64,000 nt of DNA, taken from the IMG/VR virus record IMGVR_UViG_3300031578_000005, positions 62,001 through 126,000 of that record; one strand, 5' to 3'. This DNA is from a virus. Every line of letters starts with the position of its first letter. The stretch's first letter is position 1. Shown here one piece after another: positions 1 to 64,000 of the stretch. Both the position numbers and the translations under genes were made by a program. The notes beneath the pieces were generated by a model that was given only the letters and a program-made list of their open reading frames with translations, was not told the origin of the DNA and made no database searches.

Positions 1-299
1 ATTGACCAAGTTAAGAATTTTGGTAAATCATTAAACGAAAATGTTGGTAATACAACATACGCAATATATTTAGGAACTGATATTATTTATAATCATTTAT
101 CTAATGAAAGATTAAAATCAGTACTCTATTCATTGGTGAAGATTTAGGTGAAGATTTAGGTGATTACATTATTGTTCAAAACGGAACAAACCACACCAAA
201 CCAGCAGATGAATTAGGATGGGATTTGTCAAACGTAAAACCTTTTGATAACATTAATTCACTACGTACCAAAATAGATAATATTGCCAACAGAATTTAA
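1..299 (+). pseudogene. Truncated, frameshifted gene with virion-leader-like N-terminus
   Basis: The gene enters from the left edge. Frame 1 is open to a stop at 145-147; the rest (ending NIANRI, stop 297-299) continues in frame 3, so one gene appears broken by a shift near 117-135. A 12-nt tandem duplication (GEDL twice) lies at the junction. The first residues, IDQVKNFG then LNEN, match the start of the leftward gene at 54808-55167, so the two are paralogues at least N-terminally. Function unknown. A sequencing indel is an alternative to true decay. Confidence 0.55.
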
Positions 300-334
300 T
301 TTTTTATTGTGGATTGGAGATTTTTAAAAGTTTT

Positions 335-363
335 TGTAACAAAATGCTAATTAGAACGTATAA
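335..363 (+). promoter_or_regulatory. Phage-type promoter TGTAAC-N16-CGTATAA
   Basis: TGTAAC 335-340, 16-nt spacer, CGTATAA 357-363. Same element as the large set at 32-61 kb. No ORF follows within 150 nt, so its product, if any, would be a short RNA. Confidence 0.6.
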
Positions 364-503
364 TGTAGTATTGGTTATAACTATTATATATAAAACATAA
401 CACTTAACTAATTGATTGTAAACATTAAAAACAAGTCAACTTTAGGAAAGTATAAAAAATTTTTTAAAGTTAAACGTAGTATTTAAAAATAATTTAAAAT
501 TTT

Positions 504-530
504 TGTAACATTTATTAGTTTATTACGTAT
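504..530 (+). promoter_or_regulatory. Phage-type promoter TGTAAC-N16-CGTAT
   Basis: TGTAAC 504-509 and CGTAT 526-530, 16 nt apart. Sits directly before the micro-ORF at 566-667. Confidence 0.7.
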
Positions 531-565
531 TTATGATTAACTTTGTAGAATTAAAATTTGAAATA

Positions 566-667
566 ATGAAAAAAGGTAACACATATTATAAAAAGTATTA
601 TTATAAACATTATGTTTGTAAGACTGGCAATACTGTGTTGTTATCTGAAAAGGAAACTGATAATTAA
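566..667 (+). CDS. Micro-protein, 33 aa, basic and tyrosine-rich
   Basis: Not recognised. An in-frame ATG at 533 would give 44 aa, but transcription from the promoter at 504-530 would begin at about that codon, so the ATG at 566 (MKKGNTYYKK...) is preferred. The peptide has several Lys and Tyr residues and one Cys and no membrane segment. It is a self-contained unit: its own phage-type promoter before it and a strong terminator at 691-721 after it, next to a tRNA cluster. The same arrangement recurs at 9957-10195. Confidence 0.5.
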   Translation: MKKGNTYYKKYYYKHYVCKTGNTVLLSEKETDN

Positions 668-690
668 AGATAAACGATACTAACAAAAAA

Positions 691-721
691 CCCGGTCTTA
701 ATTTAATAAGACCGGGTTTTT
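691..721 (+). terminator. Intrinsic terminator
   Basis: A perfect 10-bp stem (691-700 with 707-716, CCCGGTCTTA arms), a 6-nt loop and a T-run ending at 723. Closes the micro-ORF unit. Confidence 0.9.
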
Positions 722-743
722 TTATGCTTATTTTCATTGTAAT

Positions 744-824
744 TGGGTGGTAGGTAAGTGGTTAAAACGGATTGACTGTAAATCAATTGCTTCGGCTTCG
801 GGGGTTCGAATCCCTCCCGCCCAA
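744..824 (+). tRNA. tRNA-Tyr(GTA)
   Basis: Acceptor TGGGTGG/CCGCCCA, anticodon stem ATTGA/TCAAT with GTA at 778-780, long variable arm as in bacterial tRNA-Tyr, T-loop TTCGAAT, discriminator A. No encoded CCA. Confidence 0.88.
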
Positions 825-831
825 CAATAAT

Positions 832-915
832 GCATCCATGCCAGAGAGGTTATGGACTGGACTTTTAATCCAGACTCCGAACGGAGTAACGTAGATTCGA
901 GTTCTACTGGATGCA
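832..915 (+). tRNA. Long-variable-arm tRNA with UUU anticodon
   Basis: Acceptor GCATCCA/TGGATGC is perfect; anticodon stem CTGGA/TCCAG encloses a 7-nt loop with TTT at 864-866 (lysine). The variable arm is a long perfect hairpin (ACTCCG/CGGAGT), which marks Leu, Ser or Tyr tRNAs, not Lys. Discriminator A. Body and anticodon therefore disagree on identity. Confidence 0.75.
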
Positions 916-968
916 CAGTGGGGACTGTTTATAATTTTCATAGTACATGAAAGCGTAGAAAATTAAAT

Positions 969-1042
969 GACTCCATAGCTCAATTGGTAGATGTAACTGG
1001 CCTTTAACCAGTGGGTTCTGGGTTCGAGTCCCAGTGGGGTCA
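969..1042 (+). tRNA. tRNA-Lys(TTT)
   Basis: Acceptor GACTCCA/TGGGGTC, anticodon stem ACTGG/CCAGT, TTT at 1003-1005, T-loop TTCGAGT, discriminator A. Position 33 is C rather than the near-universal U. Confidence 0.85.
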
Positions 1043-1126
1043 CTAACTAAACTTTAATGAACTGAAGTTTTGTCAACCACCAATCATGATTAGGTTCATA
1101 GGCGGGGAAGATTTATAAGTTCAAAC

Positions 1127-1194
1127 GCCAACGATTCAGGGTATGGACGGCTCTGTAAAAGCCCAGCCTGAAGGTTCGAGTCCTTCCGGTGGCA
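1127..1194 (+). tRNA. Degenerate tRNA-like sequence (GTA in loop)
   Basis: A good T-arm (GAAGG/CCTTC, loop TTCGAGT) and 3' acceptor half CGGTGGC pair with GCCAACG at 1127-1133 with one mismatch. The D-arm is very short. The anticodon arm GGCT/AGCC gives a loop with GTA at 1155-1157. Short variable loop, unlike the tRNA-Tyr at 744. Assignment uncertain; it may be a decayed copy. Confidence 0.4.
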
Positions 1195-1200
1195 CAATGT

Positions 1201-1244
1201 TTAATTAAGTAGCTATCAATTTATTATGATAACTACTTAATTAA
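1201..1244 (+). terminator. Long AT-rich inverted repeat after the first tRNA cluster
   Basis: Arms 1201-1218 and 1227-1244 pair over 18 bp with one mismatch around an 8-nt loop. There is no clean T-run, so it may end or process the tRNA transcript. Confidence 0.55.
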
Positions 1245-1258
1245 AATATTTAAATTAC

Positions 1259-1289
1259 TTGCATTTTTATTTAAGATTAATTATCTTTG
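1259..1289 (+). promoter_or_regulatory. Host-type (Bacteroidota primary sigma) promoter
   Basis: TTG at 1259-1261, 20 nt, TATCTTTG (TAnnTTTG) at 1282-1289, matching the -33/-7 pattern known for Bacteroidota. Serves the VWA gene at 1326. Confidence 0.7.
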
Positions 1290-1325
1290 TTGAAAATAAC
1301 TTTATTTTAATGCTTATGTATAAAA

Positions 1326-2039
1326 ATGGCAAATAATAAAAAGAAAGTAACTACTGTAGTTACTACAACAACAGAAATCATTAATAATCCCATCAATGAA
1401 AAAACTCAAATAATCTGTATTCTTGATAGAAGTGGTTCTATGTCAAGTATTATGTCAGACAGTATTGGTGGATTTAATACTTTTCTTAAACAGCAAAAGG
1501 AATTAAAAGACGAAGCAACATTAACAATTGCATTATTTGATGACAAATATGAAATGCTTTATGATGATGTTGACATTAAAAAAGTTGATGAACTCACCAA
1601 TAAGATTTGGTATCCTCGTGGAACTACTGCATTATATGATGCAATTGGAAAGACAATTAATACCGTTAAAGCAAATCATTTAAAATCTGGCAACGAAAAA
1701 CCCACCAAAGTACTGGTATGTATTGTAACTGATGGACATGAAAATGCCAGTAGCGAATATGGACATGACATGATTAAAAAACTCATTAAAGATTGTGAAG
1801 ATGATGATTGGAATTTTATTTATTTTGGCGCAAACCAAGATGCATTTGCAGTAGGAAATTCACTTAATATTAGTGGAAATAATACATACACTTATACATC
1901 TACCAGTACTGGTGTTCAAGATATGTCATTTATATTAAGCAATACTGTAACTAGCTATCGTTCAATGAATACTAGTGATAGTAATTTTAAATATTCCTCC
2001 AAACATTTGATTGATTCAAAAAATAATGAAGATAATTAA
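1326..2039 (+). CDS. von Willebrand factor A (VWA) domain protein
   Basis: A single VWA domain fills most of the 237 residues. A metal-ion-dependent adhesion site is visible: D34-x-S-x-S in ILDRSGSMSS, a threonine in the RGTTALYDAIG segment and an aspartate in VCIVTDGHEN. VWA domains bind protein ligands through Mg2+. No signal peptide or membrane segment, so cytoplasmic or virion-associated. The last 50 residues are Ser/Thr/Asn-rich. A second VWA protein lies at 7355; the two bracket nrdJ and the homing endonucleases. Role in the phage unknown; the domain call is firm. Transcribed from a host-type promoter. Confidence 0.85.
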   Translation: MANNKKKVTTVVTTTTEIINNPINEKTQIICILDRSGSMSSIMSDSIGGFNTFLKQQKELKDEATLTIALFDDKYEMLYDDVDIKKVDELTNKIWYPRGTTALYDAIGKTINTVKANHLKSGNEKPTKVLVCIVTDGHENASSEYGHDMIKKLIKDCEDDDWNFIYFGANQDAFAVGNSLNISGNNTYTYTSTSTGVQDMSFILSNTVTSYRSMNTSDSNFKYSSKHLIDSKNNEDN

Positions 2040-2050
2040 AATATTTCTTT

Positions 2051-3133
2051 TTGAAAAAATTAACGATTAAAGAAATGCAAGAAATTGCAAAAAAAAGGAA
2101 TGGAAAATGTTTAAGTAATGAATATATTAATATTGACACAAAATTAAGATGGAAATGCGATAAGGGACATGAATGGGAAACTATACCATATTTAATAAAA
2201 AAAGGATGTTGGTGTCCAGAATGTGCTAATAGAAAAAAACATACAATTGAAAAAATGCAAGAAATTGCAAAAAAACGAGATGGAGAATGCATAAGCAATG
2301 AATACATTAATCTGAATCTAAAATTAGAATGGAAATGTAATAAGGGTCATAAATGGAAAGCATCACCAATTAAAATAATTAAGGGTACTTGGTGTCCAGT
2401 ATGTAGTAGAGAACCTACATACACCATTAACGACATGAAAAAAATAGCTATTAATAGAAATGGAAAATGTTTAAGTAATGAATATGTAAATTCATCATCG
2501 AAATTAGAATGGGAATGTGAACATGGGCATAAATGGAAAGCATCTCCAAATCAAATTAAATCAAATAAAACTTGGTGTCCAATATGTTTTAAGAATAAAA
2601 CTATGAAAACTATTGAAGACGCTCACAATCTTGCAAAATTAAGAGAAGGTGAATGCTTAAGCAATAAATATATTAATGTTTTTCATAATCTAAAATGGAA
2701 ATGTAATAAAGGGCATGAGTGGAAGGCTGCATTTCATAATGTTGAGTCAGGTAATTGGTGTCCTATATGCAGAGAGTCTCGTGGCGAAAATAAAATTGCA
2801 ACATTTTTAAGAAAAAATAATATTCAATTTGAAAGACAAAAAACATTTGAAGAATGTAAAAACATTAGAAAATTACCATTTGATTTTTATTTGCCGAAAT
2901 ATAATATTTTGATTGAATTCGATGGTGAACAGCATTTTAATCCCAATTGTTATCATAATAAAAAATATGAGTTTTCGAAAATTAAAAATAATGACAATAC
3001 TAAAACTAATTTTTGTACTAGGAATAATATAATTTTAATTAGAATAAAATATGATGAAAAAAATATAGATAATTTTTTGTCAGAAAAATTTATTACTAAT
3101 TTTATTGATGATGACGATAAAAATCAAAAATAA
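2051..3133 (+). CDS. Zinc-ribbon homing endonuclease (EDxHD/Vsr-like), nrdJ-flanking
   Basis: Four tandem modules of about 55 residues carry the pattern KCxxGHxW...WCPxC (treble-clef/zinc-ribbon repeats that read DNA in this family). They are followed by a C-terminal nuclease domain with LPFDFYLPKYN and IEFDGEQHF, the signature of Vsr-related free-standing homing endonucleases. TTG start at 2051, 11 nt after the VWA gene, in the same transcription unit; a terminator at 3154 follows. Lying just before nrdJ fits a homing gene that targets the reductase gene. Specificity cannot be read from sequence. The leftward gene at 6184-7107 is a relative on the other side of nrdJ. Confidence 0.8.
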   Translation: MKKLTIKEMQEIAKKRNGKCLSNEYINIDTKLRWKCDKGHEWETIPYLIKKGCWCPECANRKKHTIEKMQEIAKKRDGECISNEYINLNLKLEWKCNKGHKWKASPIKIIKGTWCPVCSREPTYTINDMKKIAINRNGKCLSNEYVNSSSKLEWECEHGHKWKASPNQIKSNKTWCPICFKNKTMKTIEDAHNLAKLREGECLSNKYINVFHNLKWKCNKGHEWKAAFHNVESGNWCPICRESRGENKIATFLRKNNIQFERQKTFEECKNIRKLPFDFYLPKYNILIEFDGEQHFNPNCYHNKKYEFSKIKNNDNTKTNFCTRNNIILIRIKYDEKNIDNFLSEKFITNFIDDDDKNQK

Positions 3134-3153
3134 CTACAACTTATTTTATAATT

Positions 3154-3182
3154 AAAGGGATGCCACATGACATCCCTTTTTT
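3154..3182 (+). terminator. Intrinsic terminator
   Basis: Stem AAAGGGATG (3154-3162) with CATCCCTTT (3171-3179), then a T-run. Ends the VWA/homing-endonuclease unit. Confidence 0.9.
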
Positions 3183-3260
3183 GTTAATTCTTTATTAACT
3201 AAACAGTTAAAAAAAACGAAAAAATTATTTTAAAATTATATACAAAATTTCTTTAATGTC

Positions 3261-3291
3261 TTGTATTTATTGAAACTAATCAATAAGTTTG
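3261..3291 (+). promoter_or_regulatory. Host-type promoter for nrdJ
   Basis: TTG 3261-3263, 20 nt, TAAGTTTG 3284-3291: the Bacteroidota -33/-7 pattern with the same spacing as the promoter at 1259. Confidence 0.75.
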
Positions 3292-3324
3292 TAAAAATAA
3301 TTTTTATAAAAATTAATAAAAAAA

Positions 3325-5955
3325 ATGAATGAAAAAAATCAAAAAAGTTATTCTTTAAATGAAATAAGAAAAGCAACGTTAGAATATTTTAACGGAGATG
3401 ATTTAGCTACTGATGTATGGATAAAAAAATATTGTTTAAAGGATGATAAAAATTATTATGAATTAACTCCCGATGATATGCATCGAAGACTTGCCAAAGA
3501 AATTGCAAGAATAGAACAAAAATACAAAAATCCTCTTACCGAAGAAGAAATCTACGCAACACTTAGGAATTTTAAACGAATCGTACCACAAGGATCGCCA
3601 ATGTCAGGTATTGGAAATGATTTTCAGGTAGTTTCACTAGGAAATTGCTTTGTTATTGGCTATAAAGCCGATTCTTATGGTGCCATTATGAAAGTCGATG
3701 AAGAACAAGCACAATTAATGAAAAGAAGAGGTGGTGTTGGACATGATTTATCATATATTCGTCCAGCGGGCACCCCAGTAAAAAATAGCGCAATAACAAG
3801 CACAGGTATTGTTCCTTTTATGGAAAGATATTCAAATACGACAAAAGAAGTGGCACAGGATGGTCGTCGTGGTGCATTGATGTTGTCAATCTCAATAAAT
3901 CACCCGGATTCTGAAGCATTTATTGATGCAAAAATGACCCAAGGAAAAATTACTGGAGCAAATATTTCGGTAAAAATTCACGATGATTTTATGAGAGCAG
4001 TTTTAACCGAGCAAGATTATTATCAAACATTTCCAATTAATTATGATATTTCTAGTTATACTGACCGGTCAAATCATCAATATAATGTACTAGAAGAACA
4101 TGTATTTGGCGACGATATTGTTTATATAAAACGTATTGATGCCAAAAAACTCTGGAATAAAATTATACACAACGCTTGGAAATCGGCAGAACCGGGAATA
4201 TTATTTTGGGACACATTAACCACAGAATCAGTACCATCTTGCTATGGTGTTGAGTTTGAGGAAGTTAGCACAAATCCTTGTGGCGAGCTTCCATTAACAC
4301 CATATGATAGTTGTCGATTATTAGCAATAAATTTATTTGGATACGTTATAAATCCATTTACTCCCGAAGCCAGTTTTAATTGGGGTTTATTTAAAGCGGA
4401 TGCAGTAATTGCCCAACGTTATATGGATGATATAATTGATTTAGAACTGGAAAAAATTGATAAAATCTTAGAAAAAATCGAGAATGATTCAGAATCAAAT
4501 GAAATTAAAACCGTTGAGAAAAACTTGTGGTTAAAGTTTAAAGAAAAGGCCATTCAAGGTCGTCGTACCGGTCTAGGAATAACGGCAGAAGGTGATATGC
4601 TTGCTGCATTAGGACTTAGATATGGAACAGATGAGGCAACTAACTTCGCAGAAGAAGTACATTTGCAATTAAAATTATGCGCTTATCGATCATCAGTTAT
4701 ATTAGCCAAAGAACGTGGTGCATTTCCAATTTATAGTTCAACAAATGAATTAAATAATCCATTTATCAAAAGAATTGCTGAAGAAGATTTGGAACTATAT
4801 CAAAGCATGATTATTTATGGCCGTAGAAATATTGCTTTACTAACAATTGCTCCGACTGGAACTGTGAGCCTTATGACGCAAACAACTTCAGGAATTGAAT
4901 CGGTTTTCTTACCCGTTTATAAACGTAGACGTAAAATTAATTCACAAGAGAAAAATATTAAAATTGACTACGTTGATGATGAAGGTATTGCTTGGCAAGA
5001 ATATGCAGTATTTCATCATAAATTTGAAATGTGGCTAGAAATAAATGGATATGACGTTAATGTTGTTAAATCTATGACAGATGAGCAACTAAATGAGATT
5101 ATAAAAAAATCTCCATACTATAAAGCAGCATCAAATGATGTTGATTGGATTAAAAAGGTCGAAATGCAAGGCAAAATTCAAAAACATATTGATCATTCAA
5201 TTTCAGTTACAGTTAATTTACCTAAAGACGTTAGTGAAGAAATTGTCTCCAATGTTTATGAAACTGGATGGAAAAGTAAATGTAAAGGAATTACAGTTTA
5301 TCGTGATGGTAGCCGTTCAGGAATATTAATTTCAGATAATGATAAAAAAGAAAAAGAAAAAATGGATGCATTACATGATATTCATGCACCAAAACGTCCA
5401 AAAAGATTAAAAGCGGAAATTCATCGTTTTCAAAATAATTTGGAAAAATGGATTGCCGTTGTTGGGATTAAAGATGGAAGACCTTATGAAATATTTACTG
5501 GTGTAAATGCTAATGGATTAACTAATTTACCAACTAATATTAAAGAATGCGAAGTAGTAAAAAATATAATCGAGACCGATGATTTAAATGAAAAGGGCGA
5601 TAAAATTAAAATCAAAAGATATGATATTGAATATATTGATAGTGATGGTATAAAGCAAATTCATACTGGTTTAAATCATGCATTCAATCCTGAATTTTGG
5701 AATTACGCTAAATTAATATCTGGAATTTTGAGACATGGTATGCCTATAGTATATGCCTATGAATTGGTTGATTCACTTAATTTTAAAGAAGACTATATTA
5801 ATACATGGAAAAATGGTGTTGCACGTGTTATTAAAAAGTTCATTAAAGAAGGTGAAAAAACAAAAGGTAAATGCCCTGAGTGTGGTGGTGAAGATTTTGA
5901 ATTTAAAGAAGGGTGTTTATTATGTCAAAAATGCGGGTGGTCAAAATGTTCCTAA
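3325..5955 (+). CDS. nrdJ: Class II (adenosylcobalamin-dependent) ribonucleotide reductase
   Basis: Reduces ribonucleotides to deoxyribonucleotides for phage DNA synthesis in the cytoplasm. Visible landmarks: substrate-site Cys108 in SLGNCFVIG, the NPCGE active-site loop with Cys319 and Glu321, MTQTTSGIES near residue 515, a C-terminal TSCPD-like region and a terminal zinc ribbon (CPECGG...CQKCGW). At 876 aa the length fits NrdJ. Class II enzymes use a B12 radical, so the phage depends on host cobalamin. The gene lies alone between a host-type promoter and a terminator, between two homing endonuclease genes. The frame is intact with no intron. Confidence 0.93.
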   Translation: MNEKNQKSYSLNEIRKATLEYFNGDDLATDVWIKKYCLKDDKNYYELTPDDMHRRLAKEIARIEQKYKNPLTEEEIYATLRNFKRIVPQGSPMSGIGNDFQVVSLGNCFVIGYKADSYGAIMKVDEEQAQLMKRRGGVGHDLSYIRPAGTPVKNSAITSTGIVPFMERYSNTTKEVAQDGRRGALMLSISINHPDSEAFIDAKMTQGKITGANISVKIHDDFMRAVLTEQDYYQTFPINYDISSYTDRSNHQYNVLEEHVFGDDIVYIKRIDAKKLWNKIIHNAWKSAEPGILFWDTLTTESVPSCYGVEFEEVSTNPCGELPLTPYDSCRLLAINLFGYVINPFTPEASFNWGLFKADAVIAQRYMDDIIDLELEKIDKILEKIENDSESNEIKTVEKNLWLKFKEKAIQGRRTGLGITAEGDMLAALGLRYGTDEATNFAEEVHLQLKLCAYRSSVILAKERGAFPIYSSTNELNNPFIKRIAEEDLELYQSMIIYGRRNIALLTIAPTGTVSLMTQTTSGIESVFLPVYKRRRKINSQEKNIKIDYVDDEGIAWQEYAVFHHKFEMWLEINGYDVNVVKSMTDEQLNEIIKKSPYYKAASNDVDWIKKVEMQGKIQKHIDHSISVTVNLPKDVSEEIVSNVYETGWKSKCKGITVYRDGSRSGILISDNDKKEKEKMDALHDIHAPKRPKRLKAEIHRFQNNLEKWIAVVGIKDGRPYEIFTGVNANGLTNLPTNIKECEVVKNIIETDDLNEKGDKIKIKRYDIEYIDSDGIKQIHTGLNHAFNPEFWNYAKLISGILRHGMPIVYAYELVDSLNFKEDYINTWKNGVARVIKKFIKEGEKTKGKCPECGGEDFEFKEGCLLCQKCGWSKCS

Positions 5956-5975
5956 TTTAATTCACATTTAATATT

Positions 5976-6006
5976 AAAAACTCTTGGAGATGTCCGGGAG
6001 TTTTTT
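5976..6006 (+). terminator. Intrinsic terminator after nrdJ
   Basis: AAAAACTC (5976-5983) pairs with GAGTTTTT (5998-6005) around a 14-nt loop. Confidence 0.75.
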
Positions 6007-6046
6007 ATTTTTACCTGAAATTTTATTGTAAATTAAATACTGAAAT

Positions 6047-6139
6047 ATGAAAGACTGGTTTGAAAGTAAAGGTCTTAAGGTTTTGACATACCAAACAGAC
6101 ACAATCGAAAAAGTTAATGAAAGTTTAAAATATGGGTAA
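6047..6139 (+). CDS. Short ORF, 30 aa
   Basis: MKDWFESKGLKVLTY... ends in a stop overlapping the next ATG. Not recognised. It lies between the nrdJ terminator and the leftward homing endonuclease, and could be the relic of a longer gene cut by that insertion. Confidence 0.35.
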   Translation: MKDWFESKGLKVLTYQTDTIEKVNESLKYG

Positions 6140-6191
6140 GTATAGAGTAAAGATAACAGTAGCAGTTGACCCAAAAACTCAAGTTAATTAA
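6132..6191 (+). CDS. Short ORF, 19 aa, possibly a truncated gene start
   Basis: MGKYRVKITVAVDPKTQVN overlaps the preceding ORF by 8 nt and runs into the 3' end of the leftward endonuclease. It reads like the start of a beta-strand-containing protein cut off by that gene. Low confidence that it is translated. Confidence 0.25.
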   Translation: MGKYRVKITVAVDPKTQVN

Positions 6192-7107
6192 TTAATCCAT
6201 TATTAAGTTCATTAACAATATTTTGTTTATAATTTATACGCATTAATTTAATATTGTTTTCAATACAAAACTTATTTTTAATTTCATCATGTTTTTGAAT
6301 TAATATTAAATTGTCCACGCCCCCCCAAATCTTTTTAGGTATGAAATGTTGACTACCATCAAATTCAATACATATGTTATATTCGGGTAAATAAAAATCG
6401 AAAGGTAATGATCTATTATCTTTACATTCATCGAATCTCATTTGTTCTACAAAATTAATATTTTTTTCATTTAAATATTTAATTATAGTTAATTCACCCT
6501 TAGATTTTCTACAATTAGGACAACCACTGTTATTATGAATAAAATTACGGTAGACTGGATTCCATGTAAAATTACAATGAATACACTTAACATTCAACCT
6601 AACCTTTGCTCCAGAATACGAGCCACCAATAAAACCATTAAATTTATATTTTTTTTCACTACATATTTTATTAATAACATTAATTGCCGATTCTTCTGAC
6701 CTCATTAAGGTATTACCACATACTGGACAACCACTATTTTTAATAACGAAATTATTATAGTTTGGTTGCCAAATATGTCCGTCTTTTAAACATTTAACAT
6801 TAAATTTAGATTTTGTATTAATTTTTTCATTATTGAAACCAATAAATTCAAAATTTTTATCTGAACAAATTTTAATAATATCTGATTTAATTACATCCTT
6901 TGTTTTCTTTATTGTATTAGAGCATTTGGGGCATCCTGTTTTTTTTGAAATAAATGAAACATATGTGGGTTGCCAGATATGTAAATCTTTATTACATTGT
7001 AACATTAATTTACTTTTATTATTTTTATAGGTATTATTAACAAAACCTAAAAATGTGTAATTCATTTCCTCACACCTATCATTTATTTTATTTATTATAT
7101 TATCCAT
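6184..7107 (-). CDS. Zinc-ribbon homing endonuclease (EDxHD/Vsr-like), leftward
   Basis: Three tandem zinc-ribbon modules (CPKC, CPVC and CPNC at module ends, each preceded by xIWQPxY or TWNPVY) lead into a C-terminal nuclease domain with LPFDFYLPEYN and IEFDGSQHF. Same architecture as 2051-3133 but with three modules and opposite orientation. Its start overlaps the stop of a small RHH-like gene, forming a two-gene leftward unit downstream of nrdJ. Expected to make a site-specific break and spread by repair copying; target unknown, with the nrdJ neighbourhood the obvious candidate. Confidence 0.8.
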   Translation of the reverse strand: MDNIINKINDRCEEMNYTFLGFVNNTYKNNKSKLMLQCNKDLHIWQPTYVSFISKKTGCPKCSNTIKKTKDVIKSDIIKICSDKNFEFIGFNNEKINTKSKFNVKCLKDGHIWQPNYNNFVIKNSGCPVCGNTLMRSEESAINVINKICSEKKYKFNGFIGGSYSGAKVRLNVKCIHCNFTWNPVYRNFIHNNSGCPNCRKSKGELTIIKYLNEKNINFVEQMRFDECKDNRSLPFDFYLPEYNICIEFDGSQHFIPKKIWGGVDNLILIQKHDEIKNKFCIENNIKLMRINYKQNIVNELNNGLIN

Positions 7108-7267
7108 TTTTTATTAATATTTTATTTTCAACATCCATTTTCATTAAATATTTAATTCTTGTTGATATTTTCATTTGCATTTCAGATGCTTTTTTAGAAA
7201 AACTATTTTTTAATTCATCATCAATTTTAATTAATATTGTTTTTGTTTGCCGATTCATAATAATCAT
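7100..7267 (-). CDS. Ribbon-helix-helix-like small protein
   Basis: 55 aa from the first ATG (an ATG at 7258 gives 52). TKTILIKIDDELKNSF followed by KISTRIKYLM looks like a ribbon-helix-helix (Arc/CopG) DNA-binding fold: a beta strand then two helices. The stop overlaps the ATG of the homing endonuclease, so it probably regulates that gene. No terminator between them. Confidence 0.6.
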   Translation of the reverse strand: MIIMNRQTKTILIKIDDELKNSFSKKASEMQMKISTRIKYLMKMDVENKILIKNG

Positions 7268-7354
7268 TTTTTATAAATACTAAAAATATTTTGAAAAGTA
7301 TATACTTTATAATAAATAAATATATATATTTGCTAATATATTAATTATAAATTT

Positions 7355-9619
7355 ATGCTAATGAAAAAACATGTAAAATTTGATGAGAATTTTAATCTCA
7401 TTGCTCAGGAAATTAACAGTAAGACAACTATTGAAGTAGTTAAGAGTGTGAACCACATCATCATTATTGATGTTAGTGGGTCGATGTCATGGGATTTACC
7501 TGAAATTAGAAAAAATCTAAAAAACAAAATTTCTAATTTAATTAAAGGTGAAGATGACACAATTTCAATTATTTGGTTTTCGGGTAGAAATGATGCTGGT
7601 ATTTTAAAAGAAGAGATTCATGTGAACTCACTTAAACAGCTTAACGACTTAAATGATGCGATTGATAAATATTTAAAACCAGTTGGTTTAACTGCATTTA
7701 CTAAACCATTAGAACTTGCTAATGATATTATTGAACGTATTAGTAAAAATAATCAAGATGGATTGTTTTCGTTAATTTTTATGACTGATGGTTATTCTAA
7801 TAACGACATTTCATGGAATAACGTTAGAAACGCAGTAAAAGAAATATCACCTAAACTATCATCATCATTAGTTGTAGAATATGGGCATTATTGCGATACA
7901 AGAAAACTCATTGAAATTAGTGAACTTTTAGGGGGGGAGAAAATTGATTGCACTGGGTTTGAGGAATATGACATAGTAATTGCTAAGGGATTCACAAAAA
8001 AATTAAGTGGTGGTAAAAAGGTTGTTGTTGAAATAACCGATAAGCATCTATTTGATTTTGCATTTTCAATTGATAATGATGGTAGTGTTTTGGTATATAA
8101 TATCACAGACAATAAGATTATGGTTGGTGATAATGTTAATGAAATACATTTTTTCAGTGATAATGCTATTGGTGATGAAAATAATCATCAACACACAGCT
8201 TTATATGCAGCAATTTACTTACTTTCCGAACGATTCATGTCTGATGAAGCTGAAAAGGTATTTTACTCATTAGGTGATAATCATTATTATAAAATGTTAT
8301 CCAATGCATTTGGAAAACAAAAGCTCAATGAATTTAAAACAGCAATTAAAGAATGTGTTGCTGATGTATCAAAAAGATTTCCAGATGGTATTGCTAAAAT
8401 TCAACCAGTTAGTGATAATGCTTATTGTTTAATGAATCTTATTGAAGATTTGGGTAATATCGACAATTGTTTATTTTATCCTAATCATCCTGATTTTACT
8501 TATAATCGAATTGGTAGGAAAAAAATTGCTGTTGGCTCAACACTAACGGATGCAGATAAACAAAGACTTAATGAAGCCAAAAATATTGATGAGGCTTCGA
8601 CCATACTTAAAGAACTCGAAGAAAAGAAAGTCGATATTAAATTCATTAACTCCAATCCAGATAGAGGTTATTCATTAACTGATTTGGTTTGGAACGATTC
8701 TCGTTCCAATCTAAGTGTTCGAATTTATATTGAAGGTGAAGCAATTTTACCAAAAAATAATTTCAATATTGAAAAGGTTGCTTCATTCAAATATAATACA
8801 TTTACTTTAATTAAAGATGGTATCGTAAATGTTGAAAAACTACCAGTAAATTATTCATTGGAATTAATTTCTTTATTAAAGGCAAATGGTGTTAAATATG
8901 AGATTTATACAGCAAAGGATAACTTTGACAATACCGTTGTTATTGATCTTTCAAGTCTGCCTATCATTAACAGAGGCATGGTAAAGTCAATTTCAGCAAA
9001 TGATTTGGCAAATAAGGAATGGAACTTAATTAAATTACAGGGGGATAAAAAGGTATATGATTATTACAAAAAATCGTTATTTCCTAAAACAAGTAAATCT
9101 TTTACTGAATTACTTGGTCAAGAAGCTGCTGATTGGTTAAAGGAAATAGGAATTACCGATTTTAATGGGTTTGCACCCAAAGTAACTTCCGCAGAAGCTA
9201 CTGATTTTTATATGTCAGTTAATCTCACAACAAAAATCAAGGGATTGTCGAGTCTACCAAAAGTAGAAGATGTTGTAGCTAAAATTAAGGACAAAAAGCC
9301 ATTAAAATTAAATGAATGGATTATGTCTGATGCAATCATTAAATATAATTCTCAATTGGAATCTGATATGTATAAATCACTTTCAGCAGAACAACAATTG
9401 GGCGTATTAAAAACATATTTGGAAACTAAATCTGCTATGCTTAATAAAAAACGAAGAAAAGTTTTGCAGGAGATTGCAGAAATTAAATTCGCTTTGATTC
9501 TCAGCAAACGAAATTTTATTGAATTTAAAACGTTTGATGAAAACACACTCAACATTAAATTAGATGATCAGGAGCTAACATTTACTTTCGAATTTAGTGA
9601 AAAAGAAGAAAAGATATAA
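7355..9619 (+). CDS. Large VWA-domain protein
   Basis: 754 aa. A VWA domain occupies about residues 30-210 with an intact metal site: D39-x-S-x-S in IIDVSGSMS, the threonine of GLTAFTKPLE and the aspartate of IFMTDGYSNN. The rest has no recognised domain; it ends in a Lys-rich helical stretch and a short beta tail. No signal peptide or membrane helix. Followed by a strong terminator at 9641. The second VWA protein near nrdJ; VWA proteins often work with AAA+ ATPases, but none lies here. Ligand unknown. Confidence 0.82.
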   Translation: MLMKKHVKFDENFNLIAQEINSKTTIEVVKSVNHIIIIDVSGSMSWDLPEIRKNLKNKISNLIKGEDDTISIIWFSGRNDAGILKEEIHVNSLKQLNDLNDAIDKYLKPVGLTAFTKPLELANDIIERISKNNQDGLFSLIFMTDGYSNNDISWNNVRNAVKEISPKLSSSLVVEYGHYCDTRKLIEISELLGGEKIDCTGFEEYDIVIAKGFTKKLSGGKKVVVEITDKHLFDFAFSIDNDGSVLVYNITDNKIMVGDNVNEIHFFSDNAIGDENNHQHTALYAAIYLLSERFMSDEAEKVFYSLGDNHYYKMLSNAFGKQKLNEFKTAIKECVADVSKRFPDGIAKIQPVSDNAYCLMNLIEDLGNIDNCLFYPNHPDFTYNRIGRKKIAVGSTLTDADKQRLNEAKNIDEASTILKELEEKKVDIKFINSNPDRGYSLTDLVWNDSRSNLSVRIYIEGEAILPKNNFNIEKVASFKYNTFTLIKDGIVNVEKLPVNYSLELISLLKANGVKYEIYTAKDNFDNTVVIDLSSLPIINRGMVKSISANDLANKEWNLIKLQGDKKVYDYYKKSLFPKTSKSFTELLGQEAADWLKEIGITDFNGFAPKVTSAEATDFYMSVNLTTKIKGLSSLPKVEDVVAKIKDKKPLKLNEWIMSDAIIKYNSQLESDMYKSLSAEQQLGVLKTYLETKSAMLNKKRRKVLQEIAEIKFALILSKRNFIEFKTFDENTLNIKLDDQELTFTFEFSEKEEKI

Positions 9620-9640
9620 TTTGCATTAACATTACAATTA

Positions 9641-9673
9641 AAATCCTCAAATATAATTATTTGAGGATTTTTT
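9641..9673 (+). terminator. Intrinsic terminator
   Basis: A perfect 13-bp stem (9641-9653 with 9658-9670), a 4-nt loop and a T-run. Confidence 0.92.
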
Positions 9674-9790
9674 ATTTTAAGATGTGATGATGTTAGCTTA
9701 ACATATGTCATATATTATTCAAGTAATTAGATATAAACAAATATATATGATACATTTATTGTTGCAAACATTTACAGTTATAGTTATATT

Positions 9791-9831
9791 TAGCACAACC
9801 ATTAATATTTGTCTGGTTAATGGTTGTGCTA
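9791..9831. repeat. Inverted repeat in an intergenic stretch
   Basis: Arms 9791-9805 and 9817-9831 pair perfectly over 15 bp around an 11-nt loop. No T-run on either side. An open frame crosses it (9705-9917), but its composition looks non-coding. The rest of 9674-9956 shows nothing else. Confidence 0.6.
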
Positions 9832-9956
9832 TTAAACTTAATGCTAATTTAGTCTTCTATGAAGAAAAAGATTCAATAATATTTAATCGTAATATATTGA
9901 CAACCAGAGTAAATTAATTATTATTATAAAATAATTTAAAAAAAGTTTGCAGATAT

Positions 9957-9985
9957 TGTAACATTTACTAACTTTGTTACGTATT
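9957..9985 (+). promoter_or_regulatory. Phage-type promoter TGTAAC-N17-CGTAT
   Basis: TGTAAC 9957-9962, 17-nt spacer, CGTAT 9980-9984. Precedes the 41-aa ORF at 10020. Confidence 0.7.
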
Positions 9986-10019
9986 TAGATGAAACGAATT
10001 AAGAAAATTGAATAATTTT

Positions 10020-10145
10020 ATGAAAACATTAACGATAAATATAAACATTTCTACATCGACATCAAGTCGCATTGGAGACTCTATATTCTGTTCAAATTTT
10101 AATGGCAGAATTGGAAACATTTTATCGGGTTTTAGTTTTTATTAA
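10020..10145 (+). CDS. Micro-protein, 41 aa, Ser/Thr/Ile-rich
   Basis: Not recognised. MKTLTINININISTSTSS-like start, then a Gly/Phe-rich tail with one Cys. No signal peptide. It forms an isolated unit with a phage-type promoter 35 nt before it and an intrinsic terminator 26 nt after it, upstream of the main tRNA cluster, like the unit at 504-721. Confidence 0.5.
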   Translation: MKTLTININISTSTSSRIGDSIFCSNFNGRIGNILSGFSFY

Positions 10146-10170
10146 ATATAAAAGCACTAAATAAATTCAA

Positions 10171-10200
10171 AACCCGAATTCAAAAGATTCGGGTTTTTTT
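10171..10200 (+). terminator. Intrinsic terminator
   Basis: AACCCGAAT (10171-10179) with ATTCGGGTT (10187-10195), followed by a T-run. Confidence 0.9.
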
Positions 10201-10214
10201 GTGATTATAATTTA

Positions 10215-10300
10215 AATGTGAATTGAAAAATTCACAAAGTTCATTGACATACTGGTTTTTGGTAATCAAATAAAACTACCTGCTCGTGGTGATTACCGCA
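10215..10300 (+). other. Intergenic stretch with two small hairpins
   Basis: GTGAATT/AATTCAC closes over four A residues near 10218-10235, and GGTAATCA (10261-10268) pairs with TGATTACC (10290-10297). Possibly a small structured RNA or 5' processing signal before the tRNA. No ORF. Confidence 0.35.
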
Positions 10301-10341
10301 CAATTAATTAATATTAATTGACTAAATGTTTTATGTTATAT

Positions 10342-10430
10342 ATCGGAATGCTTGAGTGGTTTAAAAGCGTGGTCTGCAAAACCAATGGTAATCAATGAAT
10401 TACACGTGAGTTCGAATCTCATTTCCGATT
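10342..10430 (+). tRNA. Long-variable-arm tRNA with GCA anticodon
   Basis: Acceptor ATCGGAA/TTCCGAT is perfect. The D-arm (CTTGAGTGG...) and the long variable arm (GTAAT/ATTAC) are of the Ser/Leu type. The anticodon loop CTGCAAA gives GCA at 10376-10378 (cysteine); one mismatch at the stem base. Body and anticodon disagree on identity. Confidence 0.72.
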
Positions 10431-10475
10431 CAAAGTTAATTTAAGTTTAAACTATTTATGTAAAATGTTATTAAC

Positions 10476-11084
10476 ATGATACCAATATTATATACAAAAA
10501 GAATTAAATCATTAATTAAAGAGGAATTAAATAGGCTTATTGTTGAAGTTTTTGAAGGTGAATTGAATACAAATTATCAAGAACTATCACAAAAATATGA
10601 TACATATAATGTAATTACATATAGGTTTGAAACCAATTCAAAAACCTCATATGATTTGGAATTTATTTTTAATTATGTTTTAGGTAATGAAAAAATGTCT
10701 GATGGTTCAGAACTATATACACACATATTAAACATGAAACGTACTGATTACATGGAAAGTATTGATATTGGATTTACATTAAGTGATAGAATCAATAATT
10801 TTGGTTTAGATTCTATCGAAGCTAATGAATTTACAAAGAATTCAAATAAGAACGAACCAATCGAATTAATGGGTCGTATTAGCTATTTAATTAAAATGTT
10901 TATAAATTCTAATGAGAATATCAATATTTTTATTGTCGGTAAAAATACTGATAGGAGTAAATTAAAAATTTACAGAACAATATTTAAAAATATCTTTAGC
11001 AATAATTTCATCCTTTTAGAAGGTGAGCATCATGGCTATAATGATGGTGCTTTATATTTCATAAAGAAAACAATATTGACTTAA
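10476..11084 (+). CDS. Hypothetical protein with virion-leader-like N-terminus
   Basis: 202 aa, not recognised. It begins with an amphipathic stretch, RIKSLIKEELNRLIVEV, similar in kind to the start of the ADP-ribosyltransferase-like protein at 19399 (IIKEEFSKLF); such leaders resemble capsid-targeting sequences of large phages (inference). The rest is mixed alpha/beta without Cys motifs or membrane segments. It stands alone inside the tRNA region. Confidence 0.65.
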   Translation: MIPILYTKRIKSLIKEELNRLIVEVFEGELNTNYQELSQKYDTYNVITYRFETNSKTSYDLEFIFNYVLGNEKMSDGSELYTHILNMKRTDYMESIDIGFTLSDRINNFGLDSIEANEFTKNSNKNEPIELMGRISYLIKMFINSNENINIFIVGKNTDRSKLKIYRTIFKNIFSNNFILLEGEHHGYNDGALYFIKKTILT

Positions 11085-11256
11085 AATATTAAAGTCTGTG
11101 TTTTGCATATATTGCTATAATATGTAGATTATTGCAAAACATAAACAGTTATTAATATGCTAGTGTTGCTTTAATGGTTTCATATTTAAATTTTATTATA
11201 AAAACTCGAAAATTTAATTTCGAATCATTATTTGTGCACAAAAATAAAAACTATTT

Positions 11257-11329
11257 GGACATATAGCTACAATGGTAGAGCGTCATCCTGTTAAGTTGAA
11301 AGGTCTTGGTTCGAATCCAAGTATGTCCT
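11257..11329 (+). tRNA. tRNA-Asn(GTT)
   Basis: Acceptor GGACATA/TATGTCC, D-arm AGCTACAATGGTAGAGC, GTT at 11290-11292 in loop CTGTTAA, T-arm CTTGG/CCAAG. One mismatch in the anticodon stem. Confidence 0.85.
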
Positions 11330-11339
11330 CATTTTAATT

Positions 11340-11413
11340 ATCCGTGTATATCAATTGGTTAGATGAACACCCTGATAAGGTGTGGGTTGGTGGTTCAAGT
11401 CCACCCTCGGATA
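11340..11413 (+). tRNA. tRNA-Ile(GAT)
   Basis: Acceptor ATCCGTG/CTCGGAT with one T-T pair, anticodon arm with CACC/GGTG around CTGATAA, GAT at 11374-11376, T-loop TTCAAGT, discriminator A. Confidence 0.85.
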
Positions 11414-11428
11414 CAAAATAAAAATAAT

Positions 11429-11502
11429 GCAGGTAACGCATAAATGATGGTGCACCAGTTTACCAAACTGGAATAGAGTCGGTTTGATTCCGATTACCTG
11501 CT
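11429..11502 (+). tRNA. tRNA with ACC anticodon (Gly)
   Basis: Acceptor GCAGGTA/TACCTGC is perfect; anticodon stem CCAGT/ACTGG with loop TTACCAA, ACC at 11462-11464. A34 in a glycine anticodon is rare in bacteria. The T-loop is TTTGATT, diverged from TTCRAnY. Confidence 0.7.
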
Positions 11503-11565
11503 CATTTACAATTAGTTGAAAATACATTTAGAATGTATTAAAATGAGTTTTGGCTCATTAACATT

Positions 11566-11670
11566 TTATCGTTGACGGAGTGGATTAACGTTGATACGAT
11601 ACTAAAGTCTGAGAGTGATAGTACGTTATCAATACTCAAGGACTCATGGGTTCGAATCCTGTACGATAAT
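11566..11670 (+). tRNA. tRNA-like, long variable arm, anticodon stem not pairable
   Basis: Acceptor TTATCGT (11566-11572) pairs perfectly with ACGATAA (11663-11669). TGACGGAGTGGATTAACGT is a Ser/Leu-type D-arm; GAGTGATA can pair with downstream TATC...ACTC as a long variable arm; the T-arm ATGGGTTCGAATCCTGT is normal. No 5-bp anticodon stem forms, so the anticodon cannot be read. Possibly decayed, or interrupted by a small insert. Confidence 0.45.
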
Positions 11671-11676
11671 TATTAC

Positions 11677-11769
11677 GGTAGAGTACTCAAATTGGTAAAG
11701 AGGTTTGTCCTGAAAACAAATAGGTCGTGTGATGAGCATGATGCGTGGGTTCGAACCCCACTTCTACCT
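11677..11769 (+). tRNA. tRNA-Ser(TGA)
   Basis: Acceptor GGTAGAG/TTCTACC, anticodon stem TTTGT/ACAAA perfect, TGA at 11711-11713, long variable arm as expected for Ser, T-loop TTCGAAC. Position 33 is C. Confidence 0.85.
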
Positions 11770-12034
11770 CAAACAATTTAACCTGCAAGTTATTTTGTTT
11801 CTCATACAATACTATAAACAAGTTGTTATTGCAGTAATGAATTGATGTAAAGTATGTGTAAATTTTGGGTTGCATAAGAGGCTTTATTTTAATGTTCTGT
11901 GGATTGTTGTATTATACCCGTGGTTGGCAACTCGGAAAATAAGAAAACATTTGAGAGACATTATTATACTTGTAAAATGGTATTGAATAAGTGAGTAGGA
12001 GGCTCACCCCAAAATTTTTAATTTATTATTAAAT

Positions 12035-12109
12035 AGAGATGTAGCTGAGTAGGTTTAGCACCAGTTTGAAGGTCTGGGATTAACGTGGGTTCGATTCCCA
12101 CCGTCTCTA
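12035..12109 (+). tRNA. tRNA-Phe(GAA)
   Basis: Acceptor AGAGATG/CGTCTCT, D-stem GCT/AGC, anticodon stem CCAG/CTGG, GAA at 12068-12070, T-loop TTCGATT, discriminator A. Confidence 0.85.
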
Positions 12110-12224
12110 CACAAGGTCTTATGAATGTTATTAATTAAACATATTATATTGTTACAATTATATATTACATTATTTTTATGAATTATTTAGTATTTATATT
12201 AAATTCGTCTATAAGACATGAATT

Positions 12225-13454
12225 ATGCAATTAGTTGAACAACATATTATCAATCGTAATCATATATTCTATAATGAATGTGATTCGTTATGTTTTAAAA
12301 CTAAAAATCTATATAATTCATGTTTATATGTCATACGTCAGGCATATATCAATGATAAGGTTAATTTATTATATGATTTACACTCATTAATGAAAGATAC
12401 TGAACAGTATAAAGAACTACCCGCTAAAGTGTCTTCCACAGTGTTGTTAATGATTCAAAAGAATTTCAAATCTTATTTCAAATCAAATGCAGAATTTTAT
12501 AAAAATTCATCTAAATTTAAAGATAGACCTAAATTACCCAATTATTTGGATAAAATAAATGGTAGATATTTTGCTTCATATACAAATCAAGCCATATCAA
12601 AAAAAGTGTTTAATAAATCACATAAAATATTATTATCTAAAACCAACATCGAGTTAACAACCAAAATAGTTGATTTTAATATCATCGATTGTGTTAGAAT
12701 TGTACCGAGATTAGACCACTATGTTATTGAAATAGTATATACCATTCCAGATAAACCTAAATTACCTAACAATAATAAATATTTATCTATTGATTTTGGT
12801 GTTAATAATTTAGCAACAATAACGTCAAATGTTAAAGATGTTAAACCTATTATTATTAATGGTAGACCATTAAAATCAATTAATCAATATTATAACAAAA
12901 AACTGGCACACTATAAATCTAAATTAGAATTGATTAATAAAAAGAAACATAGCAATAGGACAAGGAAATTGACTAACAAAAGAAAAAATAAAGTTGATTA
13001 TTATTTACATAAAGCAAGTAAGACAATTGTTAGTTTAACAAAAAACAATAATATTAACACCATAATAATAGGTAAGAACGATAATTGGAAACAAGGTATC
13101 AACATGACAAAGGCTAATAATCAAAACTTTGTTAATATACCACATAGTAGATTTATAGATATGATTATTTATAAATGCGAAATAGAAGGAATCAATGTTA
13201 TACTACAAGAAGAAAGTTACACAAGTAAAGCATCTTTTTTAAACTTAGATAATATACCTATTTATGGTGATAATCAAAAAAAGCATTTCAGTGGTTATCG
13301 TTATAACAGGGGTTTATATAAAATAAGAGGAAGAAAAGAATTTATTAATGCAGATGTGAATGGTAGTTATAACATATTAAGAAAAGCAATCCCAAAAGCA
13401 TTTGCTGATGGGATAGAGGGTATAGGAGTATATCCAATTAAACTTATGATTTAA
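12225..13454 (+). CDS. tnpB: TnpB-like RNA-guided nuclease (IS200/IS605 OrfB family), zinc-ribbon-less
   Basis: 409 aa with TnpB landmarks: N-terminal KTKNLYNSCLYVIRQAYI, the RuvC aspartate of YLSIDFGVNNLA (about D190), the second acidic site in QEESYTSKASF and the last in NADVNGSYNILR. The usual CxxC zinc pairs between the last two motifs are absent; even the Cys common after TSK is Ala. TnpB proteins cut DNA guided by an RNA transcribed from the element's 3' end. No TnpA transposase is nearby, so the copy is non-autonomous or kept for homing or other use. It splits the tRNA cluster; a GAGGGA/TCCCTC hairpin follows at 13488-13525. Confidence 0.85.
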   Translation: MQLVEQHIINRNHIFYNECDSLCFKTKNLYNSCLYVIRQAYINDKVNLLYDLHSLMKDTEQYKELPAKVSSTVLLMIQKNFKSYFKSNAEFYKNSSKFKDRPKLPNYLDKINGRYFASYTNQAISKKVFNKSHKILLSKTNIELTTKIVDFNIIDCVRIVPRLDHYVIEIVYTIPDKPKLPNNNKYLSIDFGVNNLATITSNVKDVKPIIINGRPLKSINQYYNKKLAHYKSKLELINKKKHSNRTRKLTNKRKNKVDYYLHKASKTIVSLTKNNNINTIIIGKNDNWKQGINMTKANNQNFVNIPHSRFIDMIIYKCEIEGINVILQEESYTSKASFLNLDNIPIYGDNQKKHFSGYRYNRGLYKIRGRKEFINADVNGSYNILRKAIPKAFADGIEGIGVYPIKLMI

Positions 13455-13481
13455 TGAAAAAATAATATTTTATATTATTTT

Positions 13482-13527
13482 AAACTCTGAGGGAGTCCTT
13501 TAAAGATATAAATAACCTGTCCCTCTC
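13482..13527 (+). mobile_element. Possible right end / guide-RNA 3' structure of the tnpB element
   Basis: GAGGGA and TCCCTC arms (about 13488-13494 and 13519-13525) enclose 24 nt just after tnpB and end at the next tRNA gene. Position fits an omega-RNA 3' hairpin; sequence differs from the hairpins at 15.4-16.1 kb. Confidence 0.35.
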
Positions 13528-13530
13528 CAT

Positions 13531-13603
13531 GCAGCATTGGTGTTTAACGATAGCATATGACTCTTCCAAAGTCGAGGTTTCGGTTTGAATCCGAAATGCT
13601 GCT
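13531..13603 (+). tRNA. tRNA-Gly(TCC)
   Basis: Acceptor GCAGCAT/ATGCTGC perfect, anticodon stem TGACT/AGTCG, TCC at 13565-13567, T-arm TTCGG/CCGAA. Confidence 0.85.
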
Positions 13604-13616
13604 CTCTTATTGATAT

Positions 13617-13690
13617 TGTGGTGTAGCATGATTGGTTTATGCATCTGTCTTATACACAGGAGATTAAGGGTTCAAGTCCCTTCACCACAA
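13617..13690 (+). tRNA. tRNA-Ile(TAT)
   Basis: Acceptor TGTGGTG/CACCACA perfect, D-stem GCAT/ATGC, anticodon stem TCTGT/ACAGG, loop CTTATAC with TAT at 13651-13653, discriminator A. An unmodified-type AUA decoder; bacteria usually use CAT with lysidine. Confidence 0.78.
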
Positions 13691-13791
13691 CAAAAAGGTT
13701 GGAAATACGAAAATCAAAGCAGTAACTTTGAGAAGTAAATATTATACCTTCTATGAAAAATGAATTTTACTGATGAAATTTAGTAGTAGTT

Positions 13792-13863
13792 GTTTTATTA
13801 GCATAGCGGATAGTGCGTCTTGCGTTGAGCGAGAAGAGCTTGGTTCGAATCCAAGATAAGATC
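13792..13863 (+). tRNA. tRNA-Gln(TTG), probable
   Basis: Acceptor GTTTTAT/ATAAGAT with two G-T pairs, D-stem GCA/TGC, anticodon stem TCTTG/CGAGA, loop CGTTGAG with TTG at 13825-13827, T-arm CTTGG/CCAAG. Position 33 is G, not U, so the anticodon reading is less certain. Confidence 0.65.
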
Positions 13864-13925
13864 AAAATTCCTCAATGGAAAGTAGATTTGTTTGTTACGA
13901 TATTATAACTATCTTTACAAAAAAA

Positions 13926-14826
13926 ATGATTATGAAAAGAATTATGTTTTTAACATTTATTTTATTATCAACAATAGCATTTTCGGCAACATATTCTTCA
14001 ATCACCTCTGGTGATTGGAATATTGTTGGAACATGGAATAATAGCATACCAGTTGATGCAAATAATAACATTGTAACAATTAGCGCAGGACATACTGTAA
14101 CTGCAACTAATTTAATTTTTAATAACAGATTTACAATTAATATTGAATCTAGTGCTACATTAATAATTTATGCAAATCCTGTTGATGGAGATGCAATAAC
14201 AGTTAAAAATAATTTAACATTAAATATTGCTGATGGTGGATTAATAATTATTAGCGGTAATTTCAAAGTTAACTGTTGATGGAACATTAACAATTGATGG
14301 AGATTTATCTGCGGGAAATGGTTCGGTATTATTAGGAACTGGAAACGTTACTGTTACAGGAACTGTAACCGGGCCATCAGGATTTGTAACTGATTCACAA
14401 TTGCCTGTTGAATTATTATATTTTAACGCATATTATCAAGATGATGCTGTCGTAATTAATTGGGCAACAGCAAGTGAAACTAATAACGATTATTTTGCTA
14501 TTGAATATTCAGCTAATGCTCAAAATTGGTATTTTCTAACAAAAATAAATGGTGCTGGTAATTCTAAAATCAAAATTGATTATACCTATAAGTATAATGC
14601 CAATAATGATAATTATTACAGGCTTACACAGGTTGATTATAACGGCAAATCAGAAATCTTTACATCTGATATTGTGTATGTTAGCACGCATTATCTAAAC
14701 AAAAACATTAACTATGATATCTATGATATTAATGGTAGATATTTAGGAAATAAAGCAATTAAAAATTTACAGCATGGTATATTTTTAATTAAAAACGACA
14801 ATGAATTTAAGAAAATAATTCATTAA
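13926..14826 (+). pseudogene. Frameshifted secreted protein with type IX secretion sorting domain
   Basis: The first frame (from ATG 13926; an ATG at 13875 gives a less likely leader) has a signal peptide MKRIMFLTFILLSTIAFSA and a Thr/Asn-rich beta-repeat region with SGDWNIVGTWNN, ending at a stop at 14277-14279. The adjacent frame continues without a gap (VDGTLTIDGD) into LPVELLYFNAY, VVINWATASETNNDYF, YYRLTQVDYNGKSE and IYDINGRYLG...GIFLIKN, the hallmark of a T9SS type A C-terminal sorting domain. One-nucleotide shift near 14260-14275. Together about 300 aa: a Bacteroidota secreted or surface protein, probably host-derived, now broken or needing frameshifting. Confidence 0.75.
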
Positions 14827-14833
14827 TTGTAAT

Positions 14834-14918
14834 GCCGATGTCGCATAGTTGGTCAATTGCGCCACACTTGTAATGTGGAATCGTAAGAATGTCGTGGGTT
14901 CGAATCCTACCATCGGCT
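14834..14918 (+). tRNA. tRNA-Thr(TGT) with extended variable region
   Basis: Acceptor GCCGATG/CATCGGC perfect, anticodon stem CCACA/TGTGG perfect, loop CTTGTAA with TGT at 14869-14871, T-loop TTCGAAT. The variable region is about 14 nt, longer than usual for Thr, with little stem. Confidence 0.8.
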
Positions 14919-14947
14919 CTCACTTTAACATAATAAATAACTGAAAT

Positions 14948-15349
14948 ATGAGTTTACAATCAAAAATTAGGACTGACATGGTAGCTGCCATGAAATCCAG
15001 AGATACTGAAACATTGTCATTATTAAGAGTTGCTGCTGGAGAATTTGGAAGGAAAATGAATAACGGCATTGAGCTTCCTGATAACCAAGTAATTGCAATT
15101 CTTAGAAAGATGTGTGAAAATGCTGTTGAAATGGGAAATTTTGGTGAAGTTGAGATTCTCAATAGATACATCCCCAAAATGCTTGATAAAGACCAAACAA
15201 AGGATATTATCGTAGATATTGTCAATAAGAATGGTTTTTCTGGAATTAAGGATTTGGGTAAGATCATGAGTGAATTAAAAAAGATATCTATGGCATCACA
15301 AGTTAATGGCAAATTAGCGAGTGATATTGCCAAACAAATTTTGCAATAG
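14948..15349 (+). CDS. YqeY/GatB-tail domain protein
   Basis: 133 aa, slightly short for the YqeY family (about 150). Family features: MSLQSKIRTDMVAAMKSRD at the start, TLSLLRVAAGEF, the motif EILNRYIPKML, then GIKDLGKIMSELKK and NGKLASDIAKQIL. Related to the C-terminal domain of the GatB amidotransferase subunit, which contacts tRNA; the free-standing protein has no firmly assigned reaction. It starts 30 nt after tRNA-Thr within the tRNA region, which suits a role in tRNA binding or charging (inference). No promoter of its own is evident. Confidence 0.85.
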   Translation: MSLQSKIRTDMVAAMKSRDTETLSLLRVAAGEFGRKMNNGIELPDNQVIAILRKMCENAVEMGNFGEVEILNRYIPKMLDKDQTKDIIVDIVNKNGFSGIKDLGKIMSELKKISMASQVNGKLASDIAKQILQ

Positions 15350-15365
15350 TATTTATAAACAGGAG

Positions 15366-15408
15366 AGTAAAACCAATTCATCGCTTTAGCGTGGATGGGA
15401 TGTAAGCG
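15366..15408 (+). mobile_element. IS605-like right-end hairpin, copy 1
   Basis: CCAATTCATCGC-TTTA-GCGTGGATGGG forms a stem with one bulged T, the same fold as the copies at 15.62 and 16.07 kb. The terminal TTCAC seen in those is not preserved, so this copy is the most diverged. Confidence 0.35.
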
Positions 15409-15544
15409 ACAAACGTAAGTTTAACCCTGATTTACAGTATTTTACAGAAAAATTAAAAAACTTTAAAGTGAAAGCAACTTTTTGTATATTTATACGTATT
15501 TAATAATATATGCTAAAGTCATTTAAATATTAAGAACTTTGCGT

Positions 15545-15659
15545 TAAGAAATAATGTATCTGGGACGGATACTAAAACTCGGAACGAACTGCCTACATTA
15601 GTAGGAGTGTTGACTTCCGAAGTCCAACCCATCAGTTTTGCTGTGGGTGGGTAGTTCAC
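15545..15659 (+). mobile_element. IS605-like right end / omega-RNA-like remnant, copy 2
   Basis: The 3' part at 15618-15658 has the layout GAAGTCCAACCCATCAG-TTTTG-CTGTGGGTGG-GTAGTTCAC, matching the right-end hairpin and terminal TTCAC typical of IS200/IS605 elements, where it also forms the 3' end of the TnpB guide RNA. About 75 nt of structured sequence precede it. No tnpB ORF lies directly upstream. Confidence 0.55.
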
Positions 15660-15695
15660 AAGTAAATAACATTATTAATTATACAAACATGAAAA

Positions 15696-15929
15696 GTGAT
15701 GAGGGTCCTAAGCAGAGAAAAAACAGCAACATTGTTCTTATTTTTAGGAACATTTTTCAACCCTTTGGGTTACGATGCCCTTTTAAAATGGCTAATGGAT
15801 ACGACAGGGAGTTATTGGTTTTCAATTTCTATTTTTTACCTGTTATCTCTATCATGCTTTATCTCATACTTTGCCTTGGCTAAGATAAATCCATTTAAAT
15901 TAATAAAAATTAGAAAAAATAAGAAATAA
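15696..15929 (+). CDS. Small membrane protein with two helices
   Basis: 77 aa. A hydrophobic helix at about residues 10-26 (TATLFLFLGTFFNPLGY) and another at 40-62 (FSISIFYLLSLSCFISYFAL), then a Lys/Arg-rich tail. Family not recognised by name. It lies between two IS605-like right ends, so it may be cargo or a bystander. Start at ATG 15696 (MMRVLS); an ATG-led shadow frame at 15638 is not coding. Confidence 0.55.
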   Translation: MMRVLSREKTATLFLFLGTFFNPLGYDALLKWLMDTTGSYWFSISIFYLLSLSCFISYFALAKINPFKLIKIRKNKK

Positions 15930-15979
15930 TTAGTAATAGTTATTTCTTATTTTTGTAATTTGTCAGTAATAAGACATTA

Positions 15980-16110
15980 AAACCTCGTTAGGGACTAACG
16001 AGTACACGAGTGGAGTAAAAGTAAGACTTCTAGCTCTTCAGAGCAGTAAGCAAATTGCTGTGAAACTCGAACCCCAATCCATCAGCTTTGCTGTAGGTGG
16101 GTGGTTCACA
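15980..16110 (+). mobile_element. IS605-like right end / omega-RNA-like remnant, copy 3
   Basis: CTCGTTA/TAACGAG hairpin at about 15984-16002, a GCAG/CTGC hairpin near 16044-16060, then ACCCCAATCCATCAGC-TTT-GCTGTAGGTGGGTGGTTCAC ending at 16108. Same terminal layout as copy 2, with intact TTCAC. The complete multi-hairpin body suggests a nearly full guide-RNA scaffold. No adjacent tnpB. Confidence 0.55.
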
Positions 16111-16131
16111 AAAATTGTTATATGAGAAAAC

Positions 16132-16205
16132 GTTCGGTTAGCATAATTGAATAATGCACGGCATTTCTAACGCTGCGACTACAGGTTTGAATCCTGTACC
16201 GAACA
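16132..16205 (+). tRNA. tRNA-Arg(TCT)
   Basis: Acceptor GTTCGGT/ACCGAAC perfect, D-stem GCAT/ATGC, anticodon arm CGGC/GCTG with loop TTTCTAA, TCT at 16166-16168, T-arm ACAGG/CCTGT, discriminator A. Confidence 0.82.
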
Positions 16206-16216
16206 CAATAAAAAAT

Positions 16217-16290
16217 ATATGTGTAGATCAATTGGATTAGTGCCTCACGTTCCTAAAGTGAATATTATGAATTCGAATCTCATTAGTTAA
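16217..16290 (+). tRNA. Degenerate tRNA-Arg(CCT)-like sequence
   Basis: Anticodon stem TCAC/GTGA with loop TTCCTAA (CCT at 16252-16254), D-arm GATCAATTGGATTAG and T-loop TTCGAAT are present, but the acceptor halves do not pair. Either decayed or needing end repair. A better CCT tRNA follows at 16334. Confidence 0.42.
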
Positions 16291-16333
16291 AACATGAATA
16301 TACTATTAGCGAGTCCCGTCTCCGTCACTAAAT

Positions 16334-16405
16334 GTTCCCATAGTTTAATTGGAAAAATTTGGATTTCCTAAATCTAAGACTCAGGTTCAACTCCTGATGG
16401 GAGCA
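16334..16405 (+). tRNA. tRNA-Arg(CCT)
   Basis: Acceptor GTTCCCA/TGGGAGC, anticodon stem TGGAT/ATCTA, loop TTCCTAA with CCT at 16367-16369, T-arm TCAGG/CCTGA with loop TTCAACT, discriminator A. Confidence 0.8.
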
Positions 16406-16436
16406 CAATAAATTTTAACAATTAAAACTTAAAAAG

Positions 16437-16712
16437 ATGAATATAATTAAAATTGAAAATGTAAAACAAATAACGGGGTTTCAAAATCGACTTGAGATCA
16501 AATCTGATTATAAGTATTCTTCAGAAAATTCGATAATGGCTATCTTAAGTGATGATGATATTAATAATGATAATTGCTTAGTTAAATTAAGAGGATATGT
16601 TATCAACATATTATTATTACCAAAAAGATATAAATATACTTTTAATGAAACTAAAACTGGTGAACTAATTGCAATACAATTAAGTAAAAATTGTGTTATT
16701 AGTTATTATTAA
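16437..16712 (+). CDS. Hypothetical protein, 91 aa
   Basis: Not recognised. Predicted mostly beta, with several hydrophobic strands (VKLRGYVINILLL) and no Cys pair, signal or membrane helix. It sits between tRNA-Arg(CCT) and tRNA-Arg(TCG), 4 nt before the latter's upstream flank, so it is probably part of the tRNA transcript. Confidence 0.6.
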   Translation: MNIIKIENVKQITGFQNRLEIKSDYKYSSENSIMAILSDDDINNDNCLVKLRGYVINILLLPKRYKYTFNETKTGELIAIQLSKNCVISYY

Positions 16713-16715
16713 CAT

Positions 16716-16787
16716 GTCCCCATAGTTTAATTGAAAAAATGAAAGTCTTCGAAACTTAGGATATCGGTTTGACTCCGGTTGGGGATA
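16716..16787 (+). tRNA. tRNA-Arg(TCG)
   Basis: Acceptor GTCCCCA/TGGGGAT, anticodon arm AAGT/ACTT with loop CTTCGAA, TCG at 16749-16751, T-arm ATCGG/CCGGT with loop TTTGACT, discriminator A. Confidence 0.8.
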
Positions 16788-16799
16788 CGAAATATAAAC

Positions 16800-16920
16800 G
16801 TCTCTATGGTGTAATTGAATAGTACAATTTTACGAAAATAAATATGTGCCTGTATCGCACTTCGCTACGAACGAAGAGAAGCGTAATTGGATACATGTGG
16901 GTTCGAGTCCCATCGGGCAT
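16800..16920 (+). tRNA. Composite tRNA-like structure with an Arg(ACG) anticodon arm
   Basis: The region has a D-arm-like segment (GGTGTAATTGAATAGTAC) at the 5' side, a perfect anticodon arm CTTCG-CTACGAA-CGAAG (ACG, about 16867-16869) and a normal T-arm (GTGGG/CCCAT) at the 3' side, but 121 nt in all. TGTATC/GATACA and CGC/GCG stems surround the ACG arm. Reads as two tRNA halves fused, or a tRNA with a structured insert. Function doubtful. Confidence 0.4.
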
Positions 16921-16942
16921 TCAAAAATAATTAATGTTATTT

Positions 16943-16970
16943 TGTAACAATATCAGATTATTTTCGTAAA
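16943..16970 (+). promoter_or_regulatory. Phage-type promoter variant TGTAAC-N16-CGTAAA
   Basis: TGTAAC 16943-16948 and CGTAAA 16965-16970, 24 nt before the gene at 16994. Confidence 0.6.
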
Positions 16971-16993
16971 ATTGTATAAATAAAAATTATATT

Positions 16994-17878
16994 ATGATAT
17001 CAAGAAGAGGTGGTTTAAAAGAACTGGCAATTTTCGATAATTTCGAAATTGATCGTAAGTTGCCAAAATATGCAAAAGATGATGCATCGGGTAAAAAAAG
17101 TAATAGCAATTTTATTAATTTTAATAATACCGGTGACTCAGAATCTGATGAAGGTGGTGTATGGCTGACAACGCAAACTACGAGTGGTAATGTTTCGATG
17201 AAACAACCATTTGGCGGTAACAGTTTTAGAAACAAATTAGTTAATTGGTTATTAAGAAAACCAAAAGTAATTGTGCCTGTTGCTAAAATTGGCGTAATTG
17301 AATTTTTCACCAATTTATCTAAATCATATACGGAATTAACACCAATTGCTGATATTGCTACACATTATAAAAATGCGTTGCTTCAAGCAAATAATATGGG
17401 ACAAACTGCATTGGTTGAAAAGCTCAAGAACCTTATTGATGTAGTGAGAGGTGAAGCACATTTAATTCAAATGAATTTAAGAAAATATGTTACAGAAAAA
17501 CAAGTAATTGATTTTTATGAACTTGTTGGTGAAGATAAGAATTTAAAACTGACATGGATTAAGAATTTTGGTAGAATTATTCCAGATGAGGTTTATGAGA
17601 TCAAAAAAAATGTTGATGAAAGAAATGTTTTTGATAATTACGTTATTCTTCACTATGATCCGGAAAATAATGGTGAAGCTTTAACTAAAGCAGAAATTGA
17701 AAAGAAAAAAGACCCGATATTATTTGGTGTAATAAAAAACAGTAAAAAACTTTATTATGTTGCTGACTGGAAAGATGATTATTGCGAATTAACATTAGAA
17801 GAAATGTTTACAAAACTAGGTGATAAGGTGTTGAAGATTAATAATAAAAACGTTAAAACATTTATTGATAAAGTATGA
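16994..17878 (+). CDS. Hypothetical protein, 294 aa
   Basis: Not recognised. Residues 1-60 are Ser/Asn/Gly/Asp-rich and probably disordered, with a WLTTQTTSGNVSM segment; the rest is mixed helix and strand, with a Lys-rich C-terminus. No membrane segment or catalytic motif. The stop overlaps the start of the bL12-like gene by 4 nt (ATGA), and a phage-type promoter lies upstream, so the two are co-expressed and translationally coupled. Confidence 0.72.
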   Translation: MISRRGGLKELAIFDNFEIDRKLPKYAKDDASGKKSNSNFINFNNTGDSESDEGGVWLTTQTTSGNVSMKQPFGGNSFRNKLVNWLLRKPKVIVPVAKIGVIEFFTNLSKSYTELTPIADIATHYKNALLQANNMGQTALVEKLKNLIDVVRGEAHLIQMNLRKYVTEKQVIDFYELVGEDKNLKLTWIKNFGRIIPDEVYEIKKNVDERNVFDNYVILHYDPENNGEALTKAEIEKKKDPILFGVIKNSKKLYYVADWKDDYCELTLEEMFTKLGDKVLKINNKNVKTFIDKV

Positions 17879-18231
17879 ATACAACAGTAACTAAATTAGC
17901 AAATAATATTTCAAAGTTAACGACAGAAGAAATTGATGAATTAAATACCGTGCTTATAAATATGGGAATCGCATCAAATATTTATAAGTATTCAAATGGA
18001 ATTATTAATAATTCTCAATCAACGGCATATAATGTTTATCTCACAAGTGCTGGTGATAAAAAAATACTTATGGTCAAAACGCTTAAAGAATTATTTGGTA
18101 TTGGACTTAGAGAAGCTAAGGATATTATTGATAGTATACCTTGTCTTTTAGCTGAAGATGTTTCAATTGACATTGCTGAAGCATATAAAAATGATATCGA
18201 AAGTATTGGTGGTAAGATTGAAATAAAATAA
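17875..18231 (+). CDS. Ribosomal protein bL12-like protein
   Basis: 118 aa, close to full-length bL12 (about 120). The C-terminal part matches the bL12 globular domain: YNVYLTSAGDKKILMVKTL, then GIGLREAKDIIDSIP, then DIAEAYKNDIESIGGKIEIK. The N-terminal ISKLTTEEIDELNTVL resembles the dimerisation domain, and an Asn/Ser-rich linker joins them. On ribosomes bL12 recruits translation factors. A phage copy may be built into host ribosomes to favour phage mRNA (inference). Phage-encoded bL12 has been reported in metagenomes. Overlaps the preceding gene by 4 nt. Confidence 0.78.
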   Translation: MNTTVTKLANNISKLTTEEIDELNTVLINMGIASNIYKYSNGIINNSQSTAYNVYLTSAGDKKILMVKTLKELFGIGLREAKDIIDSIPCLLAEDVSIDIAEAYKNDIESIGGKIEIK

Positions 18232-18237
18232 TATATA

Positions 18238-18582
18238 ATGAAAAAATATTTATTTGTTGGTGAAAAACGCTCAAATACTGCAATTCGAATGAATGTGACA
18301 TGGATAGATAAAAAATTAAGTGCAGGACATTTATCAAAAGCGGTTGAAAATATTGGGATTAATTGGGATGAATGTGCATTCAAAAACGTATTTGAAGACA
18401 ATATCGAGGATATTGCATCTTTTGATGGTATTATTATTGCAATGGGCAGAAAGGTTGAGAAAGAACTTAAAAAATATCAAATTAAACATGAATTTATATT
18501 TCATCCCGCAACGCGTGGCGAAGTTAGAAACATTGAAAAATATAAACAACATGTCAAAGATAGAATAGGGCATATCGTATGA
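18238..18582 (+). CDS. Hypothetical protein, possibly uracil-DNA-glycosylase-like fold
   Basis: 114 aa. KKYLFVGEKRSNTA at the start, FDGIIIAMGRKVEKEL in the middle and FIFHPATRGEVRN near the end recall the order of motifs in small UDG-superfamily proteins (GE.P at the start, a G-rich middle strand, then HP). It lacks a clear catalytic Asp/Asn, so the link is weak. Starts 6 nt after the bL12-like gene; ends just before tRNA-Ser. Confidence 0.45.
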   Translation: MKKYLFVGEKRSNTAIRMNVTWIDKKLSAGHLSKAVENIGINWDECAFKNVFEDNIEDIASFDGIIIAMGRKVEKELKKYQIKHEFIFHPATRGEVRNIEKYKQHVKDRIGHIV

Positions 18583-18601
18583 CTATTTCACACTCTAATA
18601 T

Positions 18602-18692
18602 GGAAGATTGCCAGAGCTGGTTGATTGGGACACCCCGCTAAGGTGTTGTACAACTTAGACTTGTACCGTGGGTTCGAATCCCACATCTTCCT
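18602..18692 (+). tRNA. tRNA-Ser(GCT)
   Basis: Acceptor GGAAGAT/ATCTTCC, anticodon stem ACACC/GGTGT perfect, GCT at 18637-18639, long variable arm (TTGTAC-like hairpin), T-arm GTGGG/CCCAC. Position 33 is C. Confidence 0.86.
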
Positions 18693-18722
18693 CTTGGTTG
18701 TTTTTGTACTCTCATTGTTTTT

Positions 18723-18971
18723 ATGGAAAAGCACAATTATGGAAATTATGCTGAATATTTTACTAAGCATTTTAGTATTTATTACCAAACAAAATGTATG
18801 TGGGAATATGATAGAGTCGTAATTAAATTCAAACAAAATGATGAATTACTTGAAAGAATTAATCATTTGGGTGCTAATGGGTGGGAAATTATAAGTTATA
18901 TTGAAAATACACCAAAAAAATTTAGTGATTCTTGGGAAAGTACTATACTTATAAAAAGAAAATTAAAATAA
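18723..18971 (+). CDS. DUF4177-like small protein
   Basis: 82 aa. The pattern WEYDRVVIKF...LLERINHLGANGWEIISYI...STILIKRKLK is that of DUF4177: a central L-x-x-L-G-x-x-GWE between two strands. Function of the family is unknown. A looser relative is at 27689-27919. Confidence 0.65.
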   Translation: MEKHNYGNYAEYFTKHFSIYYQTKCMWEYDRVVIKFKQNDELLERINHLGANGWEIISYIENTPKKFSDSWESTILIKRKLK

Positions 18972-18978
18972 AACCAGT

Positions 18979-19389
18979 ATGAAACTATTAGATGAAATTA
19001 AAGACATAATAAACCAGTATAACTTAACTCCATTAATTTTACCCGATGGTTATAAAAATGTGTATCAATACATCAATGATAATCCCAAAGCATTGGATGA
19101 ATTTAAATCAGAAATTTCCGATTCAGAATTATATTTAAAATATAAAAAATATATTCCTAAAGGTTGGTATGGTTTTGATATTGGTCAACCAATAATATCG
19201 TCATGGTCAGTAATTATTGATAAGATATTAGAAATTTGTGTAATAAACGATAATGATTTTGAGATTCATCAAATCAAACTAAAATTTGGCGGAATTCGAT
19301 TTTATGTTCAAAGTAATGCAATTGAAGATATTTTCGAAATTGATGATTATATTGAAAATAATTTATATGATGAAGCATTAATTTATTAA
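18979..19389 (+). CDS. Hypothetical protein, 136 aa
   Basis: Not recognised. Helical first half, then KGWYGFDIGQPIISSW and IKLKFGGIRFYVQSNA, which read as a compact alpha/beta domain. Acidic C-terminus. Seven nt after the DUF4177-like gene and 9 nt before the ART-like gene: one transcription unit. Confidence 0.65.
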   Translation: MKLLDEIKDIINQYNLTPLILPDGYKNVYQYINDNPKALDEFKSEISDSELYLKYKKYIPKGWYGFDIGQPIISSWSVIIDKILEICVINDNDFEIHQIKLKFGGIRFYVQSNAIEDIFEIDDYIENNLYDEALIY

Positions 19390-19398
19390 CATATTACA

Positions 19399-20004
19399 AT
19401 GAATATTATATCCGAAATAATTAAAGAAGAATTTTCGAAATTATTTGAGAACGAAATCATTCCCCCAGACATCCCCAATACAATGAATTTTTGGCATGGT
19501 GGTAATCTTGACGATTACAATGATATTATCTCACAAAAGAATGGAAGATATGAATATGGTGCGGGATTATATGCCACAACACATTATGATACAGCAAAAA
19601 AATACTCAAAAGGTAGCAGAAAGTTGTATTTAATTACAATTGAAAACGGTGTCGATATCAACAAAGCCCAATTAAATATTGAAGATGTTAAAATTTTTAT
19701 TAATACGTATTTAATTGGTGGCATGAGAAAAATAATATGGAATAGATATCAACCATACATAAAAGATGATGTAATTAATGCTGGTATTTTTAATAATGTC
19801 ATTTTAAATGAAAAAGCAATCAAATCAACAAATACAAGATATTTACGAGAATTTTATGTCAATAATGGTATTGATTATGAGATAATTAATAATGCCTATG
19901 GTTGGGGGGAAAAAATGATGGTATTATATAATATGAAAAAAATTATTAATGTCATCACAATTAAACCAACAGATAAAATCACTAAATATGATTTGTTAAA
20001 ATAA
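19399..20004 (+). CDS. ADP-ribosyltransferase-like protein with virion-leader-like N-terminus
   Basis: 201 aa. H33 in FWHGG, the GAGLYATTHYDTAKKYSKG segment (G54-Y58) and E171 in WGEKMMVLYNMKKI match the H-Y-E order of PARP/diphtheria-type ADP-ribosyltransferase folds. These enzymes move ADP-ribose from NAD+ to proteins, DNA or RNA. Residues 1-19 (ISEIIKEEFSKLFENE) form an amphipathic acidic leader like the capsid-targeting leaders of T4-type phages, where the Alt ADP-ribosyltransferase is packaged and injected. That parallel is inference. Its last codons carry one copy of a 34-bp direct repeat. Confidence 0.6.
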   Translation: MNIISEIIKEEFSKLFENEIIPPDIPNTMNFWHGGNLDDYNDIISQKNGRYEYGAGLYATTHYDTAKKYSKGSRKLYLITIENGVDINKAQLNIEDVKIFINTYLIGGMRKIIWNRYQPYIKDDVINAGIFNNVILNEKAIKSTNTRYLREFYVNNGIDYEIINNAYGWGEKMMVLYNMKKIINVITIKPTDKITKYDLLK

Positions 20005-20015
20005 ATTATTGATAT
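19982..20015. repeat. 34-bp direct repeat, left copy
   Basis: Identical to 20811-20844. This copy spans the last codons and stop of the ART-like gene, so it is the ancestral one; the interval between copies (829 bp) holds a tRNA-like relic and two leftward genes. Confidence 0.9.
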
Positions 20016-20050
20016 ATTGAAAAACTATTAATATAGTAAAAACACATTAC

Positions 20051-20127
20051 GAATTAGAGTGGTCTATCTCACCAGTCTCATAAGCTGGACTACCCATAAG
20101 GTAACCGTCCGGGATTCTGGCTAAATC
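20051..20127 (+). tRNA. tRNA-Met(CAT)-like relic
   Basis: Anticodon arm CCAGT-CTCATAA-GCTGG is good (CAT), acceptor GAATTAG/CTAAATC pairs 6 of 7, and TACC/GGTA could be a variable hairpin. No recognisable T-loop. Probably non-functional, carried inside the inserted segment. Confidence 0.35.
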
Positions 20128-20192
20128 CAATTAACGACAAAAACGTTAATGCTATTGTTATTGCTATGTTTTTCATACTTAAATAACTTAAA

Positions 20193-20438
20193 TTAAATTA
20201 TTATTTCAGCTTCATCCTTAAATTGTAATTTGGATATGTCTGTAATAACGTTTCCCTTGCCATCAAGCGTAGCTACCTGAACATTTTTAATAGGAATATT
20301 GTCCACAACCGAAGCCGGAAATACCCAACTACTACTGACTAATTCAGGAATGGGTCTAAACACGTTTAGGATAGTCTTAAGTAAACCCCCTGAACGCTTT
20401 CCCAAATTACCTAATTTGCCAAATTGTATAAACTGCAT
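20193..20438 (-). CDS. Small leftward protein, probably virion-associated
   Basis: 81 aa. The N-terminus MQFIQFGKLGNLGKRSGGLL is Gly/Lys-rich; the C-terminus is strand-forming and acidic. Not recognised. It follows the 107-aa leftward gene by 9 nt; both lie between the 34-bp direct repeats, opposite to their neighbours. Structural-protein character is inferred from its partner. Confidence 0.6.
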   Translation of the reverse strand: MQFIQFGKLGNLGKRSGGLLKTILNVFRPIPELVSSSWVFPASVVDNIPIKNVQVATLDGKGNVITDISKLQFKDEAEIII

Positions 20439-20447
20439 ATTTTTATT

Positions 20448-20771
20448 CTATAGCATTGGTATTATATTTAATGTCACTGATCCAATCACAGCAATTTGAT
20501 TACCGGCAGGTAAACTTAAATATGTTTCAACATCGCCAAGTAATCTAGCACCAGTATTTGTTGTAACTACGGGGTTACCACCAATTTTTATATAACAATC
20601 ATCAGTAGGTAATAATCTAATAATTTTGCTTGTAGTGTATCCCGAAAATTGTACGGAGGTACCAGTACTGGTTAAATTATATACATTATTTGTATCCCAA
20701 GAGCCTACTTGAAATTCCCTATTATTTCCATCATATGGAACATATGAATTAACTTCATTTTCTTTTAACAT
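20448..20771 (-). CDS. Leftward beta-rich protein, probably a virion decoration or fibre component
   Basis: 107 aa, nearly all beta, Thr/Asn/Gly-rich. LLPTDDCYIKIGGNPVVTTNTGARLLGDVETYLSLPAG followed by IAVIGSV resembles small jelly-roll proteins found near phage structural genes. That likeness comes from memory, not a search. Start at 20771 (MLKENEVNSY). First gene of the inserted two-gene leftward module. Confidence 0.62.
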   Translation of the reverse strand: MLKENEVNSYVPYDGNNREFQVGSWDTNNVYNLTSTGTSVQFSGYTTSKIIRLLPTDDCYIKIGGNPVVTTNTGARLLGDVETYLSLPAGNQIAVIGSVTLNIIPML

Positions 20772-20810
20772 TCTGTGTAAATTTTATATAATATCATATA
20801 TAAATACAAA

Positions 20811-20844
20811 CTAAATATGATTTGTTAAAATAAATTATTGATAT
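20811..20844. repeat. 34-bp direct repeat, right copy
   Basis: Identical to 19982-20015. Lies just before the phage-type promoter at 20848, which before the insertion would have followed the ART-like gene. Confidence 0.9.
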
Positions 20845-20847
20845 TAT

Positions 20848-20876
20848 TGTAACATTGATAATTTATTTACGTATAA
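20848..20876 (+). promoter_or_regulatory. Phage-type promoter TGTAAC-N16-CGTATAA
   Basis: TGTAAC 20848-20853, CGTATAA 20870-20876; ATG of the next gene 14 nt on. Confidence 0.75.
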
Positions 20877-20890
20877 CAAATAAAAATAAA

Positions 20891-21190
20891 ATGAGAAGTA
20901 CTGAACTAAAAGTTGAAATCACTGAATTATTCATGGCAAAAGCAGATTTTGACAGGCGATTTTACGGAACCGTAAAAAGGGAAATTGATGAAGATGGTAA
21001 TACAATTCTTTATGGTAAAATTTTAGTGAAAAATGATATCCATAATGGATATATATACGGCACAGCAGTGGATAATTATGAATTATCAAAAAACTTGGAT
21101 AAGCTAGTTAAGATGATTCTTGATGAAAATCTTCATGATAACAAAAGTGTTGTCATTAACGGAAAAATGTTTGAATATAATCTGAATTAA
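20891..21190 (+). CDS. Hypothetical protein, 99 aa
   Basis: Not recognised. Start placed at ATG 20891 because the upstream in-frame codon at 20855 lies inside the promoter. MRSTELKVEITELF... then GTVKREIDEDGNTILYGKILVKN, a small alpha/beta protein with beta-hairpin character and an acidic helix. First gene after a phage-type promoter. Confidence 0.65.
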   Translation: MRSTELKVEITELFMAKADFDRRFYGTVKREIDEDGNTILYGKILVKNDIHNGYIYGTAVDNYELSKNLDKLVKMILDENLHDNKSVVINGKMFEYNLN

Positions 21191-21215
21191 GAACAAATAG
21201 TAAACCATAGAAATT

Positions 21216-21425
21216 ATGAATAAATCGAAAACATTTAAAGTAGCACAAGGCAATGAAATTTTACCGTGTGTTATCAGCCATAATTCTGAAATAGTGGTAT
21301 GTGGTTGTGGTTGGAAAGGACATGAAACTGAGTTAAAAACAAAAAAAGTAACTATAATAGCAAACTGCCCCGAAGATATTGAAGTATGTCCCAAATGTGA
21401 AAGCGAATGGTTGACATTCTACTAA
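21216..21425 (+). CDS. Small zinc-ribbon protein
   Basis: 69 aa. Cys residues at CGCGW in the middle and CPKC near the end form a likely Zn ribbon; GWKGHETEL lies between. Could bind nucleic acid or protein. No family name assigned. Confidence 0.65.
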   Translation: MNKSKTFKVAQGNEILPCVISHNSEIVVCGCGWKGHETELKTKKVTIIANCPEDIEVCPKCESEWLTFY

Positions 21426-21650
21426 TTATGGTTGTTAACTGTACGCAGGTTTGATTAGTTGCATGAAAACGGCAAAAGATTAAATTGAAATACTGATGAT
21501 AAGTTGAGTTTAAAACTTTTTTAGAAGCAGGAAAAAGAAATTAACTAAGTCTATTGTTATAAATTAATTGAATTAATATTATTTTTCTTGCAATTAATTA
21601 AAATTAGTATTAGTTTTACGGAAAATAATTACAATACAATAAATAACAAT

Positions 21651-21896
21651 ATGGGAGAAAATATCGAATTACAAGATGTAGAAGTAATTGAAAATTCACT
21701 AGATACCGTAGATACTGTGCCAGTAGAACTTTCAGAAGAAGAAAAACAATTGATTGAACGCAAACAACGTATTCAAGAAATAATCACAGCTAAAAATATT
21801 AGCAAACCCAAAAAGCATTATGGTGTTAAATATAAAAAAGAACGTCAGAAAAAAAATAAACAAACAAAAAAATCACGTAGAGCAAATCGTAAATAA
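21651..21896 (+). CDS. Small protein with acidic N-half and highly basic tail
   Basis: 81 aa from MGENIELQD (the longer frame from 21588 uses an unlikely start). Acidic first half, a helix ELSEEEKQLIERKQRIQEI, then a Lys/Arg-rich tail that suggests nucleic-acid binding. Stop 1 nt before the next ATG. Confidence 0.62.
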   Translation: MGENIELQDVEVIENSLDTVDTVPVELSEEEKQLIERKQRIQEIITAKNISKPKKHYGVKYKKERQKKNKQTKKSRRANRK

Positions 21897-21897
21897 T

Positions 21898-22245
21898 ATG
21901 GGACAATCACCATACTCAGAAACCGATTTGAATAACTATGTATACGTAGTACCAAATAGTCATTTTTGGACTGATTTGAATCAATTAACCAATGCTTTAG
22001 AGATTGATCCGCCATCTAAAGAATATATATTAATTGGACTTGATAATACCATTAAAAACGGATATGATATTCAGTTAATTAATTCTGATATAAAACATGA
22101 TACACCAGTAGTTAAATCAGTTAATGATATTATTAATTACATTAATGATGATAAGACCTATAGCAATAATATTCTATTCTTAATGCTTAACTATATGATA
22201 CATTTTGGATATAATCTAGTTAAAACCACTGCAAATGAATATTGA
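21898..22245 (+). CDS. Hypothetical protein, 115 aa
   Basis: Not recognised. Start at ATG 21898 (MGQSPYSETDLN) directly after the preceding stop. Mixed alpha/beta with no motif; overlaps the next gene by 11 nt, so translation is coupled. Confidence 0.65.
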   Translation: MGQSPYSETDLNNYVYVVPNSHFWTDLNQLTNALEIDPPSKEYILIGLDNTIKNGYDIQLINSDIKHDTPVVKSVNDIINYINDDKTYSNNILFLMLNYMIHFGYNLVKTTANEY

Positions 22246-22591
22246 TCTTAATAGTACGTATTGGGATAGACTAAAGGGTTATGTCACAAAACTACGGGTA
22301 GATGCCCGTTGGGTATTACGTGATAATATCACCAATAAATCATATGGATCATTAAGAATTGTTTCACATCCAGATTTGCCACCCGGACATTTACGTGCAT
22401 TTTTTACATATGTGGTGACAATAACCCCTAAGACTAGGGAGGAAAAGATTCAAACAATTGAAGATTATCAAATGGAAATTACTGAACTTGAAGTTTATTC
22501 AATTGAAGATAGCATTAACACTGAAAATAAAACATATGAAGCACCATATAAAGAACTTGAAGAAATGTTTGGTGTAAAAGTATTTGAATAA
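22235..22591 (+). CDS. Hypothetical protein, 118 aa
   Basis: Not recognised. Basic first half (GYVTKLRVDARWVLRDN), acidic C-terminus. Overlaps the preceding gene by 11 nt and precedes the kinase/nucleotidase fusion by 11 nt, so it probably shares an operon with nucleotide metabolism. Confidence 0.65.
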   Translation: MNIDLNSTYWDRLKGYVTKLRVDARWVLRDNITNKSYGSLRIVSHPDLPPGHLRAFFTYVVTITPKTREEKIQTIEDYQMEITELEVYSIEDSINTENKTYEAPYKELEEMFGVKVFE

Positions 22592-22602
22592 TAGCATACC
22601 AA

Positions 22603-23640
22603 ATGAAAAAGAAATATAAATTATTAATTATTGGTCACATGCGACATGGTAAAGATACTGTTGCGGGAATGATTGAAGAATTTACGGGAATGTCATTTAA
22701 AAGCTCATCAGAAATGGCAGCTGAGATTTTTATTTATGACAAACTAAAGGATGAATATGGATATTCAACATTTATTGAATGTTTTGAAGACCGCATGGCT
22801 CATCGTGCGGAATGGCATGATTTAATTTGTGAATATAATATGCCTGATAAAGCAAGGTTAGCAAAAGAAATATTGGAATATAATGACATGTATGTTGGAA
22901 TGCGGAGTCAAGATGAGATACAGAAGTGTATTGATGATAAAGTCTTCGATATGATTATTGGTGTTTATGATGAAAATAAACCATTAGAACCGAAAGATTC
23001 ATTTAACATCGATTTATTTTCATCAAGTGATATTATCATACCAACAGGTGATTTGAATTTGGTAAAATTAAAAGTAAAAAAAATCTGTGATCTTTTATTA
23101 AACCAAGACTCAGATAGACCCAAAAAATTTCTTAAATTTCCAAAAATTGGCTTAGACGTTGATGGTGTATTAGCTGATTTTACCGGTGCTTGGGCTAATT
23201 TATATTCAGATGTTAATGCCACACCAAGTTCATGGTATTTTGATAGGAAAATTGTTGAAAGATTTGAAGCAATGAGAGAAAATAATACTTTAGATGATTT
23301 TTATTTAAACATTGAGCCATTAATAGGGGAAAGCGAATTACCATTTGAACCACATTGTTACATCACCTCAAGACCCGTTTCGAAAGAAATTACTGAGGCA
23401 TGGTTAGATAAGCATAATTTTCCACGTAAACCCGTAATTAGTTTGGATATTAAAACCAGTAAAGTCGATGCTGCAAAAAAAGCTGGTGTTGAAATATTTA
23501 TTGATGATTCATTTGAAAATTTTGTTGATTTAAATAATAACAATATTTTCACCTATCTATTTACAGCACCTTGGAATATAAAATATGATGTTGGACATAT
23601 GAGGCTTAATTCATTAAAAGACATGTCATTATTAAAATAA
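22603..23640 (+). CDS. Deoxynucleotide kinase-like / 5'(3')-deoxyribonucleotidase fusion
   Basis: 345 aa in two domains. Residues 1-165: a P-loop GHMRHGKDT at 11-19, as in phage deoxynucleoside monophosphate kinases and AAA-type NTP-binding domains. Residues 180-345: a HAD-fold 5'-nucleotidase with nucleophile motif LDVDGVLADF (D185, D187), a CYITSRP motif II and the late acidic motif IFIDDSFEN. Kinase and nucleotidase in one chain would let the phage convert host dNMP pools, raising wanted nucleotides and dephosphorylating others (inference). Substrates cannot be read. The fusion is unusual. Confidence 0.75.
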   Translation: MKKKYKLLIIGHMRHGKDTVAGMIEEFTGMSFKSSSEMAAEIFIYDKLKDEYGYSTFIECFEDRMAHRAEWHDLICEYNMPDKARLAKEILEYNDMYVGMRSQDEIQKCIDDKVFDMIIGVYDENKPLEPKDSFNIDLFSSSDIIIPTGDLNLVKLKVKKICDLLLNQDSDRPKKFLKFPKIGLDVDGVLADFTGAWANLYSDVNATPSSWYFDRKIVERFEAMRENNTLDDFYLNIEPLIGESELPFEPHCYITSRPVSKEITEAWLDKHNFPRKPVISLDIKTSKVDAAKKAGVEIFIDDSFENFVDLNNNNIFTYLFTAPWNIKYDVGHMRLNSLKDMSLLK

Positions 23641-23731
23641 TAATAACGTAAAATTAGTTGAAATATTAAACTAAACGGTCATCTCATAGTATTTATGTTT
23701 GATTTAAAACATTAACATTAACTAAAAAAAT

Positions 23732-24199
23732 ATGAGTAATATTGTAGCTGATATCGTCGAGAGCGTTGAGATAAAACCAAATAAAACAAAGAGCATTTTA
23801 AAATGGATTATCAGTATTTCAGTCACACTGATTAGCTTAGCATTTGTTTTTGGCGAAATTAAAGCAAATTATTTAAATAAGTTAAATAATATTGAAATCA
23901 CAACCAAAAAGAATACTGAATCTGTAGTTGAATTAAAACATGAAATGAATATTAACGTTAATAAACTCAATAATAGAATTAATAAAGTTTATGATGATGG
24001 ATATGAGATTTTTGTTGATTTTCAAGAATACAATCAAAGACAACTTGAGTTATTTATTGATTACGGTGCAAGTAATAAAGAAATATTAAAAAAGGTATTA
24101 CAAATAAGTATTACAGAAAAAAATAAGGAAGTAAGAACTATCATGGAAAAAGCAAAAAACTATGATAAAGATACTCTCAATAATACAATAAAACATTAA
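23732..24199 (+). CDS. Single-pass membrane protein with coiled coil
   Basis: 155 aa. One transmembrane helix at about residues 24-43 (ILKWIISISVTLISLAFVFG), then a long helical region rich in Asn/Lys/Glu heptads (60-150). N-in topology is likely. Layout recalls spanin- or membrane-anchored accessory proteins of phages, but no lysis gene lies beside it. Confidence 0.65.
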   Translation: MSNIVADIVESVEIKPNKTKSILKWIISISVTLISLAFVFGEIKANYLNKLNNIEITTKKNTESVVELKHEMNINVNKLNNRINKVYDDGYEIFVDFQEYNQRQLELFIDYGASNKEILKKVLQISITEKNKEVRTIMEKAKNYDKDTLNNTIKH

Positions 24200-24201
24200 C
24201 G

Positions 24202-24516
24202 ATGAAAGTACTTGCAATGAATTATAATAAAAATGAATTTATTAAATTTCTCACGAAATTAAATTGTGATGACGCAATAATAAATAAGTTCATAGAACTA
24301 CCTGAATTGGTTAAGCGTAATGGCAATACGTATGAGATATACATAAACACAACATGGTATAATATTGATAGACCATACTATAATTTTGAACTAAATTACT
24401 ATTCAGAATATCTAAATGAGTTTTTATTTAATACAAAAATTTTAAATAAAGTCGAATTAAGCATTAATAACTTATTATATGAATTAACTAATGCTAAATT
24501 AATAACCAGAAAATAA
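24202..24516 (+). CDS. Hypothetical protein, 104 aa
   Basis: Not recognised. Alternating helical and aromatic-rich segments (TTWYNIDRPYYNFELNYYSEYL). The stop shares a base with the next start (TAATG-type junction at 24514-24518), so it is coupled with the phosphatase gene. Confidence 0.65.
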   Translation: MKVLAMNYNKNEFIKFLTKLNCDDAIINKFIELPELVKRNGNTYEIYINTTWYNIDRPYYNFELNYYSEYLNEFLFNTKILNKVELSINNLLYELTNAKLITRK

Positions 24517-25175
24517 TGAAAATTACAATCGCAATAATTTCAGATACACATAATAAGCACAAACAATTAAATTTACCTGATGCTGACGTTATTATTCATT
24601 GTGGTGACTTTACTTCTGTTGGTAAAGAACATGAGATTCGTAATTTTTTTAAATGGTATTCTAAGTTAGAACAATATAAACATAAAATAGTTATTGCCGG
24701 AAATCATGATTGGTTATTTGAAACCAATAGTTTATTAGCAAAAAGTTTGGTGCCCAAAAATGTGATTTATCTTGAAGATTCTGGTGTTGAAATCGAAGGA
24801 ATTAAATTCTATGGTACTCCTGTTCAAAGACCATTCAATAATTGGGCATTTAATCGTCCAGAAGAAAAACTTGAAAAACATTGGCAAGCAATTCCAGATA
24901 ATATCGATGTATTAATTACACACAGCCCACCATACTCAATTATGGATTTAAGCATATATAATGGAGATTGCTGTGGCTCACCGAGTTTATATAATGAGGT
25001 TGTAGAACGCATTAAACCATTAGTTCATTTAATGGGACATATCCATGATGGCTATGGCGTTAAGATTATTAATGGTGTTGTTTTTATCAATGCCTCAAAT
25101 CTTGATGAAAGTTATAATTGTGTAAATAAACCAATATTAATTGAATTGATTAATGGTAAAGTAAATATTCTTTAA
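24516..25175 (+). CDS. Calcineurin-like metallophosphatase
   Basis: 219 aa. The metallophosphoesterase signature is complete: IISDTHNKH, IIHCGDFTS, IAGNHDWLF, THSPPYSIMD and LMGHIHDGYG, giving a binuclear metal site. Family members cleave phosphomono- or diesters (nucleotides, nucleic-acid ends, capped RNA or protein phosphates); substrate unknown. Adjacent nucleotide-metabolism genes suggest a nucleotide or nucleic-acid substrate. Cytosolic. Confidence 0.88.
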   Translation: MKITIAIISDTHNKHKQLNLPDADVIIHCGDFTSVGKEHEIRNFFKWYSKLEQYKHKIVIAGNHDWLFETNSLLAKSLVPKNVIYLEDSGVEIEGIKFYGTPVQRPFNNWAFNRPEEKLEKHWQAIPDNIDVLITHSPPYSIMDLSIYNGDCCGSPSLYNEVVERIKPLVHLMGHIHDGYGVKIINGVVFINASNLDESYNCVNKPILIELINGKVNIL

Positions 25176-25185
25176 ATCATATAAT

Positions 25186-26037
25186 ATGAAAAACAAATTA
25201 CAACAACATATAAAACACATTAAAACGATGTTTTATACTCTCATTGGGTGCAAGTTGAAGAGGAAAGATAGTACTAACTATATTAGGCATTACGAATATC
25301 AATTAAGATATATTGAAGATGGTTTTCATAAACAACTATTTGATCAAATTATGACATATATTGTAGCTGGAAGATTTAAAGAGAAAACATTTCTAATGAC
25401 TGATTGTGTTGGAACACCACCAAATGGTGAACATATGTTTTGTAATAAGTTGATTAGATTAAAAAGCACCGTAAATGAAACATACTCAACGATAACCGGA
25501 TATGATACATTTCAAGTTGCAATTAATTTGTTTGATAGAAAATGTTTTGAAAATGATATAATATTTGATGTTGAGAATGAAAATCATATTAATGAAATAT
25601 TGGAAATATATGGATTACTAAAAAATAATTCAGATTACAATAAGGGGGTTGACATTGAAAAAGATTTTCTTCATAGTGGGTTATTTTTTATTGAAAAGGG
25701 TAAAATTTGTTATTATATCATTAAAAAGGATGATAATGATAAAATGTTTATACGTGATAAAAAATATGTCGAAAACAATAGTGTATTTAATGATTATTTA
25801 TTTTTATCATTCGATATTACAGATGCAAAATATGACAATACCAATGAGATAATCGAATATTGTAAAAACTCAATAAGAAAACATTATAAACTAAAAGAAG
25901 ATACGAAACATCTTGATTTAAAAGATAGGTTTTCGTTTATAATATTCGATGATGATAATAAAATAAAGAACTTACCTTATTTAAATAACATTGATTTTGT
26001 ATTATCTGAAATTGGTTGTAAATATGAAGATATTTAA
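25186..26037 (+). CDS. Hypothetical protein, 283 aa
   Basis: Not recognised. Basic N-terminus (KNKLQQHIKHIKTMFYTLIGCKLKRKD), then a large mixed region with DTFQVAINLFDRKCFENDIIF and an acidic, Asp/Asn-rich C-terminal half. No membrane segment. Begins 10 nt after the phosphatase. Confidence 0.7.
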   Translation: MKNKLQQHIKHIKTMFYTLIGCKLKRKDSTNYIRHYEYQLRYIEDGFHKQLFDQIMTYIVAGRFKEKTFLMTDCVGTPPNGEHMFCNKLIRLKSTVNETYSTITGYDTFQVAINLFDRKCFENDIIFDVENENHINEILEIYGLLKNNSDYNKGVDIEKDFLHSGLFFIEKGKICYYIIKKDDNDKMFIRDKKYVENNSVFNDYLFLSFDITDAKYDNTNEIIEYCKNSIRKHYKLKEDTKHLDLKDRFSFIIFDDDNKIKNLPYLNNIDFVLSEIGCKYEDI

Positions 26038-26246
26038 GGATAATAACAACCAGCACCCAACACCGTGTATAGTGCATTTGGTGGGTATAGGTTATTTGTA
26101 ATACATCACATTTAATTAACATTATAATGACTTGATAATTAGGTGCAATAAAAACCAAACGCCACCATACACGTCAACGTTGTAATTTATTTAAATCACA
26201 ATATAAATGATAAACATTTTATGAATAAAAATAATTAAAAATTAAT

Positions 26247-27281
26247 ATGAAAGATTTGAAACCAAAATTCGATTTTAATGATATATCATTAGTACCTGCG
26301 ATATTATCCAATATCATTTCAAGAAATGAGATAAATATTTTTGACATTAACAATAAATTACCAATATTTGTGTCACCAATGGATACAGTCGTTGATGATG
26401 GTAATTATAAAACATTCATTGATTTAGGCATGTATGTTTGTATGCCAAGAAATTATAGCGAATCAAATAAAAAATATGAAGATGAATGCTTCATTTCTTA
26501 TGGTCTTGATGATATTGAATCAATCATAAATAACGGCGAAGAACTACCAAAAAGGGTATTAATCGATGTTGCTAATGCACATTCAATCAGGGTATATGAA
26601 GTATCAAAAAAGATTAAAGAAAATTATAATATTGAATTAATGGTTGGTAATATTGCCAATCCAGAAACATATATTAAATATGCAAAAATTGGTGTCGATT
26701 ATATTCGCTGTGGAATTGGTGCGGGGCAAAGCTGCACAACTTCAGCAAATAGCTCCATACATTATCCAATTGCTTCATTAATACATGAAATATCAAAAAT
26801 AAAAAAAGAATTAAAATTTAAAAACGCACCAAAGATTATTGCTGATGGTGGATTTAAAAACTATGATGATGTAATTAAGGCAATTGGAATTGGTGCTGAT
26901 GGCGTGATGTTGGGCAGTATTATAAATAAATCTATTGAGTCTTGTGGTGATAATTTTATAGTAAAAAATAATGAATATATTAAGATTGATAATGACGATG
27001 CAATAAAATTATATGGAGAAGGAATAACAATTTTTAAAAGATTTAGAGGCATGAGTACAAAAGAAGTCCAAATAAAATGGGGGAAAAAAGAGTTGCGCAC
27101 ATCCGAAGGAATTGTTAAATTTAACAAAGTCGAATATTCGATATCGGGATGGATTGATAATTTTAAGGATTATTTAAAATCATGCATGTCATATCAAAAT
27201 AAACTAAATATTTCTGAATTTATTGGTAATTCTGATTTTATCTTTATAACAAAAAATGCATATGACAGATTCAATAAATAA
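26247..27281 (+). CDS. GMP reductase / IMP dehydrogenase family enzyme, GMP-reductase-like
   Basis: 344 aa TIM barrel without CBS domains. Catalytic Cys163 lies in CGIGAGQSCTTS (family: GIGxGSxCTT); ISLVPA and VSPMDTVVD at the N-terminus, IIADGGFKNYDDVIKAIGIGADGVMLGS for the phosphate site, then FRGMSTKEV and ELRTSEGIV. The GMS and R-x-SEG segments are closer to GMP reductase (GMP to IMP, NADPH) than to IMP dehydrogenase. It would shift the purine pool from guanine to adenine, which suits an AT-rich genome (inference). Overlaps the next gene by 26 nt. Confidence 0.82.
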   Translation: MKDLKPKFDFNDISLVPAILSNIISRNEINIFDINNKLPIFVSPMDTVVDDGNYKTFIDLGMYVCMPRNYSESNKKYEDECFISYGLDDIESIINNGEELPKRVLIDVANAHSIRVYEVSKKIKENYNIELMVGNIANPETYIKYAKIGVDYIRCGIGAGQSCTTSANSSIHYPIASLIHEISKIKKELKFKNAPKIIADGGFKNYDDVIKAIGIGADGVMLGSIINKSIESCGDNFIVKNNEYIKIDNDDAIKLYGEGITIFKRFRGMSTKEVQIKWGKKELRTSEGIVKFNKVEYSISGWIDNFKDYLKSCMSYQNKLNISEFIGNSDFIFITKNAYDRFNK

Positions 27282-27681
27282 AACAGATAATCTAGCAGAA
27301 ATCATCAGTAGTTTATCTACCAATGAGATTAATAACTTATATGGTAAATATTCAGATGTTCTGGAACTCTATGTAATTAGAAATCGTGAACAGTTGCCAT
27401 ATCTAGCATATGCAATTGATACGGCATATAATTATATCAAAGAAAATCATGGCGATTTAGATAAGGACTGGAAAACAATGACAGTTCTGGTAATAACGAA
27501 ACTATTAATTGATGGTAATATTAATAGCGTAAATGATGTGACAAAATTAATTGATGATTTCATCAAGTACCATAATCAAAATTATGAAAAATATGTTAAT
27601 GACTTGATTATTTTTGATGATATTGATAATTATTTAAGATTCACACATAAATTCACGGGGAAAAACATCAATAATAAATAG
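27256..27681 (+). CDS. Hypothetical helical protein, 141 aa
   Basis: Not recognised. Almost all helical, acidic, no motif. Its ATG at 27256 lies inside the end of the GMP-reductase-like gene. Confidence 0.65.
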   Translation: MHMTDSINKTDNLAEIISSLSTNEINNLYGKYSDVLELYVIRNREQLPYLAYAIDTAYNYIKENHGDLDKDWKTMTVLVITKLLIDGNINSVNDVTKLIDDFIKYHNQNYEKYVNDLIIFDDIDNYLRFTHKFTGKNINNK

Positions 27682-27688
27682 AGTATTT

Positions 27689-27919
27689 ATGAACAAAGAC
27701 GACATTATGGAAAGATCAATTAAATACCGGAGATTTGAAGAATTCTTAAATACTGCTTCAAATACATCAGATGAATCATCATTACAAATTTTTCTTGATA
27801 AATTAGTTACTGAGGGTTGGAACATTATTTATTATAACGAAGAAAAAACCGACCCGAATCATAAGGACGAATTACATGTTGTTATTTTAGCAAACAAACG
27901 ACAAAATAGCATTATATGA
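27689..27919 (+). CDS. Small protein, loosely DUF4177-like
   Basis: 76 aa. LQIFLDKLVTEGWNIIYYNEE...LHVVILANKR keeps the GW-x-x-I and final strand layout seen in the protein at 18723. Stop overlaps the next ATG (ATGA). Confidence 0.55.
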   Translation: MNKDDIMERSIKYRRFEEFLNTASNTSDESSLQIFLDKLVTEGWNIIYYNEEKTDPNHKDELHVVILANKRQNSII

Positions 27920-28086
27920 GCAAAGATTCTGGATATTTAGTTGAAACTAAAACAGGCAAAAATGGTAGAACATACCATCGTGAGAACTTAATCGATAAAA
28001 AAATAATTGTCCACGTTATTGATGATAACAACCTGAAAATATTATGCGATCCCCAAACAATAAAAATTACTGGATATATTGATTAA
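27916..28086 (+). CDS. Small beta-rich protein, 56 aa
   Basis: MSKDSGYLVETKTGKNGRTYHRENL then short strands. Not recognised. The start overlaps the upstream stop by 4 nt (ATGA), good evidence that it is translated. Confidence 0.6.
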   Translation: MSKDSGYLVETKTGKNGRTYHRENLIDKKIIVHVIDDNNLKILCDPQTIKITGYID

Positions 28087-28091
28087 AAGCT

Positions 28092-28505
28092 ATGATTATG
28101 GAAAATATTAAATTAATACCAAAACACACTTATCTATTTAAAATTAGATCATCAAATAATTTAAGTGCCGGAACAATACTTGCAATTACAAATACTGCAT
28201 GCTATATCAAATGGAATAATGGTAGTAATAATACATATATATGGTATGAGAAGGAATATGTTGATATATACATGAGCATTATTGAAGACATTACAGAATT
28301 TGATGATGTTGTTAATACCAAACGGGTATTGAATGATGTTGTTAATACCAAACGGGTATTGAATGATGCCGTAACACCAATAAAATATATTCCATGCAGG
28401 AAATGTAACGGTACTGGTAAAATCCTTGATGACGGATCAAGTACTGGTGATAGTGTTTGCAATATCTGTTGGGGAGCAAAGATCACCGTTATTGGTGGAG
28501 ATTAA
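28092..28505 (+). CDS. DnaJ-type zinc-finger protein with internal tandem duplication
   Basis: 137 aa. A C-terminal half zinc finger of DnaJ type: CRKCNGTGKI...CNICWGAK. The middle carries a perfect duplicated decapeptide (DVVNTKRVLN twice) encoded by a 30-bp tandem repeat at 28305-28364. N-terminal half is a small beta domain (TYLFKIRSSNN...). It has no J-domain, so it is not a full co-chaperone. Converges with the leftward gene at 28489, overlapping 17 nt. Confidence 0.68.
   Translation: MIMENIKLIPKHTYLFKIRSSNNLSAGTILAITNTACYIKWNNGSNNTYIWYEKEYVDIYMSIIEDITEFDDVVNTKRVLNDVVNTKRVLNDAVTPIKYIPCRKCNGTGKILDDGSSTGDSVCNICWGAKITVIGGD
28305..28364. repeat. 30-bp tandem duplication inside a gene
   Basis: Two perfect 30-nt copies (28305-28334, 28335-28364), in frame. 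A recent slippage or replication duplication. Confidence 0.92.
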
Positions 28506-28809
28506 TTGTGATTTCAAATATACGTTGATCAATATAATGGTTTGACTCGACTATTTTAACATCGAATTTATTGTCGATATCGAAAAACATCAAACCAATG
28601 TCATCAGGTAAATTATCTGGATATTTTACGGCAATTTCAAAATAAATTTGATGGGCATTAACATAATTTATTTGAACGATAAAATCAAAATTTTCCTTCA
28701 ATAATTCTAAGCCGGATAATAACTTCGAGTTTAATTTAATAAGTTCTGCATTTACTTTTAATGCTTTAGCCGAATTTATTATTGTGATGTTCTCATAAAT
28801 GTCATACAT
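28489..28809 (-). CDS. Hypothetical leftward protein, 106 aa
   Basis: Not recognised. Helical first half (SAKALKVNAELIKLNSKL), then beta strands with QIYFEIAVKYPDNLPDDIG. One of few leftward genes in this block; overlaps the 3' end of the zinc-finger gene. Confidence 0.6.
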   Translation of the reverse strand: MYDIYENITIINSAKALKVNAELIKLNSKLLSGLELLKENFDFIVQINYVNAHQIYFEIAVKYPDNLPDDIGLMFFDIDNKFDVKIVESNHYIDQRIFEITINLHQ

Positions 28810-28910
28810 AAGTCTGTAATTTTACAGAAGTAAATTTAATCAAAATTACTTTAAAATGCAATAGTATTTATAAATAAATAAATAGATTTTATCACGTTAA
28901 TTATAAACAC

Positions 28911-29816
28911 ATGAATAATTATTATCAGATATTAATTATGAATAGTGGCAACATCATTCATAATGCTTTTGCGACATCACATAAAGACTTAATCAATAAG
29001 TATTTGGCCAATTCAGATGTTCAAAATAAAACATATTTTAAAGCAACATTTACACCCAGAGAAAATTCCAGACTAGATGATGTAGATAATTACCAATTGA
29101 TTATAAATGAAAATTATGTTCCCGAATGGTTTCATGGTGAATTGGCAGAAAATATCGTCATTGACTTAAAAATAATAATCACTTCAATGATAATCAGAAG
29201 CTATAAACGGCTATTATTAAATGAGGGTGCAATACTAATTGGTAATGCAATAATTGATGACGTTAAGAATTCAATTGTTTTTGGAATGTATGATAACGCC
29301 AAAATAAAAACACTGGATGATACTTCAAGAATTATATTAATGACAGGTAGTGCTGGTGTAGATGTTATGACTGATGTTACAATTATTGATGAAATGCGTG
29401 AAGGTGCAAGCGTCAGGCAAATGCTGGGCTATAGTAAGATATTATCAATGTTCGAACAAACACGTGTTAATTCAATTAATGACTACGCCAGAATTGGTAT
29501 ATTAAAAGGAAGTTCAAAAATAAATGAAATGCATGATGATTCAAAAGCCGATAGACTTAAACACATCTCATCAATAACTGAAATGCATGGTCACGCAGTT
29601 ATTGAGGAAATGTGGGATTGGTCAGTTGTTGAGAAAATGTTCGATCAATCAAAAATTAATTACATGGACGAAGATACTAAGGTCTTGGAAATGTATGGTG
29701 AATCAACCATTAATGAAATGCATGGAAATGCTGTTGTTGAGAGATTATGCGAAAATTCATTGGTGAGAAAATTATATAATGCCGCACAAATACTAAGAAA
29801 TGAACTTGAAGGATAA
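28911..29816 (+). CDS. Beta-helix-like repeat protein
   Basis: 301 aa. From about residue 105 onward there are ten or more degenerate repeats of 18-20 residues of the form x-INEMHGxSxVEEM or x-ITEMHGHAVIEEM, with Met, Ile and Val at fixed spacing, as expected for a right-handed beta-helix or solenoid. N-terminal 100 residues are a separate domain (NYYQILIMNSGN). No catalytic motif; a binding or structural role is inferred. Confidence 0.68.
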   Translation: MNNYYQILIMNSGNIIHNAFATSHKDLINKYLANSDVQNKTYFKATFTPRENSRLDDVDNYQLIINENYVPEWFHGELAENIVIDLKIIITSMIIRSYKRLLLNEGAILIGNAIIDDVKNSIVFGMYDNAKIKTLDDTSRIILMTGSAGVDVMTDVTIIDEMREGASVRQMLGYSKILSMFEQTRVNSINDYARIGILKGSSKINEMHDDSKADRLKHISSITEMHGHAVIEEMWDWSVVEKMFDQSKINYMDEDTKVLEMYGESTINEMHGNAVVERLCENSLVRKLYNAAQILRNELEG

Positions 29817-29817
29817 T

Positions 29818-30150
29818 ATGTTGAAAAAATTAGTAATTATAATGTTGATGTTAATCAGTATGAACGCATCTGCTAAACATTATCGGATATATAATTATAA
29901 TGGCAGTAAATGTGAGATGATTAGTTATAATGACAATCTCGAATTAGATGGTACCTGCAAAACATGGAATAATAACGTCTTAATCAGCATCAGTCACTAT
30001 AAAAACGGCATCAAAACCCGGACGTGGAAAGTCTATTATCGCAATGGCGGTTTAGAATATAAAATTAAATACAGAAATGGTGTAAAGACTGGCACGTGGA
30101 AACATTATGACGAACATGGTGTTGTTATTGAAGAAAAACAATATCAGTAA
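29818..30150 (+). CDS. Exported MORN-repeat protein
   Basis: 110 aa from MLKKLVIIMLMLISMNASA, a clear signal peptide (start at 29818; an upstream in-frame ATG at 29800 lies in the previous gene). Mature part has MORN-type repeats: ISHYKNGIKTRTWKVYY, LEYKIKYRNGVKTGTWKHYDEHG. Such proteins in Bacteroidota are often labelled YwqK-like antitoxins, without proof. Predicted periplasmic or cell-surface during infection. Last rightward gene before the G-run junction. Confidence 0.75.
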   Translation: MLKKLVIIMLMLISMNASAKHYRIYNYNGSKCEMISYNDNLELDGTCKTWNNNVLISISHYKNGIKTRTWKVYYRNGGLEYKIKYRNGVKTGTWKHYDEHGVVIEEKQYQ

Positions 30151-30219
30151 TTGCTATAAACATAACGTAATTTTAAGCTATGGAGAAAAACACAGACAGT
30201 ACATATAAATGCATCTGTT

Positions 30220-30330
30220 AAAACTCCAAAAAATTTCCAGAATTTTTTGATGGCCAGAATTTTTGCTAATTACTTATAGCATAAGGATTTTCGGAATTTT
30301 TGAAAATTTTTTCTGGGAAAATTTTTGCAG
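30220..30330. repeat. AT-rich iteron-like repeats
   Basis: Four to five short near-direct repeats with core GAATTTTTG or variants at about 30238-30250, 30256-30265, 30293-30303 and 30313-30327, in a 110-nt stretch with no ORF, next to the G-run cluster. Could be a replication-origin or protein-binding array. Confidence 0.45.
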
Positions 30331-30349
30331 TCTTTATGTGAGGCTACAA

Positions 30350-30423
30350 GTGTAGCACCCCGGCCCCCTCAGAGGGGGGGTCTAACGGGGGGGTGTAAGG
30401 GGGGGATACGTAGGGGGTGGGGT
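30350..30423. promoter_or_regulatory. G-run cluster (predicted G-quadruplex) with C-rich arm
   Basis: On the + strand G-tracts of 7, 7, 7, 5 and 4 (30374-30380, 30387-30393, 30399-30405, 30413-30417, 30419-30422) are separated by 5-7-nt loops, with a C-run (30358-30368) just before that can pair with the first tract. In so AT-rich a sequence this is striking. It lies between the end of the rightward block and a leftward gene. Confidence 0.8.
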
Positions 30424-30519
30424 GTATATATGTTAAAACCATATAAGACTTAAATAAACCCAGCAAATTCGAAAGATAATATAAAAGTAATACATCACAC
30501 CCATTTAGGATAGGAATTA

Positions 30520-30560
30520 AAAAACAGGGCTAAAACTGGCCCTGTTTTGGTTGGTGTTTT
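30520..30560. terminator. Inverted repeat downstream of the leftward gene
   Basis: AACAGGGC near 30524-30531 pairs with GCCCTGTT at 30539-30546 around AAAACTG. Lies just beyond the stop of the gene at 30569 and is the probable leftward terminator. Confidence 0.7.
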
Positions 30561-30568
30561 AGTGGATG

Positions 30569-31135
30569 TTATTTAACACGTTCGAGGGTTTCACCATTGA
30601 TTTTAATTTCGTCGAGGTTTCCAACGAGGAAATCCCTGAATTTATCTGATCGAAGATCGAGGTGTTTTTTTATTGCTGATTTGGCAAGCGTTTTGTCTGA
30701 ACTTTTTACGGTTTTATATTGGCCTTTTACCAGAACTTTTTTACTAATGCTTTGACCGAAAATATGAACCTGCATAGTATCTTTATGCAAACGTATTGCA
30801 GGGGTTAAATTAATATAAGCATCAATTTGTCCCTTGCTTTGGTTGCTATGATCTTCAATATCAGCTGATAGGTTTTTTTCTGCTGATGCAAGCAATTCCT
30901 GTAGTGCTTGTTTGCAAATATCCACGGCAATACCAGAACTGGCAGAAATATTTAACAAGTCATTGTCATTGCAGGCTTTCAATCGTTGCAGATCGGTTTC
31001 TTTTGCATTTTTAACGCTGATGTTAACATTTACAACATAGTTTGCGATCTCCATCGTTGATTTGCTTTCATAACCATTAATGGCAATGAATGAACTACCT
31101 TTTAAGTTTTGAAATTTGTCGAAAAATGCTTTCAT
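30569..31135 (-). CDS. Conserved-type hypothetical protein, leftward, 188 aa
   Basis: Not recognised. KAFFDKFQNLKGSSFIAINGYESK, a central Ala/Ser/Asp-rich helical region, then KKVLVKGQYKTVKSSDKTLAKSAIKKHLD and a C-terminal FLVGNLDEIKINGETLERV. No Cys motif or membrane segment. The first gene left of the junction, with a phage-type promoter reading leftward at 31163-31191, so it is under the same control as the array on the other side of the sigma gene. Confidence 0.72.
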   Translation of the reverse strand: MKAFFDKFQNLKGSSFIAINGYESKSTMEIANYVVNVNISVKNAKETDLQRLKACNDNDLLNISASSGIAVDICKQALQELLASAEKNLSADIEDHSNQSKGQIDAYINLTPAIRLHKDTMQVHIFGQSISKKVLVKGQYKTVKSSDKTLAKSAIKKHLDLRSDKFRDFLVGNLDEIKINGETLERVK

Positions 31136-31162
31136 AATATCGATGTTTTGGTTTATATGTAC

Positions 31163-31191
31163 TAATACGGTTTTTACTGGAAAAGGTTACA
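31163..31191 (-). promoter_or_regulatory. Phage-type promoter, leftward
   Basis: On the minus strand TGTAAC (31191-31186), 16-nt spacer, CGTAT (31169-31165). Serves the leftward gene ending at 30569. Confidence 0.8.
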
Positions 31192-31205
31192 AAATAACTA
31201 GTTTT

Positions 31206-31237
31206 TTTCTGATAAAACCAGATTATTTTTATCTTTG
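31206..31237 (+). promoter_or_regulatory. Host-type promoter upstream of the sigma gene
   Basis: TATCTTTG (TAnnTTTG) at 31230-31237 with a T-rich -33 region at 31206-31208 (TTT, not TTG). A plausible start of sigma expression by host polymerase. Confidence 0.5.
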
Positions 31238-31335
31238 CCCGATATTTACTGCCATTATATATATATTGAAATTATCTGCACTCATAACTATTTGATTTAC
31301 AGCGATGTTACAAATTAATTAAAAATAATCTAATA

Positions 31336-31380
31336 AAAATGCAACCTTTTTTGTAACATATCGTACACAGGGATATAAAA
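31336..31380 (+). promoter_or_regulatory. Variant phage promoter at the sigma gene: TGTAAC-N16-TATAAA
   Basis: TGTAAC 31352-31357 and TATAAA at 31374-31379, with the same 16-nt spacer as the phage set but a non-CGTATAA -10. May allow autoregulation or dual use. Confidence 0.5.
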
Positions 31381-31417
31381 CAAAACAAACACAGTACTAA
31401 CAATAAATTTTGACAAG

Positions 31418-32110
31418 ATGAAAGCAAATGTAAATAACAAAAAAAATCAGAGTAGGTACAACAAGTCTGAAATTTTGAAACGGGCATGGAAAATTTTCAA
31501 GTCAGAAAACAATGATAAGAACTTTGGTGATTGCTTGCGTGAAAGTTGGAGTATTGCCAAAAATGGTAATAACGTATCTACTTTTGAGGAGATATATAAA
31601 AAGTATAATAAACAACTATACTATTTTATACTGGCAATGATAAAAAACGAAGACAGTGCCAAAGAAATTCTGCAAGATGTTTTCATGAGGTTAGACCGGC
31701 ATTTTGAGGAGTATGATGTATATAAGGCAAAAATTTCGACATGGTTACATACAATAGCGAAGAATCTTGTAATTGACTATATAAGAAAAGAAAAACAAAC
31801 CCGTAACACCGTTAATGTGAGTGATTACGTAGATAGTGAAGGCAACGAATTTTTTATTGTTCCTGATAGCAGTAAAAGTTCGGGTTTAGTTGAGAATAAA
31901 GAGATCAGCGTAAAAATCGAATTAGCATTTGCAAATTTAAGTCCTAAACTCAAAAAAATCGCTGAATTGTATTTTATTGAGGAAAAACAATATCTGGAAA
32001 TTTCAGATATTTTAAATATGCCAATGGGATCGGTAAAAGGTTATATTAATCGCATACGCTTGCAATTACAAACTGAATTAAAACAAGTCTACCAAACCAT
32101 TGATCAATAG
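31418..32110 (+). CDS. ECF-like RNA polymerase sigma factor
   Basis: 230 aa. Region 2 spans about residues 60-125: FEEIYKKYNKQLYYFILAMIKNEDSAKEILQDVFMRL then WLHTIAKNLVIDYIRKEK, the -10-binding helix. Region 4 is at about 165-220: LSPKLKKIAELYFIEEKQYLEISDILNMPMGSVKGYINR, an HTH for the -35 box. No region 1 or 3, hence ECF-like. A 50-residue N-terminal extension (NKSEILKRAWKIFK...) is unlike standard ECF factors. Recruits host RNA polymerase core to phage promoters, most likely the TGTAAC-N16/17-CGTATAA set around it (inference from proximity and motif form). No anti-sigma gene is seen. Confidence 0.88.
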   Translation: MKANVNNKKNQSRYNKSEILKRAWKIFKSENNDKNFGDCLRESWSIAKNGNNVSTFEEIYKKYNKQLYYFILAMIKNEDSAKEILQDVFMRLDRHFEEYDVYKAKISTWLHTIAKNLVIDYIRKEKQTRNTVNVSDYVDSEGNEFFIVPDSSKSSGLVENKEISVKIELAFANLSPKLKKIAELYFIEEKQYLEISDILNMPMGSVKGYINRIRLQLQTELKQVYQTIDQ

Positions 32111-32173
32111 GACAATGTTCAGAACTGGTCGCAAATTGCAACCAGTTCATTTAATAAATACGGTTGTTATAAA

Positions 32174-32202
32174 TGTAACTATTTTTAAATAAAAACGTAT
32201 AA
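32174..32202 (+). promoter_or_regulatory. Phage-type promoter
   Basis: TGTAAC 32174-32179, N16, CGTATAA 32196-32202. First of the rightward array; drives the gene at 32247. Confidence 0.85.
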
Positions 32203-32246
32203 GTACATATACAATGTTCAGAGTATAAACCTAAAATTATAAAGCA

Positions 32247-32573
32247 ATGACAATTAATTTAATAACACAATATGAATATGATTTATTAAAATCTATTCAA
32301 AAGGATTATCCAATACTTACATTCCAAAATAATGGGTATGAATATATCAATAAAAATATGTTTTCTGAAATGGATAAAATTGCATTTGATAATATACATA
32401 ACATATTAGCAAAGGCCATTGTTGGGTTTGTTAGGTTTGATAATTTTAAGTTGTCAAAGAAGGGTGAAATTAGAATACGTTTTCAATATTATTGGGATGA
32501 AAGATTTGCCGGTGTTGGTTATCTTGACTTAATTACTCTTTTAAATGGGTTTGAAGAAAATGAGTTGTGTTAA
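32247..32573 (+). CDS. Hypothetical protein, 108 aa
   Basis: Not recognised. Helical start (LITQYEYDLLKSIQKDYP), then beta strands including KGEIRIRFQYYWDERFAGVGYLDL. Own phage-type promoter; starts at AAAGCAATG, the start context shared by most array genes. Confidence 0.68.
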   Translation: MTINLITQYEYDLLKSIQKDYPILTFQNNGYEYINKNMFSEMDKIAFDNIHNILAKAIVGFVRFDNFKLSKKGEIRIRFQYYWDERFAGVGYLDLITLLNGFEENELC

Positions 32574-32574
32574 T

Positions 32575-32604
32575 TGTAACCTTTTCAGGTCAATTTACGT
32601 ATAA
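32575..32604 (+). promoter_or_regulatory. Phage-type promoter, class A spacer
   Basis: TGTAAC 32575-32580, N17 (CTTTTCAGGTCAATTTA), CGTATAA 32598-32604. First of about ten near-identical copies. Confidence 0.85.
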
Positions 32605-32633
32605 GTATATATAACCAATTAAATCATAAAGCA

Positions 32634-32891
32634 ATGGCAACAACTAAAGCAAAACCAGCAGTAAGAAACTTATCAGTAATTTGTAGTGAGATTCGTAAAG
32701 ATTGGGGATCAAAAATGTATTTTGGTGCCGTACCTTATTTTCAGGCAATGCAATGTTTGAATAGTGTCAATGACAATTACGGCATGGACAGCGGTAAAAG
32801 TATTGTGCTGTATTTTTTAAGCAATGCCGGAATGTGGCGGGGTGATGTAGCCAAAAGAATTAAATTGGAATTGAAAGCATTGTGTAAATAG
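32634..32891 (+). CDS. Small conserved-type protein, 85 aa
   Basis: VRNLSVICSEIRKDWGSKMYFGAVPYFQAMQCLNSV...IVLYFLSNAGMWRGDVAKRIKLELK. A helical protein of a kind seen repeatedly on Bacteroidota phages and plasmids; function unknown. One gene per promoter: promoter before it, terminator at 32905 after it. Confidence 0.72.
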   Translation: MATTKAKPAVRNLSVICSEIRKDWGSKMYFGAVPYFQAMQCLNSVNDNYGMDSGKSIVLYFLSNAGMWRGDVAKRIKLELKALCK

Positions 32892-32904
32892 CTTTATTCC
32901 TAAA

Positions 32905-32937
32905 AAAAAACCCTTATGTTATTGTAAGGGTTTTTTT
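32905..32937 (+). terminator. Intrinsic terminator
   Basis: AAACCCTTA.. arm at 32908-32916 pairs with GTAAGGGTTT at 32924-32933, followed by T7. Confidence 0.88.
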
Positions 32938-32946
32938 GTTTTAATC

Positions 32947-32976
32947 CGTAACCTTTTCAAGTCAATGTACGTATAG
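32947..32976 (+). promoter_or_regulatory. Phage-type promoter, class A
   Basis: CGTAAC 32947-32952, N17, CGTATAG from 32970. Drives 33014. Confidence 0.82.
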
Positions 32977-33013
32977 ATATTATGACAATATACTAACATA
33001 AAAACGCAAAGCA

Positions 33014-33274
33014 ATGGATATTAATCTTGACCTAATAACAACGAAAAACTATCCCAATTCTACAATATTAGGAATTAACGAAACATTTTACCCAAATGAG
33101 GGCTGGGTTAATAAAGGTAATAGTATCGTTCTTAATCAACCAATTGATGTGTTAAAAACAATTATTAAATTAAGAATTGCCAACGGTGCAACAAATTTCA
33201 ATTTTATTGTTAAGGATGAGTTTGATCAGATTCGTTATCCCGATTATTCGGCAAAGGAATTAATTGTTGCGTAA
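33014..33274 (+). CDS. Hypothetical protein, 86 aa
   Basis: Not recognised. MDINLDLITTKNYPNSTILGINETFYPNEGW, later ATNFNFIVKDEFDQIRYPDYSAKEL; predicted alpha/beta. Monocistronic between two phage-type promoters. Confidence 0.65.
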   Translation: MDINLDLITTKNYPNSTILGINETFYPNEGWVNKGNSIVLNQPIDVLKTIIKLRIANGATNFNFIVKDEFDQIRYPDYSAKELIVA

Positions 33275-33276
33275 TC

Positions 33277-33306
33277 CGTAACCTTTTCAGGTCAATGTAC
33301 GTATAT
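33277..33306 (+). promoter_or_regulatory. Phage-type promoter, class A
   Basis: CGTAAC 33277-33282, N17, CGTATA 33300-33305. Drives 33335. Confidence 0.82.
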
Positions 33307-33334
33307 GTACATATAAACCAAAAACATTAAAGCA

Positions 33335-33628
33335 ATGACAACTACTAATAATATCAGAACGTTTTACTTTAATACAGGTGTTAATCCCGCTAATGTACAT
33401 AACCCCGAATTTCCTTATGAATATCATAAGAGGGTTGGCAATGTTATCCGTAACGGTGTTTTACAGATACCATTCGATTGTGAGAATGTACCTGAAAATG
33501 CCACATTCAAATTTTTGACCAGTAATCCCGAATTGGATGAAGCAAAAAACCCTGAAATTATTGTACGTAAAGTTTTAAATTCGTCTATGGCTAGTGAATA
33601 TGCTTACTTTATTGTGCCATCACTGTAA
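33335..33628 (+). CDS. Hypothetical protein, 97 aa
   Basis: Not recognised. TFYFNTGVNPANVHNPEFPYEYHKRVGNVIRNGVLQIPFDC; the first half recurs in style in the 35689 protein (GLNPAGVHN). The stop lies in the next promoter's -35 region. Confidence 0.65.
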   Translation: MTTTNNIRTFYFNTGVNPANVHNPEFPYEYHKRVGNVIRNGVLQIPFDCENVPENATFKFLTSNPELDEAKNPEIIVRKVLNSSMASEYAYFIVPSL

Positions 33629-33653
33629 CCTTTTCTGGTCAATGTACGTATAG
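33624..33653 (+). promoter_or_regulatory. Phage-type promoter, class A
   Basis: TGTAAC 33624-33629 (contains the upstream stop codon), N17, CGTATA 33647-33652. Confidence 0.85.
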
Positions 33654-33682
33654 ATATCATAAACCAATTAAAACATCAGGCA

Positions 33683-34030
33683 ATGACAACAATTAGAAAA
33701 ACGTCAGAAAAAGCAACATATTTAGAGGGTAATTTTTATTTACGTGATGAGAAAATTAATTGGGCACACCCAATTAATTTTCCAACAATTTTCGTTGCAT
33801 ATGGAGCAGCAATAAAAAGTGGTAATTGGCAGAAATGTACAAGTATTAATACACCTCAATACGTTATTGATAATTATTTTAACAAACAATCAAGAGTATT
33901 AAGTGGTTTGTGGAAATATTGTTTTGAACTTGAAAAAATAACATGGAAACAAGTAAATGAAAATAAAGACCAAGTACTACAACTCATTAATTTGGCAAAC
34001 AATGAGTTATTAAAATTGAAACCATTGTAA
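33683..34030 (+). CDS. Hypothetical protein, 115 aa
   Basis: Not recognised. RKTSEKATYLEGNFYLRDEKINWAHPINFPTIFVAYGAAIKSGNW, C-terminal helix ending LLKLKPL. Monocistronic; stop inside the next promoter's -35 box. Confidence 0.66.
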   Translation: MTTIRKTSEKATYLEGNFYLRDEKINWAHPINFPTIFVAYGAAIKSGNWQKCTSINTPQYVIDNYFNKQSRVLSGLWKYCFELEKITWKQVNENKDQVLQLINLANNELLKLKPL

Positions 34031-34055
34031 CTTTTTCAGGTCAATGTACGTATAA
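34026..34055 (+). promoter_or_regulatory. Phage-type promoter, class A
   Basis: TGTAAC 34026-34031, N17, CGTATAA 34049-34055. Confidence 0.85.
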
Positions 34056-34084
34056 TAATTATAAACAAATTAAAACATCAGGCA

Positions 34085-34297
34085 ATGAAATCAGAATTTG
34101 AATTAAGGGATAATCAATATCTGCCAAATGGTTTAGGTAAACCCGCTGAAACTTATTACTATATTGTTAATGATAAGGGTCAGATAATCAATAAGAAAAC
34201 GTTAAAACCATATCGGGGCAAACAAATGGATAATTATGCCTTTAAAAACATTGCAGTTGCACAGGCATTTTTAAAAATAATTAATAACACCCTGTAA
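34085..34297 (+). CDS. Small protein, 70 aa
   Basis: Not recognised. KPAETYYYIVNDKGQIINKKTLKPYRGKQMDNYAFKNIAVAQAFLK: a beta hairpin then a helix, basic. Monocistronic. Confidence 0.65.
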   Translation: MKSEFELRDNQYLPNGLGKPAETYYYIVNDKGQIINKKTLKPYRGKQMDNYAFKNIAVAQAFLKIINNTL

Positions 34298-34322
34298 CCT
34301 TTTCTGGTCAATGTACGTATAA
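34293..34322 (+). promoter_or_regulatory. Phage-type promoter, class A
   Basis: TGTAAC 34293-34298 (includes the upstream stop), N17, CGTATAA 34316-34322. Confidence 0.85.
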
Positions 34323-34348
34323 TAATTACACCAAAACATCAAAGCAAA

Positions 34349-34630
34349 ATGAAAACGATTCAAGATTATGTAAATGAGATTAAAATTGCTAGTGATGCAG
34401 ATTGGAAACGTAATGGTTACATATTACCTCCACCTGAATTTTCAATTGAACAAGGCAAAAAATATTCAAGAATTGTCAGAACCTCACTGGGTTCGAATAG
34501 CGTTCATTGTTTTGTAGATGCAGAAGGAAACATCTATAAAGCATCGAGTTGGAAAGTACCAGCTAAGGGAATAAGAGGAAACATAAATAACGATAAAAAA
34601 CCTTTACTTGGTAGAGATTATTACCGATAA
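34349..34630 (+). CDS. Small protein, 93 aa
   Basis: Not recognised by name. KKYSRIVRTSLGSNSVHCFVDAEGNIYKASSWKVPAKGIRGNI is a compact beta segment found in many small phage proteins of Bacteroidota hosts, to my recollection. Helix at the start. Confidence 0.66.
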   Translation: MKTIQDYVNEIKIASDADWKRNGYILPPPEFSIEQGKKYSRIVRTSLGSNSVHCFVDAEGNIYKASSWKVPAKGIRGNINNDKKPLLGRDYYR

Positions 34631-34640
34631 GATTCTTTTA

Positions 34641-34668
34641 CATAACAATTACGGCAATGTACGTATAA
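34641..34668 (+). promoter_or_regulatory. Degenerate phage-type promoter
   Basis: CATAAC 34641-34646, 15-nt spacer, CGTATAA 34662-34668. Weaker -35 and short spacing. Confidence 0.55.
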
Positions 34669-34685
34669 ATCTAAAAATTACGACA

Positions 34686-34901
34686 ATGATAAATGAAAAT
34701 TTCATGATAACATTTAAGTGTTTGTATTTATTAATATTAAATACTGGTGGTGATTTTGAAGAACTGTTTGATCCGATGTTAGAATCAGCGTCATTTGATT
34801 TTGATAATGGCAATATCGAACAAGCGCAAAAGAAACTTAAATTTGTGCAAGAATCAATTATTAAGGTATTGGAAGAAAGTTTTGATGGTCAATTGAATTA
34901 A
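34686..34901 (+). CDS. Small protein, 71 aa
   Basis: Not recognised. Start taken at ATG 34686, after the promoter at 34641-34668; the longer frame from 34608 would begin upstream of the promoter and overlap the previous gene. MINENFMITFKCLYLL then an acidic helical region. All-helical prediction. Confidence 0.6.
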   Translation: MINENFMITFKCLYLLILNTGGDFEELFDPMLESASFDFDNGNIEQAQKKLKFVQESIIKVLEESFDGQLN

Positions 34902-34903
34902 AT

Positions 34904-34933
34904 CCTAACCTTTTCTGGCTAATGTACGTATAA
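34904..34933 (+). promoter_or_regulatory. Phage-type promoter, class A
   Basis: CCTAAC 34904-34909, N17, CGTATAA 34927-34933. Confidence 0.78.
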
Positions 34934-34959
34934 GTATTATAAACCAAAACATCAAGACA

Positions 34960-35319
34960 ATGACAGCAATTATTAAATTTGAAGCAAAAGTTACTCCCGA
35001 ACAAATGTCAGACCTGATGGTAACAGCATTAGAGGGTGGAATTAACTACTGGTGTGGTAAGGTCAAGAAATTAGATGAACCATTGGATGATGATGAATAT
35101 CTTTCTGATGTAATTGGCAGAGGTGGTAGACTAAAACTCTATGATGCCGAATCGGATGACACATGGATACTTGATCAGGAAATGTTTTTAAAGGGGTTGA
35201 AAATGTACATGATTAAAAATGGTTATTTATCTGTTGAAGACCTGATCGATGGTCATGATGCTGAAACTGCTGATTGTATTATTCAATATGCGATATTTGA
35301 CGAAATTACGTTTGGTTAG
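34960..35319 (+). CDS. Hypothetical protein, 119 aa
   Basis: TPEQMSDLMVTALEGGINYWCGKVKKLDEPLDDDEYLSDVIGRGGRLKLYDAE, then TADCIIQYAIFDEITFG. A family of phage proteins with the GGINYW core, function unknown. Acidic. Monocistronic with a terminator at 35334. Confidence 0.72.
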   Translation: MTAIIKFEAKVTPEQMSDLMVTALEGGINYWCGKVKKLDEPLDDDEYLSDVIGRGGRLKLYDAESDDTWILDQEMFLKGLKMYMIKNGYLSVEDLIDGHDAETADCIIQYAIFDEITFG

Positions 35320-35333
35320 TTGGTTTGCTTTCA

Positions 35334-35366
35334 AAAACCCGTGTATGCTTTCACGGGTTTTTTTTT
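35334..35366 (+). terminator. Intrinsic terminator
   Basis: AAAACCCGTG 35334-35343 pairs with CACGGGTTT from 35352, followed by a long T-run. Confidence 0.9.
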
Positions 35367-35375
35367 GTTTTAATC

Positions 35376-35404
35376 TGTAACAATTTTAGTTAAAATCCGT
35401 ATAA
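35376..35404 (+). promoter_or_regulatory. Phage-type promoter
   Basis: TGTAAC 35376-35381, N16, CGTATAA 35398-35404. Confidence 0.85.
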
Positions 35405-35422
35405 TAATCAAAATTTAAAGTC

Positions 35423-35626
35423 ATGAAAGAAAATTTTACAAGACAAGAAGTTATTAATATCTTAGTGTCCACATTATTATTTTCGGGAGCGAATAATAAT
35501 CAGGGTTTAGCTAAAATATCAGGTAAAAACTTTGGCGAACAAGCTGAAACGATTATCAATGCCAATGAAAAATATTATGATACGGGTAAGTCAATAATTT
35601 CTGTTGTTGCTGAATTTACTAAGTAG
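35423..35626 (+). CDS. Small protein, 67 aa
   Basis: Not recognised. KENFTRQEVINILVSTLLFSGANNNQGL... helical, neutral. Monocistronic. Confidence 0.62.
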   Translation: MKENFTRQEVINILVSTLLFSGANNNQGLAKISGKNFGEQAETIINANEKYYDTGKSIISVVAEFTK

Positions 35627-35629
35627 TTT

Positions 35630-35658
35630 TGTAACCTTTTCAGGTCAATGTACGTATA
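35630..35658 (+). promoter_or_regulatory. Phage-type promoter, class A
   Basis: TGTAAC 35630-35635, N17, CGTATA 35653-35658. Confidence 0.85.
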
Positions 35659-35688
35659 GATATTATAAACAAATTAAAACCTGTTATT

Positions 35689-35889
35689 ATGATTTGTGAA
35701 TTAGTAACAACCAAAGTAATTACGGTCATTGAGTTTAATAAATATCAAAGACTGGATAAGACCGGTTTAAATCCTGCTGGTGTTCATAATACCTATTCAG
35801 GTGGTTATTGGAATGTTTTTAATTACGATAAGAACTTAATTGAGTTCTTGGATAATAATAATATCCTGTATTCAGTCAATGAAGTGTAA
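35689..35889 (+). CDS. Small protein, 66 aa
   Basis: Not recognised. ICELVTTKVITVIEFNKYQRLDKTGLNPAGVHNTYSGGYW...; beta then loop. The NPAGVHN segment resembles NPANVHN in the protein at 33335. Stop within the next promoter. Confidence 0.63.
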   Translation: MICELVTTKVITVIEFNKYQRLDKTGLNPAGVHNTYSGGYWNVFNYDKNLIEFLDNNNILYSVNEV

Positions 35890-35914
35890 CAACTTCAGGT
35901 CAATGTACGTATAA
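35885..35914 (+). promoter_or_regulatory. Phage-type promoter, class A
   Basis: TGTAAC 35885-35890 (includes the upstream stop), N17, CGTATAA 35908-35914. Confidence 0.85.
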
Positions 35915-35942
35915 GAATTATAAACCAATTAAATCAATTACA

Positions 35943-36020
35943 ATGAAAATCTTAACGGTCAAAATTTTAAAAGCATTTGAAAAGCAAGGTTATTGTGGTG
36001 ATAAAAAACTGAGGAAATAA
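35943..36020 (+). CDS. Micro-protein, 25 aa, basic
   Basis: MKILTVKILKAFEKQGYCGDKK and two more basic residues pairs. Starts at the usual ACAATG context after a phage-type promoter, so probably translated; function unknown, may also act as a leader for the gene at 36029. Confidence 0.5.
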   Translation: MKILTVKILKAFEKQGYCGDKKLRK

Positions 36021-36028
36021 AAATTGTC

Positions 36029-36277
36029 ATGAAACCTTTTAATCCCACTGGTGCAGGAACGTGGTACTTATATGAAAAAGACGGCGATGATATTTACTGG
36101 GGATTTGTAAATCTGGGTGATTCCGAAATGGCCGAATGTGGCACTGTATCAATGCAAGAATTAATGGCTTATCGTGGCAGGTTTGGTTTGGGTATTGAAA
36201 GAGATATGAGTTTTGAGCCATTATCAATGAGTTTGAAAGAAGTGATTGAAACCATTAAAAGTGGTGGTCACGTGTGA
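36029..36277 (+). CDS. DUF-like small protein, 82 aa
   Basis: Phrases such as GTWYLYEKDGDDIYWGFVNLGDSEMAECGTVSMQELMAYRG, ending in a helix ERDMSFEPLSMSLKEVIETIKSG, match a common small phage/plasmid protein of about this length with no known role. Eight nt after the micro-ORF; terminator at 36316. Confidence 0.72.
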   Translation: MKPFNPTGAGTWYLYEKDGDDIYWGFVNLGDSEMAECGTVSMQELMAYRGRFGLGIERDMSFEPLSMSLKEVIETIKSGGHV

Positions 36278-36315
36278 AAATATTTGCAGTCAATGTTTTG
36301 TTTTAATCTTGTCAG

Positions 36316-36354
36316 CCCGTTGTATTGTTTAACCAGAACGACAACGGGTTTTTT
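36316..36354 (+). terminator. Intrinsic terminator
   Basis: CCCGTTGT 36316-36323 and ACAACGGG 36341-36348, then T6. Confidence 0.88.
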
Positions 36355-36391
36355 AATTTTATTCGAATTAGAGTAGTTACACTACTTGTTT

Positions 36392-36420
36392 TGTAACATT
36401 TTCCGATAAAACCCGTATAA
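36392..36420 (+). promoter_or_regulatory. Phage-type promoter
   Basis: TGTAAC 36392-36397, N16, CGTATAA 36414-36420. Confidence 0.85.
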
Positions 36421-36455
36421 TAATCATAAGCAATGTACAACTAATAACTAAAGCA

Positions 36456-36806
36456 ATGACAACCTTAAAGCAAGTTAAACCCAGAATTATTGTCTATGAT
36501 AATGAAGGTGATTCATTTGATAGATACACAATCATTGATACTAAAAATGGTGATATGTATGGTGCAAGTGACCAACCTTTTGCCCCACAAGGTTTCGGAC
36601 AATATTGTGGTAACTTGGTTGATTCATATATGACACAAACTTATGGTGCTTGTTATGCCAAACGTACACCAACACAAGTTAAATCCATAATGCAAGAGCA
36701 AATTAATATTGCCGATGGTGATGTAAAATGGTTAGGTAAAAGGATTAAAGACAATAACGATTTGCCGGAAGGTGTTCAAAAATATATTAAACAAATATTG
36801 GAATAG
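36456..36806 (+). CDS. Hypothetical protein, 116 aa
   Basis: PRIIVYDNEGDSFDRYTIIDTKNGDMYGASDQPFAPQGFGQYCGNLVDSYMTQTYG... A recognisable small phage family of unknown role (core DRYTII...Y.AS..P..P.G), recalled, not searched. Monocistronic; followed by a hybrid terminator-promoter. Confidence 0.7.
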   Translation: MTTLKQVKPRIIVYDNEGDSFDRYTIIDTKNGDMYGASDQPFAPQGFGQYCGNLVDSYMTQTYGACYAKRTPTQVKSIMQEQINIADGDVKWLGKRIKDNNDLPEGVQKYIKQILE

Positions 36807-36815
36807 TTTTAAATT

Positions 36816-36853
36816 AAAAACCCCCGTAACTATTTGCAGGGTTTTTCGTATAA
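36816..36853 (+). promoter_or_regulatory. Hybrid terminator-promoter
   Basis: Hairpin AAAAACCC (36816-36823) with GGGTTTTT (36839-36846) encloses the -35 box CGTAAC (36825-36830); the 3' arm is the promoter spacer and CGTATAA is at 36847-36853 (N16). Confidence 0.78.
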
Positions 36854-36893
36854 TGTACAACGTGTTAATGTACTAAACTAAAACATTAAAGCA

Positions 36894-37241
36894 ATGACAA
36901 ACATAGAGCTTAAAAACAAATTGATTGAGTTGTTTCCTGAATACAAATTTACCTGTGATGAAAAGGAATTTGATTGTATTCATGGTGTAATGGAATTGAA
37001 ACCAAGAACGTTCAGAGATGGTAAAAAGAATTTAGTTAAAACTCGAAATAGGATTATCTTTGTTAGTTCTGAAATGTATCCTAATACCAATAGGAATTTC
37101 AGATATGCCTTAAATTATACCACATCACAAATTAGAATGTATCGTCATAAAAATTGGTCAGACAATGAATATAAGAAAGCATTTGCCAGTGGTAAGACCG
37201 ATGAAATTTTGTTAGGTGAAATAAAAATGCTATTTAACTAA
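36894..37241 (+). CDS. Hypothetical protein, 115 aa
   Basis: Not recognised. Basic, with NKLIELFPEYKFTCDEKEFDCIHGVMELKPRT and RIIFVSSEMYPNTNRNFRYALNYTTSQIRMYRH; predicted alpha/beta. Confidence 0.65.
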   Translation: MTNIELKNKLIELFPEYKFTCDEKEFDCIHGVMELKPRTFRDGKKNLVKTRNRIIFVSSEMYPNTNRNFRYALNYTTSQIRMYRHKNWSDNEYKKAFASGKTDEILLGEIKMLFN

Positions 37242-37268
37242 AACTGTTAAAAGGGAAAGGGTTTGATT

Positions 37269-37511
37269 ATGAACAAAATCTATACAATCGAATATAAGGG
37301 CGAAAGCATGATCGGCACATCATTTTTTGTCGTTGTTGTTGTCGCTGCATCTGGTGATATTGCAAGAGAATATGTTAAAAATAAGATTGGTATTGATGCC
37401 GAACCTACGTGCCTAGTGAATGCAACGTACCCGACAATTTATGTACGTGATGGAAGTGTACCTGAACGAATACAAGCAAAAATACTTTATAATGGCAATT
37501 GTCATTATTAA
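37269..37511 (+). CDS. Small protein with hydrophobic strand, 80 aa
   Basis: Not recognised. Start at ATG 37269; a TTG at 37263 is less likely. IYTIEYKGESMIGTSFFVVVVVAASGDIAREYVKNKIG suggests a beta-alpha unit rather than a membrane helix. Follows the preceding gene by 27 nt without a promoter. Confidence 0.6.
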   Translation: MNKIYTIEYKGESMIGTSFFVVVVVAASGDIAREYVKNKIGIDAEPTCLVNATYPTIYVRDGSVPERIQAKILYNGNCHY

Positions 37512-37521
37512 TAAAAAATCA

Positions 37522-37550
37522 CATAACATTTTCAATTAATTTCCGTATAA
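37522..37550 (+). promoter_or_regulatory. Phage-type promoter (CATAAC variant)
   Basis: CATAAC 37522-37527, N16, CGTATAA 37544-37550. Confidence 0.72.
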
Positions 37551-37596
37551 TAATAATCATAAGCAATATACTAACTAAAACCAAAAACATCAGGTA

Positions 37597-37803
37597 ATGA
37601 AAGCAAAAAATTTAACAATTCATCAAAAAATAAATTACCGTTCATATTTTAGAATGGTAGAAGAAGACTCTTTCTTTATGAGGGCAAATAGAATATATAG
37701 GTCTTTTATGTATTCAACAAGTTGTGTATTTGATTTAAACATTCCTTATCATAAAGAATTATGCCTGCCTTTGAATCATGGGTTAGCCAGAAATGCAAGA
37801 TAA
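37597..37803 (+). CDS. Small basic protein, 68 aa
   Basis: Not recognised. KAKNLTIHQKINYRSYFRMVEEDSFFMRANRIYRSFMYSTSCV...; many Arg, Tyr and Lys. Confidence 0.6.
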   Translation: MKAKNLTIHQKINYRSYFRMVEEDSFFMRANRIYRSFMYSTSCVFDLNIPYHKELCLPLNHGLARNAR

Positions 37804-37843
37804 ATATCAATACGAGTTAAAATAATAATCTAAAACTACTATC

Positions 37844-38020
37844 ATGAATGAAGTTAAGGTTAATGGCAGCACTTACTATGCCGATGTAAGGAATAGAATT
37901 CTTTATGAAGACCGGGAAAAAACCAAAGGGACTCCCTTTTCATTCCTAACAAAAAATGAACTGGAACAAGTTGAAAGAGAATTAAGATTCCCTCGAACAA
38001 AAAAAGTTGATAAGGACTAA
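37844..38020 (+). CDS. Small charged protein, 58 aa
   Basis: MNEVKVNGSTYYADVRNRILYEDREKT..., ending KNELEQVERELRFPRTKK. Not recognised; typical of small phage proteins. Forty nt after its neighbour, probably co-transcribed from 37522. Followed by a hybrid terminator-promoter. Confidence 0.6.
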   Translation: MNEVKVNGSTYYADVRNRILYEDREKTKGTPFSFLTKNELEQVERELRFPRTKKVDKD

Positions 38021-38037
38021 ATAAACATGTTTTAATT

Positions 38038-38076
38038 AAAAACCCTTGTAACATCTACAGGGGTTTTTACGTATAA
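38038..38076 (+). promoter_or_regulatory. Hybrid terminator-promoter
   Basis: Hairpin arms 38038-38045 and 38061-38068 flank TGTAAC (38047-38052); CGTATAA 38070-38076 (N17). Confidence 0.82.
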
Positions 38077-38119
38077 TAACTATAAGCAATTATAATATTA
38101 ACTTAAAATACTTAAAGCA

Positions 38120-38362
38120 ATGAAACGAAAAATTTATTATGTTGTTGAGAAGGAACTTAATAACATAGATGGAAATGAAGAAGCTACTGGGTTTAAAACC
38201 ATTAGCTTGTATGGGATTGTAACTGATTTTGCAAAAACTGATTTAATATCGGTAGGTGTAATCAATGATGTTTCTAATGCTGATAAGTCAACCGATGTAA
38301 TTCAAGACTATTTGAATGATAATGGCATGGGTGATGAAGAATTTGAATTTAAACAATTATAA
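38120..38362 (+). CDS. Hypothetical protein, 80 aa
   Basis: KIYYVVEKELNNIDGNEEATGFKTISLYGIVTDFAKTDLISVGVINDVSN..., acidic. A small alpha/beta phage protein whose family I recognise only as recurrent. Between two hybrid terminator-promoters. Confidence 0.68.
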   Translation: MKRKIYYVVEKELNNIDGNEEATGFKTISLYGIVTDFAKTDLISVGVINDVSNADKSTDVIQDYLNDNGMGDEEFEFKQL

Positions 38363-38374
38363 CTGATTTAAATT

Positions 38375-38412
38375 AAAAACCCTGTAACTTTCACAGGGGT
38401 TTTTACGTATAA
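38375..38412 (+). promoter_or_regulatory. Hybrid terminator-promoter
   Basis: AAAACCCTGT (to 38385) pairs with ACAGGGGTTTT (from 38393), so part of the -35 box TGTAAC (38383-38388) is in the stem; CGTATAA 38406-38412 (N17). Confidence 0.82.
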
Positions 38413-38440
38413 TAATCATGAACAAATTAATTTTAACGTT

Positions 38441-38665
38441 ATGACAATTACAGTATTTGTTGAACCTAAATCATTAACAATTTTTTTAGAGGTAACTAAA
38501 ATATTAAAAGATTTAACAATTAATAATACTTATATTTTTAATCCCTCTGATTTAGTCTTTACTGAAGCAATGATCTCAAATTGGATTTGGATTAACATGG
38601 AGATTGAAGAATATTTGAAGTTGAAATATTGCATTGGTAAATTAGTTTTGAATCGATCTAAATAA
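38441..38665 (+). CDS. Hypothetical protein, 74 aa
   Basis: Not recognised. ITVFVEPKSLTIFLEVTKILKDLTINNTYIF..., a beta-alpha-beta layout. Between two hybrid elements. Confidence 0.6.
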   Translation: MTITVFVEPKSLTIFLEVTKILKDLTINNTYIFNPSDLVFTEAMISNWIWINMEIEEYLKLKYCIGKLVLNRSK

Positions 38666-38670
38666 GTATT

Positions 38671-38707
38671 AAACCCTTGTAACATCTACAGGGGTTTTTA
38701 CGTATAA
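38671..38707 (+). promoter_or_regulatory. Hybrid terminator-promoter
   Basis: AAACCC 38671-38676 and GGGGTTTTT 38691-38699 flank TGTAAC 38678-38683; CGTATAA 38701-38707 (N17). Drives the candidate small RNA at 38711, not an ORF. Confidence 0.82.
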
Positions 38708-38710
38708 TAA

Positions 38711-38800
38711 CTATATTGCAAGGGTTGGTGGCCACAAGCTATCGAGAGAGTGGACTCCAAAGCACCTGATATTCTAATTATTTAGACTCAAAGTAAATAA
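38711..38800 (+). ncRNA. Candidate small RNA, copy 1 of a two-member family
   Basis: No ORF follows this promoter before the next one at 38821. The sequence shares with 45061-45150 the 5' start CTATATTGCAAGG, an ATCG...AG...GACTCCAA core and a 3' TTATTTAGA. GGTG/CACC and CCAC/GTGG stems nest around the core. Likely an independent non-coding transcript; function unknown. Confidence 0.6.
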
Positions 38801-38820
38801 GGCTTTTAAACAAAAACTTC

Positions 38821-38849
38821 TGTAACATTTTTAAATAGAAATCGTATAA
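38821..38849 (+). promoter_or_regulatory. Phage-type promoter
   Basis: TGTAAC 38821-38826, N16, CGTATAA 38843-38849. Drives the DUF932-like gene. Confidence 0.85.
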
Positions 38850-38877
38850 TGGCTATAAACAAATTAAAACAATTACT

Positions 38878-39810
38878 ATGGAAACCAAAGCAAAAACAGA
38901 AAAACAGATTGAAAGGGACTTACAAAGGGCCGAAGTTAATAAGAGAAGATCAAATGCAAGTCCTAAGACAGTCAGCTTAAATGAGCTGTTATTCCCTGTT
39001 GATCTTACTGATGAAGAATTACCATCTAATTCTGAGTATAGTCGTAGGGTTATTGGTATTATTGGTGGTTCAGACTTTTTATTGAATCAGTGTTCACCCC
39101 GTTATGAACTGGTTAAGAACGTCGATATCTTTCCTGAAATTGAAAAGGTATTAAATGCCAATTCCATCATTTTTACACCTGAGTATAAACATGTTGAACA
39201 TGTAAAATTCTTTGCTGATTATCAACTCACTGATCCGGCTTTATCACATAGGATTATTGATAGCAACGATATTATTCAACCGATGTTAAGGGTTCAACAT
39301 TCATATAATGGCTTGACCAAATACAGAATTGTTTTTGGTTATTTCCGTTTGGTTTGTAGCAATGGTTTGGTTATTCCCGTTAAGGAAATGGCAGAATATA
39401 ATCTGGTTATTGTCGGTAAACACACCGAAAGCATTTTGCATTCATTTTCAAAATTGAATGAAATGTTAACAAACTTCTTCACCAACAAAAAAATTACTGC
39501 TGAAATTTTGTCAAAGTATGATGGCCTTGGTGGTCGCATGGTTGTAAAACCACAAGATCGCATTTTGGAGGTTTTAAAGGCCACGGGTATAAATGCTGTT
39601 GATAATTCAAAGTTCAATACCGTTGATAATATCATGGGTAGAATTAACGTTGAATTGAATCAAAATCTGGGTTATAAAGTCGTTAATGACTGGTTGGTTT
39701 ACAATGGTATTAACCAATACATAAATGACAATTCAGTTAACATCGCATCACCGGATAAACGTTCAGAAACCGATTCAAAAGTATTTGAGTACATGCTGGA
39801 ATATGCATAG
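38878..39810 (+). CDS. DUF932-like phage/plasmid protein
   Basis: 310 aa. VIGIIGGSDFLLNQCSPRYELVKNVDIFPEIEKVL, VQHSYNGLTKYRIVFGYFRLVCSNGLVIP and the C-terminal DRILEVLKATGINAVDNSKFNTVDNIMGRINVELNQ match the order of motifs in the DUF932/DUF945 (phage-plasmid TIGR03299-type) proteins, especially FRLVCSNG. The family is common on phages and conjugative plasmids; proposed roles in DNA metabolism or anti-defence are unproven. Own promoter and a strong terminator at 39828. Confidence 0.78.
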   Translation: METKAKTEKQIERDLQRAEVNKRRSNASPKTVSLNELLFPVDLTDEELPSNSEYSRRVIGIIGGSDFLLNQCSPRYELVKNVDIFPEIEKVLNANSIIFTPEYKHVEHVKFFADYQLTDPALSHRIIDSNDIIQPMLRVQHSYNGLTKYRIVFGYFRLVCSNGLVIPVKEMAEYNLVIVGKHTESILHSFSKLNEMLTNFFTNKKITAEILSKYDGLGGRMVVKPQDRILEVLKATGINAVDNSKFNTVDNIMGRINVELNQNLGYKVVNDWLVYNGINQYINDNSVNIASPDKRSETDSKVFEYMLEYA

Positions 39811-39827
39811 GTCAATGTACAATAATT

Positions 39828-39856
39828 GAGGTAGTATATAATGTACTACCTCTTTT
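39828..39856 (+). terminator. Intrinsic terminator
   Basis: GAGGTAGTA 39828-39836 and TACTACCTC 39844-39852, perfect, then TTTT that merges with the next -35 box. Confidence 0.88.
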
Positions 39857-39885
39857 GTAACATTTTCTGATAAAAATCCGTATAA
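39856..39885 (+). promoter_or_regulatory. Phage-type promoter
   Basis: TGTAAC 39856-39861, N17, CGTATAA 39879-39885. Confidence 0.85.
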
Positions 39886-39912
39886 GTACATATAAACCAA
39901 AACATCAAAGCA

Positions 39913-40293
39913 ATGAAAAAATCACTGGAATTATTAAGGAAGGGTTTTCAATCATCATCGGGTTTAACACCTGAGTTTGTACAGTTTTTCAGAACTTTCA
40001 AAAGTGAGTTCACCAAAGAATTAAAAAGTATTGGTGCAACGGCAATTGTTTTCAGCCGTGGTCATTTTTACTTGTCGGGTTTTTTCACTGTTGACGATCA
40101 GATATGGTATTTTAGCCTTAGCGATGTACGTGGCATGGATTATAGTTTAGTCCATAATCCCGATAGTTGTATGAGTAAATTACTGTATCGTACAGCAACG
40201 TCTTATAAGGATTATACTGGTGGTCAAAACAGATATGCAGTTATTAAAAAGGGCATGGCCGAAAATATGTGCTGGTCATTCAAGGCCATATAA
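39913..40293 (+). CDS. Hypothetical protein, 126 aa
   Basis: LLRKGFQSSSGLTPEFVQFFRTFKSEFTKELKSIGATAIVFSRGHFYLSGFFTVDDQIWYFSLSDVRG...LLYRTATSYKDYTGGQN. A known kind of Bacteroidota phage protein (core GHFYLSGFF), role unknown. Basic, no membrane segment. Confidence 0.72.
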   Translation: MKKSLELLRKGFQSSSGLTPEFVQFFRTFKSEFTKELKSIGATAIVFSRGHFYLSGFFTVDDQIWYFSLSDVRGMDYSLVHNPDSCMSKLLYRTATSYKDYTGGQNRYAVIKKGMAENMCWSFKAI

Positions 40294-40312
40294 TTTTAAT
40301 TAAAAATATTTA

Positions 40313-40350
40313 AAATTCCCTGTAACAATTACGGGGGTTTTTTCGTATAA
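40313..40350 (+). promoter_or_regulatory. Hybrid terminator-promoter (weak hairpin)
   Basis: TGTAAC 40321-40326, N17, CGTATAA 40344-40350. CCC upstream and GGGGG within the spacer can pair, with a T-run after. Confidence 0.75.
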
Positions 40351-40379
40351 GTACATATAAACCAATTAAATCTATTGCA

Positions 40380-40754
40380 ATGACAGCTATAATAAAAGAA
40401 AAAGTTTTAGAGGGCAATAAACTCATTGCTGAATTTATGAGCCTAAAAGCTATGGAAGTGGCCAAAGGAATGCTAGATATAAAATACGAACATAACTTTA
40501 CAACACATGGATTCAAAGAGCAAACCCACGAAGGATGCTTATTATTTCATTCATCTTGGGATTGGCTTATGCCAGTTATAAACAAAGCAATTGATTATGG
40601 TTTTCATTATCAATTAGCTAATGGTGAGATAACTTGCTGGGCTGATGGTATGTATAAATATTATGCACCATATACGTCAGACAATGAAATATTAACAAAT
40701 TGTTGGGTTGCAGTAGTAGAATTTATTAAATGGTATAATAACAATAAATATTAA
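40380..40754 (+). CDS. Hypothetical protein, 124 aa
   Basis: Helical N-half (KEKVLEGNKLIAEFMSLKAMEVAKGMLD), then HEGCLLFHSSWDWLMPVINKAIDYGFHYQLANGE. Recurrent in phages of Bacteroidota in my memory (SWDWLMPVV core), unnamed. Four nt before the micro-ORF at 40759. Confidence 0.7.
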   Translation: MTAIIKEKVLEGNKLIAEFMSLKAMEVAKGMLDIKYEHNFTTHGFKEQTHEGCLLFHSSWDWLMPVINKAIDYGFHYQLANGEITCWADGMYKYYAPYTSDNEILTNCWVAVVEFIKWYNNNKY

Positions 40755-40758
40755 AACA

Positions 40759-40887
40759 ATGATTTATATTTTAACTATTGTTGGTGTTATAGTCGGAATC
40801 AATCTGATATTGTTCGGATATGTTCTATGAAAATTGTACAAATGGTCAAAGGATATTCATCCTAAAGATCAAAATGATGAAGTGTAA
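40759..40887 (+). CDS. Micro membrane protein with an in-frame UGA
   Basis: MIYILTIVGVIVGINLILFG is one transmembrane helix; the frame meets TGA at 40828-40830 (23 aa) and, if read through, continues in frame for 19 more codons (KLYKWSKDIHPKD...) to TAA at 40885-40887, giving a natural cytoplasmic tail. A point mutation to stop, or readthrough, are both possible. Final TAA overlaps the next -35 box. Confidence 0.45.
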
Positions 40888-40911
40888 CATCTACTGATAA
40901 TGTTCGTATAA
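40883..40911 (+). promoter_or_regulatory. Phage-type promoter
   Basis: TGTAAC 40883-40888, N16, CGTATAA 40905-40911. Confidence 0.85.
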
Positions 40912-40942
40912 CAACTATAAAAAACAATTAAATTTTACGATA

Positions 40943-41713
40943 ATGAAAATTTCAACATTAAAAATATTACTAAAATATTGCACTAAAGATCAGATTAGAA
41001 ATGCTGATTTTAGTGGTGCTAATTTTAGTCGTGCTGATTTTAGTGGTGCTGATTTTAGACATGCTAATTTTAGTGGTGCTGATTTTGGTTATGCTAATTT
41101 TAGAGATGCTAATTTTAGACATGCTGATTTTAGTGGTGCTGATTTTGGTTATGCTGATTTTAGAGATGCTGATTTTAGACATGCTGATTTTAGTGGTGCT
41201 GATTTTAGTGGTGCTAATTTTAGTTATGCTAATTTTAGAGATGCTAATTTTGGTTATGCTAATTTTAGTTATGCTAATTTTGGTTATGCTAATTTTAGAG
41301 ATGCTAATTTTGGTTATGCTAATTTTAGTGGTGCTGATTTTAGTCGTGCTGATTTTAGTATAATAATTAATGAAAATACTTTTGGTTTAACAATTAATTG
41401 TCCTTTAGAAGGATCATTTATTGGATATAAGAAAACCGGTGGCTATATCATTGTACTTGAAATATGTAGTGATTCAAAAAGAAGTTCAGCCACTACATAT
41501 AAATGTCGTGCATCAAAAACTAAAACAATAAGAATTGAAAATATTGATAAAACAATTGCTGATATTACGAAGATTTCTAGTGGTTATGATTCAAATTTTA
41601 TTTATGAAATTGGTAAAATAAATGAAGTTAATAATTTTGATGATAATCGTTGGAATGAATGCTCAACAGGAATACATTTTTTCATGTCACGTCAAATGGC
41701 AGTTAATTATTAA
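40943..41713 (+). CDS. Pentapeptide-repeat protein with DUF5758-like C-terminus
   Basis: 256 aa. Residues 19-143 are about 25 pentapeptides of the form A(D/N)F(S/R/G)x, which fold as a right-handed quadrilateral beta-helix. The C-terminal 110 residues (CPLEGSFIGYKKTGGYIIVLEI...SSATTYKCRASK...ECSTGIHFFMSRQMAVNY) match the domain often attached to such repeats. Some pentapeptide proteins mimic DNA and protect gyrase; whether this one does is unknown. The repeat DNA (15-bp units, 41002-41360) is nearly uniform, so recently expanded. Confidence 0.85.
   Translation: MKISTLKILLKYCTKDQIRNADFSGANFSRADFSGADFRHANFSGADFGYANFRDANFRHADFSGADFGYADFRDADFRHADFSGADFSGANFSYANFRDANFGYANFSYANFGYANFRDANFGYANFSGADFSRADFSIIINENTFGLTINCPLEGSFIGYKKTGGYIIVLEICSDSKRSSATTYKCRASKTKTIRIENIDKTIADITKISSGYDSNFIYEIGKINEVNNFDDNRWNECSTGIHFFMSRQMAVNY
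41002..41360. repeat. 15-bp coding repeat tract
   Basis: About 24 units of GCTRATTTTRGNNRT type encoding the pentapeptides; very low divergence between units. Confidence 0.9.
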
Positions 41714-41742
41714 CCAGTAACAACCAATTAAATTTTACGATA

Positions 41743-41994
41743 ATGAAAAGAATTCTATTGAATATATTAATCGTGGTTACGACAATACTAAATACAGTCG
41801 TACTTATTGTTGTAATAAACTTATTAAGTTGTGATAACATCTTTGAAAGTATGGTCTTTATTTCAAAATATAACTTATTTCAATACCTATGGGTTATTAG
41901 CTTATCAATAGCTATTACAAGCATATTACTACTGTATTTATTGGCAGTTATTAATAATCGTCATCACCTGAAAAATACTGATCAAATACTGTAA
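41743..41994 (+). CDS. Small membrane protein, two helices, 83 aa
   Basis: Helix 1 at about residues 4-27 (ILLNILIVVTTILNTVVLIVVINLL), helix 2 at 44-69 (LFQYLWVISLSIAITSILLLYLLAVI), short soluble ends. Not recognised. Co-transcribed with the pentapeptide gene (29 nt apart); stop inside the next promoter. Confidence 0.65.
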   Translation: MKRILLNILIVVTTILNTVVLIVVINLLSCDNIFESMVFISKYNLFQYLWVISLSIAITSILLLYLLAVINNRHHLKNTDQIL

Positions 41995-42018
41995 CCTTTT
42001 CAGGTCAATGTCCGTATA
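41990..42018 (+). promoter_or_regulatory. Phage-type promoter, class A
   Basis: TGTAAC 41990-41995, N17, CGTATA 42013-42018. Confidence 0.84.
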
Positions 42019-42056
42019 GTAATTATAAGCAATGTACTAATTTAAAATTTAATGTC

Positions 42057-42458
42057 ATGCCAAATGTATTAACAACAAAAGAATATCAAGATATTGAAAA
42101 TAAGTTTTCAGATAAAATGTTCTTGACATTAACCAAAGTAAAACAATATGAACTTAAACCTTATGGCAAGTTCGTATTAAAATGGAAAATAAGAGGTCAT
42201 GAAACGCCCAATCAAATTGCAATATCTGAGGTGGATTTGGATCATGGTGAAGCAATGCCAATGACAGAATCCCAAGAAAAGGCGGTTGTTAAAATGATGA
42301 AACAATTCAAAACCGATATTTTAACTGATGGTAATAAATTTTTTACTCGAACCAATTCGGGTTTGACACCTATTTGGCATAAAAAACTATCAATGTACAA
42401 GAGTGACGAAGCATTTAAAACTGTTGTCGATGACGGTCATTCATTTGGAAAGAAATAA
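42057..42458 (+). CDS. Hypothetical protein, 133 aa
   Basis: Not recognised. KFVLKWKIRGHETPNQIAISEVDLDHGEAMPMTESQEKAVVKMMKQF, then GLTPIWHKKLSMYKSDEAF. Predicted alpha/beta. Monocistronic with terminator at 42496. Confidence 0.66.
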   Translation: MPNVLTTKEYQDIENKFSDKMFLTLTKVKQYELKPYGKFVLKWKIRGHETPNQIAISEVDLDHGEAMPMTESQEKAVVKMMKQFKTDILTDGNKFFTRTNSGLTPIWHKKLSMYKSDEAFKTVVDDGHSFGKK

Positions 42459-42495
42459 AAATATTTATGTTTGCTTGCTTGGTTTTATTGGTTTA

Positions 42496-42522
42496 CCCCG
42501 TGCTGATTACACGGGTTTTTTT
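42496..42522 (+). terminator. Intrinsic terminator
   Basis: ACCCCGTG ending 42502 pairs with CACGGGTT from 42510, then T7. The following 90 nt to 42613 hold nothing recognisable. Confidence 0.85.
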
Positions 42523-42613
42523 ATTTGATTAAATTAAATGCATTAATAATTAACAATGCTTGTAAATTCAAAAAATTTTAATTAATATTGTCTAACTAAA
42601 AAAATTCGTAATT

Positions 42614-42814
42614 ATGAGTAGCGATGAAGCAATTCAATTAATGGTAAGTGGTAAAAGAGTTAAACACAATTATTTTGCAGATAATGAATATATTTACATG
42701 ATCGATAATAACTTATTTGATGAAGTGGGTTTGAATTTAGGCAATGTACATGAGTTCTTTGCAGTAAGACCATTAATGAAAGATTGCTGGAGTGAATGTA
42801 CATATAGTAATTAA
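42614..42814 (+). CDS. Small protein, 66 aa
   Basis: MSSDEAIQLMVSGKRVKHNYFADNEYIYMIDNNLFDEVG...: a short family seen in several phages (core A...M..GK.V.H.YF...EYI). Function unknown. No phage-type promoter directly upstream. Confidence 0.68.
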   Translation: MSSDEAIQLMVSGKRVKHNYFADNEYIYMIDNNLFDEVGLNLGNVHEFFAVRPLMKDCWSECTYSN

Positions 42815-42823
42815 AAACACTTT

Positions 42824-42852
42824 TGTAACAATAACAGGATTTTAACGTATAA
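42824..42852 (+). promoter_or_regulatory. Phage-type promoter
   Basis: TGTAAC 42824-42829, N16, CGTATAA 42846-42852; ATG only 11 nt on, so a very short leader. Confidence 0.84.
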
Positions 42853-42862
42853 TAAAATAAAA

Positions 42863-43159
42863 ATGAAAAAGTTAATCAGTCAAGATAAAATTGATACTGC
42901 GGCAGATCAATACGCTAGTGCACTTTATAATAGTTTTGACGATATCCGTGGATATAGTGTTGCTGAAACTGGTTTTCAAAATGGCTGTGAATTTGTTGAA
43001 AAAGAATTTGAACAATTTGCAGTTGATTTTGCTGATTTTCTTAAAGATATTGTTATTGACGTAAATCCATTTGGTGACAATAAATGGGTATGTATTGATG
43101 GCACGGATAAAAGTTCTAAAGAACTATTTGATGAATTTATTAATAGCGATTCTTTGTAA
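42863..43159 (+). CDS. Hypothetical acidic protein, 98 aa
   Basis: Not recognised. AADQYASALYNSFDDIRGYSVAETGFQNGCEFVEKEFEQFAVDFADFLKD; helical and acidic. Stop inside the -35 box of the ncRNA promoter. Confidence 0.64.
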   Translation: MKKLISQDKIDTAADQYASALYNSFDDIRGYSVAETGFQNGCEFVEKEFEQFAVDFADFLKDIVIDVNPFGDNKWVCIDGTDKSSKELFDEFINSDSL

Positions 43160-43183
43160 CATTTCCTGATATCATACGTATTA
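43155..43183 (+). promoter_or_regulatory. Phage-type promoter for a non-coding transcript
   Basis: TGTAAC 43155-43160, N16, CGTATTA from 43177. No ORF follows for 400 nt. Confidence 0.82.
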
Positions 43184-43189
43184 TTAACT

Positions 43190-43532
43190 GTAAGCAAGCT
43201 AAGCTTGCAAAAACAAATGCTCTTTAAATCTTAAACTATGTTAAACATGAATAGACCAATAAGAGGTTCCCCATAAAAGATGGATATAGATAAATATGAT
43301 ATAATAAGATAGATAGACGGTAATTAAAAATTCGTTCGGTATCTGCCCTCGGCTTTGGGAAACTGGCCAGTCCCTGCCAATATATGAATGCTTTCGGCCC
43401 TCGGAAATATTTTAATTGTCCTCAACCCACCAAGGTGATCGGACACAACCGAAAGCGCAAATAATACCATCGGGCACTCTCGAACGAAATTTTATCCCTC
43501 ACAGACGAATTTAAAAAATCTGTGAGGGTTTT
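43190..43532 (+). ncRNA. Structured non-coding RNA, about 340 nt with terminator
   Basis: Between promoter and terminator there is no ORF. The core closes with TTCGTTCG (43331-43338)/CGAACGAA (43481-43488); inside are TGCCC/GGGCA (43344-43348/43472-43476), a hairpin GGC-GGGA/TCCC-GCC (43351-43378) and a long arm GCTTTCGG/CCGAAAGC (43390-43397/43449-43456) topped by TGTCC/GGACA. G+C is well above its surroundings. It does not match RNase P, tmRNA or 6S signatures I know. Probably a new RNA class. Confidence 0.72.
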
Positions 43533-43534
43533 TT
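43496..43534 (+). terminator. Intrinsic terminator of the ncRNA
   Basis: CCCTCACAGA 43496-43505 with TCTGTGAGGG 43519-43528, perfect 10 bp, then T-run. Confidence 0.93.
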
Positions 43535-43538
43535 ATTT

Positions 43539-43567
43539 TGTAACATTTCCTGATAAATTTCGTATAA
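43539..43567 (+). promoter_or_regulatory. Phage-type promoter
   Basis: TGTAAC 43539-43544, N16, CGTATAA 43561-43567. Confidence 0.85.
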
Positions 43568-43596
43568 TAACTATAAACCAATTAAATTATAAGACA

Positions 43597-43779
43597 ATGA
43601 AAAGTATAATTGTAAAGAACATAACAGTTCAATTCGATTCTGATGATGAAGGAGCTGATAAACATACAGCATTAAATATGCTTGATGAAATGAATAGTGT
43701 CTTACAGGAAAAATTTCCAGATGCACAACCACAAATTTTTGTTAGTACAATTGTAGATGACGATATTGAAATTGCCTAA
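43597..43779 (+). CDS. Small protein, 60 aa
   Basis: Not recognised. Start at ATG 43597 after the promoter (a longer frame would begin inside the terminator). KSIIVKNITVQFDSDDEGADKHTALNMLDEMN..., acidic alpha/beta. Confidence 0.62.
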   Translation: MKSIIVKNITVQFDSDDEGADKHTALNMLDEMNSVLQEKFPDAQPQIFVSTIVDDDIEIA

Positions 43780-43792
43780 ACTAATTTTAATT

Positions 43793-43829
43793 AATTCCCC
43801 TGTAACAATTGCGGGGATTTTACGTATAA
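43793..43829 (+). promoter_or_regulatory. Hybrid terminator-promoter
   Basis: AATTCCCC 43793-43800 and GGGGATTT 43813-43820 flank TGTAAC 43801-43806; CGTATAA 43823-43829 (N16). Drives the candidate RNA at 43836. Confidence 0.8.
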
Positions 43830-43835
43830 TAACCA

Positions 43836-44013
43836 TAACGATATATGTGATGATTAATTCTCACATGGTGTTATGCAAGTGGGCTAATGAAAAATCAGTT
43901 CTGCCCCGAAACAAAAAACTCCAAGTGGTTAGGCCACCAGAGGTTATATGATGCTTTAGGGTTTTAAGTGAAAAATATAACCAGTTGAGAATTATGCATA
44001 ACGGAATGAAGCG
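43836..44013 (+). ncRNA. Candidate structured RNA
   Basis: TAATTCTCA (43855-43863) pairs with TGAGAATTA (43986-43994); GTTATGC (43870-43876) can also pair with GCATAAC (43996-44002); GTGG-TTAG-GCCAC and GGGC/GCCC hairpins lie inside. A frame crossing it (43757-43951) does not look coding. Promoter before, terminator after. Confidence 0.5.
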
Positions 44014-44043
44014 ATGGGTGTTTAATTTAAACACCCATTTTTT
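44014..44043 (+). terminator. Intrinsic terminator
   Basis: ATGGGTGTTTA with TAAACACCCAT (44014-44038), perfect 11 bp, then T6. Confidence 0.92.
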
Positions 44044-44069
44044 ATATAATAAAATTACATTATTATTTT

Positions 44070-44098
44070 TGTAACATCAACAGTTAAAATTCGTATAA
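44070..44098 (+). promoter_or_regulatory. Phage-type promoter
   Basis: TGTAAC 44070-44075, N16, CGTATAA 44092-44098. Confidence 0.85.
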
Positions 44099-44126
44099 TA
44101 ACTATAAACCAATTAAAATCTGAATT

Positions 44127-44357
44127 ATGTTCGAAGCATTAAGTGATTCAATAGTAAAAGAAACTCCAAGTAAATTTCAGCAATTCTTTGGAGCAAAAGA
44201 TAAAATCTATGTTACCAAATTTCAAAGGCATTGGATCGACAATAGCTTGGTTTGGTACAATAAGAAAACTGGTAAACATATCAGTCCAGTATCAAAAACA
44301 CATGAAAAAATCAATGCCGCTGTTATTATCAGAGAAATTGCTGAAAATAAATCATAA
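44127..44357 (+). CDS. Small basic protein, 76 aa
   Basis: Not recognised. PSKFQQFFGAKDKIYVTKFQRHWIDNSLVWYNKKTGKHISPVSKTHEKINAA; basic, helix then loop then helix. Confidence 0.63.
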   Translation: MFEALSDSIVKETPSKFQQFFGAKDKIYVTKFQRHWIDNSLVWYNKKTGKHISPVSKTHEKINAAVIIREIAENKS

Positions 44358-44369
44358 TATCAACAGTTA

Positions 44370-44408
44370 AAAATCCCCTGTAACAACTATGGGGATTTTT
44401 ACGTATAA
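44370..44408 (+). promoter_or_regulatory. Hybrid terminator-promoter
   Basis: AAAATCCCC 44370-44378 and GGGGATTTT 44391-44399 form a 9-bp stem around TGTAAC (44379-44384); CGTATAA 44402-44408 (N17). Confidence 0.85.
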
Positions 44409-44437
44409 CTATCATAAACCAATTAATACTATTTATC

Positions 44438-44656
44438 ATGACAGTTAAAGCCAGCATTGTAGTAATGAGCCATTTATCTGATGCTCAAATTGAAGTGAGT
44501 TTTGATAAGAATCAAGCCAGACAACGAATGAATTTTGTTAAATACATTATCTTACAAACAGGTGGAAACCTCACACAAGAAATTAATCCCGATGAACTTT
44601 GGGAAAGGTTTAATCTGAAAGATGAAGTCAATCTAAGTAAGCTAAAAACCTCATAA
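44438..44656 (+). CDS. Small protein, 72 aa
   Basis: VKASIVVMSHLSDAQIEVSFDKNQARQRMNFVKYIILQTGGNLTQEINPDELWERF. A beta hairpin then helices; recurrent small phage protein, unnamed. Confidence 0.66.
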   Translation: MTVKASIVVMSHLSDAQIEVSFDKNQARQRMNFVKYIILQTGGNLTQEINPDELWERFNLKDEVNLSKLKTS

Positions 44657-44675
44657 CAATTACAGGGAGTTTTTG
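44644..44675 (+). terminator. Hybrid-type hairpin lacking the -10 box
   Basis: AAAACCTC and GGGAGTTTTT flank CATAAC, as in the hybrid elements, but no CGTATAA follows; the working promoter begins at 44674. Looks like a decayed or pure-terminator version. Confidence 0.55.
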
Positions 44676-44703
44676 TAACATTTTTATTTAAAAAAACGTA
44701 TTA
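44674..44703 (+). promoter_or_regulatory. Phage-type promoter
   Basis: TGTAAC 44674-44679, N17, CGTATTA from 44697. Confidence 0.82.
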
Positions 44704-44741
44704 TTAATATAATCTGATTATGTAATTTAAATCAATTTAAT

Positions 44742-44972
44742 ATGGCAAACTTTAAACTAGTTATTGAAATTGAACTCGATGCTGAAAATCCATTAGATGC
44801 CGCAAAAGAGTTTAAGAATTGGGTGAAAGAAGAATATGATTTTCAATCATACGTATTCTTCTTTCAAAACACTGAAACCAAAGAACTATTTTCTGTAGAT
44901 TTGAGTGAAGATGACGAAGATGCGGTTTTACCTGTTGATCTTTGCGATTATCAACCAGAGATTGAAAAATAA
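44742..44972 (+). CDS. Small acidic protein, 76 aa
   Basis: Not recognised. FKLVIEIELDAENPLDAAKEFKNWVKEEYDFQSYVFFFQNTETKELFSVDLSEDDEDAV: beta-alpha-beta with a strongly acidic tail. Confidence 0.66.
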   Translation: MANFKLVIEIELDAENPLDAAKEFKNWVKEEYDFQSYVFFFQNTETKELFSVDLSEDDEDAVLPVDLCDYQPEIEK

Positions 44973-44979
44973 CTACATT

Positions 44980-45020
44980 AACAAATCTGGTGATAGGTTG
45001 TTATTATCACTAGATTTGTT
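44980..45020 (+). terminator. Long inverted repeat terminator
   Basis: Arms AACAAATCTGGTGATA (from 44980) and TATCACTAGATTTGTT (to 45020) pair over 16 bp with wobble. Followed by the next promoter. Confidence 0.75.
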
Positions 45021-45028
45021 AATATTTT

Positions 45029-45057
45029 CGTAACATTTTTATTTAAAAAACGTATAA
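45029..45057 (+). promoter_or_regulatory. Phage-type promoter for a small RNA
   Basis: CGTAAC 45029-45034, N16, CGTATAA 45051-45057. Confidence 0.82.
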
Positions 45058-45060
45058 TAA

Positions 45061-45150
45061 CTATATTGCAAGGCACGATGCTCCAAAGGTATCGGACAGT
45101 AGACTCCAAGGTGCCTTATACTTTGCTTATTTAGAACGATAATAAATAAC
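45061..45150 (+). ncRNA. Candidate small RNA, copy 2
   Basis: Begins CTATATTGCAAGG like 38711. AAGGCAC (45070-45076) pairs perfectly with GTGCCTT (45111-45117), extended by GCA/TGC outside a bulge. The shared ATCGGACAGTAGACTCCAA core lies in the loop. No ORF before the next promoter. Confidence 0.62.
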
Positions 45151-45157
45151 TGATTTT

Positions 45158-45187
45158 CGTAACTTATTTTAAATAAAAACGTATTAT
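45158..45187 (+). promoter_or_regulatory. Phage-type promoter
   Basis: CGTAAC 45158-45163, N16, CGTATTA from 45180. Confidence 0.8.
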
Positions 45188-45205
45188 AACTACAAACCGA
45201 AAATT

Positions 45206-45394
45206 ATGAGTAATACATCACCATTAGAACAAGTACCATGCCGAATTAAATATTATCTATTGGATTGGAAAGATACTTATATGAAAGAGTATATTGAAAA
45301 ATATGGTGATGTTAGTTTACATAATTTAACCAAGTTACAATTACAGGAATTATTTAATTACATCACAACCACAGATTTAAATACGTTTTTGTAA
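45206..45394 (+). CDS. Small protein, 62 aa
   Basis: Not recognised. Helical, with LEQVPCRIKYYLLDWKDTYMKEYIEKYGDVSLHNL. Stop inside the next -35 box. Confidence 0.62.
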   Translation: MSNTSPLEQVPCRIKYYLLDWKDTYMKEYIEKYGDVSLHNLTKLQLQELFNYITTTDLNTFL

Positions 45395-45418
45395 CATCAA
45401 CAATTAAAATCAGTATAG
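45390..45418 (+). promoter_or_regulatory. Phage-type promoter (AGTATA variant)
   Basis: TGTAAC 45390-45395, then AGTATAG near 45412; the C of CGTATA is A here. Confidence 0.72.
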
Positions 45419-45445
45419 TAATTATAAACCAATTAAATCGATATT

Positions 45446-46273
45446 ATGAAATTTGAAAGTATTGGCAATGCAGCAAAACAAGTGGGTGTAGCTTATTTAG
45501 GCGGGGTTAATGCCAGCGCAAAACTTGAAAAGAATTTAAAAGTTGGTCAATATACCTATGGGTTATATTTAGCACCGGCAATGACAAGTGGTTTTAATGT
45601 TTGTGAGGGTTCAACCCCTGAATGCCGTTTAGGTTGTTTAGCCACAAGTGGCAGGGCAGGAATGGAATTACTTGCGGGCAAAGTTAAAACTCAAAATTCA
45701 CGGATTAAAAAAACCCGTTTGTTTTTTGAACAACCCGTATTTTTTATGCAGTGGTTAATTGCTGAATTGAGTTTTTATCAGGCCAAAGCAAAAAAGGATG
45801 GTTATGGTTTTTCAGCCCGTTTAAATTGCACAAGTGATATTGACTGGGCAAATGTAAGATTTCAGGGCAAAAACATCTTTGAAATATTTCCTGATGTAAA
45901 TTTTTATGATTACACCAAAATACCTACGAAGTTTTTCAATAAACCCGAAAATTATCATTTAACATTTTCATATACAGGTAAGAATTGGGGTGTTTGTGAA
46001 AAACTCCTAAACAAAGGCAATAGTATTGCCGTTGTGTTTAATGTTAAAAATGAATTGGGATTGCCAGAAACATTTAACGGGTTCAAGGTTGTTAACGGCG
46101 ATCTAACCGATTACAGACCAAATGATGGCAAAGGTGTTATTATCGGGTTAAAATGGAAACGTATTGCAGATAAGATCAACGAAAAACAGATTTTAAATAG
46201 TTGTTTTGTGGTTAATCCTTTAACCTATGTTCAACCTAAAAAGGTCAATGTACATGAACTGGTTTTGGCTTAA
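45446..46273 (+). CDS. GP88-family phage protein
   Basis: 275 aa. GQYTYGLYLAPAMTSGFNVCEGSTPECRLGCLATSGRAGM...VKTQNSRIKKTRLFFEQPVFFMQWLIAEL...RLNCTSDIDWANVRFQGKNIFEIFPDVNFYDYTKI matches the gene-product-88 family first named from mycobacteriophage, including the C-x-x-x-C-R-x-x-C cluster (residues about 54-66), which may bind metal or an iron-sulfur cluster. Role unknown. Not membrane-bound. Followed by a terminator. Confidence 0.85.
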   Translation: MKFESIGNAAKQVGVAYLGGVNASAKLEKNLKVGQYTYGLYLAPAMTSGFNVCEGSTPECRLGCLATSGRAGMELLAGKVKTQNSRIKKTRLFFEQPVFFMQWLIAELSFYQAKAKKDGYGFSARLNCTSDIDWANVRFQGKNIFEIFPDVNFYDYTKIPTKFFNKPENYHLTFSYTGKNWGVCEKLLNKGNSIAVVFNVKNELGLPETFNGFKVVNGDLTDYRPNDGKGVIIGLKWKRIADKINEKQILNSCFVVNPLTYVQPKKVNVHELVLA

Positions 46274-46283
46274 TGTCATTAAA

Positions 46284-46317
46284 CCCCCCTGCTAGTATTA
46301 ACAGGGGGTTTAATCAT
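46284..46317 (+). terminator. Intrinsic terminator
   Basis: AAACCCCCCTG pairs with CAGGGGGTTT around CTAGTATTAA (46281-46312). Confidence 0.88.
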
Positions 46318-46377
46318 TATATTAACTAATAACAATTTTTAATTAAAACCAATTAAATATTATTTAAACTTATTATT

Positions 46378-46596
46378 ATGACAATCTATGGATTATATAT
46401 TGTAAAAAATGGTACTGGTATAGATATTGTTAAAGACAATATCCGTGAATGCAAGGAATCTATTAAAGATTATCAACGTGATATTCACTATGCCGAAAAA
46501 TTAATTGCTAAGACAATGACAAAGATTAGAGAATGTGAAGCTAAGATTAAAGAATATCAGCAATTAACTATTGTCAATGGTAAAGTTAAGAAGTAA
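46378..46596 (+). CDS. Coiled-coil small protein, 72 aa
   Basis: After a short strand (IYGLYIVKNGTG), residues 18-62 form a charged heptad helix (RECKESIKDYQRDIHYAEKL...). Not recognised. Confidence 0.65.
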   Translation: MTIYGLYIVKNGTGIDIVKDNIRECKESIKDYQRDIHYAEKLIAKTMTKIRECEAKIKEYQQLTIVNGKVKK

Positions 46597-46597
46597 G

Positions 46598-46626
46598 TGT
46601 AACATCTACAAAGAATTTACGTATGA
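46598..46626 (+). promoter_or_regulatory. Phage-type promoter
   Basis: TGTAAC 46598-46603, N16, CGTATGA from 46620. One of three with CGTATGAGAATGTAC. Confidence 0.8.
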
Positions 46627-46663
46627 GAATGTACTGGAATTATAAACCATAAAATTTAAAGCT

Positions 46664-46963
46664 ATGTATAAAGTCAATGCACAAGAATTTATTAAGGCCA
46701 ATACCATTACTGATAAGGATAATATTCGCAAGGCATTATGTATGCCAAAGTCATTCCCTGAGAAGTTATTAACTCCTTTGGTACCTGATGGTATTGCCAA
46801 GTTCAAGGGTGATAAGTTACCCCGGCCTTGGTCAGTTAATCAACATTTTAATGTTGGTGAAAACTATCCACTTTATTTTAGAGAAACTGAATTTGTTGTA
46901 AGTCCTGTTAATGGTCAGGGAATGAAATTAACTGAGGGTGTATGGTCAGTTAAGACCTTTTAA
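46664..46963 (+). CDS. Hypothetical protein, 99 aa
   Basis: YKVNAQEFIKANTITDKDNIRKALCMPKSFPEKLLTPLVPDGIAKFKGDKLPRPWSVNQHFNVGENYPLYF. Not recognised; mixed and basic. Twenty-eight nt before a membrane protein gene. Confidence 0.65.
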   Translation: MYKVNAQEFIKANTITDKDNIRKALCMPKSFPEKLLTPLVPDGIAKFKGDKLPRPWSVNQHFNVGENYPLYFRETEFVVSPVNGQGMKLTEGVWSVKTF

Positions 46964-46990
46964 TGTACGAATTTTAAATAAAAACATATC

Positions 46991-47185
46991 ATGGGAAAAA
47001 TTATTAAATGGATTATCATCATTGTTCTTGCTGTCATATTGTACAAAGCATATAATGCCAGTCAAAAAAACGGCAGGAGTATTATCAACAATGCCGGAAA
47101 AGAAAGCAAGGCTTTGTTTGAACAATCCCAACAAAAGGCCAAGGCCATTACCGATGAATTTAAATCCGGTATGGATGAAGAATAA
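46991..47185 (+). CDS. Membrane-anchored small protein, 64 aa
   Basis: One N-terminal helix (IIKWIIIIVLAVILYKAY, residues 4-21), then a charged helical tail. Not recognised. A larger overlapping frame at 46938 is a shadow. Ends before a hybrid element. Confidence 0.66.
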   Translation: MGKIIKWIIIIVLAVILYKAYNASQKNGRSIINNAGKESKALFEQSQQKAKAITDEFKSGMDEE

Positions 47186-47193
47186 CAACGTAG

Positions 47194-47238
47194 ATTCCCC
47201 GATGTTATTGTAACATCTACGGGGAATTTTACGTATGA
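47194..47238 (+). promoter_or_regulatory. Hybrid terminator-promoter with the -35 box in the stem
   Basis: ATTCCCC-GATGTTA pairs with TAACATC-(TAC)-GGGGAAT (47194-47227), so TGTAAC (47209-47214) is itself base-paired in RNA; CGTATGA from 47232 (N17). Confidence 0.82.
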
Positions 47239-47276
47239 GAATGTACATAAATAAATTTTAACTAAAAATTCATCAA

Positions 47277-47594
47277 ATGAACAATTCAGAATTAAATAAT
47301 CTATCAATTTCAGAGTTAAAAGACCTAAGAAATAAAGTGACTGAAATGTTATCACTTAAAATGCAAATTGCCGGTAGAATAAATGCTGATTTTTTAAGTA
47401 AAGGAATGACCGTAAAATATGTCGGTGGAACTAATAAAATTAAGAACGAAAGATTTAAAATTCTTAAAATAAATAAAGTTAATGCTCAATGTAAAAGTTT
47501 TTCAACTGGAATTACTTGGAACATTAAGTTAGCTAATATTGAACCATGTGAGGCATCTAATTCTGATTTATCAAGTCAAATTATTAAAAACTAA
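47277..47594 (+). CDS. Hypothetical protein, 105 aa
   Basis: Helical start (NNLSISELKDLRNKVTEMLSLKMQI), then a small beta barrel-like part (GMTVKYVGGTNKIKNERFKILKINKVNAQCKSFSTGITWNIKLANIEP), which reads as an SH3-like fold. Role unknown. Confidence 0.66.
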   Translation: MNNSELNNLSISELKDLRNKVTEMLSLKMQIAGRINADFLSKGMTVKYVGGTNKIKNERFKILKINKVNAQCKSFSTGITWNIKLANIEPCEASNSDLSSQIIKN

Positions 47595-47605
47595 ATTATA
47601 ATACT

Positions 47606-47767
47606 ATGGAAAATGTTAAAAACACCGATGTTATTATCGTAGCTACCAAATATATTAAAGGTGGCAAAGAAGTTGTTAAGTATGATACATCAAATGGTAG
47701 ATGTTGGGTTGAAGTTATTAAAGGCGATCTAATCACCATCAAAAAAACATTTGAGATCATCAAGTAA
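47606..47767 (+). CDS. Small beta protein, 53 aa
   Basis: MENVKNTDVIIVATKYIKGGKEVVKYD... Not recognised. Twelve nt after the previous gene; stop overlaps the next -35 box. Confidence 0.58.
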   Translation: MENVKNTDVIIVATKYIKGGKEVVKYDTSNGRCWVEVIKGDLITIKKTFEIIK

Positions 47768-47791
47768 CATCTACAAAGATTTTACGTATGA
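47763..47791 (+). promoter_or_regulatory. Phage-type promoter
   Basis: AGTAAC 47763-47768, N16, CGTATGA from 47785. Confidence 0.76.
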
Positions 47792-47824
47792 GAATGTACA
47801 TAAACTAATTTAAATTATACAGCA

Positions 47825-48268
47825 ATGGGAAATGTTAAAAATTTTAAAAGACAACAAATCAATAAGATCGCAGGTCTATACCTTGCCGAACAAGAAGAGG
47901 GTGATTATTACGATGCGTACTTAAAACTTATTGAAGCACGTGAAAACGGCAATGGCGATAACCCCGCAGCAAATTTTGTTGATGTATGGGAACCAATTAT
48001 CTCAATTGGCGTTGATGAAATGATTGACTTGATTGAACCCGATGAAAATGATGCAATGTACGATGCACCTGAGTTCATTAATAACATGGATTGGTCAATG
48101 TTAAAGGAACAGAAAAAAACATTACTTGAGTTAATTTCATGGAATAAGATACCATTGATGAATGATAATCTAAATGGCATTGTACATCTTATTGATGCTA
48201 TTCAGGATTATGCATGTGATGAATTGGGAATGTCCGTTGATGATGTGTTTGAAATTCCAGAAGAATAA
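47825..48268 (+). CDS. Hypothetical acidic protein, 147 aa
   Basis: Not recognised. KRQQINKIAGLYLAEQEEGDYYDAYLKLIEARENGNGDNPAANFVDVWEP, acidic helical, with DWSMLKEQKKTLLELI. Followed after 13 nt by the next gene. Confidence 0.66.
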   Translation: MGNVKNFKRQQINKIAGLYLAEQEEGDYYDAYLKLIEARENGNGDNPAANFVDVWEPIISIGVDEMIDLIEPDENDAMYDAPEFINNMDWSMLKEQKKTLLELISWNKIPLMNDNLNGIVHLIDAIQDYACDELGMSVDDVFEIPEE

Positions 48269-48281
48269 TTATAAAGATATT

Positions 48282-48599
48282 ATGGAAGCAAACAACGCAA
48301 TTCTTTTTTCAAATGTTGATAAAGAAGATTACTGGGTAAGCTCTGGAATTGTTTTCAAAACAGATGCTATCAATCACTATGAAGATGCTTATAATAAATT
48401 AAAAGATAAGATCGAATCAGATGAAGTAATTAATCATGTAGTTGATAAAATGTGTTTAGATGCCGATTTATTTGATTATGACATAACATTTAAGTTTGTA
48501 CGAACATATTGGAAATACGGATTATTCTTTGTGTTTGAAAATAGTGAAGGGATAATAAAAGAACATAAAATGCTTGCAGATTTTGTAAGAATATTTTAA
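48282..48599 (+). CDS. Hypothetical protein, 105 aa
   Basis: Start at MEANNAILFS (48282); the longer frame overlaps the preceding gene. NVDKEDYWVSSGIVFKTDAINHYEDAYNKLKDKIESDEVI, then FKFVRTYWKYGLFFVFENSEG. Not recognised. Confidence 0.62.
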   Translation: MEANNAILFSNVDKEDYWVSSGIVFKTDAINHYEDAYNKLKDKIESDEVINHVVDKMCLDADLFDYDITFKFVRTYWKYGLFFVFENSEGIIKEHKMLADFVRIF

Positions 48600-48685
48600 A
48601 GATATTGTACGGCAATGTACGATTGGCGGCAGATTAATAATTAATCCCTAAGTATTTATCTGAAAATGCTTGGGGATTTTTAATT

Positions 48686-49048
48686 ATGGAACTAACTAAG
48701 GCAATACTTGATGAATTCAATTCTTATTTAAAAACAATTAAATATAAAAACAAAATCAGCATATTAAAATTAGAATTTCTCACAGATGAAATTGGCGATT
48801 ATATTTACTTGCTCTGTATTAAAATAAAACCCAGCCAACAACAAAAAGGCTATGGTGATGCTGTACTTGATGATATCATACAAATTGCTGATAAGTATAA
48901 TGTCCGTATTAGATTATGGGCTACCGATATTTATGGCGTTAGTCTCAAGGCATTGTACGGTTTTTATGGCAAACATGGTTTTAGCTTAATCAAAGACGAA
49001 TTAGATGGACATATGATCTATCACCCAAAAAAGATCAGAAAGCATTAA
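48686..49048 (+). CDS. GNAT-fold acetyltransferase-like protein
   Basis: 120 aa. IKPSQQQKGYGDAVLDDIIQIADKYNVRIRLWATD contains the acetyl-CoA loop pattern Q-x-x-G-x-G of GNAT enzymes, and LYGFYGKHGFSLIKDE the family's late Y-x-K-x-GF motif. N-terminal helix and strands fit. Would acetylate an unknown substrate. A terminator-like hairpin stretch precedes it; promoter not clear. Confidence 0.75.
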   Translation: MELTKAILDEFNSYLKTIKYKNKISILKLEFLTDEIGDYIYLLCIKIKPSQQQKGYGDAVLDDIIQIADKYNVRIRLWATDIYGVSLKALYGFYGKHGFSLIKDELDGHMIYHPKKIRKH

Positions 49049-49071
49049 ATACAGATTTTAATTATTGTTTT

Positions 49072-49100
49072 TGTAACATCTACCGATAATATCCGTATAA
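49072..49100 (+). promoter_or_regulatory. Phage-type promoter
   Basis: TGTAAC 49072-49077, N16, CGTATAA 49094-49100. Confidence 0.85.
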
Positions 49101-49126
49101 TAATTATTAATATTAAATGTTTAGTT

Positions 49127-49372
49127 ATGAAAAAACTTATTTATTTACTATTTGTAATAGTATTAACGGGATGTGGTTATTCTACTCCAATATTAAATGA
49201 TTCAAGAGAACCATTTGTCGTTAGTAAAATATTACCATTTAACAAAAGTCATGTTAAATATATTGGTAATATGCAAAAATCATCACTAACCTTCACTCCA
49301 GAATCAGTAAGCACAGCAATAATTGCTCCTGTTGGAATGTATAATATCGGAGACACGATTTCATTAAAATAA
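49127..49372 (+). CDS. Small lipoprotein, 81 aa
   Basis: MKKLIYLLFVIVLTGCG: a type II signal peptide with lipobox LTGC, Cys16 to be lipidated. Mature part beta-rich (VKYIGNMQKSSLTF). Phage lipoproteins often block superinfection; that role is inference. Confidence 0.75.
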   Translation: MKKLIYLLFVIVLTGCGYSTPILNDSREPFVVSKILPFNKSHVKYIGNMQKSSLTFTPESVSTAIIAPVGMYNIGDTISLK

Positions 49373-49388
49373 ATTTAATAATTGCTTT

Positions 49389-49417
49389 TGTAACATCTAC
49401 CGATAATGTCCGTATAA
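49389..49417 (+). promoter_or_regulatory. Phage-type promoter
   Basis: TGTAAC 49389-49394, N16, CGTATAA 49411-49417. Confidence 0.85.
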
Positions 49418-49448
49418 TACCAATATAAACCTTTAAAAATCAATTGTT

Positions 49449-49790
49449 ATGAAATTCTATCAGAACATCAATACAAACGAAATTATTGGCGTTGATAATA
49501 TGCGCCAAGTAATTTCACACCCAACAGAACAATCAATGAGAGCGGGTTTTGTTAACTATTCATATGAGGTTGTTTATGATATGATTTGCCCCAATAAAAT
49601 CCTTGGTGAAGGCATTACGTCATTTTGTATCACCAATTCTTTTTTAACTAAAAACTATAAGAGAATTAAAAGAGAAATTGCTTTAAATCGATATCCAAAT
49701 TTTAATCAGTATCGACATAAACAACTATGTGATGAAGCAAGTATTAGTGGTATTGAAAAATTGGATATAATCAGAAAGCAAACATTTTAA
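49449..49790 (+). CDS. Hypothetical protein, 113 aa
   Basis: Not recognised. MKFYQNINTNEIIGVDNMRQVISHPTEQSMRAGFVNYSYEVVYDMICPNKILGEG; basic helical C-terminus. Fourteen nt before the DUF6745 gene. Confidence 0.64.
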   Translation: MKFYQNINTNEIIGVDNMRQVISHPTEQSMRAGFVNYSYEVVYDMICPNKILGEGITSFCITNSFLTKNYKRIKREIALNRYPNFNQYRHKQLCDEASISGIEKLDIIRKQTF

Positions 49791-49804
49791 ATTAAAACAA
49801 TTCA

Positions 49805-51145
49805 ATGAAAACAATTAAAGACTTTACACCAGAAATACAATCAAAAATTCCTGAATATATTAAAAAATATACTGAGGGAATTGAAGATGGAAAACGATAT
49901 AAGAATTTCAATTTAACTGATGCTGAAAATCTAATTCATTGGAATTATGAATTATGTAATTATAAAAAACCTGTTATTATTGTTGCTGAAAATCCCTTTG
50001 AATCACAAATAATCTTTAATTATATCGTAGCAAATAAAGAACGGTTTTTGCCAATGTTGTATTTAATATATTCATTAAAAAATAACATAAAAGAAAATAT
50101 TGAGAAATTTTTTGTGAAAGGTTCTCAACTAGATTCTCAACTACATTCTCAACTAGATTCTCAACTACATTCTCAACTAGGTTCTCAACTACGTTCTCAA
50201 CTAGATTCTCAACTACATTCTCAACTAGGTTCTCAACTACGTTCTCAACTACATTCTCAACTACATTCTCAACTACGTTCTCAACTACATTCTCAACTAG
50301 GTTCTCAACTACATTCTCAACTACTTTCTCAACTAGGTTCTCAACTAGATTCTCAACTACTTTCTCAACTACGTTCTCAACTACGTTCTCAACTACTTTT
50401 TCAACTACATTCTCAATATAATAATGATTGGTTATTTACTACTAATATTTATTCCAATGTATTAATTTCGTGGTTTATGTTTATAAAAGATGAATTTAAT
50501 ATTGAATCAGAAATTGGTATTAAATTAGATTCATGGAATGATTTGTATTTAAAATCAAACATTTATTCTGCAATATTTTCTGAACTAGTGTGTGTTGTAA
50601 GTAAATATCCACAAAAGATACATAGAAATACTGATGGTTTATTACATAATTTAGATGGAAATGCTGTTGAATGGAATTCAATTTCAGTTGAAACCAAATT
50701 TGATTGTTATTATATTAATGGTCGAAATATGCCATCATGGATTTTTGATAAATTCAAAAATAATCAATTACAAAAAGAAGATTTTTTAAATGAAGAAAAT
50801 GAAGATATTAAAGCCGGGATATATGAATTGATTGAAAGTAAAGGTGAGGGCAGTATGTTGACATTTTTAAATGCTATTGAGGTAGATAGAAAAACAATAC
50901 CCCATGAATATGGTGAAGAAGAATTTATATTGTACAAGACAAAAGAAAAATTCAATGAAGAAGTGGATTTAAATGGTAATTCTCCATCAGAATTGGCTTG
51001 GTTAAAAATGACATGTCCCTCAACCGGATCAAATTATCTAATTCCTTCGGATGCAAGTTTTAATGACTGTGTTACTGCAGCAAAATATCATCGGCCAATT
51101 TTTGTACCAGAAGATATTCCATATTATTGGAATAGTAGAAACTAA
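49805..51145 (+). CDS. DUF6745-like protein with tetrapeptide repeat
   Basis: 446 aa. Residues about 107-206 are 25 tandem tetrapeptides x-SQL (x = D, H, G, R or L), probably a leucine-zipper-like or solenoid stalk. The N-terminal 100 and the C-terminal 240 residues (DWLFTTNIYSNVLISWFMFIKDEF, FSELVCVVSKYP, LHNLDGNAVEWNS, YYINGRNMP, EGSMLTFLNAIE, LAWLKMTCPSTGSNYLIPSDASF) match the DUF6745 family common in Bacteroidota. Function unknown. The 12-bp DNA repeats (50121-50418) are nearly identical. Paired with the gene at 51220. Confidence 0.82.
   Translation: MKTIKDFTPEIQSKIPEYIKKYTEGIEDGKRYKNFNLTDAENLIHWNYELCNYKKPVIIVAENPFESQIIFNYIVANKERFLPMLYLIYSLKNNIKENIEKFFVKGSQLDSQLHSQLDSQLHSQLGSQLRSQLDSQLHSQLGSQLRSQLHSQLHSQLRSQLHSQLGSQLHSQLLSQLGSQLDSQLLSQLRSQLRSQLLFQLHSQYNNDWLFTTNIYSNVLISWFMFIKDEFNIESEIGIKLDSWNDLYLKSNIYSAIFSELVCVVSKYPQKIHRNTDGLLHNLDGNAVEWNSISVETKFDCYYINGRNMPSWIFDKFKNNQLQKEDFLNEENEDIKAGIYELIESKGEGSMLTFLNAIEVDRKTIPHEYGEEEFILYKTKEKFNEEVDLNGNSPSELAWLKMTCPSTGSNYLIPSDASFNDCVTAAKYHRPIFVPEDIPYYWNSRN
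50121..50418. repeat. 12-bp coding minisatellite
   Basis: About 25 units of the form TCTCAACTANNT, in frame, encoding SQL-x tetrapeptides. High uniformity indicates recent expansion or homogenisation. Confidence 0.92.
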
Positions 51146-51219
51146 ATAAATTATTTAATTTATTTGTTTATTATAAATAATAATGTTATTATTGTATTTT
51201 AATTATTAAAAATATTTTT

Positions 51220-51609
51220 ATGGAAACTTTAAACTTTAACAAAGAATTCAATGGACATCAAGGTGATGTTCAAATTTATTCAATTGATGTATTACCAGTA
51301 AATGCTAAAAGAATAAATAAAACATTTATTGCTAAATCAGAAAAGTCTGGTCATGCACATGCTATGTGTGGAGACTACGAATTATATGAATTACCTGAAA
51401 AAGATAATTTCATTATTAAAGTCGGTACTGATGGATGTACATTAAATCATACATCAATTCAAAATTTAACATCAGAATATTGGGATAAAAACGAAGTATT
51501 AACTGTTGCTGATCATAAACCGACCATATTAAAAACTGGTATTTATTATATTGGTATTCAAAAGAGAAAAAAACATTTCTCTAAAGTTTGGGAAAAAGTT
51601 AGGGATTAA
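51220..51609 (+). CDS. Hypothetical protein, DUF6745 partner, 129 aa
   Basis: HQGDVQIYSIDVLPVNAKRINKTFIAKSEKSGHAHAMCGDYELYELPEKDNFIIKVGTDGCTLNHTSIQ... I recall this His/Cys-containing protein next to DUF6745 genes in several Bacteroidota; the pairing suggests they work together. HAHAMCGD could be a metal site. Confidence 0.7.
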   Translation: METLNFNKEFNGHQGDVQIYSIDVLPVNAKRINKTFIAKSEKSGHAHAMCGDYELYELPEKDNFIIKVGTDGCTLNHTSIQNLTSEYWDKNEVLTVADHKPTILKTGIYYIGIQKRKKHFSKVWEKVRD

Positions 51610-51640
51610 TAATAACAACATAAATTTTAATTATTGCTTT

Positions 51641-51669
51641 TGTAACATATTCACATTGTACACGTAAAA
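51641..51669 (+). promoter_or_regulatory. Phage-type promoter (CGTAAA variant)
   Basis: TGTAAC 51641-51646, N16, CGTAAAA from 51663. Drives a non-coding stretch. Confidence 0.72.
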
Positions 51670-51671
51670 TA

Positions 51672-51886
51672 TATCAGCAGTATTCTTGAAGACAGTAATA
51701 CATAAGTGCACATAAAATTTACTGTCTTGGTTGAAGTCAGATAATAAAATTGGGGTTGCTCCTATAATAAAAATCTGATGGGGGGTCACTCCCCTCTACT
51801 GTTGCAAAATAAGATGTTTTGTTGTTTTATCACGTGCAAAACAATTAAATGCGTTAGTATAATAGTTTGCAAGAAAAAACTAACGC
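51672..51886 (+). ncRNA. Multi-hairpin non-coding leader before a tRNA
   Basis: No ORF. Hairpins: GACAGTAA/TTACTGTC (about 51690-51725), TCAGAT/ATCTGA (about 51738-51779), a GGGG/CCCC hairpin near 51781-51795, and GCGTTAGT/ACTAACGC (51851-51886) abutting tRNA 51888. Looks like one structured transcript ending in tRNA. Confidence 0.5.
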
Positions 51887-51887
51887 T

Positions 51888-51961
51888 TGATGTGTAGCTC
51901 AGTTGGTTAGAGTACCTGCTTAAACTGTAGGAGGTCGTGGGTTCAAGTCCCATCACATCAT
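51888..51961 (+). tRNA. tRNA with AAA in anticodon position
   Basis: Acceptor TGATGTG/CACATCA perfect, D-stem GCTC/GAGT, anticodon stem CCTGC/GTAGG, T-arm GTGGG/CCCAT. The 7-nt loop is TTAAACT, so positions 34-36 are AAA (51922-51924). A34 anticodons other than ACG are rare in bacteria; shifting by one base gives AAC (Val) but needs an abnormal loop. Amino acid left open. Confidence 0.7.
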
Positions 51962-51982
51962 CAAGAAAATATTAATGTTCAT

Positions 51983-52010
51983 TGTAACATTTTCACATTG
52001 TACACGTATA
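51983..52010 (+). promoter_or_regulatory. Phage-type promoter
   Basis: TGTAAC 51983-51988, N16, CGTATA from 52005. Drives the next tRNA-like gene. Confidence 0.8.
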
Positions 52011-52032
52011 TATAATCGAAGTTCTTTAACAT

Positions 52033-52126
52033 GGCACTTTTTGCAAATATTGGTTTTGCAATCTATTCATGAAGGGTTAACCGAAGTATGATAGAATCAA
52101 TGTGGGTTCGATTCCTGCAAGTGCTA
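52033..52126 (+). tRNA. tRNA-Met(CAT)-like, long variable region
   Basis: Acceptor GGCACTT/AAGTGCT, D-stem GCA/TGC, loop TTCATGA with CAT at 52069-52071 in a stem with one mismatch, T-arm with TTCGATT loop, discriminator A. Variable region of about 22 nt is not typical of Met. Confidence 0.55.
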
Positions 52127-52129
52127 CGA

Positions 52130-52300
52130 GAAAACCAACCGTTGATTCTCCCCTGATTGGGGACACGTTGAACAGTACTTGTGTAGAGTAACACGAATAG
52201 TAAGGCTATTAAGGCAGCTTCACGAACTGCGTCCTGTTAAGATGCGTGACGGCAATGGTTACTCAGAGGTAGAACGTCCTACCATGACGACTGAGTAAAA
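52130..52300 (+). other. Structured non-coding stretch with tRNA-like fragment
   Basis: CCCC/GGGG, GCAG/CTGC and TTACTCAG (52258-52265)/CTGAGTAA (52291-52298) hairpins; the last encloses CGTC-CTACCAT-GACG, an anticodon-arm-like hairpin. No T-arm, so not a complete tRNA. Confidence 0.4.
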
Positions 52301-52368
52301 AACTTTTCTGGTGTTTTGAAACTCATTTATGAAGAATCGAACGAACATCAGAAAAGTTTTTCTTTTTT
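52298..52368 (+). terminator. Long terminator hairpin
   Basis: Arms 52298-52315 and 52344-52361 pair over 18 bp with wobbles, 28-nt loop, then a T-run that runs into the next -35 box. Confidence 0.85.
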
Positions 52369-52396
52369 GTAACAAATTCTAATAATGTCCGTATAG
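52368..52396 (+). promoter_or_regulatory. Phage-type promoter
   Basis: TGTAAC 52368-52373, N16, CGTATAG from 52390. Confidence 0.84.
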
Positions 52397-52419
52397 TATT
52401 TATTAATAATAATTTAATT

Positions 52420-52503
52420 ATGAAAAAACTTATAATGCTTTTGCCAATGATAGTAATTAAAGACTATCCCAGTTTCAAAAAAGTAATAATGGTTTTTATT
52501 TAA
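52420..52503 (+). CDS. Micro-protein, 27 aa, hydrophobic
   Basis: MKKLIMLLPMIVIKDYPSFK and a hydrophobic end. Follows a phage-type promoter by 24 nt. Possibly a signal-like or membrane peptide, or the remnant of a lipoprotein gene like 49127 (same MKKLI start). Confidence 0.42.
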   Translation: MKKLIMLLPMIVIKDYPSFKKVIMVFI

Positions 52504-52535
52504 AAACTTGTTAATATCATTTTTTAAATTATCTT

Positions 52536-52565
52536 TGTAACATCAACGGGAATATTTACGTATAA
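52536..52565 (+). promoter_or_regulatory. Phage-type promoter
   Basis: TGTAAC 52536-52541, N17, CGTATAA 52559-52565. Confidence 0.85.
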
Positions 52566-52602
52566 TAACAATAAATTAACTTTAAATAAGAACAATATCA
52601 CT

Positions 52603-53520
52603 ATGACAGCTAATTTAAATAATACCGTAATAAAAGTTCTTAATGCCGAACATGGCAAAAAGGTCATTAAATGGTGGAAAGATCAAGGAGTTGATACATT
52701 TAATTTTAACGGAAACTCTATTGGTAGTTATTATGGACTGGTCAATAATAAATTCAATAAATTCATTTTTTGTCCACCACATGGTTCTGAAGTTATTGAA
52801 CTTCCCGATGATAACTTCACACTACCACAGTATTGGCATGTGATTGTTACAGTAGTGAATCACGATATGTTATTAAAATGGTTTAATGGACTTCATTTGC
52901 CCATTGGAAATATCTGTGGTATGTGTAAGTCTATTAATAGTGATAATACAATTACCTATACAAAAGAACATAATCCCCGGACTTCTATTAAATCACCCAA
53001 CTATGATTTTGGTATTGAGATTACAACCGAACAATTTAAAAAATACGTCATGAATGAAAATAAAAAGATTAGTGGTTATAAACTCAAAGATAAATACAAA
53101 AACAATAAAAGCGTTTGTGGTGCTGCTTGTGATATCGAAGGATATAATTGTTTTGGAATGACAACTATTACTTCAAGAACAGCAATCATATGTACTAGTG
53201 AATATCCATACAATGATTCTATTCAAAAACTTAAAGAAGCTGGCGTATTCGAATTATGGTTTGAACCCGTATATGAACAAGTAAAAACCCTGCCCGTTAT
53301 TAATGGCTATAACGGCAAAATCATTAATAACAGCGTTGTCGAATATGGCTGTGTTACATTTAATGTTGATGCACTTAAAACAATTTTAACTTGTAGTAAA
53401 AATTTAGGCTCTCGCACAATTACCGCAATTACACTATCATCAGGTGTGGTGATTACATTAGCCGAGATTGAACAAATTGTCGATTACATGATGATTACAA
53501 CTGCTAATGTCCGTAGTTGA
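52603..53520 (+). CDS. Hypothetical protein, 305 aa
   Basis: Not recognised. KKVIKWWKDQGVDTFNFNGNSIGSYYGLVNNKF opens it; the centre has CGMCKSIN and CGAACDIEGYNCFG, Cys clusters that could bind metal. C-terminal half alpha/beta. The first copy of an 18-bp repeat (53509-53526) overlaps its stop. Confidence 0.7.
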   Translation: MTANLNNTVIKVLNAEHGKKVIKWWKDQGVDTFNFNGNSIGSYYGLVNNKFNKFIFCPPHGSEVIELPDDNFTLPQYWHVIVTVVNHDMLLKWFNGLHLPIGNICGMCKSINSDNTITYTKEHNPRTSIKSPNYDFGIEITTEQFKKYVMNENKKISGYKLKDKYKNNKSVCGAACDIEGYNCFGMTTITSRTAIICTSEYPYNDSIQKLKEAGVFELWFEPVYEQVKTLPVINGYNGKIINNSVVEYGCVTFNVDALKTILTCSKNLGSRTITAITLSSGVVITLAEIEQIVDYMMITTANVRS

Positions 53521-53605
53521 TATTGTACAATAGATAATGTCTTGAAAATTAACGTCAACTATCAATTGGCAATGTCCGATGGTGATTGTCCGTAGTTGAT
53601 ATTGT
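53509..53605. repeat. 18-bp direct repeat pair
   Basis: GTCCGTAGTTGATATTGT at 53509-53526 and again at 53588-53605. The first copy lies across the end of the 305-aa gene. Confidence 0.9.
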
Positions 53606-54120
53606 CCGTTGTCGTTTTCAACAGTAATCATTTTATAAACTTTTATAATTATTTATAAAATCGACTTTGTGAAAAAATTTAAAATGAACGTCGATGTCAT
53701 GGGTGTGGGGACTACCTTTTCCCAGTAATTATTATCGACAATCATTAAAAATTTAACTTTTATCGACATCTGCTCCAGCAACAGCGAATGTACGTTGCCG
53801 AACTCATTGATTATCAACACCTACTGAAATGCTCTTGTATGTACCCGACATTACTATATTTATAGTCACGAGTACACATAACCAGTAGTTATAGTACTGG
53901 TGATTTTAATAAAACCCTCATGAGTCAATGACGTCAGGGTCTGGACTGAAAAGATCGGTTTTAGTCGGTTTTAGTATGTGATTATTTTTAGTATGTGATT
54001 AATTTATAATACGTGGTTTATGATTAGTTTTAATTTATACCGATTAGTTTTAGTTTATTGTTACAGTTATTTTTAACACACTAAAGAGTTTTTAGCACGA
54101 GATCGGTTTTAGCAGAAGTT
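53606..54120. other. Repeat-rich non-coding stretch
   Basis: No credible ORF. TTTAGTATGTGATT occurs twice in tandem (about 53969-54000), GATCGGTTTTAG twice (53954-53965, 54101-54112), and many TTTTAG units lie between. ATCGACA-type motifs recur near 53690-53770. Function unknown; perhaps a protein-binding or transcribed regulatory region. Confidence 0.5.
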
Positions 54121-54123
54121 TTT

Positions 54124-54152
54124 TGTAACATCTACTGGATATTTACGTATAA
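54124..54152 (+). promoter_or_regulatory. Phage-type promoter
   Basis: TGTAAC 54124-54129, N16, CGTATAA 54146-54152. Confidence 0.85.
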
Positions 54153-54197
54153 TGACTTAAGCAATTATTAATTACTAACACTTAAAATCTACACCGT

Positions 54198-54530
54198 ATG
54201 AACAAACACCGGCTTTATTACAACAGCGAATACAATGGATTTCATGTTCTTTATAAAATCAGCGATGGTTTGGCAACCATTAGTGGATGTTGTAATTTTA
54301 TCGAAGATACCCGTACTACAATTACTAGGGCAATAGTAAATGAACAATATCTTAAAAAACTAATTGTTGTTGATGCCCTGCATTTAGAGCAACATGATTT
54401 TATCCAAATGCACGGTAAATACGTTGATTCTCCATGTGCGCTTACGACATTAGGGGATAAATCCTATTTATTTTATCGGGATAAGCATATTATCAGATAT
54501 TATTACTCCGAACAGTTTATTACTTATTAA
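54198..54530 (+). CDS. Hypothetical protein, 110 aa
   Basis: Not recognised. NKHRLYYNSEYNGFHVLYKISDGLATISGCCNFIEDTRTTITRAIVNEQYLKKL; beta-rich. Own promoter. Confidence 0.64.
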   Translation: MNKHRLYYNSEYNGFHVLYKISDGLATISGCCNFIEDTRTTITRAIVNEQYLKKLIVVDALHLEQHDFIQMHGKYVDSPCALTTLGDKSYLFYRDKHIIRYYYSEQFITY

Positions 54531-54550
54531 CAACATAAAAACATCTGGCT

Positions 54551-54828
54551 ATGACAACAACAGAAATAATACTATCATCAATCATTTGCTTATGATATTC
54601 ATATCACATAAACCAATAAAAACAATATGTGATAACGGATGGTTAGACAATCCCAAACTTGCAGCTTTATTGTGGCCACTAGGATTTTTGGCGATGTTTT
54701 TGGCAGCTATTACTGTAGTTTTAAACATATCTTCAACAACAAATACAGTTATATGCAATGCTACGTTTGTGCTTCGTGTTAAGTTTCATCGTAACATTCT
54801 TTTTGTTTTATTTTCCCAACGCTCTTAA
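54551..54828 (+). pseudogene. Split small membrane protein
   Basis: First frame MTTTEIILSSIICL stops at 54593-54595; an overlapping frame starting ATG 54592 continues (MIFISHKPIKTICDN...LLWPLGFLAMFLAAITVVLNI), which reads as the rest of the same one- or two-helix membrane protein. Either a -1 frameshift mutation or two coupled peptides. Overlaps the end of the leftward gene at 54808. Confidence 0.45.
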
Positions 54829-55167
54829 AAATTCATTAATACTTTTAGTTGTTTCAAAACCTTCACCCGTGTGAAAAAAATAGTTTTGAAGTTTTCCATT
54901 TCGAGTTATAAACCCTTGTGATTTAACCTTTGTTGGTATTCCCATATATGGTGTTTTACCATCAACATCATCTGAATCTATAATTGTGTATTTTTCTCCA
55001 TAGTTAGCACCATTATAAAAGTCTTCTTTTCCAGAAACCTTAATATCATATTTACCCAACACATAAATAATTCCATTTACGGAATCTGGTTCAATTTCAG
55101 TGTTTTCATTTAACTTTCCACCAAAGTTTTTCACTTGGTCAATTAATTTTCTCATTTCGTTTTCCAT
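54808..55167 (-). CDS. Leftward protein, paralogue of the window-start gene
   Basis: 119 aa. MRKLIDQVKNFGGKLNENTE at the N-terminus matches the left-edge gene (IDQVKNFG, LNEN). The remaining part (GIIYVLGKYDIKVSGKEDFYNGANYGEKYTIIDSDDVDG) looks like a compact beta domain. The leader resembles capsid-targeting leaders. A lone leftward gene in a rightward array, next to an attC-like palindrome, so probably a later arrival. Confidence 0.68.
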   Translation of the reverse strand: MENEMRKLIDQVKNFGGKLNENTEIEPDSVNGIIYVLGKYDIKVSGKEDFYNGANYGEKYTIIDSDDVDGKTPYMGIPTKVKSQGFITRNGKLQNYFFHTGEGFETTKSINEFLRALGK

Positions 55168-55274
55168 ATATTTTATTTTACATATAAATATTCAGAATTA
55201 AATTTTCCACCACACAAAAATAAAACAAAAGGGTTCATCTCTCGTATCAAGTTTATTGTTAAATCCGCACAGCA

Positions 55275-55366
55275 TATAACAACGTGTATAAAATATAGCC
55301 AATTAAGGTCTGTGGTTTATATCAAATGTTGTGTGTGGCTACGTTTCATACACGCAGCCGTTAGCA
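55275..55366. repeat. attC-like imperfect palindrome
   Basis: TATAAC at the left and GTTAGC at the right edge enclose nested arms CGTGTAT/ATACACG (55283-55289/55348-55354) and TAGCC/GGCTA (55296-55300/55337-55341). Overall form, though not exact core sites, resembles integron attC sites. No ORF in 55168-55510 otherwise. Confidence 0.45.
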
Positions 55367-55435
55367 TAATCAACACTGACATTAGTATGAGTTTAAGTAT
55401 GGATTAAAGAACAAATATTATAATTTGATGTTTTT

Positions 55436-55464
55436 TGTAACATCTACAGGATTTTTACGTATAG
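55436..55464 (+). promoter_or_regulatory. Phage-type promoter
   Basis: TGTAAC 55436-55441, N16, CGTATA from 55458. Confidence 0.83.
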
Positions 55465-55510
55465 GAATTAAATAATTAAAACAATAAATTCAATCTAAAA
55501 ACTTCTGACT

Positions 55511-55933
55511 ATGTGTTTACGTACCCAACAAAAACGAGTTAAAACCGCTAAAGCAGATATTATTGTGTATAAGCATGTGATTAATAACTGCTTTAGCAAT
55601 TCAATCGATTATGGTGATCACAAGCCCAAACGCCTTTATACATCTGTTAATAGTGATTATATCACTTCATATCAAAAAACTCCTGTTGAAATTGGCAAGA
55701 CCTATAAGTCCAAACTAGATAAGCCCGATGATCATGGTGATATTCATATGGATTTACATTCATTTGCTGATTTAGCTGATGCCAAGAAAGAAGCTAGGAA
55801 TTGGCGTGAAGTTCTGGTTAAGTGCGTCATACCTAAAGGTGCTAGGTATTATCTGGGTGATTTTGAAGAATATAGCTCTTATGCTTCAAATCAATTACAG
55901 TACATAGAAATTATCAGAGACTATAAAATCTGA
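55511..55933 (+). CDS. Paralogous phage protein A1, 140 aa
   Basis: MCLRTQQKRVKTAKADIIVYKHV...VEIGKTYKSKLDKPD...LHSFADLADAKKEA...VLVKCVIPKGARYYLGDF...YASNQLQYIEII. Paralogue of 57313-57738, sharing MCL-x-T, IVYK, GKTY, LHSFA, VKCVIPKG and SNQLQY. Function unknown; a family found on phages. Confidence 0.74.
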   Translation: MCLRTQQKRVKTAKADIIVYKHVINNCFSNSIDYGDHKPKRLYTSVNSDYITSYQKTPVEIGKTYKSKLDKPDDHGDIHMDLHSFADLADAKKEARNWREVLVKCVIPKGARYYLGDFEEYSSYASNQLQYIEIIRDYKI

Positions 55934-55938
55934 AAATT

Positions 55939-55968
55939 TGTAACATTTACTGATTATTTAACGTATTA
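55939..55968 (+). promoter_or_regulatory. Phage-type promoter
   Basis: TGTAAC 55939-55944, N17, CGTATTA from 55962. Confidence 0.82.
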
Positions 55969-55986
55969 ATATAAAAACTTCTGATT

Positions 55987-56289
55987 ATGAGAACAGATAA
56001 AGAATTGTATAAGATATTGTTAGACAATATTGATAAGCTCGAACATGGGTTGTGTAAATTATGTTATGTCCTAGAAAGTACTGGTGTAATGGATAATGAC
56101 GAAAGTAATAGAACAGCCGAAAATATAGCTGCACTTAGGAAGGGGTTGTTATTAAAGCTTTTATTTTTTCCAAAAAAAGAATTTGGGTGTTGGTTCTTTC
56201 CGTGGGGTTCTAAACCAGAGAGGATAAAACTTTTAAAAGCTTTGATTTTCATAGAGAGTTTGAAGTTTTGGAAATGCTTTAAAAGATAA
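55987..56289 (+). CDS. Hypothetical protein, 100 aa
   Basis: Not recognised. Helical N-half with KLEHGLCKLCYVLE, then a basic, aromatic C-half (FFPKKEFGCWFFPWGSKPERIKLL) that could touch membrane. Confidence 0.62.
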   Translation: MRTDKELYKILLDNIDKLEHGLCKLCYVLESTGVMDNDESNRTAENIAALRKGLLLKLLFFPKKEFGCWFFPWGSKPERIKLLKALIFIESLKFWKCFKR

Positions 56290-56357
56290 ATATTGTTCAA
56301 TTAACCACTAATGCTAATAGACAATTGTTTATAGCCTTTGTTATAAAACATTTTATT

Positions 56358-56633
56358 ATGTATGTAAATTTAAAAGTAAGCACAAGTGAAGAGTATTTTT
56401 CACAACAAGAACGGGAAGTAGATTGGGAAGAAGATGACAGCTCAAAAGTACCAACAAAACAAGCAAACGAGATCGGAAAAATACTCGCAACGGAGATTAG
56501 TATTTTTTTATTACGCAGAGCTACTGGTTTTTGTGGAAGTGTAGTTGACCATATGGTTAGTGCTCGTAGAGAGCTGATAAAAAAATACGAAAATGATTAT
56601 GAAACTTATATAGAATACAATGACTTTTATTAA
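56358..56633 (+). CDS. Hypothetical protein, 91 aa
   Basis: Start at MYVNLKVSTSEEYF (56358). Acidic N-half (QQEREVDWEEDDSSK), helical C-half (NEIGKILATEISIFLLRRATGF). Not recognised. No phage-type promoter of its own. Confidence 0.58.
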   Translation: MYVNLKVSTSEEYFSQQEREVDWEEDDSSKVPTKQANEIGKILATEISIFLLRRATGFCGSVVDHMVSARRELIKKYENDYETYIEYNDFY

Positions 56634-56717
56634 ATATTTTATAGAAGTAAGTATAAGAACCGTGCAAAATTATGTACAAAAGATAATATGAAAGATTAAT
56701 TAAAAAATGAAAAAGCA

Positions 56718-56999
56718 ATGGAAATAATTTTAGATACAAAGCGAATTACTGTTAATAATATAATTACCAGAACCGAACTACTTAGGTTAGCGGGAATTAC
56801 AGAAGAAATGGAAAAAAAGAGTATAGCTGCTGTTAAAAGTGCTGGAACGGGATGGGAAGTTTGGCGTAGAATAATTGGTGACGAACCTGACGAACAACTT
56901 AAAAGTGACGATGTAATTAACTTAACTGATGAAAAATATTCTAACCTATTTTATAACAGAACCTTTTTTACTGGATGTAATAATACTACAGGCGGGTAG
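56718..56999 (+). CDS. Hypothetical protein, 93 aa
   Basis: Not recognised. EIILDTKRITVNNIITRTELLRLAGITEEMEKKSIAAVKSAGTGWEVWRRIIGDEPDEQLKSDD: helix-rich with an HTH-like look. Low-level similarity only. Confidence 0.6.
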   Translation: MEIILDTKRITVNNIITRTELLRLAGITEEMEKKSIAAVKSAGTGWEVWRRIIGDEPDEQLKSDDVINLTDEKYSNLFYNRTFFTGCNNTTGG

Positions 57000-57046
57000 A
57001 CATTTATCGATTTAAATGATATTATCTACTGAAATTTTAAATAATA

Positions 57047-57286
57047 ATGATAAAAACTGAATTTTATATTGCCGGTGGAAACAAAATGCAAATGAGCACA
57101 AAACTAAGTGATTGTACCAAACTTTGTGAAATTGATGGAATATTATATGATTATGACGGAAATAGGCAGATATGGGTTAAAAATGCAAATACAGATTACT
57201 TTACTGAAAGAATCGTAATGCAAGAACAAGATAATATCAGCACAGATGGAATTGTTCGTGTGATTATATTTAGTACTGATAAATAA
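57047..57286 (+). CDS. Hypothetical protein, 79 aa
   Basis: Not recognised. IKTEFYIAGGNKMQMSTKLSDCTKLCEIDGILYDYDGNRQIWVKN; beta-rich. Confidence 0.58.
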   Translation: MIKTEFYIAGGNKMQMSTKLSDCTKLCEIDGILYDYDGNRQIWVKNANTDYFTERIVMQEQDNISTDGIVRVIIFSTDK

Positions 57287-57312
57287 AAACTTCAAATTAA
57301 AAACTTCTGACT

Positions 57313-57738
57313 ATGTGTTTACAAACTAATTGGGAACAGGCTAAAATAGCTAAAACTGATATTATCGTATACAAGATTTTATCCTGTGTGAATAAAAAAT
57401 ATCTTACTCCTTATAGGAATGCTCGTGTTGAGATCGGCAAGACCTATGAGTCTGATTTGGATGAACCTCAATTAAAGTTTTATATTGGGAATTCATTTGA
57501 ACGGATAGTTAAAGTGAGTTTACATTCATTTGCAAATAAAAAATCAATAATTGCAGCCCAAACAAAAGAATCGGGAATAACATGGTTTGGCAAAAGAGTT
57601 CTGGTCAAATGCGTAATTCCTAAAGGAAGTGAATATGTTAAAGGCAAGTTTTCTTCGCTTACAGCTGATCATAATTCTTATACATCAAATCAATTACAAT
57701 ACCTAGAAATTATCGGAGACTATCACAATGAGAGCTAA
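57313..57738 (+). CDS. Paralogous phage protein A2, 141 aa
   Basis: MCLQTNWEQAKIAKTDIIVYKILSC...VEIGKTYESDLDEP...VSLHSFANKKS...VLVKCVIPKGSEYVKGKF...YTSNQLQYLEII. Paralogue of 55511-55933, with a longer middle. Overlaps the next gene by 11 nt. Confidence 0.74.
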   Translation: MCLQTNWEQAKIAKTDIIVYKILSCVNKKYLTPYRNARVEIGKTYESDLDEPQLKFYIGNSFERIVKVSLHSFANKKSIIAAQTKESGITWFGKRVLVKCVIPKGSEYVKGKFSSLTADHNSYTSNQLQYLEIIGDYHNES

Positions 57739-58111
57739 AGACAATATCGAATTTATTTCCACGTGGGGGTTAAAACGTGATTGGTCATATCGAGGTGAAG
57801 AATTTATTTATATTCCCTTGACATGGAAATTGGGTGTATCAAATATTGAAGCATTAAAGATTAGGATTGCTAAATGGAGACCTAAATATAATCGTAGTAA
57901 TCAAGCACTGATTTATTATGAGGTAAATACCCAAGAACAAGCCCAAGTTATTTTGAATAGTTACGTTAATTTCAACTTCAAGCATTTAGAAAAACGATTT
58001 GATGAATTATATGAACGAGATAGGGGCATGATGATGAATACGGGTGATACCTGTAAATGGTTATTGGGTATTATTCCGATATTGCGTAATGAGTTTTTGA
58101 TTATAACATGA
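57728..58111 (+). CDS. Hypothetical protein, 127 aa
   Basis: Not recognised. WGLKRDWSYRGEEFIYIPLTWKLGVSNIEALKIRIAKWRPKY, basic and aromatic; a C-terminal hydrophobic helix. Coupled to the preceding gene by overlap. Confidence 0.64.
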   Translation: MRAKDNIEFISTWGLKRDWSYRGEEFIYIPLTWKLGVSNIEALKIRIAKWRPKYNRSNQALIYYEVNTQEQAQVILNSYVNFNFKHLEKRFDELYERDRGMMMNTGDTCKWLLGIIPILRNEFLIIT

Positions 58112-58129
58112 TTTTTAAATAAAAACAAC

Positions 58130-58519
58130 ATGGTAAAAATAAATCGAAATGTGGGTGCAAGAGTAATTGTGAAATCAGTTCTTGTTGAGATTAATCCCAA
58201 GGTTAAAATTAGAAAGTTAAAAAATGTTCAAGGTACAATTGTCGAACGTGGTGATCATGAGCAATATTATCACACATGTAGTGGTGGATATACTTATGTT
58301 TGGAAGAATTTAATTAAAAAGGATGTTTATAATAATTACGCCATTAAGTTAGATAATGGCGTTGTTGATATTGAAAATAATAATATTATTGTTGTTCGTG
58401 AAATTGAATTAAAATTTTTGGATCGTTTGCCTGTTGCTGTTAAATTTATAACAAAAAAACAATATGATAATGCTTTGAAATTAATTAAACTTTATGAAAA
58501 ACAACATGGTATTATCTGA
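58130..58519 (+). CDS. Hypothetical protein, 129 aa
   Basis: Beta-rich, basic: NRNVGARVIVKSVLVEINPKVKIRKLKNVQGTIVERGDHEQYYHTCSGGYTYVWKN reads as a KOW/SH3-like barrel. Not named. Same unit as the two preceding genes. Confidence 0.64.
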   Translation: MVKINRNVGARVIVKSVLVEINPKVKIRKLKNVQGTIVERGDHEQYYHTCSGGYTYVWKNLIKKDVYNNYAIKLDNGVVDIENNNIIVVREIELKFLDRLPVAVKFITKKQYDNALKLIKLYEKQHGII

Positions 58520-58564
58520 GCTACCAGAAAATTTGTTGGCTTAAACATAGCAGATAATTTATTT

Positions 58565-58594
58565 TGTAACATTTTCTGTTAATATACGTATAAT
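58565..58594 (+). promoter_or_regulatory. Phage-type promoter
   Basis: TGTAAC 58565-58570, N16, CGTATAAT 58587-58594. Confidence 0.85.
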
Positions 58595-58623
58595 GGCTAA
58601 ACTTTGTGATAAAGAACGAGAAA

Positions 58624-58998
58624 ATGAAAATAAAACAATATGAATGGATTAAAAAAGAAATTGGTGTTAGGGAATTTTCTTTACCCACAGTTCCCGTATA
58701 TTTTTTTGAAACAGGAATAAGACGTGCTATAAGGATAATACCAGTTTCTTTAGGTGAAGATAAAATCATCAATGCCATTGAGATTACATTTGTTTATAAT
58801 TCCTCAGAATGTAAGATCGAAGTATTTAGTGTTCCTGTCACAGAAATTGAAGATATTTATCATCTTCAAGGTGAAAGGCTTCACAGATTTTTTGTAAATT
58901 GGATTGATGGGGATTTAAATACAAGAACTAAAGAACAATTTGATGGTGATTTACAACTTGCATTAAATCAAATTATAAATCGAACATATTTTATTTAA
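58624..58998 (+). CDS. Hypothetical protein, 124 aa
   Basis: Start at ATG 58624 (MKIKQYEWIKKEIG); a GTG at 58606 is the alternative. PVYFFETGIRRAIRIIPVSLGEDKIINAIEITFVYNSSECKIEVF... Not recognised. Confidence 0.63.
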   Translation: MKIKQYEWIKKEIGVREFSLPTVPVYFFETGIRRAIRIIPVSLGEDKIINAIEITFVYNSSECKIEVFSVPVTEIEDIYHLQGERLHRFFVNWIDGDLNTRTKEQFDGDLQLALNQIINRTYFI

Positions 58999-59051
58999 AC
59001 CAGCACTAAACCGCTTATACATATTGTTAGGCATATGTGCTTTAAATTCAA

Positions 59052-59237
59052 ATGATTATGACAAAGAATGAAATTATTAAAAAACGTTATCCCTTTTTCA
59101 ATGGAAAAAATATTGAATTAGATTTAGAAGAAACAAAGGAACTTATGAATGACCTATTAGATGTAGTTATTTCAATGTATGTTCCTGATGGTAATCCTGA
59201 AATATGGTTGAATAAAATACAAAAGTTACGTGATTAG
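59052..59237 (+). CDS. Small protein, 61 aa
   Basis: Not recognised. KNEIIKKRYPFFNGKNIELDLEETKELMNDLLDVVISMYVPDG; helical. First of the promoter-poor array of short genes. Confidence 0.58.
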   Translation: MIMTKNEIIKKRYPFFNGKNIELDLEETKELMNDLLDVVISMYVPDGNPEIWLNKIQKLRD

Positions 59238-59276
59238 GTTTCTTGGTATTATGCTTAACTGCTAAGTATATGGTGC

Positions 59277-59302
59277 ATTGCAATTAGATGCACTAATTTT
59301 TA
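59277..59302. repeat. Intergenic leader repeat, copy 1
   Basis: CAATTAGATGCACTAATTTT-type sequence, repeated before the gene at 60328 (60283-60306). TGCAT/ATGCA can form a small hairpin here. Confidence 0.75.
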
Positions 59303-59320
59303 AATTTTAAATACACACAA

Positions 59321-59680
59321 ATGAAAAATAAAGGGATTAAACAACAACCCACAGAGTCAAGCAATGATTTATATACATTGTCATGCCCCGTTGATTTATT
59401 TCGTTATTTCCTGCGTAAAAACTACAAGGATATAGATATAAGTAATGAAGAGTGTGATGGCATTGGAGAAGAATTTTACGAATACCTGCGAAACTTGAAT
59501 TTAACCGAAGAGCAAAAGCGAAACATATTGCCTAAAAATACATTTGACGTAATATTAAACAGCGAACACCCATTCAGAACTAATGGCTTTCCTGCCGCTT
59601 ATGTTATACATTTTGCGCAATTTGTAGAGCAGCAGAAACAAAAAGCGTTGGCAGAAGGTTATGATCCAAATGGGGCATAA
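59321..59680 (+). CDS. Hypothetical protein, 119 aa
   Basis: Not recognised. Less AT-biased codon use than the main array by eye. DLYTLSCPVDLFRYFLRKNYKDIDISNEECDGIGEEFYEYLRNLNLTEEQKR; helical. Confidence 0.63.
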   Translation: MKNKGIKQQPTESSNDLYTLSCPVDLFRYFLRKNYKDIDISNEECDGIGEEFYEYLRNLNLTEEQKRNILPKNTFDVILNSEHPFRTNGFPAAYVIHFAQFVEQQKQKALAEGYDPNGA

Positions 59681-59714
59681 CTGCTGCAAATATATATTTT
59701 AGTTAAATTTTGAT

Positions 59715-59996
59715 ATGGTACAAATTATTTTAGAACAGATAAATGAAGTAAGCAAATTTTGTGTAGGAAAAAATATTTCTTACATAAAATTTGACTATAC
59801 AAAAGACTATTCAATATTAACACAAATAGGAATAAATGGATACAATATTTATTTAGAAATATTTTTTGATGTAAAATCTGATACAGTAGAAGATGTGTGT
59901 GTTAATGTATATAAAGACAAGAAATGTAAATTTGCTTACGGAGGAACTATGAAAGATTGTTTGAAACGAATTACTGATGAAATCAAATTTAATTAA
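59715..59996 (+). CDS. Hypothetical protein, 93 aa
   Basis: Not recognised. Beta strands dominate (NISYIKFDYTKDY, YNIYLEIFFDV), with a short final helix. Confidence 0.6.
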   Translation: MVQIILEQINEVSKFCVGKNISYIKFDYTKDYSILTQIGINGYNIYLEIFFDVKSDTVEDVCVNVYKDKKCKFAYGGTMKDCLKRITDEIKFN

Positions 59997-60034
59997 ATAT
60001 ATTTGTTGTTATAACATTCAGTTAATTATTGATT

Positions 60035-60250
60035 ATGAAAACATTGGAATACAGCGATTTTTTAACCAGCAGAATAGATTACTGCTTGTGTGATGATAAT
60101 AAAACAAATTTAGAAAAGATTAATACTTTAAATATCTACAAAAAAAATTACGGTGATTTATTGGCTAATAATTATCTTCCATTAGATGAAGTTGAAAGGT
60201 TAAAAAATCAACTACGAAGAATAGATGATAACATTAAGTCGTTGTCTTAG
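60035..60250 (+). CDS. Small protein, 71 aa
   Basis: Not recognised. Start at ATG 60035 (MKTLEYSDF). Helical and charged. Confidence 0.58.
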   Translation: MKTLEYSDFLTSRIDYCLCDDNKTNLEKINTLNIYKKNYGDLLANNYLPLDEVERLKNQLRRIDDNIKSLS

Positions 60251-60282
60251 TTGGATGTAACGGTCGGCAATATGAAGCGGTT

Positions 60283-60306
60283 GTAATTAGATGCACTAAT
60301 TTTTAA
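60283..60306. repeat. Intergenic leader repeat, copy 2
   Basis: Second copy of the leader at 59277-59302, preceded by a TAACGG...CGGTTG sequence. Confidence 0.75.
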
Positions 60307-60327
60307 ATAACTAAAAACGATAATAAA

Positions 60328-60510
60328 ATGAACAAACTTAAAATTAAAGAGTATGCCAACAATGCATTATATACTGTATTAGTTGCCGTGTTTTTGTGGG
60401 TGATGGTTAGTAATACCATACAGGCTTTTAAATGCCCAAGTATGACACGCACACAACTGTTTTTACACACACCTAAATCGTTTGTGTGTGATTGGCAACA
60501 TTGCAACTAA
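60328..60510 (+). CDS. Small membrane protein, 60 aa
   Basis: One transmembrane helix at about residues 13-32 (ALYTVLVAVFLWVMVSNTI), short Cys-containing C-terminal part. Not recognised. Confidence 0.58.
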   Translation: MNKLKIKEYANNALYTVLVAVFLWVMVSNTIQAFKCPSMTRTQLFLHTPKSFVCDWQHCN

Positions 60511-60556
60511 CGTTTTTCATATCTTAAATAATAACATCAAGTTTAATAAATGTTCT

Positions 60557-60585
60557 TGTAACATCTGCAAAATCTTTACGTATAA
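60557..60585 (+). promoter_or_regulatory. Phage-type promoter, last in the window
   Basis: TGTAAC 60557-60562, N16, CGTATAA 60579-60585. Confidence 0.84.
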
Positions 60586-60610
60586 GTATTCACAATAAAT
60601 CGATAAGTAT

Positions 60611-61054
60611 ATGAAAAATTTAGAATTTAAAGGATTTGATGGACACTTGATATTATTATGTAAAAGTCATTATAAACTCACCGAAAGCTTTATCGAGAGT
60701 TTAAAAATGATCTGGGCAATAAGATGTGGATATCCTTATGATAAAAACGATAATTCATCTATAAGATATATTTTAGATGGATTATATAAGATTCTTGAAC
60801 CTACAATTGAAAATCCTCAACAATTTCAAGAAAAATTACATGAGAGTTTAATTTCGTGTATTTATGACCTCAATACATTGGAGAAGTTAGTACTTTTCTA
60901 TCGTGATGAAATATCCATGCTTCAAGTGCGTGAAAAATCCGCTAATGGTAAATGGACGACCTTAATTAAATTACCCCAGCCCCAAAAAAGATTATTTAAT
61001 AGAATATTAACGGGTAATGGTAGATATGATGATTACAAATTAATTCAAAAATAA
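60611..61054 (+). CDS. Hypothetical protein, 147 aa
   Basis: Not recognised. ESFIESLKMIWAIRCGYPYDKNDNSSIRYILDGLYKILEP, largely helical, basic C-terminus. Eight nt before the next gene. Confidence 0.67.
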   Translation: MKNLEFKGFDGHLILLCKSHYKLTESFIESLKMIWAIRCGYPYDKNDNSSIRYILDGLYKILEPTIENPQQFQEKLHESLISCIYDLNTLEKLVLFYRDEISMLQVREKSANGKWTTLIKLPQPQKRLFNRILTGNGRYDDYKLIQK

Positions 61055-61062
61055 CCGTAAAT

Positions 61063-61416
61063 ATGGAAACAAGAACAACACATGAATTGCTTACGATCTT
61101 AAGAGATAATGCTAAGGTTGATCAAACAGGATTGATAATTCGAGCAGGACTTTGCTATGAAGTTGGCCCCCTGAATACTAAAGAACTAATTAATGATGAT
61201 GAATATTCATTGTTACGTCATTATATTAAGGTTAATATGCCCAAATATACAATTCCTGTTGATACTAAAATTATTGACTATGACGATAATTTCAACATAA
61301 TCGATCATTACGATGATTTTAGTCAAACTGGTTTTGGTTGGCTACCAACATCATGGAAACCTAGATTGAGGTGGTTAAATAAACACATTAAGTTAACTTT
61401 AAAAAATGCCGTTTAA
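61063..61416 (+). CDS. Hypothetical protein, 117 aa
   Basis: Not recognised. THELLTILRDNAKVDQTGLIIRAGLCYEVGPLNTKELINDDEYSLLRHYIK, then a Trp-rich tail (GFGWLPTSWKPRLRWLNKHIK). Operon with 60611. Confidence 0.66.
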   Translation: METRTTHELLTILRDNAKVDQTGLIIRAGLCYEVGPLNTKELINDDEYSLLRHYIKVNMPKYTIPVDTKIIDYDDNFNIIDHYDDFSQTGFGWLPTSWKPRLRWLNKHIKLTLKNAV

Positions 61417-61446
61417 TTGTTTGTAATAACAGGTTAATTAAAAAAT

Positions 61447-61620
61447 ATGAAAAAATTATTAAAATTAATAGAAAAGTACGAAGAAAAAAGCGGAAGGACT
61501 TGTGTCGAAATCCGAATTTTTTCAGATGGTAGTGGAACAGTAACTGAGTGGGACTTTGAACTTTTTTCTTTTAATAATTTAGAAGAACTGAACAAATGGT
61601 TGGTAGGTTGTTCTATTTAA
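61447..61620 (+). CDS. Small protein, 57 aa
   Basis: MKKLLKLIEKYEEKSGRTCVEI..., ending LEELNKWLVGCSI. Not recognised; helical at both ends with a beta hairpin between. Confidence 0.57.
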   Translation: MKKLLKLIEKYEEKSGRTCVEIRIFSDGSGTVTEWDFELFSFNNLEELNKWLVGCSI

Positions 61621-61631
61621 AACATGATAAA

Positions 61632-61883
61632 ATGAATTGGAATAACGGAACATTACAGACACCACAATTGAGAATACAAATTACAAACTCTCATATCCAA
61701 GCAAAAGGGATTTGGGTTATGCATGTAAGAGAATTTAACTGGAACACAAAACAAATTGGCGTACCAAATGAAGCTACCGAAGAAGAAGCCCAAATTGCAG
61801 CTGTTGAATTAGTGAGGAAGTATGTAAATGATATGCTGACTGCTTTAAATGGCTTACTTGAAAGAAACCAAAAAGACTGTTAA
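61632..61883 (+). CDS. Small protein, 83 aa
   Basis: Start at MNWNNGTLQTPQLRIQ (61632); a longer frame overlaps the previous gene. Beta strands then a helix (EEEAQIAAVELVRKYVNDML). Not recognised. Confidence 0.62.
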   Translation: MNWNNGTLQTPQLRIQITNSHIQAKGIWVMHVREFNWNTKQIGVPNEATEEEAQIAAVELVRKYVNDMLTALNGLLERNQKDC

Positions 61884-61967
61884 GCAAAAAAATGGAACTC
61901 GAATAAACCCAGTGCCGAAATAACCGACACTGATAATTGATTAAAACAAATTTAAAACCTAGAAATA

Positions 61968-62309
61968 ATGAGCGATTTAAAAGTAGAAGATTTTTTTAGA
62001 AAATGGGTAGGAACTAGACCCAATTTAAAGACAGCCTTTCATGAAGCTGGAATTGAAGCTATGGCATTTGCAGTAGCTTACCATAAAGCACTACAGAAAG
62101 CGAATGAGGCTGAAACGGGAGAAAGCAACTGCACTATATTTGGTGTTATACACTGGGCGTTTTTACCAGAACAGACACCAAGCTACGGTGATGAAATACT
62201 ATTAGTTTACCCACCAGAGCAAATGACAAAGCCGATTGTTACAATATACGATAGAAATACAGAATGGATTGATGGTTGCAAGTACGCAGTTATTACGCCT
62301 TGTGTATAA
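61968..62309 (+). CDS. Hypothetical protein, 113 aa
   Basis: Not recognised. Helical N-half (RPNLKTAFHEAGIEAMAFAVAYHKAL), then HWAFLPEQTPSYGDEILLVYPPEQ. Composition nearer to a bacterial accessory gene than to the array. Confidence 0.63.
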   Translation: MSDLKVEDFFRKWVGTRPNLKTAFHEAGIEAMAFAVAYHKALQKANEAETGESNCTIFGVIHWAFLPEQTPSYGDEILLVYPPEQMTKPIVTIYDRNTEWIDGCKYAVITPCV

Positions 62310-62467
62310 CGGAAAGTATATGTTTTCGGTTGCGATTAAAAGCAGCTAATCATCAATTACAAATAAACTTACAAATGGGAGTAAAAGGAATAAGAACGAA
62401 CGAAACCGCAACTGAAATATATACAGTGTTACCAACTTTTAAAATTAATTTACTAAAATATATCAAA

Positions 62468-62635
62468 ATGAGAAAATGGATTAATTTAATACGATTTATC
62501 AAAAAGCACCGAAGTAGAGGCATTGCTTCCTTTAGTGTAGTAACCAATAGCGATACTTTCATAATAACCACAGAAGATTGTGAACAAACAGAAGCTTCTT
62601 GGAAAGAAAATATGCTTAGGATACCTTACAGATAG
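62468..62635 (+). CDS. Small basic protein, 55 aa
   Basis: MRKWINLIRFIKKHRSRGIASF..., basic N-terminal helix, then Thr/Glu-rich strands. An in-frame ATG at 62375 would add 31 residues, but that stretch looks like array leader. Not recognised. Confidence 0.5.
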   Translation: MRKWINLIRFIKKHRSRGIASFSVVTNSDTFIITTEDCEQTEASWKENMLRIPYR

Positions 62636-62666
62636 CCGCAATGCTGGCATTAATTTTTATTGTGGG

Positions 62667-62773
62667 TAACGTTGAGTATTGGCGTTTGTTGCCGATTAGA
62701 AAGCACTTAATTATCAAATTACTAAACACTTTATAAAATGGAAAATACTTCAAATACCCACGAAAACGGCAAT
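62667..62773. repeat. Duplicated leader plus gene start, copy 1
   Basis: Begins TAACGTTGAGTATTGGCG, has an ATTGGC/GCCGAT hairpin, and runs through the first 12 codons of the next gene. About 107 nt with few differences from copy 2. Confidence 0.88.
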
Positions 62774-62941
62774 AACGCTAATACTGTGTTATGTGGCGTT
62801 ATTGATAGGATATTAACCGAAAAGAAAGTAGATAGTTGTCCCAAAATATTACCACAATGCCAATTAGGTGATGTTTGCATATTATGTGATACAATGACTA
62901 AAGATAAGCCTAAAAACTGTCTTAGACATAATGCCACATAA
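62738..62941 (+). CDS. Small protein, 67 aa, shared N-terminus
   Basis: First 12 residues (MENTSNTHENGN) identical to the protein at 63009; the rest differs, with Cys-rich PQCQLGDVCILCDT, maybe a metal site. Its stop TAA is the start of the next TAACGTTGAG repeat, a cassette-like junction. Confidence 0.55.
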   Translation: MENTSNTHENGNNANTVLCGVIDRILTEKKVDSCPKILPQCQLGDVCILCDTMTKDKPKNCLRHNAT

Positions 62942-63044
62942 CGTTGAGTATTGGCGTTGTTGCCGATTAGAAACCACAAAATTATTAATTTACTAAATAC
63001 TTTATAAAATGGAAAATACTTCAAATACCCACGAAAACGGCAAT
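62939..63044. repeat. Duplicated leader plus gene start, copy 2
   Basis: Second copy of 62667-62773; the leading TAA is the stop of the preceding gene. Confidence 0.88.
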
Positions 63045-63221
63045 TGCGCTAACCGTGTGTTAGCGGTTGTTACTCCTGAAATGGAGCAATTCGCAAGTGA
63101 ATATGGTTTATTTATCATATCAGTAGGGCAAAAATATATCAATGCTTTATCGCCTGATTTTACGACAGAAAGCAGTATGGAAATATTTAAACGTGAGTAT
63201 TGGGGTCGGAAGTGGTTTTAA
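63009..63221 (+). CDS. Small protein, 70 aa, shared N-terminus
   Basis: MENTSNTHENGN as in 62738, then VTPEMEQFASEYGLFIISVGQKYINAL, a different body. Suggests recombination put a common start region on different bodies. Confidence 0.57.
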   Translation: MENTSNTHENGNCANRVLAVVTPEMEQFASEYGLFIISVGQKYINALSPDFTTESSMEIFKREYWGRKWF

Positions 63222-63299
63222 TAACCGCTAACGTTGACAATAAGAAATGTATGGGATTTAGAAGCAGTAACCTATCCACATACACCGAACTAAATTAAA

Positions 63300-63334
63300 T
63301 TTGCATTTGTAATTATATTTGTGTATATTTGTAG
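63300..63334 (+). promoter_or_regulatory. Host-type promoter for the GIY-YIG gene
   Basis: TATATTTG (TAnnTTTG) at about 63324-63331 with TTTG near 63301-63304, the Bacteroidota -33/-7 pattern. ATG at 63336 lies almost at the expected start site, so the mRNA may be leaderless. Confidence 0.55.
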
Positions 63335-63335
63335 T

Positions 63336-63890
63336 ATGAAAGCATACGTTTATACACATACAAGATTAGATACCAATGAAATATTTTATGTTGGCATTGG
63401 AACACAAGACAATTACAGGAGGGCATCAAAAACGGTAAATAGGTCTGTATTTTGGAAAAACATAATAAATAAAACTGGATGGAAAGTAGATATTGTTTTT
63501 GATAATTTAAGTTGGGATAAAGCTTGTGAAATAGAAAAAGAATTAATAATAAAATATGGGCGTAAAGATTTATGTTTAGGTAGTTTAGTTAATTTAACAG
63601 ACGGAGGTGACGGAAATTCTGGAAGAAAAATATCACAAGAAACAAGACAAAAAATGTCAAATATGAAAAAAGGCGTTCCAAAATCTGATGAACATAAAAA
63701 AAATATGAGTATAGCACTAAAAAACAATAACAGTACAAAAGTGATTGATACAAATACAGGCTTTATTTATAATTCTGTACACGAAGCAGCTGAAGAAAAT
63801 GGGTTAAAAAACTATGTTTTAAGTAACTACTTAACTGGTAGAACGAAAAACAACACGACATTAAAATATTATATTGATAAAACTTGTTAA
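63336..63890 (+). CDS. GIY-YIG homing endonuclease with NUMOD domains
   Basis: 184 aa from MKAYVYTHTRLDTNEIFYVGIG. GIY-YIG nuclease domain in residues 1-95 (VYTHT...FYVGIGTQDNYRRASK, with IEKELIIKYGRKDLCLGSLVNLTDGGDG). Then a NUMOD3 segment (GRKISQETRQKMSNMKKGVPKSDEHKKNMSIA) and a NUMOD1-like end (GFIYNSVHEAAEENGLKNYVLSNYLTG), both DNA-binding. A free-standing homing endonuclease; no intron is seen. It uses a host-type promoter, unlike its neighbours. Confidence 0.86.
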   Translation: MKAYVYTHTRLDTNEIFYVGIGTQDNYRRASKTVNRSVFWKNIINKTGWKVDIVFDNLSWDKACEIEKELIIKYGRKDLCLGSLVNLTDGGDGNSGRKISQETRQKMSNMKKGVPKSDEHKKNMSIALKNNNSTKVIDTNTGFIYNSVHEAAEENGLKNYVLSNYLTGRTKNNTTLKYYIDKTC

Positions 63891-63904
63891 AGTTTAATTA
63901 TAAA

Positions 63905-64000
63905 ACAATTAAGGCGAAGAAGCGTAGCCTTTATGAACGCTTCATAGTACAACTGCACAATTTGGCACAAACACCCATATATTTTTTATTGTGTGTTACC
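63905..64000. other. Right-edge non-coding stretch
   Basis: GGCGAAGAAGCG and AAGGCTACGCTT-like pairing around 63914-63935 gives a hairpin, then an AT-rich run. No ORF. Resembles the spacers between the short genes to its left. Confidence 0.35.

Follow-up and report, generated by a model that had tools for sequence, protein, structure and literature searches.

A probable stand-alone gene for an orphan structured untranslated RNA in a large phage with a likely Bacteroidota host

Our analysis indicates that a large phage probably carries a real non-coding RNA (ncRNA) gene, here called RNA1, whose transcription we infer. RNA1 occupies bases 43154-43528 of a 64,000-nt stretch of phage DNA (the window), itself a segment (62001-126000) of a virus record 128.5 kb long. 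It is a promoter-to-terminator unit holding about 340 nt (343 nt) without a credible open reading frame (ORF). With its own promoter and terminator, no ORF and structure above chance, RNA1 has the makeup of a stand-alone ncRNA gene, and further undescribed RNAs with promoters in these phages raise our confidence in it. Taken together, the evidence supports RNA1 well as a phage ncRNA gene, although it is an orphan, and its region turns over rapidly.

All features of RNA1 lie on the plus strand. Its phage-type promoter (43154..43184) reads TTTGTAACA-N15-CGTATTAT (annotated as TTGTAACA-N15-CGTATTAT) and agrees at 15 of 16 positions with a promoter family, TTTGTAACA-N15/16-CGTATAAT, of which it is one of about 45 copies. 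Transcription is estimated to start at 43190-43192. Sequence and fold identify an intrinsic terminator with a perfect 10-bp stem, CCCTCACAGA/TCTGTGAGGG (43496-43528), and a T-run (43496..43534 in all). The longest ATG frame has 26 codons (43384-43464), the longest stop-to-stop frame on the plus strand has 46 codons, and tblastn with these frames gave no meaningful match in phages (best E ~5). A preliminary description of this DNA had proposed a phage promoter and a perfect terminator with no ORF between them, and this layout is borne out here.

The 5′ part of RNA1 is an AT-rich leader (43190..43324) that is weakly structured (z -2.0) and contains no ORF. Near its start is a hairpin, GCAAGC-UAA-GCUUGC (43194..43208), which was predicted in both the MFE and the centroid structure. 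The GC-rich core (43325-43492) is predicted to be closed by a perfect 8-bp stem, P1, pairing TTCGTTCG (43331..43338) with CGAACGAA (43481..43488) at a pair probability of 0.71. A 5-bp inner stem, P2, pairs TGCCC (43344..43348) with GGGCA (43472..43476; pair probability 0.94). Within it lie a short hairpin, H1 (43351..43378; GGC/GCC and GGGA/TCCC, pair probabilities 0.94-0.96), and a long arm, P3 (43390..43456), whose 8-bp base GCTTTCGG/CCGAAAGC (43390-43397/43449-43456) has a pair probability of 0.99. Besides P1 (8 bp) and the P3 base (8 bp), the only perfect stem of at least 6 bp in the core is a 6-bp alternative. Of 2000 dinucleotide shuffles, 0.25% contained two perfect 8-bp stems, one nested in the other, and the GC content of the core is 0.46 versus a local mean of 0.30, which places it in the top 0.5% of 215 windows. 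The whole unit has an MFE of -86.4 kcal/mol (z -4.1 versus 100 shuffles), a value that includes a contribution from the terminator. The core alone has a z of approximately -2.5 to -3.0; since this is equalled by 7% of local windows, folding energy alone is not decisive. The strong evidence for RNA1 is the GC contrast and the nested stems rather than the folding energy. The closing stem, inner stem, short hairpin, long arm with an 8-bp base and high GC content that had been described previously were all recovered in these analyses.

RNA1 falls outside known RNA families. Rfam 15 returned only tRNAs in the window at the gathering cut-off, and RNA1 gave only far sub-threshold matches at permissive E-values. 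RNase P, tmRNA, 6S, GOLLD, ROOL and other Rfam families were rejected as identities for RNA1, given that no covariance model matched at gathering or permissive thresholds; the preliminary description had likewise failed to match it to RNase P, tmRNA, 6S or GOLLD-type RNAs. Searches by blastn against collections of phages, plasmids and E. coli and against 50 related phage records gave no homologue, and neither did a 22-mer searched for in bacterial genomes. Three motif patterns scanned over all viral contigs returned only chance matches in coding sequence, plus the locus from which the motifs were designed. A single-sequence covariance model, built from the RNA1 sequence and its stems, retrieved nothing from 49 related records. 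Compensatory changes in relatives, which had been put forward as support for the pairing, were consequently not obtained, as blastn, motif and covariance-model searches yielded no homologue. The earlier reading is supported as regards an untranslated structured RNA outside known families and is conjectural as regards an RNA family with conserved pairing. Neither homologues without the pairing nor a conserved short ORF were seen.

GOLLD and ROOL resemble RNA1 in being phage-encoded, untranslated and structured RNAs of unknown function (PMC12286853). They occur in phages and prophages, often near tRNA islands, and GOLLD, unlike RNA1, is often longer than 800 nt (PMC12286853). In contrast to these RNAs, RNA1 is not matched by their Rfam models, and the main tRNA cluster of its phage is more than 25 kb away. 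A further comparison can be made with phage T4, since the virus record encodes a T4-type major head protein and terminase. The small stable RNAs C and D of T4 are structured and of unknown function; they are shorter than RNA1 and located in the tRNA cluster. A search of the phage collection showed no sequence relation between them and RNA1.

The relatives of this phage form a large uncultured clade with records of up to 365 kb. The host is likely a member of the Bacteroidota, because the isolates closest in head protein and terminase include Rhodothermus phage RM378 and Flavobacterium phage immuto. Tiny genes, many with their own phage promoter, crowd the right half of the window. The 98-aa gene at 42863, a neighbor of RNA1, was tried as an anchor, and no relatives were found for it. 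A useful syntenic anchor was observed in a 275-aa protein (45446-46273) of the phrog_1617/Pfam GP88 family, which is kept in several phages of the clade. The RNA1 locus lies in a genome region with fast turnover, in which an orphan RNA is unsurprising. RNA1 could also be a transcribed but functionless or decaying stretch of such an accessory region, as the lack of a homologue in any search and the equally relative-less 98-aa gene would suggest. Speaking against it are the promoter and terminator that RNA1 has of its own, its nested stems (0.25% of shuffles) and the strong GC contrast, and we consider this explanation unlikely.

A look-alike of RNA1 was observed in phage G011 (L206:15592-16096), as a promoter-terminator unit just upstream of the phrog_1617/GP88 orthologue. 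Its 5′ hairpin precedes AAAACAAA and an AT-rich leader; a closing stem of 12 bp includes GTTC/GAAC, and the branched, GC-rich core contains ATATGAATGC. Each of these parts is also present in RNA1. The two units share their part order upstream of a GP88-like gene, as well as ATATGAATGC and the GTTC/GAAC of the closing stem, and differ in length (505 nt versus 343 nt). They could be fast-diverging copies of one RNA family upstream of the GP88-like gene, given the common succession of promoter, 5′ hairpin, AAAACAAA, AT-rich leader, long GTTC/GAAC closing stem, GGC...GCC hairpin, ATATGAATGC, GC-rich arm and terminator. However, all of these shared features were chosen after the fact, alignment scores were mostly within the shuffle range (one of five scoring schemes gave z ~2.4), and the RNA1 covariance model did not detect the look-alike. 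A single family is possible but doubtful on this evidence. The look-alike was rejected as a proven homologue of RNA1, its similarity not being clearly above shuffles, and we treat it as a putative analogue or very diverged homologue that is not counted as support for the pairing.

The same comparison bears on whether RNA1 is instead a messenger for a short orphan protein, such as a basic peptide of 26 aa encoded at 43384-43464 (MNAFGPRKYFNCPQPTKVIGHNRKRK). A strong ribosome-binding site is not required in Bacteroidota, the start codon (ATG) falls where an AT-rich stretch separates two stems, a 46-codon frame is open, and an ATG frame of 53 codons occupies the corresponding place in the look-alike. 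Nevertheless, the frames of the two units do not resemble each other, neither matches in phages better than E ~4, and GC-richer sequence is expected to hold long open frames on both strands. RNA1 was rejected as a short coding gene because no frame is conserved; a coding function is unlikely, and we give the messenger reading very little credence.

A boxA-like element, GCTCTTTAAAT, was tentatively located at 43219..43229, +27 from the start. It agrees with the gammaproteobacterial boxA consensus GYTCTTTAANA (PMC5725501) at 10 of 11 positions, a match noticed after the fact. In rRNA leaders, boxB precedes boxA (PMC10250234), and the hairpin of the RNA1 leader precedes the boxA-like element in the same way. 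RNA1 resembles the boxB-boxA leaders of rRNA operons (PMC5725501, PMC10250234) in that a long untranslated RNA is preceded by a 5′ hairpin and then a boxA-like element. Allowing one mismatch at most, the plus strand of the window has nine boxA-like sites. Two of these, in RNA1 and in a unit at 52020, are no more than 40 nt from a promoter start, a zone comprising 3.1% of positions; both belong to ORF-free long-RNA units, and the match at 52020 is perfect. A host-type matrix was derived from the leaders of Bacteroidota 16S genes, in which AAGTTC[AT]TTGA is the common form of boxA. On this matrix the RNA1 site scored 1.0, compared with 20.2 at the window's best site; sites at 52020 and 10237 scored high. 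Because of its low score, the RNA1 boxA is possible rather than established, and antitermination in RNA1, unlike that of rRNA leaders, is putative. The best host-type boxA of the window (AAGTTCATTGACAT; 10237-10250) immediately precedes the tRNA cluster (10342-16921), which suggests that the phage tRNA operon may be subject to antitermination.

The loop of H1 provides a second possible clue to function. It displays a self-complementary sequence, CUGGCCAG (annotated as CTGGCCAG, 43363-43370), in a 10-nt loop. An 8-nt palindrome wholly within a hairpin loop was found in 1.9% of shuffles, and this feature was also noticed after the fact. Two copies of H1 are predicted to pair at -37.5 kcal/mol, compared to 2 x -8.7 for the separate hairpins, so CUGGCCAG could let two RNA1 copies pair. 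Multimers of OLE and GOLLD use symmetric kissing loops (PMC12286853), and dimerisation is for this reason the most concrete testable prediction of our analysis. As to a GOLLD/ROOL-like multimer, RNA1 shows one candidate loop, and the multimer itself is a prediction.

Based on these observations, the explanation that we favor is a stand-alone phage gene for a structured untranslated RNA that works as follows. RNA polymerase would start RNA1 at the phage promoter, and the 5′ hairpin and boxA-like element may recruit Nus factors, allowing the untranslated transcript to escape early termination until synthesis ends at the intrinsic terminator. The 3′ half would fold into the closed, GC-rich, branched domain of P1, P2, H1 and P3. 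RNA1 would then act in trans, possibly pairing with a second copy through the self-complementary H1 loop, and bind a host protein or ribonucleoprotein as a decoy or scaffold, rather than serve as an mRNA or antisense RNA. Computation establishes the promoter, the terminator, the absence of an ORF, the GC contrast and nested stems above chance; transcription and the function of boxA are inferences. We hold the explanation as a whole with somewhat less than even confidence; against it counts that no homologue, and hence no covariation, was found. The part that makes RNA1 a folded or dimerising protein-binding RNA is more tentative still, with dimerisation and partner both conjectural.

Alternatively, RNA1 could be a stable, terminator-ended small RNA (sRNA) whose AT-rich leader or loops base-pair with host or phage mRNAs. 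It has the promoter-terminator layout of an sRNA, a long unstructured AT-rich leader and a 21-nt stretch of imperfect complementarity to phage bases 2027-2047, which lie between two genes. However, its GC-rich closed core exceeds the needs of an sRNA, and its predicted pairing with 242 phage start regions was no better than that of shuffled RNA1. RNA1 was rejected as an antisense RNA to these start regions, and a role as predicted antisense to phage mRNAs is not favored; we regard the base-pairing reading in general as rather unlikely.

Other RNAs and elements were observed in the same phages. A second ORF-free promoter-terminator unit, RNA2 (43836-44042; z -3.1), lies right after RNA1. It has a 24-nt stretch around ACTCCAAGTGRTTAG in common with L212:11765-11788, which is part of an RNA of phage G036 (L212:11450-11995). 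Matches to an RNA2 motif in G016 and G053 were coding and were rejected as chance. Another ORF-free promoter unit (51678-51985) comprises a tRNA called with anticodon AAA after a structured leader of about 200 nt (z -3.7); this anticodon is unusual for bacteria. A very G-rich intergenic stretch with runs of 5-8 G (30340-30425) recurs in a similar place in several related phages (L204:2340-2430, L206:6040-6130 and L219:8670-8740), and is perhaps a replication, packaging or G-quadruplex element.

Two further groups of RNAs have relatives. Family A is a phage-promoter RNA found in the window (52020-52360) and in phages G004, G011, G017, G018 and G051 (L204:18737-19150, L431, L434 and, on the minus strand, L435 and L436). 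In four of the six genomes it starts with a tRNA-like domain. Next come AACCAACCG...CGGCAATGGTT (CCAACCG...CGGCAAtGGTT) and a 6-bp stem that covaries across all six genomes. The pairs of this stem are all standard in each genome, none of them is invariant, and five of the six pairs have changed on both sides. The window copy carries a perfect boxA, GTTCTTTAACA, at +1, and Rfam gave only a sub-threshold tRNA for the family. Family B is a phage-promoter RNA of about 90 nt present in at least seven phages, some of which have two copies, with the core GAGTAGACC...CTTATA.TCTG..TTTAGAATCATTCTAAATAA and a weak consensus fold. Its loci are L210:15988-16075, L211:375-470, L212:16170-16258, L206:19640-19735, L208:15296-15425, L209:442-530, L217:9576-9655, L214:12995-13085 (minus strand) and L204:8385-8480, and several copies lie just upstream of the phrog_1617 gene. 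Family A above all, and also family B and RNA2, are better starting points than RNA1. A more far-reaching proposal, which we find improbable, is that RNA1 would be the founding member of an undescribed class of phage RNAs that homodimerise and are protected by boxA, and that large Bacteroidota phages would carry a whole set of such RNAs (RNA1, RNA2 and families A and B) to take over a host ribonucleoprotein function.

In conclusion, ncRNA genes of phages are under-annotated because they evolve fast and have no ORF. The promoter with its approximately 45 copies, the terminators and the GC contrast single out such genes even without homologues. If these findings are confirmed, this phage group would offer tractable access to new RNA families, several of which have clear relatives, and a connection of boxA with long untranslated phage RNAs that can be tested.
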